Assembly (NCBI GenBank): GCA_005223085.1 | Contig: NJBP01000046.1 | Location: 1-17,161 of the forward strand | Length of the DNA: 17,161 nt | Direction of reading: 5' to 3' | DNA from: Candidatus Aerophobetes bacterium Ae_b3b | GTDB taxonomy: Bacteria > Aerophobota > Aerophobia > Aerophobales > AE-B3A | Shown: positions 1 to 17,161 of the stretch, piece after piece | Numbering within the stretch: the stretch's first letter is position 1 | Layout: each line of letters starts with the position of its first letter | Translations under genes and position numbers: made by a program | Notes under the pieces: model-generated | Seen by the model: the letters and a program-made list of their open reading frames with translations, nothing else | Told to the model about the DNA's origin: nothing | The model's database searches: none

Positions 1-300
1 GAAGGTGGAGCACAGTCCTCTTTATGGAGACAAATTATCTCAGATATCCTTAACGCAGAATGTGCCTATATTAAAGAATCCAGGGGAGCTCCGGTGGGAA
101 ACGCTATTAACGCTGGAGTTGGAGTAGGCATTTTCAAGGATTATCACATAATCAAAGATTGGTTAAAAGTTACTGATGAGATAAAACCTAATCCAGAGCT
201 TCATAAGTTTTATAATAAAATTTACCAGATTTACCGCAAGCTTTATCCCGCTTTGAAGAAGCACTATAAGGAGCTGGCCAAGGTAACCGGATACACCTAA
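1..300 (+). CDS. FGGY-family carbohydrate kinase (xylulokinase-like), C-terminal fragment
   Basis: The frame is open from the first base to a TAA at 298-300, so this is the last 99 residues of a gene that begins before the window. The start of the fragment, EGGAQSSLWRQIISDILN, matches the conserved glycine-rich segment of the second actin-like domain of FGGY sugar kinases, followed by the usual G-A-P-x-G-x-A-x-x-A-G-x-G-x-G stretch (about residues 28-42) and an amphipathic helical tail with TGYT at the end. The family phosphorylates free sugars or polyols with ATP in the cytoplasm. Xylulokinase is the closest resemblance I recognise, but substrate cannot be read from the C-terminus alone. The gene converges on the minus-strand cluster to its right. 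Confidence 0.8.
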   Translation, partial: EGGAQSSLWRQIISDILNAECAYIKESRGAPVGNAINAGVGVGIFKDYHIIKDWLKVTDEIKPNPELHKFYNKIYQIYRKLYPALKKHYKELAKVTGYT

Positions 301-301
301 A

Positions 302-343
302 GGCCTGACCCCATTTTTATAGCTCAAAATCCCGGGGGTGGCC
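302..343. terminator. Bulged hairpin between convergent genes, possible terminator
   Basis: GGCC-TG-ACCCC (302-312) can pair with GGGGT-GGCC near 335-343, giving nine base pairs with a two-base bulge and a loop of about 21 bases. It sits directly after the kinase stop and just before the stop of the opposing gene. A second hairpin, AAGCTAA/TTAGCTT (344-350 with 357-363, six-base loop), overlaps the stop codon of the opposing gene. Neither has a clear U-tract, so termination is inferred from position rather than from a canonical signal. Confidence 0.3.
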
Positions 344-346
344 AAG

Positions 347-1252
347 CTAATAATGCTTAGCTTTGAGAGAAGTTCCAAACACATCGAAGTATCTTTCTAA
401 TTCTTTCATGTGGGGAGCGAGATTTTCTGGTTTAAACGTTCCGGCCTCGGTTATTATTCTGGTTATTAGCTCGGGTGGGATGAGATCAAAACCTTCCTCT
501 AATTTTACCTGCATGCTACTAACTCGAGGATTGAACTTGAGCGTCTCACAAACTACATAAAATGGTAGTTTACCTTTAGCTGCCAGGGCAAGCTCATAGG
601 TGGGTAGGCCATTAATGAGGCCACCATCCCGGAGTACAGAGTCAGCACCCACCAAAACTTTCCTTACCTCAGTTATATAATCCTTTATGGCAATATCAGG
701 AACGAGGCGAGCAAAAATTCTCTGCTGGCAAAGTTCGTCCGCCATAATTTTTCCATAAGATTTATCTTTGTCCTTGGATTCTAAAATCCAAACCCGAACT
801 TTTTTTTCACATTCACTCACTGTCCTAAAGACTTCTTTAATGGTTGAACTGTAGCTACAAGTCATTATCTTATCATTATCTTCGATTATTCCGGCTCCCT
901 GAGCGGCCGCTTTTTCGAGGGAGATTTTAGAGGATCTTTCAAGCTCCTCTGTTTTAGAATAAGCAAGATTCCTCAAGGAATCGAGTTCTTTTTCCTTAGA
1001 TGCCTGGAATACTTCATAGACAAGACTTGCTACGATGTTGGCTATGGGAGCCATACCAGGGCGTGCCTTTATTAGCCTATCTCCAGCGTTTTTTAGTCCT
1101 TCAAGAAAATCGTCCTTTGAGCCCGAACCTTTTTCTATCACCAATTTCAACACTTCTAGAGCTTGTCTAGAAAGCTGGCTTGCTCCATGCAGGCGATCAG
1201 CCCTAATCTCCTCAATTCCCCTCTCAATTTCACTCATAACATCAATTTTCAT
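347..1252 (-). CDS. eIF-2B alpha/beta/delta family protein, related to ribose-1,5-bisphosphate isomerase
   Basis: A 301-residue protein with the family's two-part layout: a helical N-terminal region (about 1-110) and a Rossmann-like C-terminal domain. Visible landmarks are TCSYSST (131-137, C132), ILES (156-159), VGADSV (201-206, D204) and LPFYVVCETLKF (229-240). By alignment from memory, C132 and D204 sit where archaeal ribose-1,5-bisphosphate isomerase has its catalytic Cys and Asp. Two family signatures are altered: the usual ESRP is ESKD, and the NKxGT stretch is NGLPT. It is therefore a divergent member, and isomerase activity is a guess; methylthioribose-1-phosphate isomerase-like or unknown sugar-phosphate activity is also possible. 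The ATG lies inside the end of the Nudix gene (11-base overlap), with GGTGGAG just upstream, suggesting translational coupling. It is the last gene of the operon. Confidence 0.8.
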   Translation of the reverse strand: MKIDVMSEIERGIEEIRADRLHGASQLSRQALEVLKLVIEKGSGSKDDFLEGLKNAGDRLIKARPGMAPIANIVASLVYEVFQASKEKELDSLRNLAYSKTEELERSSKISLEKAAAQGAGIIEDNDKIMTCSYSSTIKEVFRTVSECEKKVRVWILESKDKDKSYGKIMADELCQQRIFARLVPDIAIKDYITEVRKVLVGADSVLRDGGLINGLPTYELALAAKGKLPFYVVCETLKFNPRVSSMQVKLEEGFDLIPPELITRIITEAGTFKPENLAPHMKELERYFDVFGTSLKAKHY

Positions 1253-1658
1253 TCTCCACCCTTTGCCAGGTCTCTTTTAATTTTGGCACGGTAGAATATT
1301 TAACCAAATCTTGGGGAAGTATCCATTTTGCTTCCTTGTGTTCCCAATCAATTCTGACCCTGGTAGGGTCTTTAACTCGAAAACGGTAAGGATGAACAAT
1401 CCATTTTCTTCCCAGATCCTCGTCCACAACCTCTAATACCTCGCCTTCTTTTATTAGCTCAAGATCGTCGTGGGAAAGACCTGTTTCTTCGCGTATCTCT
1501 TCCAGTGACTGCTCAAAGGAGGTGTTTCCTTCTTCTATGTATCCGCTTACCCCGGCCCATTTTCCCTGGTAGGTACCAACCGCCTGGCTTCTTCTCAGGA
1601 TTAAGATTTTGTTATTGTATTCAAGAAAAGAGGTAACCACATGTTTTTCTTCCATCAT
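1242..1658 (-). CDS. Nudix hydrolase
   Basis: A 138-residue single-domain Nudix protein. The Nudix box runs from G39 to L61 and has correct spacing, but two canonical positions differ: the first Glu is N45 and the Arg before the core is E53. The metal-binding core EExREEtGL (E54, E57, E58) is intact, so the fold and probably Mg2+-dependent cleavage of a nucleoside diphosphate linked to another group are kept. Substrate is not predictable; the WxGxSGYIEEG strand and the C-terminal WxxxEHKEAKW segment resemble small NTP or nucleotide-sugar Nudix enzymes. There are two tandem ATGs (1658 and 1655). The AAGGA site overlaps the stop of the preceding pncC-like gene, with spacing 5 to the first ATG. 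The gene overlaps the downstream eIF-2B-like gene by 11 bases, so the two are very likely made together. Confidence 0.9.
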   Translation of the reverse strand: MMEEKHVVTSFLEYNNKILILRRSQAVGTYQGKWAGVSGYIEEGNTSFEQSLEEIREETGLSHDDLELIKEGEVLEVVDEDLGRKWIVHPYRFRVKDPTRVRIDWEHKEAKWILPQDLVKYSTVPKLKETWQRVENEN

Positions 1659-1667
1659 TGATATCCT

Positions 1668-2147
1668 TCAAGGATAGTAATTCAACAGATGGTGTTTTAA
1701 CATTGACAGGGCCTCATCCACAGCACTTTGCTTATTCTGGAGTCTCGTTCCCTGAAACTGGCATTTCTTGGAAAGAGTCCCCCATGCGGATGAGAACCCA
1801 ATATAAAATAATCCCACAGGTTTTCCCGGTGTAGCTCCGGTGGGACCGGCAATACCGGTGGTTGATAGAGCTATATCGACTCCCCTTTTTCTTCTTATTC
1901 CAGAGGCCATCTCTTCGGCAACCTGAGAACTTACCGCTCCGTGCTTCTTTAAAGTTTCCTCTTTAACGCTTAGTTCCTCTTCTTTCATACGGTTGCTGTA
2001 GGTAACCATACCTCCTTCACAATATTCGGAACTCCCGGAAACATTCGTTATTAGGTGAGTCAACAGGCCTCCGGTGGCTGATTCCGCAATGGCCAGGGTG
2101 AGTTTATGTTTCTTTAACAACCTCCCGATTTCTTCTTCCAAAGACAT
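1668..2147 (-). CDS. pncC: CinA C-terminal domain protein, nicotinamide-nucleotide amidase
   Basis: A stand-alone CinA-C domain of 159 residues, the usual size for PncC, which deamidates nicotinamide mononucleotide to nicotinate mononucleotide in NAD recycling. Signature segments are AESATGG (21-27, with S23 at the catalytic serine position), GSSEYCEGGMVTYSN (38-52), K55, the GAVS motif (70-73), and TTGIAGPTG (96-104) followed by GKPVG. The ATG at 2147 is preferred because AAGGACAGG lies just upstream and MSLEEEI fits normal family N-termini. A GTG at 2177, two bases after the previous stop, would add ten residues but has a weaker ribosome site. The N-terminal molybdopterin-binding-like domain of full CinA is absent, which is common. 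The neighbouring Nudix gene fits a nucleotide or NAD salvage role. Confidence 0.9.
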   Translation of the reverse strand: MSLEEEIGRLLKKHKLTLAIAESATGGLLTHLITNVSGSSEYCEGGMVTYSNRMKEEELSVKEETLKKHGAVSSQVAEEMASGIRRKRGVDIALSTTGIAGPTGATPGKPVGLFYIGFSSAWGTLSKKCQFQGTRLQNKQSAVDEALSMLKHHLLNYYP

Positions 2148-2179
2148 CGTTTGACCTGTCCTTAAGAGAACAATCACTG

Positions 2180-2398
2180 CTATTTTATAATCTCTTCTAA
2201 CTTCTTCCCCACTTCTGCCAGCCGCTGAATGTAAGGCTTTAATTCTGATCCATAAAATTCCTTGATGGACTTTGAACTCTTTATCTTCTCTATAATGGGA
2301 TGATGTCTTTTGAAGAATCTATCAAACCCTTTTTCTAAGCCCTCCACGTAGGACTTAAGATCCCCAATCATTCTCCGAAAATCTTTTTCGTCGTGCAC
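2180..2398 (-). CDS. Small helical protein of unknown function
   Basis: A 72-residue protein starting at GTG 2398, preceded by a near-perfect AAGGAGG with eight bases of spacing; that strong site is the main reason to believe it. I do not recognise a family. The sequence is highly charged and predicted to be almost entirely helical (MHDEKDFRRMIGDLKSYVEG at the start, LAEVGKKLEEIIK at the end), with no signal peptide, no membrane segment and no cysteines. Leucine, isoleucine, phenylalanine and tyrosine spacing suggests two amphipathic helices, perhaps a helical hairpin or a dimerising protein. It is the first gene of the operon: its TAG is 32 bases before the pncC ATG (or two bases before the alternative GTG). 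It may be an accessory or regulator of the enzymes downstream, but nothing in the sequence shows this. Confidence 0.7.
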   Translation of the reverse strand: MHDEKDFRRMIGDLKSYVEGLEKGFDRFFKRHHPIIEKIKSSKSIKEFYGSELKPYIQRLAEVGKKLEEIIK

Positions 2399-2421
2399 GC
2401 AGGTACCCTCCTTAATTTTTT

Positions 2422-2449
2422 ATTTTAACTCATTGTGCTAATAACACAA
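2422..2449 (-). promoter_or_regulatory. Possible promoter of the minus-strand pncC operon, with an embedded inverted repeat
   Basis: Read on the minus strand, TTGTGT (2449-2444) is followed after 16 bases by TAAAAT (2427-2422), a plausible sigma-70 -35/-10 pair about 25 bases before the GTG of the 72-residue gene. The arms TTGTG (2433-2437 on plus) and CACAA (2445-2449), separated by seven bases, lie within and beside the spacer and could be an operator. The -35 match is weak, so this is tentative. Confidence 0.35.
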
Positions 2450-2518
2450 GCAGGGGTCATCCACACCTTTATATGGAAACTACCTCCATTGTTTTATCGT
2501 GGATTTAGTAGTGCCATC

Positions 2519-3691
2519 TCACTTTAAAATCCTTGACCTTTCCTCAAAGAAAGCTACCAGATCATGAGGATGGGGAGGGCACCCTGGGACGTACTCACCT
2601 TTTTCTCGAAATTTCTTGGTGCAAAGCCCAATGTTGACCAGCTTTCCCTCATGTTCATCAGGAATCTTAACATTCTGACCAAAGATCAGGGTATAGCCCT
2701 TAAGAAGACCCAATCTACCTTTGCTTTCCATGTAATAGGCAATAACAGCTTCCATTGTGTTTCTACAACCACTACAGGCACCTTTTTCATAAATCTCAAT
2801 TCCTTTTTCTCTGTAGGACGCAAAATCTAATTTTAGCCGTTTAAAGGGTCTTTTTACCTCCTCAATGCGAAGACCCACCACCTCGATCCGGGAAAGATCA
2901 GCGCATCCCAGTCCTTGCTCAGAAGCCAGCTTAACGTATTCTATCTCTAAGGGATCGATCCCCATCACGGCTGCTGCTACCGAGTCAGCAGCTACAGTAT
3001 CAAAAGAAGAGATAATTACTCCGAGATTTACGGGAGTTCCATGAGTAGGTCCCATTCCTTCCATGCCGATTGTACCATCTAAGACGGTAATCTGAGGTAA
3101 AACCAGTTTATTTAAGTCCACAATGGACTGGGCCAGTCCCCATTTGTGAAATCTCTTTTTATCTTTTTCCTGAAGCGCCCCTTTCATATTTTTCAGCCCT
3201 AAGGTTGCCGGAAAGACATCATGGGTTTTCATTACCGGAGCATTAACAACTACATCAGCTTCCATAAAAACTTCGGGAATCTTTAATCTTCTAAAGACCT
3301 TTCCATTGGGTATTCCCAGATAGACAGTTTTGGTTTTTTTTAAGTTGATCAGATCTACCCCTATTCTTGCAGAAATCTCTTTTAATCCAGTGACGGCAAA
3401 GACCTCCTCCGTTTTGGACCCTACACCAGATCCCTCAGCTATGCTCACTTTCCGTGCTCCTGCCTCTTTTGCCAGCTCACACAGAGCCCTAATCACATGG
3501 GGGCTTGTTGTTGCTCCCGTGGTATAGTGATAAGGTGCGATGAGGTTTGGTTTCACCAAAACCCTGTCGCCTGGTGAAACTAAGCTATCCAGGCCTCCAA
3601 TCAGATCAAGAGATTCCTTAACCGCTTTTCTCACACTCAGGTAATCATGAATCTTCTGGCATTTAGCTATAGCAACCTGTGGTTTATTCAT
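2519..3691 (-). CDS. DUF362 domain protein with C-terminal four-cysteine (NuoB-like) tail
   Basis: A 390-residue soluble protein. Residues about 5-280 form a DUF362 domain: GDRVLVKPNL (41-50), a GA-TTSP turn, AEGSG (85-89), VVVNAPVMKTH (147-157), LGLKNMKGAL (164-173) and an aspartate-rich segment around 205-250. The last 90 residues hold CSGC (306-309), GLC (355-357) and PGCPPHP (369-375). Two close cysteines plus two spaced ones, with a GCPP motif, recall the iron-sulfur ligand pattern of the 20-kDa NuoB subunit of complex I, so a [4Fe-4S] cluster is a reasonable inference. The biochemical role of DUF362 proteins of this type is unknown to me. The ATG at 3691 follows AAGGAGG at 11 bases; a GTG at 3694 (spacing 8) is an equally possible start. 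It is separately promoted and apparently not part of the pncC operon. Confidence 0.85.
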   Translation of the reverse strand: MNKPQVAIAKCQKIHDYLSVRKAVKESLDLIGGLDSLVSPGDRVLVKPNLIAPYHYTTGATTSPHVIRALCELAKEAGARKVSIAEGSGVGSKTEEVFAVTGLKEISARIGVDLINLKKTKTVYLGIPNGKVFRRLKIPEVFMEADVVVNAPVMKTHDVFPATLGLKNMKGALQEKDKKRFHKWGLAQSIVDLNKLVLPQITVLDGTIGMEGMGPTHGTPVNLGVIISSFDTVAADSVAAAVMGIDPLEIEYVKLASEQGLGCADLSRIEVVGLRIEEVKRPFKRLKLDFASYREKGIEIYEKGACSGCRNTMEAVIAYYMESKGRLGLLKGYTLIFGQNVKIPDEHEGKLVNIGLCTKKFREKGEYVPGCPPHPHDLVAFFEERSRILK

Positions 3692-3744
3692 CACCTCATA
3701 TCCCTCCTTGCCAAATGGCTAATTATCCCACCTCATTATTATAC

Positions 3745-3773
3745 ATTATACGAAAAGATTGGAAGTTTGTAAA
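3745..3773 (-). promoter_or_regulatory. Sigma-70-type promoter for the DUF362 gene
   Basis: On the minus strand TTTACA (3773-3768), exactly 17 bases, then a perfect TATAAT (3750-3745). The expected transcription start is about 45-50 bases before the DUF362 start codon. Both boxes and the spacing are close to the housekeeping consensus, making this one of the better promoters in the window. Confidence 0.65.
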
Positions 3774-3841
3774 AACAGGTAGATCCAACCTTGCCCTAGC
3801 TAGATTTTTCCGTATAATCAAGCAAAGTCCCGAGATATTTC

Positions 3842-3869
3842 TTGACTTTTACCTTTGACTCACTATAAT
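3842..3869 (+). promoter_or_regulatory. Sigma-70-type promoter for glyQ
   Basis: TTGACT (3842-3847), 16 bases, then a perfect TATAAT (3864-3869) on the plus strand. It points toward glyQ and would give an untranslated leader of about 195 bases that contains the palindromic repeat at 3969-4016. It is back-to-back with the DUF362 promoter, about 70 bases apart. Confidence 0.65.
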
Positions 3870-3967
3870 TGAACAGATTTGGCGCCAGAGACAGCATTTA
3901 AAGTAAAAAAACCTAAGAGAAAATAGAACTAAATGCTCAGTAAACGCCGTGCCACATTGAATTTCCA

Positions 3968-4046
3968 GGGTAGCCGCACCCTTTAGGGTGCGCAGGCTCT
4001 GAGCCTTGCGACTACCAAAAATGACGGGGTTCACTGAATACTTACA
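3968..4046. repeat. Palindromic repeat element upstream of glyQ
   Basis: An outer stem GGTAG/CTACC (3969-3973 with 4012-4016) encloses a seven-base-pair hairpin CGCACCC-TTTA-GGGTGCG (3975-3992) and a smaller GGCT-CTG-AGCC stem (3996-4006). Together they make a cruciform-like unit. It is followed by the 16-base word TCACTGAATACTTACA (4031-4046), which recurs exactly at 5022-5037 after a different palindrome. This looks like a REP/MITE-type non-coding repeat that inserted into the glyQ leader, ending 24 bases before the start codon. No open reading frame is present in the spacer. Confidence 0.6.
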
Positions 4047-4070
4047 AATAGAACTACCTTATGGTTCAGG

Positions 4071-4931
4071 ATGAACTTTCAGGATATTATATCTACCTTA
4101 GAGAATTTCTGGAAAAATCAGGGTTGTTTGATTTTTCAACCTTATGATGTGGAAAAGGGCGCAGGGACATTCAACCCGGCTACCTTCCTAAGGGTCCTGG
4201 GGCCCGAGCCCTGGAGAGTTGCCTATGTGGAGCCATCCCGACGTCCGGCTGATGGACGTTATGGGCAAAATCCTAATCGGATGCGACTTCACTATCAATA
4301 CCAGGTAATTCTCAAGCCCTCCCCTGACGATATCCAGCCTACCTACCTGCAAAGCCTTAAAAAATTGGGCATCCAGCCTCTTCATCATGATATTAAATTT
4401 ATTGAGGACGATTGGGAATCTCCCACTCTGGGAGCATGGGGCTTGGGATGGGAAGTGAGACTGGATGGTATGGAAATTACCCAATTTACCTATTTTCAGC
4501 AGATAGGAGGATTTGATCTAAAACCAATCTCAGTTGAGCTGACCTATGGTCTGGAGCGAATAGGAATGTGCCTTCAGAGGGTGGAAAACGTCTTCGATCT
4601 CCAGTGGAATTCTCACCTTAAGTATAAAGATCTTCAATATGAAAGTGAGGTAGAATTCTCTCGCTATAATTTTGAGGAGGTGGAGGCCTCCACTCAATTT
4701 AAACTATTCGGGATCTATGAGGCTGAAGCAAAAAGGCTTCTGGAAAAGGGACTTTTCCTGCCAGCCTATGACTACGTCCTCAAGTGCTCTCATACCTTTA
4801 ATTTACTTGATGCTCGAGGCGCCCTGGGAGTTAATGAAAGGGAAAGATACATTAAAAGAGTACGTCGCCTAGCTAATAGATGTGCCAGTCTTTATCTTAA
4901 GAAATCGGGTTCGTTAATTTCTGATAGGTGA
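4071..4931 (+). CDS. glyQ: Glycyl-tRNA synthetase alpha subunit
   Basis: A 286-residue class II aminoacyl-tRNA synthetase subunit, the normal length for GlyQ. With the beta subunit it forms the bacterial alpha2beta2 enzyme that activates glycine with ATP and charges tRNA-Gly. Family landmarks are clear: FWKNQGC (13-19), [11 protein letters not shown] (23-33), [12 protein letters not shown] (54-65), [14 protein letters not shown] (126-139), and the motif 3 ELTYGLERI (156-164, R163 as the ATP-binding arginine). The ATG at 4071 fits the family N-terminus and there is no in-frame upstream start. The ribosome site is poor (only CAGG touching the ATG), possibly because a repeat ends 24 bases upstream. 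glyS follows after a 131-base spacer holding another repeat, an unusually wide gap for this pair. Confidence 0.98.
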
Positions 4932-4953
4932 TATATAGCGATGGAGGGGGAGT

Positions 4954-5037
4954 AATCTCGAGATTGCTTCGTCGTCCCGAAGGCTTTCGGGACTCCTCGC
5001 AATGACAACATAGAATGTACCTCACTGAATACTTACA
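4954..5037. repeat. Palindromic repeat between glyQ and glyS
   Basis: The core is a perfect hairpin GTCCCGAA-GGCT-TTCGGGAC (4974-4993), flanked by ATTGC (4963-4967) and GCAAT (4999-5003). On the left there is a 12-base perfect palindrome AATCTCGAGATT (4954-4965). Read on the minus strand it begins GTCATTGCGAGGAG and ends GAAGCAATCTC, a widespread non-coding repeat type that I recognise from many environmental genomes (recall only). It ends with the same TCACTGAATACTTACA word (5022-5037) found before glyQ. It lies inside the glyQS transcript and could fold in the RNA. Confidence 0.7.
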
Positions 5038-5062
5038 GGGAATTTTTTAAAGAGGAGATTAG

Positions 5063-7156
5063 GTGGCTGAGACAGCATTGTTAGAGATAGGAGTGGAGGA
5101 TCTACCACCCTCTTTTGTTTGTGAGGCTCTCCAGCAGCTCAAGGAAGAAGGGAAGGAGCTTTTTGCCTCAGCTTATTTGGATTATGAAAGAATCGATACT
5201 TTCGGCAGTTCTCAGCGGCTAGTCTGTCAGGTAGCGGGTCTATCCCCTCACCAGAGACCACGTTTTGACAAAGAAATGGGTCCTCCTCAAATCATGGTTT
5301 TTGATGAGGCTGGAAGGCTTACCTTCCAAGGCAAAGCTTACCTAAAAGCTAAAGGAGTGAAAAAGGAAGATCTAGGGATAGAAAAACTAGAAAAGGGAAG
5401 CTATGTTTACATAAAAAGAAAGAAAATTAGTCAACCCACAGAGAAGCTTCTTCTCTCCCTTTTCCTTGAGCTCATCAAATCTATACATTTTCCTAAATCT
5501 ATGAGATGGGGAAGAGAAGATTTTTCATTTGGACGCCCTATCAGATCTATTTTAGCTTTGTTTGGGGAAAAGCTAATAAGATTCAAGATAGCCGGAATTT
5601 CCTCGCATAGAAAGACGAGGGGACATCGTTTCCTCTCTCCTTCTTATTTCTCGGTGCCGACCGCTCAGGAATACTTTCCCCTTTTGAAAAAAAATTACGT
5701 CATCGTGGACCCGAAGGAACGCAAAAAGCTGATCCTTAGACAGATAGGAAAAATAGCTTCTTCCTTAAGAAAAAATAATCCTGGGGCAAGAATTTATGAG
5801 GATGAGGATCTTTTGGAGGAGCTAGTCTATCTGGTTGAGTATCCTACTTTATTTATAGGAGAGTTTGATCAAAGATTTCTCTCTCTTCCCCAGCCCGTCC
5901 TGAAAGCTTGCTTGAGAGATTATCAGAAGCATTTTTCAGTGGGAGATAGAAAGGGAAGCCTTGCCTATTTTGTGGGAGTAAGAGAAGGCGCCCAAGATCA
6001 CTTGGGAGAGGTGGTGGAGGGTAATCGAAGAGTAATTAACGCACGCTTAACCGATGCCATCTTTTTTCTTGAGGAAGATAGAAAAACTCCTTTAGACAAA
6101 AGAGTATCAGAGCTTAAAGAGATGATTGCCCAGGAAAAACTGGGTAGTTATTATGATAAAACGCTAAGGCTGGTGAAGCTTGCGAGCAGAATCACTTCTC
6201 ACCTGGGGCGCAGCGAGAAAATTAAGGAAAAGGTAAAAGAAGCAGCCTATCTTTGTAAGGCGGATTTAATTACCCAGATGGTCAAGGAATTTCCCTCTCT
6301 GCACGGAATAATGGGCCAGGAATACGCCCTTCAATCTGGAAAAGATCAGGAGGTGGCCCAGGCTATTCTGGAACACAGAATGCCCCGCTTTAGTGGAGAT
6401 GGACTTCCTCGCACAGAGGCAGGAGCAATCCTTGCCTTGACCGATAAAGTTGACACTCTGGTAGGTTCCTTCTGGGCCGGATTTGTTCCCTCCGGAGCAG
6501 GGGACCCCTGGGGTTTGCGAAGAGAGGCACAGGGAATTGTTGAGATAATTTTAGATAAGGAATGGGGAATCAGTTTAGATTACCTGATTAGAGAGTCTTT
6601 AAAGCTTTACGGAGAAAAAACCACCGGAGTTGATCTTAAAGTCAAAGAATTCCTCCGGGCAAGAATTGTCGGGATTCTTAAAGAGAGACAAATTAAAACA
6701 GAGCAGGTTAAAGCCGTCTTAAAGGCCGGTTTCGACAATGTTGTTGATGTAGTTAAAAGAGGGGATGCTCTTCGCAGTGCTGTCACCAGATCAGAATTCA
6801 AAGAAGAGGTAATAGCCATCGTGAGGCTGGTCAACATCTTAAAGCAAGCCGAAGAATGGGGGCTCATGATTCCTGACCATGTAAAGGAAGAGCTTTTGCA
6901 AGAAAAAGAAGAAATGAATCTTTATCGCCATTGGAAAAAGATTGAACCCCAGCTTGAAAAATTGTTACGCGAACAAGATTATCTCCAAGTCTACCAAATT
7001 CTTTCTACTTTGACGCATTCGATTCATGACTTCTTCGAGGGAGTTTTAGTGATGAGCGAAGACAAAACCTTAAGATTAAATCGTCTTTCTCTTTTGAACA
7101 AAATAGGAAAAACTTTTCTCTCTATAGCTGACTTTACCGAACTCCAGGTAAAATGA
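5063..7156 (+). CDS. glyS: Glycyl-tRNA synthetase beta subunit
   Basis: A 697-residue partner of GlyQ, of typical length. The N-terminus ALLEIGVEDLPPSFV (5-19) and the segment KSMRWGREDFSFGRPIRSI (144-162) are diagnostic. The HD-like region contains FPSLHGIMGQEYA (about 410-422), the central region has GAGDPWGLRR (about 477-486), and the C-terminal part is an all-helical DALR-type anticodon-binding domain ending in an FFEGVLVMSED-like segment. The beta subunit recognises and binds tRNA-Gly. Translation starts at GTG 5063, with AGAGGAG five bases upstream and the expected MAE-LLLEIG-type start. It is transcribed with glyQ; a repeat in the intergenic spacer separates them. The stop at 7154-7156 is followed within about ten bases by a second repeat. 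Confidence 0.98.
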   Translation: MAETALLEIGVEDLPPSFVCEALQQLKEEGKELFASAYLDYERIDTFGSSQRLVCQVAGLSPHQRPRFDKEMGPPQIMVFDEAGRLTFQGKAYLKAKGVKKEDLGIEKLEKGSYVYIKRKKISQPTEKLLLSLFLELIKSIHFPKSMRWGREDFSFGRPIRSILALFGEKLIRFKIAGISSHRKTRGHRFLSPSYFSVPTAQEYFPLLKKNYVIVDPKERKKLILRQIGKIASSLRKNNPGARIYEDEDLLEELVYLVEYPTLFIGEFDQRFLSLPQPVLKACLRDYQKHFSVGDRKGSLAYFVGVREGAQDHLGEVVEGNRRVINARLTDAIFFLEEDRKTPLDKRVSELKEMIAQEKLGSYYDKTLRLVKLASRITSHLGRSEKIKEKVKEAAYLCKADLITQMVKEFPSLHGIMGQEYALQSGKDQEVAQAILEHRMPRFSGDGLPRTEAGAILALTDKVDTLVGSFWAGFVPSGAGDPWGLRREAQGIVEIILDKEWGISLDYLIRESLKLYGEKTTGVDLKVKEFLRARIVGILKERQIKTEQVKAVLKAGFDNVVDVVKRGDALRSAVTRSEFKEEVIAIVRLVNILKQAEEWGLMIPDHVKEELLQEKEEMNLYRHWKKIEPQLEKLLREQDYLQVYQILSTLTHSIHDFFEGVLVMSEDKTLRLNRLSLLNKIGKTFLSIADFTELQVK

Positions 7157-7163
7157 TAGGTAA

Positions 7164-7268
7164 CTGTTCACCGCAAAGATCGCAGAATGCGCAGAGATGA
7201 ACCAAAAAGAAAAACTTGACCAAGACTCTCTTACTCTTAGCGTTCTCAGCGTGCTCTGCGGTGAAATA
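7164..7268. repeat. Long imperfect inverted repeat (MITE/REP-like) between glyS and the RicT-like gene
   Basis: The ends TTCACCGCA (7167-7175) and TGCGGTGAA (7257-7265) are perfect inverted copies. Over 29 bases the arms (7168-7196 and 7236-7264) match at about 20 positions. The arms show an internal 9-10 base rhythm of CGCAgA/CGCtGA. A roughly 40-base A-rich centre separates them. The layout, and the CACCGCAGAG-type wording, resemble a dispersed non-coding element known from many genomes (recall). It carries an in-frame extension into the next gene that begins near 7216, but this is not credible coding sequence. Confidence 0.65.
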
Positions 7269-7305
7269 TGATAGTTGCAATGATAGTAATGAAGGAGCGG
7301 TAGAA

Positions 7306-8109
7306 ATGGCTCTGGTAGGGATAGAAATTTATCCTACACGTGGAATGGTACACGCAATCTGCAAAAAGACGAATCTGGAGACCAGAGATTGGTGTCTTTA
7401 CCCGCTGAGAGATGGAATGGGGCTAGGGAGGATAAAATTTATCTGTTTAAGCAGCGAAAAAACTATCTTTCTGGGCGGAGAAAAAATTAGAAAAGCAACC
7501 CCGGAAGATAGAGCAGAATTTGAACGTCGGTACGAGATTGAGAAAAAATCGTACCAAATAGCTTTAGAGAAAATCTCTTCTCGTGAGCTTCCTATGAAAC
7601 TAATAGCTACCAAGTACCCTTTAGAGAGCAGCCGAATTACCTTTTACTATACAGCTAAAGAACGAGTAGATTTCCGGGCGTTGGTCAAGGATTTGGCGGC
7701 TATTTTTAAAGTAAGGATACAGATGCAGCAGGTTGGGGTGAGAGATGAGCCCCGAGTCCTGGGAGGTTGCGGGATTTGTGGTAGGCCTGTTTGTTGTGCC
7801 TTATTCTTAGGTAAACGTAAAGAAAAGCTCGATTCGGTAAGCCTGGAGGTTGCACGCATACAGAACCTTCCTTTGACCTCCTCCAAAATATCGGGAATAT
7901 GTGGAAGGCTTCGCTGCTGTCTAAATTTCGAATATCCTACATACTCTATTTTAAAGAAAGAACTGCCCCGGGTAGGAGAAATTGTCCGATGGCAAGGGGA
8001 AAATATGAAGGTAATAGCCCAGGATATACTAAAAAAAACCGTGATAGTGGAGACTAAGGAAGGAATAAAAAAACCATTAACTAAGGAGGAGCTAAAAAAC
8101 ATAAGTTGA
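7306..8109 (+). CDS. ricT: PSP1 domain protein, RicT/YaaT-like
   Basis: A 267-residue protein of the PSP1/YaaT family. Residues 109-210 carry the C-terminal PSP1 signature: ITFYYTAKERVDFRALVKDL (111-130), then GGCGICGRPVCC (153-164) and SGICGRLRCCLNFEY (196-210). Cysteines 155, 158, 163, 164, 199, 204 and 205 match the conserved set; in Bacillus subtilis the RicAFT complex containing RicT binds iron-sulfur clusters and affects RNA processing and development. The start is ATG 7306, because AAGGAG lies at 7292-7297 with eight bases of spacing; the longer frame from 7216 only translates the upstream repeat. Its TGA overlaps the next start codon by four bases (TTGA), so it is coupled to the PP-loop enzyme. 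Whether this organism has partners RicA and RicF cannot be told here. Confidence 0.9.
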   Translation: MALVGIEIYPTRGMVHAICKKTNLETRDWCLYPLRDGMGLGRIKFICLSSEKTIFLGGEKIRKATPEDRAEFERRYEIEKKSYQIALEKISSRELPMKLIATKYPLESSRITFYYTAKERVDFRALVKDLAAIFKVRIQMQQVGVRDEPRVLGGCGICGRPVCCALFLGKRKEKLDSVSLEVARIQNLPLTSSKISGICGRLRCCLNFEYPTYSILKKELPRVGEIVRWQGENMKVIAQDILKKTVIVETKEGIKKPLTKEELKNIS

Positions 8110-9083
8110 AGGCCCTAAGTCTATTTTCAGGAGGGCTGGATAGTATCCTGGCCACAAAGCTTTTGCAGCTACAGGGAATTGAAATGGAGGGGGTGTGCTT
8201 TGTCTCCCCCTTTTTTGATGAAAAAAAAGCAACCAGAGCAGCTGAAAATCTGAAGATACGGCTCTATACCGTAGATATGGGAAAGGATCTTCTCCCCCTT
8301 CTTCTTTCACCTCCTCATGGCTTTGGAAAGGGGGCTAATCCCTGCGTTGATTGCCATATTCTCATGGTAAAGAAAGCGGCAAGCTTAATGCAAAAAATAG
8401 GAGCGCACTTTCTGGTGAGTGGAGAGGTCCTGGGGGAAAGACCAAAATCACAGAGCAGATGGGCTCTTAAGGTAGTAAGTGAGGAGTCAGGCTGGGGAGA
8501 TTATCTTCTCCGTCCCCTTACCGCTAAAAATTTATCTCCAACTTTTCCGGAAAAAAAGGAATGGGTGAAGAGAGACCAACTCCTTGGAATCAAAGGACGA
8601 AGTCGAGTGGTCCAATTGAGGCTGGCTGAATCTTTAGGAATCTCGAACTTTCCTACGCCGGCTGGAGGATGCTTGCTTACTGATCCAGTCTTCTCCAAAC
8701 GGGTTAAGGATTTATTAGCCCGGGGAAAGCTCAATCTCAATGAGATCGAACTTCTCAAAATAGGGAGGCACTTTCGCCTGGAGAAAACCGCCAAGCTAAT
8801 TGTTGCCAGAAACAAAGAGGAAAACAGAAAAATTTTAGAGCTGGCTACCCCGGGCGACTTTTTTCTTGAAGTAGCGGACTTTCCGGGACCGGTGGGACTT
8901 CTAAGGGGGGAACCACACCTCATCCTCAAGGCTGCTTCTGTAACCAGTCGTTACAGTGATGCTCCCTCAACGGGGGTAAAAGTGAAGTACTATCAATTCC
9001 CTCATACAGAGGAAAAATACGTTGAAGTAAACCGTGCAGAAGATGAGGAATTGGAGGCACTCAGAATCGGAGGTAGGCCGTGA
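8106..9083 (+). CDS. PP-loop ATPase, tRNA thiouridylase-like (MnmA/ThiI-related) with extra C-terminal domain
   Basis: A 325-residue protein with the N-type ATP pyrophosphatase P-loop SGGLDS at 8-13, near the very N-terminus. NPCVDCH (78-84, C80 and C83) and PAGGCLLTDP (185-194, C189) occupy the places of the paired catalytic cysteines of MnmA-type 2-thiouridine synthases, and SGEVLGERPKSQ (105-116) is typical of this PP-loop subfamily. The likely chemistry is ATP-dependent adenylation and thiolation of a tRNA uridine, but the exact position modified is not established. The C-terminal 110 residues form a separate domain that I believe resembles an NFACT-R-like RNA-binding module (recall, uncertain). 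It starts at TTG 8106, overlapping the ricT stop as TTGA, with GGAGG far upstream, so translation is probably coupled. Its own stop overlaps the next start. Confidence 0.8.
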   Translation: MKALSLFSGGLDSILATKLLQLQGIEMEGVCFVSPFFDEKKATRAAENLKIRLYTVDMGKDLLPLLLSPPHGFGKGANPCVDCHILMVKKAASLMQKIGAHFLVSGEVLGERPKSQSRWALKVVSEESGWGDYLLRPLTAKNLSPTFPEKKEWVKRDQLLGIKGRSRVVQLRLAESLGISNFPTPAGGCLLTDPVFSKRVKDLLARGKLNLNEIELLKIGRHFRLEKTAKLIVARNKEENRKILELATPGDFFLEVADFPGPVGLLRGEPHLILKAASVTSRYSDAPSTGVKVKYYQFPHTEEKYVEVNRAEDEELEALRIGGRP

Positions 9084-9904
9084 GTCTTTATGTCTTTGAC
9101 CTAGATGGGGTGATCTACCGGGGCGAAAGACTTCTTCCCGGGGTAAAAGAGACCCTAACCAAACTCAGAAAGAGGGGAAATCAAGTCTCTTTTCTCACCA
9201 ACAACTCCACCCTGAGTAGATCCGGTTTTCAAAAAAAACTTACCCAAATGGGAATTGAGGTACATCTGGAAGACCTTTTTCCATCCTCCCATCTAGCTGC
9301 TATTTATCTTGGCCACAAAACTAAAAATAAAAACATTAAGGTGCTGGTCTTTGGAGAGGAAGGGCTTTTCGAGGAACTGAGGCAGGCGAGAATTAAGCTT
9401 ACTTCAACCTCAAAGGATGCCAATTATGTAGTAGTTGGAATGGACAGGAAATTTAACTTTGAAAAACTCAAGCTCGCCTATGAGGCTATCTTAAATGGGG
9501 CTAAATTTGTAGCTACCAACAAGGACGTAACTTACCCTACAGAAGAAGGGACTGTTCCTGCTGCGGGAGCGATAGTTAAAGCTCTTGAGGTTTCCACTCA
9601 CAAGAGGGCTTTACTTTTGGGCAAACCTCATCTCTTCGGGCTGAAGACCGTGATGAAAAGCAAAGGGTATACCTCGGCGGATACCATTTTAGTGGGTGAC
9701 GGACTGGAGACAGATATCCTGGTGGGCAAAAGACTAAAGATTGTTACCGTCCTGGTGCTATCAGGAATCACCTTAGAAAAGATGTTACAGAAGGCTCCCC
9801 CTTCTCTCAAACCCGATTATGTAATCCAATCACTCTTGGATCTACCTTCTCTGAAAATTGGACACGGTTATAAAAAATTGGTAAGCTCGATTGATACTCT
9901 CTAA
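9080..9904 (+). CDS. HAD-IIA family phosphatase (NagD/4-nitrophenylphosphatase-like)
   Basis: A 274-residue HAD hydrolase of subclass IIA. Motif I is FDLDGVIY (6-13, nucleophile D7 and acid/base D9), motif II TNNS (40-43), motif III K182 in LLLGKPH, and motif IV VGDGLETDI (205-213, D207 and D212). The large cap domain lies between motifs II and III, as expected for phosphoglycolate phosphatase, NagD and related nucleotide or sugar-phosphate phosphatases; the substrate cannot be chosen from sequence. It starts at GTG 9080, overlapping the previous stop as GTGA. It is the last gene of the ricT/PP-loop group, followed by a weak terminator-like hairpin. It may be a damage-control phosphatase rather than part of tRNA modification. 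Confidence 0.9.
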   Translation: MSLYVFDLDGVIYRGERLLPGVKETLTKLRKRGNQVSFLTNNSTLSRSGFQKKLTQMGIEVHLEDLFPSSHLAAIYLGHKTKNKNIKVLVFGEEGLFEELRQARIKLTSTSKDANYVVVGMDRKFNFEKLKLAYEAILNGAKFVATNKDVTYPTEEGTVPAAGAIVKALEVSTHKRALLLGKPHLFGLKTVMKSKGYTSADTILVGDGLETDILVGKRLKIVTVLVLSGITLEKMLQKAPPSLKPDYVIQSLLDLPSLKIGHGYKKLVSSIDTL

Positions 9905-9919
9905 AATGTTTCTTTCTCT

Positions 9920-9947
9920 GGGGTCTGGTCACTGAACCCTTTATTTT
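9920..9947 (+). terminator. Weak terminator-like hairpin after the HAD gene
   Basis: GGGTC (9921-9925) can pair with GAACCC (9934-9939) with one bulged A and an eight-base loop, followed by TTTATTTT (9940-9947). It begins 16 bases after the HAD stop on the plus strand. The stem is short, so confidence is modest. Confidence 0.35.
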
Positions 9948-9980
9948 AAGGCATAGAAAATTCAACAATTCACAGGTACC

Positions 9981-9997
9981 GGAATTTTAAAAATTCC
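9981..9997. repeat. Perfect short palindrome in the convergent spacer
   Basis: GGAATTTT-A-AAAATTCC is a 17-base symmetric sequence around a single central base. It lies between the convergent HAD and acylphosphatase genes. It is A/T-rich, and its role, if any, is unknown; an auxiliary terminator is possible. Confidence 0.4.
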
Positions 9998-10042
9998 TTT
10001 CGATTGCTATCAAGTAAAGATCTGGAAAAAAGAGGGGAGCAG

Positions 10043-10115
10043 GCCCGACTTGCTCGAGCGAAGCGAGAGTCGGCTTTGCCGATCGGCCGTTGAGGGGGGA
10101 TATTTCCCCCCTCAA
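10043..10115. repeat. Cluster of strong hairpins between convergent genes, possible bidirectional terminator or repeat element
   Basis: Three adjacent structures occur. CCGACT-TG-CTCG pairs with CGAG-AGTCGG (10045-10056 with 10064-10073). GCCGATCGGC (10078-10087) is a perfect palindrome. TTGAGGGGGGA/TCCCCCCTCAA (10090-10100 with 10105-10115) forms an 11-base-pair stem with a TATT loop. The last one ends five bases after the acylphosphatase stop. No U-tract follows on either strand, so a repeat element acting as a bidirectional stop is as likely as a canonical terminator. The rest of the 216-base spacer shows no gene. Confidence 0.5.
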
Positions 10116-10120
10116 ATATC

Positions 10121-10405
10121 TTAATAGCGAACAGCAAAACTGGCAAATTCTCCTTTATAATCCTCCCACTCGACCTCAACATCCTCCACCACAGCAGACG
10201 GCGGTCCTTTGTAGCACCAGGCAATCATCTTTCGCACTTTCTGATCTTCTCCCTCAAAAACAGCCTCCACACTTCCAGCCCATCTATTTCTAACCCAGCC
10301 AGTAAGCCCCAAGCTATAGGCCTGGCTACGGGTCTCGGCTCGGAAAAATACTCCCTGCACCCTACCCTTAATCAAGACATGGGCCCTGACCTTCTTTACT
10401 TCCAT
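10121..10405 (-). CDS. acyP: Acylphosphatase
   Basis: A 94-residue small alpha/beta protein of typical length. The first signature GRVQGVFFR (14-22) supplies the catalytic arginine R22, and GWVRN (36-40) supplies the catalytic asparagine N40, followed by the SVEAVFEG strand of the second signature. The enzyme hydrolyses acyl phosphates such as carbamoyl or 1,3-bisphosphoglyceryl phosphate in the cytoplasm. The ATG at 10405 is preceded by AAGGA almost touching the start, a tight but usable ribosome site. It lies 80 bases after dnaE on the same strand, so it may be read through from dnaE, although the two are functionally unrelated. A strong hairpin follows the stop. Confidence 0.95.
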   Translation of the reverse strand: MEVKKVRAHVLIKGRVQGVFFRAETRSQAYSLGLTGWVRNRWAGSVEAVFEGEDQKVRKMIAWCYKGPPSAVVEDVEVEWEDYKGEFASFAVRY

Positions 10406-10485
10406 TTCCTTTTTTAAAAAACTGTTGGGGGGTTCAGCAACTAACCAAGGGATAGGCTAAAATCATGTGAAGTTCACCATTTTCT

Positions 10486-13400
10486 TTAGTCCTCACTTAG
10501 CCAAAGCGACTTCGATCCTAAAAGATCTTCTACCTCGGAGATTAGGGAATCGGTGAAGCCCACCTTTATCGACTTTGACCTGATGATTGTTTCCTCCCCA
10601 CCTTTATTGCTGAAATGAAGGTAAGTGTTATGTTTCCCCTTATAAGAACAAAGAATTTCCTTTAATCTAACAAGATTTTCCTTCTCCAACCTATCTTCCT
10701 TCAGGTTAACATGGAGGTTGTGAGTAACATCCTTAATCCTGGAGAAGGGAAGTACCTCTTGGGCGATTACCTTGGGGGGGGTACTGGCAGTATCTAGTTT
10801 ACCCTTAACCAAAACAAGACCTCCCTCTTTGATGTAAGAGGCATATTCTTCATAGAGACTGGAAAACACAACTACCTCTATCTCCGATTCTAAATCCTCC
10901 AGGGTAAAGAAAGCCATTCTCTTCCCTTTTCGGTCCTTTTTCTGGATAATGGTAGTTATAACCCCCATAATCCTTATCTTCTCTCTATCCCTCATCCCGG
11001 ATAGATCATAAATGGAGTTAGCCAGATAATGGGTAATTTTTTTTTGATATTTCTCCAGAGGATGCCCACTTACATAGATACCCAGAAGTTCTTTTTCCCA
11101 GGCCAATCTCCTTGACTGGGGAGCCTCCTCTATCTCAGGAAATCTCTCCTTAGCTAATGACCCTCCTCTTTTCTCCAGCGTCCCAAAGAATGACAACTGC
11201 CCTCTTTCCCTATCGGCCTGAACCTGTGAGGCCTCCTCTGTTGCTTCATTAATTGCGACCAGGTTCTGAGACCGGTTACCGACCAGAGAATCAAAGGCTC
11301 CACACTTGACCAAACTCTCTATTATCCGCTTATTCACCGTCCTAAGGTCCACTCTGCGGCAAAAGTCAAAAATGGAACTGAACTCACCCTCCTTCTCCCT
11401 CACTTTAAGAACGGATGAAATAGCTGCCTCTCCTACATTTTTTACCGCAGTAAGTCCAAAACGTATCTTATCCCCGGCTACTATAAATTTGGTTGACGAT
11501 TGATTTATATCCGGCGGAAGCACTTCTATTCCCATTCTCCTGCATTCATTAACATAGAGGATGAGTTTATCTGTATTTTCCCTCTCCGAGGTAAGCAGAG
11601 CAGCCATAAACTCAAGTGGATAGTTAGCCTTAAGATAGGCCGTCTGATAAGAGATAAGAGCATAACCGGCAGAATGCGACTTGTTAAAGCCGTACCCGGC
11701 AAAATGAGCCATTAGTTCAAAAATCCGGTTAGCCACCACCGAATCAAGTCCTTTTTCTTTTGCTCCTTGCACGAATTTATCCCTCTGTTCATCCATTAAT
11801 CTTGGGATCTTTTTCCCCATAGCTCTTCTTAAAATGTCAGCTCTCCCCAGACTAAAACCAGCCAGTACACTGGCGATTCGCATTACCTGCTCCTGGTAAA
11901 GAATAACGCCATAAGTTTCCTCCAGAATTGGCTTAAGCTCAGGATGTAGGTACTGAACCTTACTTTGACCATGCTTTCTCTTAATGAAATCGTCCACCAT
12001 TCGGCTATGCAGGGGTCCGGGCCTATATAGGGCAAGAACGGCAATGAGGTCCTCAGTTTTTGCTGGACGAAGTTTCTTGAGTAGATCTTGCATTCCTCTA
12101 CTTTCTAATTGAAAGACCCCCAGCGTTTCTCCTGCCGAAAGGAGCCGGTAGGTTTTCTCATCCTCAAGAGAAATTCGGTCTAGATCAACCTCTTCCCCTT
12201 TGCGCTGTTTAATTATTTCTAGAGTGTCCTGAATCACATTTAAGGTCTTGAGACCAAGAAAGTCAATCTTAAGTAGGCCAATAGCTTCCAGAGAATGCAT
12301 CTCATACTGTGTAGTCATCTCATTCTTGGGGGTTCGATATAAGGGAGTGTAGTGGGTGAGTTTATCCGGTGCTATTACTACCCCGGCAGCATGGGTAGAG
12401 GCATGACGGGTTAAGCCCTCTATGCTCTGGGCTATCTCGAAAAGATTTTTTATATCTGGATCTTCTTTGACAAGCTCCTTTAACTCTGTACTTTCCTCTA
12501 TGGCTGTTTTTAGCGACCTATTAAAGGAAATAAGTTTAGCAATCCGATCCACCTTGCTATAGGGAATGCCTAATACTCTTCCCACATCTCTTACGGCTCC
12601 TCTAGCTGCCATAGTTCCAAAGGTGATAATCTGAGCTACATTTTCCTTCCCATATTTTCTCCTTACATAATTGATGACCTCACTCCTTCTCTCATCCTGG
12701 ATATCTATGTCAATATCAGGCATGGCAGTTCTTTCTGGATTCAAGAACCGCTCAAAGAGGAGCCCATAAGCAAGGGGGTTAATGTTGGTTATTCCCAGAA
12801 GATAGGCAACCAGGCTTCCGGTTACCGAGCCTCTGCCTGGACCCACTAAGATTTGCTTCTCCTTCGCATACCTGGCAAAATCCCAGACGACAAGAAAGTA
12901 GCCGGCGTATCCCATCCGGCCAATTATGTTAAGCTCTACTTCCAATCTCTTGAGCACGGTAGAGGAAGCAGTAGCATACCGATTAGATACTCCTTCCTGG
13001 CAAAGTTTTTTCAAATATCCATTTAAATCATAGCCGGAAGGGATCTGGTAGTGAGGAAGATGTATTTTCCCTAGATCCAGTTTGAGATTACACTTTTCAG
13101 AGATGGCCCTGCTATTGGATATGGCCTCGGGAAGATCGGAGAAAACCTTCCCCATCTCCTCAGGAGAACGAAAGTAAAACTCCGAAGAAGCAAACTTCAG
13201 GCGATCGGTGTCCTTTAGAGTCTTGCCGGTTTGAATGCAAAGGAGGACATCCTGGGCTCTAGCATCTTTTCGGTAAAGATAATGCACATCATTGGTAGCA
13301 ACGAGAGGGATGGAAAGCTCACGCGAGAGCTGGACTAGAACCTGATTGACCTCCTTTTGCTCCTCCAGCCCTGTGTCTTGTACTTCCAGGTAGAAATCAT

Positions 13401-13905
13401 CCTTATAAAGGTCCTGATAGAAAAGACAAACCTGTCTTGCCTCATCAAACCTGCCCTTCTGAAGCAAAGAGGGAATCTCACCCTTCATGCAGCCAGAAAG
13501 AACTACCAATCCTTCTTTCTTACGGGAAAGGATCTCTTTATCAAGGCGAGGATGGTAATAAAAACCTTCCAAAAAGCCAATTGTTACCAATTCCATGAGA
13601 TTATGATAGCCTTTTTTATCCTTAGCCAGCAGAGTTAAGTGATAGGAGACAGTCTCTCCCTTTACTTTCTTTTTTTTGAATCGCGAGCCGGGAGCCAAGT
13701 AGATCTCGCAGCCCAGGATAGGCTTTATTCCTCTTTTGCTGGCAATTCGATAGAACTCTACCGCTCCAAATAGGTTGCCGTGATCGGTCAGAGCTAAGGC
13801 GGGCATATCAAACTTATAGGCCTGATTAACTAACTTAGAAATGGAAGAAGCTCCATCCAGAAGGCTGTACTCGCTGTGGATATGAAGGTGGGTAAATTCA
13901 CTCAT
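10486..13905 (-). CDS. dnaE: DNA polymerase III alpha subunit
   Basis: The replicative polymerase, 1139 residues from the ATG at 13905. That start has AAGGA six bases upstream and the expected FTHLHIHSEYSLLDG N-terminus; a longer frame to 13950 has no support. The PHP domain (about 1-220) shows HLHIH (6-10), TDHG (40-43), E67, C139 and ND-VH (205-208), so its metal ligands look mostly intact. The polymerase core has PDIDIDIQDE (396-405, catalytic aspartates) and KIDFLGLKTL (546-555, third aspartate D548). QLSFF (902-906) is an internal sliding-clamp motif, and an OB fold occupies about 970-1050. No DnaQ-type exonuclease is fused. It acts as the core of the replisome in the cytoplasm. Confidence 0.97.
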   Translation of the reverse strand: MSEFTHLHIHSEYSLLDGASSISKLVNQAYKFDMPALALTDHGNLFGAVEFYRIASKRGIKPILGCEIYLAPGSRFKKKKVKGETVSYHLTLLAKDKKGYHNLMELVTIGFLEGFYYHPRLDKEILSRKKEGLVVLSGCMKGEIPSLLQKGRFDEARQVCLFYQDLYKDDFYLEVQDTGLEEQKEVNQVLVQLSRELSIPLVATNDVHYLYRKDARAQDVLLCIQTGKTLKDTDRLKFASSEFYFRSPEEMGKVFSDLPEAISNSRAISEKCNLKLDLGKIHLPHYQIPSGYDLNGYLKKLCQEGVSNRYATASSTVLKRLEVELNIIGRMGYAGYFLVVWDFARYAKEKQILVGPGRGSVTGSLVAYLLGITNINPLAYGLLFERFLNPERTAMPDIDIDIQDERRSEVINYVRRKYGKENVAQIITFGTMAARGAVRDVGRVLGIPYSKVDRIAKLISFNRSLKTAIEESTELKELVKEDPDIKNLFEIAQSIEGLTRHASTHAAGVVIAPDKLTHYTPLYRTPKNEMTTQYEMHSLEAIGLLKIDFLGLKTLNVIQDTLEIIKQRKGEEVDLDRISLEDEKTYRLLSAGETLGVFQLESRGMQDLLKKLRPAKTEDLIAVLALYRPGPLHSRMVDDFIKRKHGQSKVQYLHPELKPILEETYGVILYQEQVMRIASVLAGFSLGRADILRRAMGKKIPRLMDEQRDKFVQGAKEKGLDSVVANRIFELMAHFAGYGFNKSHSAGYALISYQTAYLKANYPLEFMAALLTSERENTDKLILYVNECRRMGIEVLPPDINQSSTKFIVAGDKIRFGLTAVKNVGEAAISSVLKVREKEGEFSSIFDFCRRVDLRTVNKRIIESLVKCGAFDSLVGNRSQNLVAINEATEEASQVQADRERGQLSFFGTLEKRGGSLAKERFPEIEEAPQSRRLAWEKELLGIYVSGHPLEKYQKKITHYLANSIYDLSGMRDREKIRIMGVITTIIQKKDRKGKRMAFFTLEDLESEIEVVVFSSLYEEYASYIKEGGLVLVKGKLDTASTPPKVIAQEVLPFSRIKDVTHNLHVNLKEDRLEKENLVRLKEILCSYKGKHNTYLHFSNKGGEETIIRSKSIKVGFTDSLISEVEDLLGSKSLWLSED

Positions 13906-13922
13906 ACCTAATCCTTTATTGT

Positions 13923-13950
13923 ATCTTACAAGATATTCAGTCCCTGTCAA
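13923..13950 (-). promoter_or_regulatory. Possible dnaE promoter
   Basis: On the minus strand a perfect TTGACA (13950-13945) is followed after 16 bases by TAAGAT (13928-13923), four of six matches to the -10 consensus. The start of transcription would be only about 10 bases before the dnaE ATG, close to the ribosome site, which lowers confidence. Confidence 0.35.
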
Positions 13951-13951
13951 T

Positions 13952-13977
13952 TTGACAAAAAAATGGTATAGTATAAT
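13952..13977 (+). promoter_or_regulatory. Promoter of the TPR operon
   Basis: A perfect TTGACA (13952-13957) precedes TATAAT (13972-13977), but the spacing is only 14 bases. The overlapping TAATAT at 13974-13979 would give 16. The whole -10 region is A/T-rich. The GGAGG ribosome site and ATG of the TPR gene follow within 35 bases. Together with the opposing TGTCAA at 13945-13950 the -35 boxes form the palindrome TGTCAA-T-TTGACA. Confidence 0.5.
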
Positions 13978-14008
13978 ATATTTAAAACTCTAGGGAGGGA
14001 AATAATAA

Positions 14009-16768
14009 ATGAAGAAAATATGGATGGTAGGATTGGGAATTTTTCTGTTCAGTTTTTTTCTTCTTCCCCAGGTCTGGGGGGAAGAACAGGTCTATAAGGA
14101 ATTTATATTTGCTCAGGGTCTATATGAAGATGGCAAATTCGGTTTAGCAGCCGTTCAATTTCAAAAGTTCATCGAAAATTTTCCAGAAAATAGAAATTGT
14201 GATAGAGCCCAATACTTACTAGGAGCATGTTTCTGGAATCAGGAAAAATATGAGGAAGCCATCTCTGCTTTTGACCGGCTTCTTCAAAAATATCCCGAAA
14301 GCGACTGGGTCGATGATAGCCTTTATCAAGTGGGGGAAAACTATTATCGCCTGAGAAATTATGCAGAGGCTATCCCTTATTATGAGACGCTAATTGAAAA
14401 CTACCCTCAAAGTAATCTCGTTGCCCCTTCCCTTTATTCATTGGGATACGCCTATGTTGAGCAAGAAAACTACCAGGGGAGCCTGCGAGCCTTCAAGAAA
14501 CTGCGAGATGAGTTTCCTGAATTTAAGCAGATCTCTGAAGTTCACTACATCATTGCCAAGATCCTCTATGATAACAAAAGATATCCCGAGGCTATTAATG
14601 AATACTCTACTTTCATCCGCGCTTTCCCAACTTCAAAATATCGATCTAACGCCTATCTGGAAAGGGGATGGGCTTATTTCGAAGAGGAAAATTACGGTAA
14701 AGCTAGAGATGACTTTGCTGCAGTAGAAGCCTTTTTCTGGCTGGGAGAGTCTCTCTATAATCTGGGTCAATTTAGAGAGGCAAGGAAGGCTTATGAGAAA
14801 GCTTTAGAAAAGCCCGAGCCAACCTGGAAACCACAGGCCTATTATGGCGTTGCTTATACTTATTTTAAGGAAAAAAATTATCCCCAGGCGGCCGATGCTT
14901 TTGAAAAATACATCGCTGCCTTCCCAGGTTCACCTAATCTTGCCGAATCCTGGACTCGTCTGGGAGATTGCCTCTATTTCCAGAACAAGTTTTCCTCTGC
15001 TAGAGAGAGTTACTTGACGGTAGTAACCAGTTATCCGCAAAGTGAATTTGTTCCGGATTCTCTTTATGGAATTGCTTATACTTATCTCGATGAGAAAACA
15101 TACGAGGAGGCGGAAAATTATTTAAGTCAGCTAATTAAAAAATTCCCTAACTTTGAGAATATTCCAGATGCAACTTTCTGGTTGGGAGAATCTTTCCTTA
15201 ACCTTTCCCAATATGGAAAAGCACTTGAAGCATTCCAGAAGGTCATCATTGATTATCCTGATGATCCACTAGCCGCACGTTCTCAATACGAGAGTGGGTG
15301 GTGTTATTTAAAACAAAACCGGTTTGAGGTTGCCACCACTGAATTTGACAAGGTCATCCAGAATTACCCTCAGTCTAAGTGGGTCGATAATGCCCTCCTG
15401 ATGATGGGAAGTAGCCTTTTTAATTTGAAGAAGTTTAGAGAAGCTATTCAGACCTACTCAAAGATAGAGAAAAATTACCCAACTTCAAATCTCGTTCCCA
15501 CCTCAATTTATCAAATCGCCGCCTCTCATTTCAATCTCGGTGAGTATGATGAGGCAAGACAACGGTATCAACGATTTCTAACCCTTTATCCTGAGGACAG
15601 AAATGCCCCTAATGCTCAATTGTTCATCGGCTGGACCTACTTTAAACAAACTAAATGGGAGCAAGCCAAAGAAGCACTCCAAAAAGTAATTCTCAATTAC
15701 CCCCAGGAAGAACAGCTTCATCCAGATGCCTATTCTCTTATAGGAGAGTGCGATTATAATCAGGAAAAATATGGAGAAGCTTTAAACACCTTCGAAACTT
15801 TGATTGGGAAATATCCAAACAGCAACTTTGTTCCTCACGCCTGGCTTAGAATAGGGGAATGTTATGAGCAGATGAATCAAGTGGAGAAATCCTTGGAAGT
15901 TTTCCGCAAAGTGATAAGAGACTATCCCAATTTTGAGAGAGCTGATTATGCCCAGTGGAAGATAGCCATTCATTTTCTGGGAAAAGAAAAGTGGCAGGAA
16001 GCTGTTTCAGAAATGGAAAAGCTTATTAATAATTTCCTTGAGAGTTCCTATCATTCCCAGGCCTATTACCGGACCGGTTGGAGTCTTTACAGATTAGGTA
16101 AATTTCCCCAGGCCGCCTCATATTATTCTCAATTTATTAAGTTATTTCCCCAAAATCCCTTACGAGGAGAAGTTTTTTACCAGCTGGGAGAATCTTTATT
16201 GAAACAGAAAAAATTTAGAGAGGCTATCGACTCTTACAGCCAGGCTCTCCAGGTGACCAAAGAGAAAGAGATCATCCTCAACTCCCTTTATGAAAGTGCC
16301 CTCTGCTGGGAAAATCTGGGTAATTGGGAAAAGCAGGGAGAAATTCTGGAAAAATTTATCGAGCGATTTCCCGAACATGGTTTGGCTTCTCTGGCTCACC
16401 TAAAACTCGCCAATTCCCTTTTCAATAGGGAAAAAATTGCCCAGGCACGAGAGCACTACTCTTACGTGGTCAAAACTACTGAAGAAAGTCAATTGGCAGT
16501 GGAGGCCCAGTTTAGAATGGGAGATTGCTGGTTTAATGAGAAAAAATTCGATAAAGCTATAGTGGAATACCTTCGAGTTCCCATTCTTTATCCCCAGTAT
16601 AAAGAATGGGGAGTTAAGGCTCAATTCCGTGTGGGACGTTGTTATGAAGCCTTGGGCAAGTTCGAGGAAGCGAAAAAAACTTACCAAAAGATCCTGCAAG
16701 TGGAGTCTCTTAAGGAAGAATACCGAAATGATGCCCAAGAAAGGCTAAGGCAACTGGAAGGTAGATAA
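14009..16768 (+). CDS. Secreted multi-TPR protein, about 24 repeat units
   Basis: A 919-residue protein. Residues 1-24 are a classical Sec signal peptide: MKK, a hydrophobic core with FLFSFFLLP, and a cleavage site near VWG-EE. The rest is an uninterrupted solenoid of tetratricopeptide-like units, almost all exactly 37 residues long, with the pattern A/L-x-Y-x-x-G-x-x-x-x-x-x-x-x-Y/F-x-x-A-x-x-x-F/Y-x-x-x-I-x-x-Y-P. This resembles the TPR modules of BamD, YbgF/CpoB and other periplasmic scaffold proteins, but is far longer. Unit 6 and unit 7 are joined without the usual YP-linker, as if about 14 residues were lost (near 14700-14730). The protein probably scaffolds other envelope proteins. It is the first gene of an operon: GGAGG is ten bases before its ATG and the next gene starts ten bases after its stop. 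Confidence 0.9.
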   Translation: MKKIWMVGLGIFLFSFFLLPQVWGEEQVYKEFIFAQGLYEDGKFGLAAVQFQKFIENFPENRNCDRAQYLLGACFWNQEKYEEAISAFDRLLQKYPESDWVDDSLYQVGENYYRLRNYAEAIPYYETLIENYPQSNLVAPSLYSLGYAYVEQENYQGSLRAFKKLRDEFPEFKQISEVHYIIAKILYDNKRYPEAINEYSTFIRAFPTSKYRSNAYLERGWAYFEEENYGKARDDFAAVEAFFWLGESLYNLGQFREARKAYEKALEKPEPTWKPQAYYGVAYTYFKEKNYPQAADAFEKYIAAFPGSPNLAESWTRLGDCLYFQNKFSSARESYLTVVTSYPQSEFVPDSLYGIAYTYLDEKTYEEAENYLSQLIKKFPNFENIPDATFWLGESFLNLSQYGKALEAFQKVIIDYPDDPLAARSQYESGWCYLKQNRFEVATTEFDKVIQNYPQSKWVDNALLMMGSSLFNLKKFREAIQTYSKIEKNYPTSNLVPTSIYQIAASHFNLGEYDEARQRYQRFLTLYPEDRNAPNAQLFIGWTYFKQTKWEQAKEALQKVILNYPQEEQLHPDAYSLIGECDYNQEKYGEALNTFETLIGKYPNSNFVPHAWLRIGECYEQMNQVEKSLEVFRKVIRDYPNFERADYAQWKIAIHFLGKEKWQEAVSEMEKLINNFLESSYHSQAYYRTGWSLYRLGKFPQAASYYSQFIKLFPQNPLRGEVFYQLGESLLKQKKFREAIDSYSQALQVTKEKEIILNSLYESALCWENLGNWEKQGEILEKFIERFPEHGLASLAHLKLANSLFNREKIAQAREHYSYVVKTTEESQLAVEAQFRMGDCWFNEKKFDKAIVEYLRVPILYPQYKEWGVKAQFRVGRCYEALGKFEEAKKTYQKILQVESLKEEYRNDAQERLRQLEGR

Positions 16769-16778
16769 GGAGAAAAAA

Positions 16779-17161
16779 ATGATAAAAACAATACTGCTGT
16801 CTGTATTGACCTACTTAATTCTCTTTTCGAACCCTCTTCAGGCACAAGAGCCACCATTGAAAGAGGAGCCACTTCCTACGAAGCTCCCTACTGTCATAGT
16901 TAAGGGAACGGATAGGTCTTATTTGGAGATAATAAGGGCGAAGGCTCTTCCCCTCATGGAGTATCGGGGAAAAAAGGAACTAGCCCCGCCCTCCATCCAG
17001 ATCCCTTGGAGGAAAAAGGTCTATTATCATCCGCTTTCTTTTCCCGGTTTAGAAAGAAAAGCCATAGAAGGAGCCCCCTTAGCTCCTTTAAAGCCGAGAA
17101 AGAAAATCAGTCCCGTTGCTCTTGTTCTCCCTGAGCTTGTCTCACCATCTGCCAGGTATGT
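16779..17161 (+). CDS. Secreted protein of unknown function, N-terminal part (runs off the window)
   Basis: An open frame from ATG 16779 to the window edge (127 complete codons, no stop). AAGGAG lies six bases upstream, ten bases after the TPR gene stop, so it is the second gene of that operon. Residues 1-22 form a signal peptide (MIKTILLSVLTYLILFSNPLQA, cut before QE, given in two halves: charged start then hydrophobic core). The mature start is rich in proline, lysine and glutamate, followed by LPTVIVKGTDRSYLEIIRAK, which has a faint resemblance to the N-terminal plug-like region of TonB-dependent or other outer-membrane proteins. I do not recognise the family. The rest is basic and proline-rich with no further motif. 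An envelope protein that works with the TPR scaffold is the simplest inference. Confidence 0.75.
   Translation, partial: MIKTILLSVLTYLILFSNPLQAQEPPLKEEPLPTKLPTVIVKGTDRSYLEIIRAKALPLMEYRGKKELAPPSIQIPWRKKVYYHPLSFPGLERKAIEGAPLAPLKPRKKISPVALVLPELVSPSARY

Follow-up and report, generated by a model that had tools for sequence, protein, structure and literature searches.

A PP-loop/NFACT-R protein encoded in a phylum-specific glyQS-ricT operon of Aerophobota as a probable non-orthologous replacement of the tRNA 4-thiouridine synthase ThiI

In a genome of Candidatus Aerophobetes, genes for a RicT-type protein, a PP-loop enzyme and a HAD phosphatase follow glyQS and are joined by overlaps of four bases, which raises the question of whether RicT and the PP-loop enzyme act together in RNA modification or sulfur handling, as the initial annotation of this DNA had proposed, and of what the PP-loop enzyme itself makes. 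The window, that is the whole stretch of DNA analysed, is one contig of 17,161 bases (G000:C39) of a 2.04 Mb MAG. The search for related loci returned a single Aerophobetes relative, and the nearest named relative (L002) is a Candidatus Aerophobetes MAG whose PP-loop protein shows 89% identity. The three reading frames lie as first annotated and their families were confirmed (Table 1). Synthesis of RicT starts at ATG 7306, preceded by a GGAG ribosome-binding site, and stops at TGA 8107-8109; the PP-loop gene starts with TTG at 8106 within a TTGA overlap and ends at 9083, and the HAD gene starts with GTG at 9080 within a GTGA overlap and ends at 9904. These starts are supported, since the alignments of homologues begin at the same residues. 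RicT scores 216.6 bits with NF041131 (cut-off 70) and 96.5 bits with PF04468 (PSP1), the PP-loop protein 73 bits with PF18297 (NFACT-R_2; cut-off 26.9) and the HAD gene product 133.1 bits with TIGR01460 (cut-off 100.15). Elsewhere in the window, a DUF362 protein (PF04015) with a CxxC in its C-terminal part is encoded at 2519-3694 on the minus strand.

Table 1. Coordinates of the genes, motifs and domains considered, numbered from the first base of the window
Feature	Position	Strand	Basis
glyQ, glycyl-tRNA synthetase alpha, conserved context	4071..4931	+	family scans
glyS, glycyl-tRNA synthetase beta, conserved context	5063..7156	+	family scans, Aerophobota loci
RicT/YaaT-family protein, PSP1 domain, 267 aa	7306..8109	+	NF041131, PF04468
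PP-loop + NFACT-R_2 protein (PPNF), 325 aa, probable tRNA 4-thiouridine (U8) synthase	8106..9083	+	PF18297, PF02568, fold, ThiI near-exclusion
PP-loop motif SGGLDS, residues 8-13, invariant S8, G9, G10, D12, S13	8127..8144	+	34- and 62-sequence alignments
NPCVDC motif, residues 78-83, invariant C80 and C83, two of three predicted [4Fe-4S] ligands	8337..8354	+	alignments
GGC motif, residues 187-189, invariant C189, third predicted cluster ligand	8664..8672	+	alignments
NFACT-R_2 RNA-binding domain, residues about 220-318	8763..9059	+	PF18297 2.6e-20; RqcH NFACT-R match
HAD-IIA phosphatase (NagD/phosphoglycolate-phosphatase-like), 274 aa, accessory, missing in some loci	9080..9904	+	TIGR01460

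The PP-loop protein belongs to a family, termed PPNF here, as it combines an N-terminal PP-loop with the SGGxDS signature and a C-terminal NFACT-R_2 domain, together with a CxxC and a third cysteine. Across 62 diverse PPNF sequences SGG.DS, NPCxDC and GC are invariant, besides GE, RxxxQ and GR positions, and C80, C83 and C189 are found in 62/62 of them as well as in 34/34 sequences of alignment A1; the thiolase cysteines noticed in the initial annotation are those of the invariant NPCxDC and GGC. In methanogen ThiI three cysteines are essential, two of them in a CXXC (PMC5372739), and NcsA holds a [4Fe-4S] cluster on three cysteines, leaving one iron free (PMC10067955); by analogy, the PPNF triad is of this kind. 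Compared with solved structures, the A1 profile matched MnmA (9hln, 1e-11) and Bacillus anthracis ThiI (2c5s, 1.7e-10), the latter over a segment covering TGExLGQ...SQ and RPL, and its C-terminal part matched the NFACT-R domain of RqcH (5e-7). An AlphaFold model with a mean pLDDT of 93.2 was matched by Foldseek to LarE, MnmA, ThiI and FbpS, LarE chains dominating the list. When the model was realigned, the top match was the Thermotoga maritima ThiI-RNA complex 4kr6 (Z 17.4, rmsd 2.0, 158 residues, 27% identity), followed by LarE at Z about 16, and the C-terminal domain aligned with RqcH NFACT-R at Z 14.1 and rmsd 1.5 over 101 residues. The protein begins at the PP-loop strand, has no Pfam match to NFLD (PF22025) or THUMP and reaches 27 bits with the ThiI equivalog TIGR00342 (cut-off 264.5), although its fold is still closest to ThiI. 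With the MnmA equivalog NF001138/PRK00143 it reaches 18.7 bits (cut-off 284), and a separate strong MnmA-family match (PF03054) lies on contig C11 of the same genome.

The protein looks like the tRNA thiolase that had been guessed, and a more specific role can be put forward. We consider it probable that PPNF makes 4-thiouridine, most likely at U8 of tRNA, as a non-orthologous replacement of ThiI. This reading gains from the distribution of the two enzymes over 386 genomes, in which PPNF was counted by strong PF18297 matches and ThiI by its specific NFLD (PF22025). Using PF18297 alone, 143 genomes carry PPNF and 71 carry ThiI with none shared, against 26 expected. As PF18297 misses divergent PPNF, 80 genomes, which did not include all ThiI genomes, were scored again with the full A1 profile, giving a clean split and adding 26 genomes to the PPNF count: 23 had been ambiguous, and three were among the four genomes included for carrying DUF1722. 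After this rescue PPNF is present in 169 genomes and ThiI in 71, with one shared and about 31 expected. The sole sampled genome with both, G330, has a PPNF and a weak ThiI_fer match. Since the genomes are phylogenetically related, p-values for co-occurrence are inflated, and the more conservative count is that by family: before rescue, both enzymes were found in 2/257 families, in different genera, with 17.6 expected. About 147 of the 386 genomes have neither enzyme, and PF22025 has no match in the 17 Aerophobota genomes.

A second, independent line of evidence comes from RudS, a desulfidase that removes s4U from tRNA and that also occurs in groups with no recognisable ThiI, for which its authors suggested ThiI homologues of a different architecture (PMC11417400). 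Its marker DUF1722 was found in 44 of 165 genomes with PPNF only (27%), in 18 of 70 with ThiI only (26%) and in 8 of 150 with neither (5%; p=2e-7), as recomputed without those PPNF rescues that had been chosen for carrying DUF1722. All four of the sampled DUF1722 matches that were scanned are TudS+DUF1722 fusions. No Aerophobota genome has a DUF1722 match, and hence the association bears on the PPNF family and not on Aerophobota.

Gene contexts point in the direction of sulfur transfer as well. Among 60 PPNF loci sampled from other scattered bacteria, each with a full-length relative, same-strand neighbours include a cysteine desulfurase in nine and TusA in six, either one in 13/60, as compared with 0/40 ricT loci (p=0.0014); because some neighbourhoods are common to related genomes, these 13 loci represent a smaller number of independent events. 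In L095 and L105, the PP-loop gene has a gene for an Rrf2-family regulator immediately 5' of it and one for a cysteine-synthase-like protein immediately 3', Rrf2 being recognised by Pfam in L105 and the remainder by sequence similarity. The Aerophobota operon of glyQS, ricT, PPNF and HAD has no adjacent sulfur-transfer gene, and TusA was found in only 4/17 Aerophobota genomes. The source genome contains a NifS-DsrE_2-TusA cluster on contig C59 (L165:2081-4104, minus strand), a likely sulfur relay for the PP-loop enzyme; its TusA shows 72% identity with that encoded beside PPNF in L063. PPNF occurs twice in another Aerophobota genome (G001), where the second copy shares its block with genes for IscU, an FdhD-like protein and NadA. 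The IscU/NifU_N gene near this copy is split by an intein (L164:9480-10949, minus strand; LAGLIDADG_3 and Intein_splicing matches).

Within Aerophobota the gene order is conserved. The ricT and PP-loop genes are adjacent in 13/13 testable loci, and their 4-base overlap recurs in most relatives and hence is not due to chance. The order glyS-ricT-PP-loop gene-HAD is kept in nearly all sufficiently long loci, which represent seven families. At the same time, the acyP gene, which runs convergently to the block and not in its direction, is retained beside it in 11 loci, and dnaE is conserved in all four loci that reach far enough. As these genes, which are not co-transcribed with the block, are retained too, its conservation is weak evidence of a shared function and is in part mere absence of rearrangement. 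L010 and L016 have no HAD match between the PP-loop gene and acyP, which there follows the PP-loop gene directly, so the operon seems able to do without the HAD gene. HAD was also discarded as a pathway partner because none of the 60 outside loci has a HAD match within about 6 kb of PPNF.

RicT-type proteins were said in the initial annotation to carry iron-sulfur clusters, and cysteines of the Fe-S type are indeed present by alignment with 40 RicT proteins of other bacteria: all six, arranged as CX4CC-X34-CX4CC in the source protein, occur in 14/14 Aerophobota and 40/40 other RicT proteins, and the CX4CC...CX4CC cysteines of Bacillus RicT ligate Fe-S clusters (PMC6751060). In Aerophobota the spacer between the two triads is about 34 residues (window 7777-7920) versus about 30 elsewhere, and a further cysteine, at the position of residue 86 in 34/40 outside proteins, is alanine or valine. 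RNase Y (PF12072) is present in 14/17 Aerophobota genomes. RicA/RicF (PF06133) was found in 0/17, the control search being positive in B. subtilis. In Bacillus, RicA and RicF are required for a stable RicT-RNase Y complex (PMC10470536), and since both are missing here, Aerophobota RicT would act differently or alone.

The absence of RicA and RicF leaves room for another partner of RicT, and together with the invariable adjacency of the mostly overlapping genes it could be taken to mean that a single pathway of RNA modification or sulfur handling unites RicT with the PP-loop enzyme, for example with the RicT Fe-S cluster supplying or sensing sulfur. RicT and PPNF moreover co-occur somewhat above chance (123/143 PPNF genomes, p=9e-6). 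Nevertheless, we rate such a pathway as very improbable, as the proposed survey of gene order upheld the adjacency inside Aerophobota only: ricT lies within about 6 kb of PPNF in 0/60 outside loci, so that the lack of recurring adjacency which the initial annotation had named as counter-evidence is what is found there. Instead, in 40 ricT loci, all taken from PPNF-carrying genomes, ricT is mostly grouped with tmk, holB, metG and tatD-like genes, as recognised from sequence, with none of the desulfurase or TusA genes that flank PPNF, and RicT was undetected in the remaining 20/143 PPNF genomes. With the likewise conserved acyP and dnaE making adjacency partly a matter of inertia, the functional pairing was not sustained, and a RicT-thiolase pathway was dropped as the main reading on the adjacency survey; the overlap marks a phylum-specific operon and is not a sign of a shared pathway, for which there is no support beyond co-expression. 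A narrower version, in which a divergent RicT was recruited as thiolase partner in Aerophobota, linking tRNA thiolation to RNase Y-dependent processing via Fe-S clusters in both proteins, is held to be highly improbable. Long frames upstream in L080 and L109, which resembled fusions, are apparently no more than open frames running long in G+C-rich DNA.

For the PP-loop enzyme, the alternative to be taken most seriously is thiolation of another RNA position (s2U, s2C or an rRNA base), with the ThiI exclusion an indirect effect of lineage. Its PP-loop domain also resembles MnmA and the [4Fe-4S] LarE, NFACT-R is known from the ribosome-associated RqcH, and the exclusion tests share phylogeny. This remains an unlikely explanation, given that the MnmA-family match in the same genome would cover s2U34, that ThiI is the top structural match with the ThiI-type GExLGQ..SQ segment conserved, and that the marker of the s4U-specific RudS tracks PPNF. 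The dominance of LarE chains in the Foldseek list, and LarE-sized PP-loop genes adjoining PPNF in L077 and L103 (recognised by sequence similarity only), could also suggest a small-molecule product, by LarE-like insertion of sulfur into a cofactor and no action on RNA. Hardly any credence is given to this, as an RNA-binding domain spans residues 220-318, ThiI ranks above LarE in the second structural alignment, and neither ThiI exclusion nor RudS association would be accounted for.

Returning to 4-thiouridine synthesis as the preferred reading, from the domains, invariant residues, fold, distribution and gene contexts observed we infer the s4U8 product, the [4Fe-4S] cluster, the sulfur route and the role of RicT as follows. 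The NFACT-R domain would bind tRNA in place of the NFLD/THUMP domains of ThiI, and the PP-loop with ATP would adenylate C4 of the uridine. A [4Fe-4S] cluster would be bound by C80, C83 and C189, with sulfide on its free iron; a cysteine desulfurase would deliver this sulfide, together with a TusA-type carrier in genomes that have one, and the sulfur would then displace AMP. RicT would act separately, as a protein of the RNase Y/RNA-processing type that works without RicA/RicF, and the shared operon would tie together the production of RNA-acting proteins with no need for a reaction common to RicT and PPNF.

Since ThiI is missing from many bacteria, a family that fits the gap of RudS without ThiI (PMC11417400) in the 386 sampled genomes is of wider importance. 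The family narrows the question of ThiI replacement to a single gene, which makes it directly testable, and the reading, if true, would assign a function to proteins that about 44% of the genomes sampled encode. In the literature searched, no experimental study of the PP-loop/NFACT-R family was found. Burroughs and Aravind (2014, RNA Biology) reportedly predicted that proteins with PP-loop and NFACT-R domains carry out tRNA 4-thiouridylation in concert with TusA-like proteins. The domain architecture is the same and the TusA and cysteine desulfurase neighbours were recovered independently here; the Aerophobota PPNF differs in that its operon contains glyQS, ricT and HAD and has no sulfur carrier gene adjacent, and what is added here is the counted ThiI exclusion, the link with RudS and the finding that ricT and PPNF pair only locally. 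The RicT (YaaT) of Bacillus, part of the RicAFT/RNase Y complex, is matched in the six cysteines and in the occurrence of RNase Y in Aerophobota, whereas the lack of RicA/RicF, the longer spacer and another gene neighbourhood set Aerophobota RicT apart. With the MnmA/NcsA/TtuA/[4Fe-4S] LarE class PPNF has in common the PP-loop chemistry and a trio of cysteines predicted to bind a [4Fe-4S] cluster, but RNA-binding parts and targets differ and PPNF scores far below the curated MnmA cut-offs. ThiI shares the fold and signature of the PP-loop domain, and methanogen ThiI also the CXXC + C triad (PMC5372739), whereas PPNF, without NFLD (PF22025), THUMP or rhodanese domains, carries a C-terminal NFACT-R domain instead.
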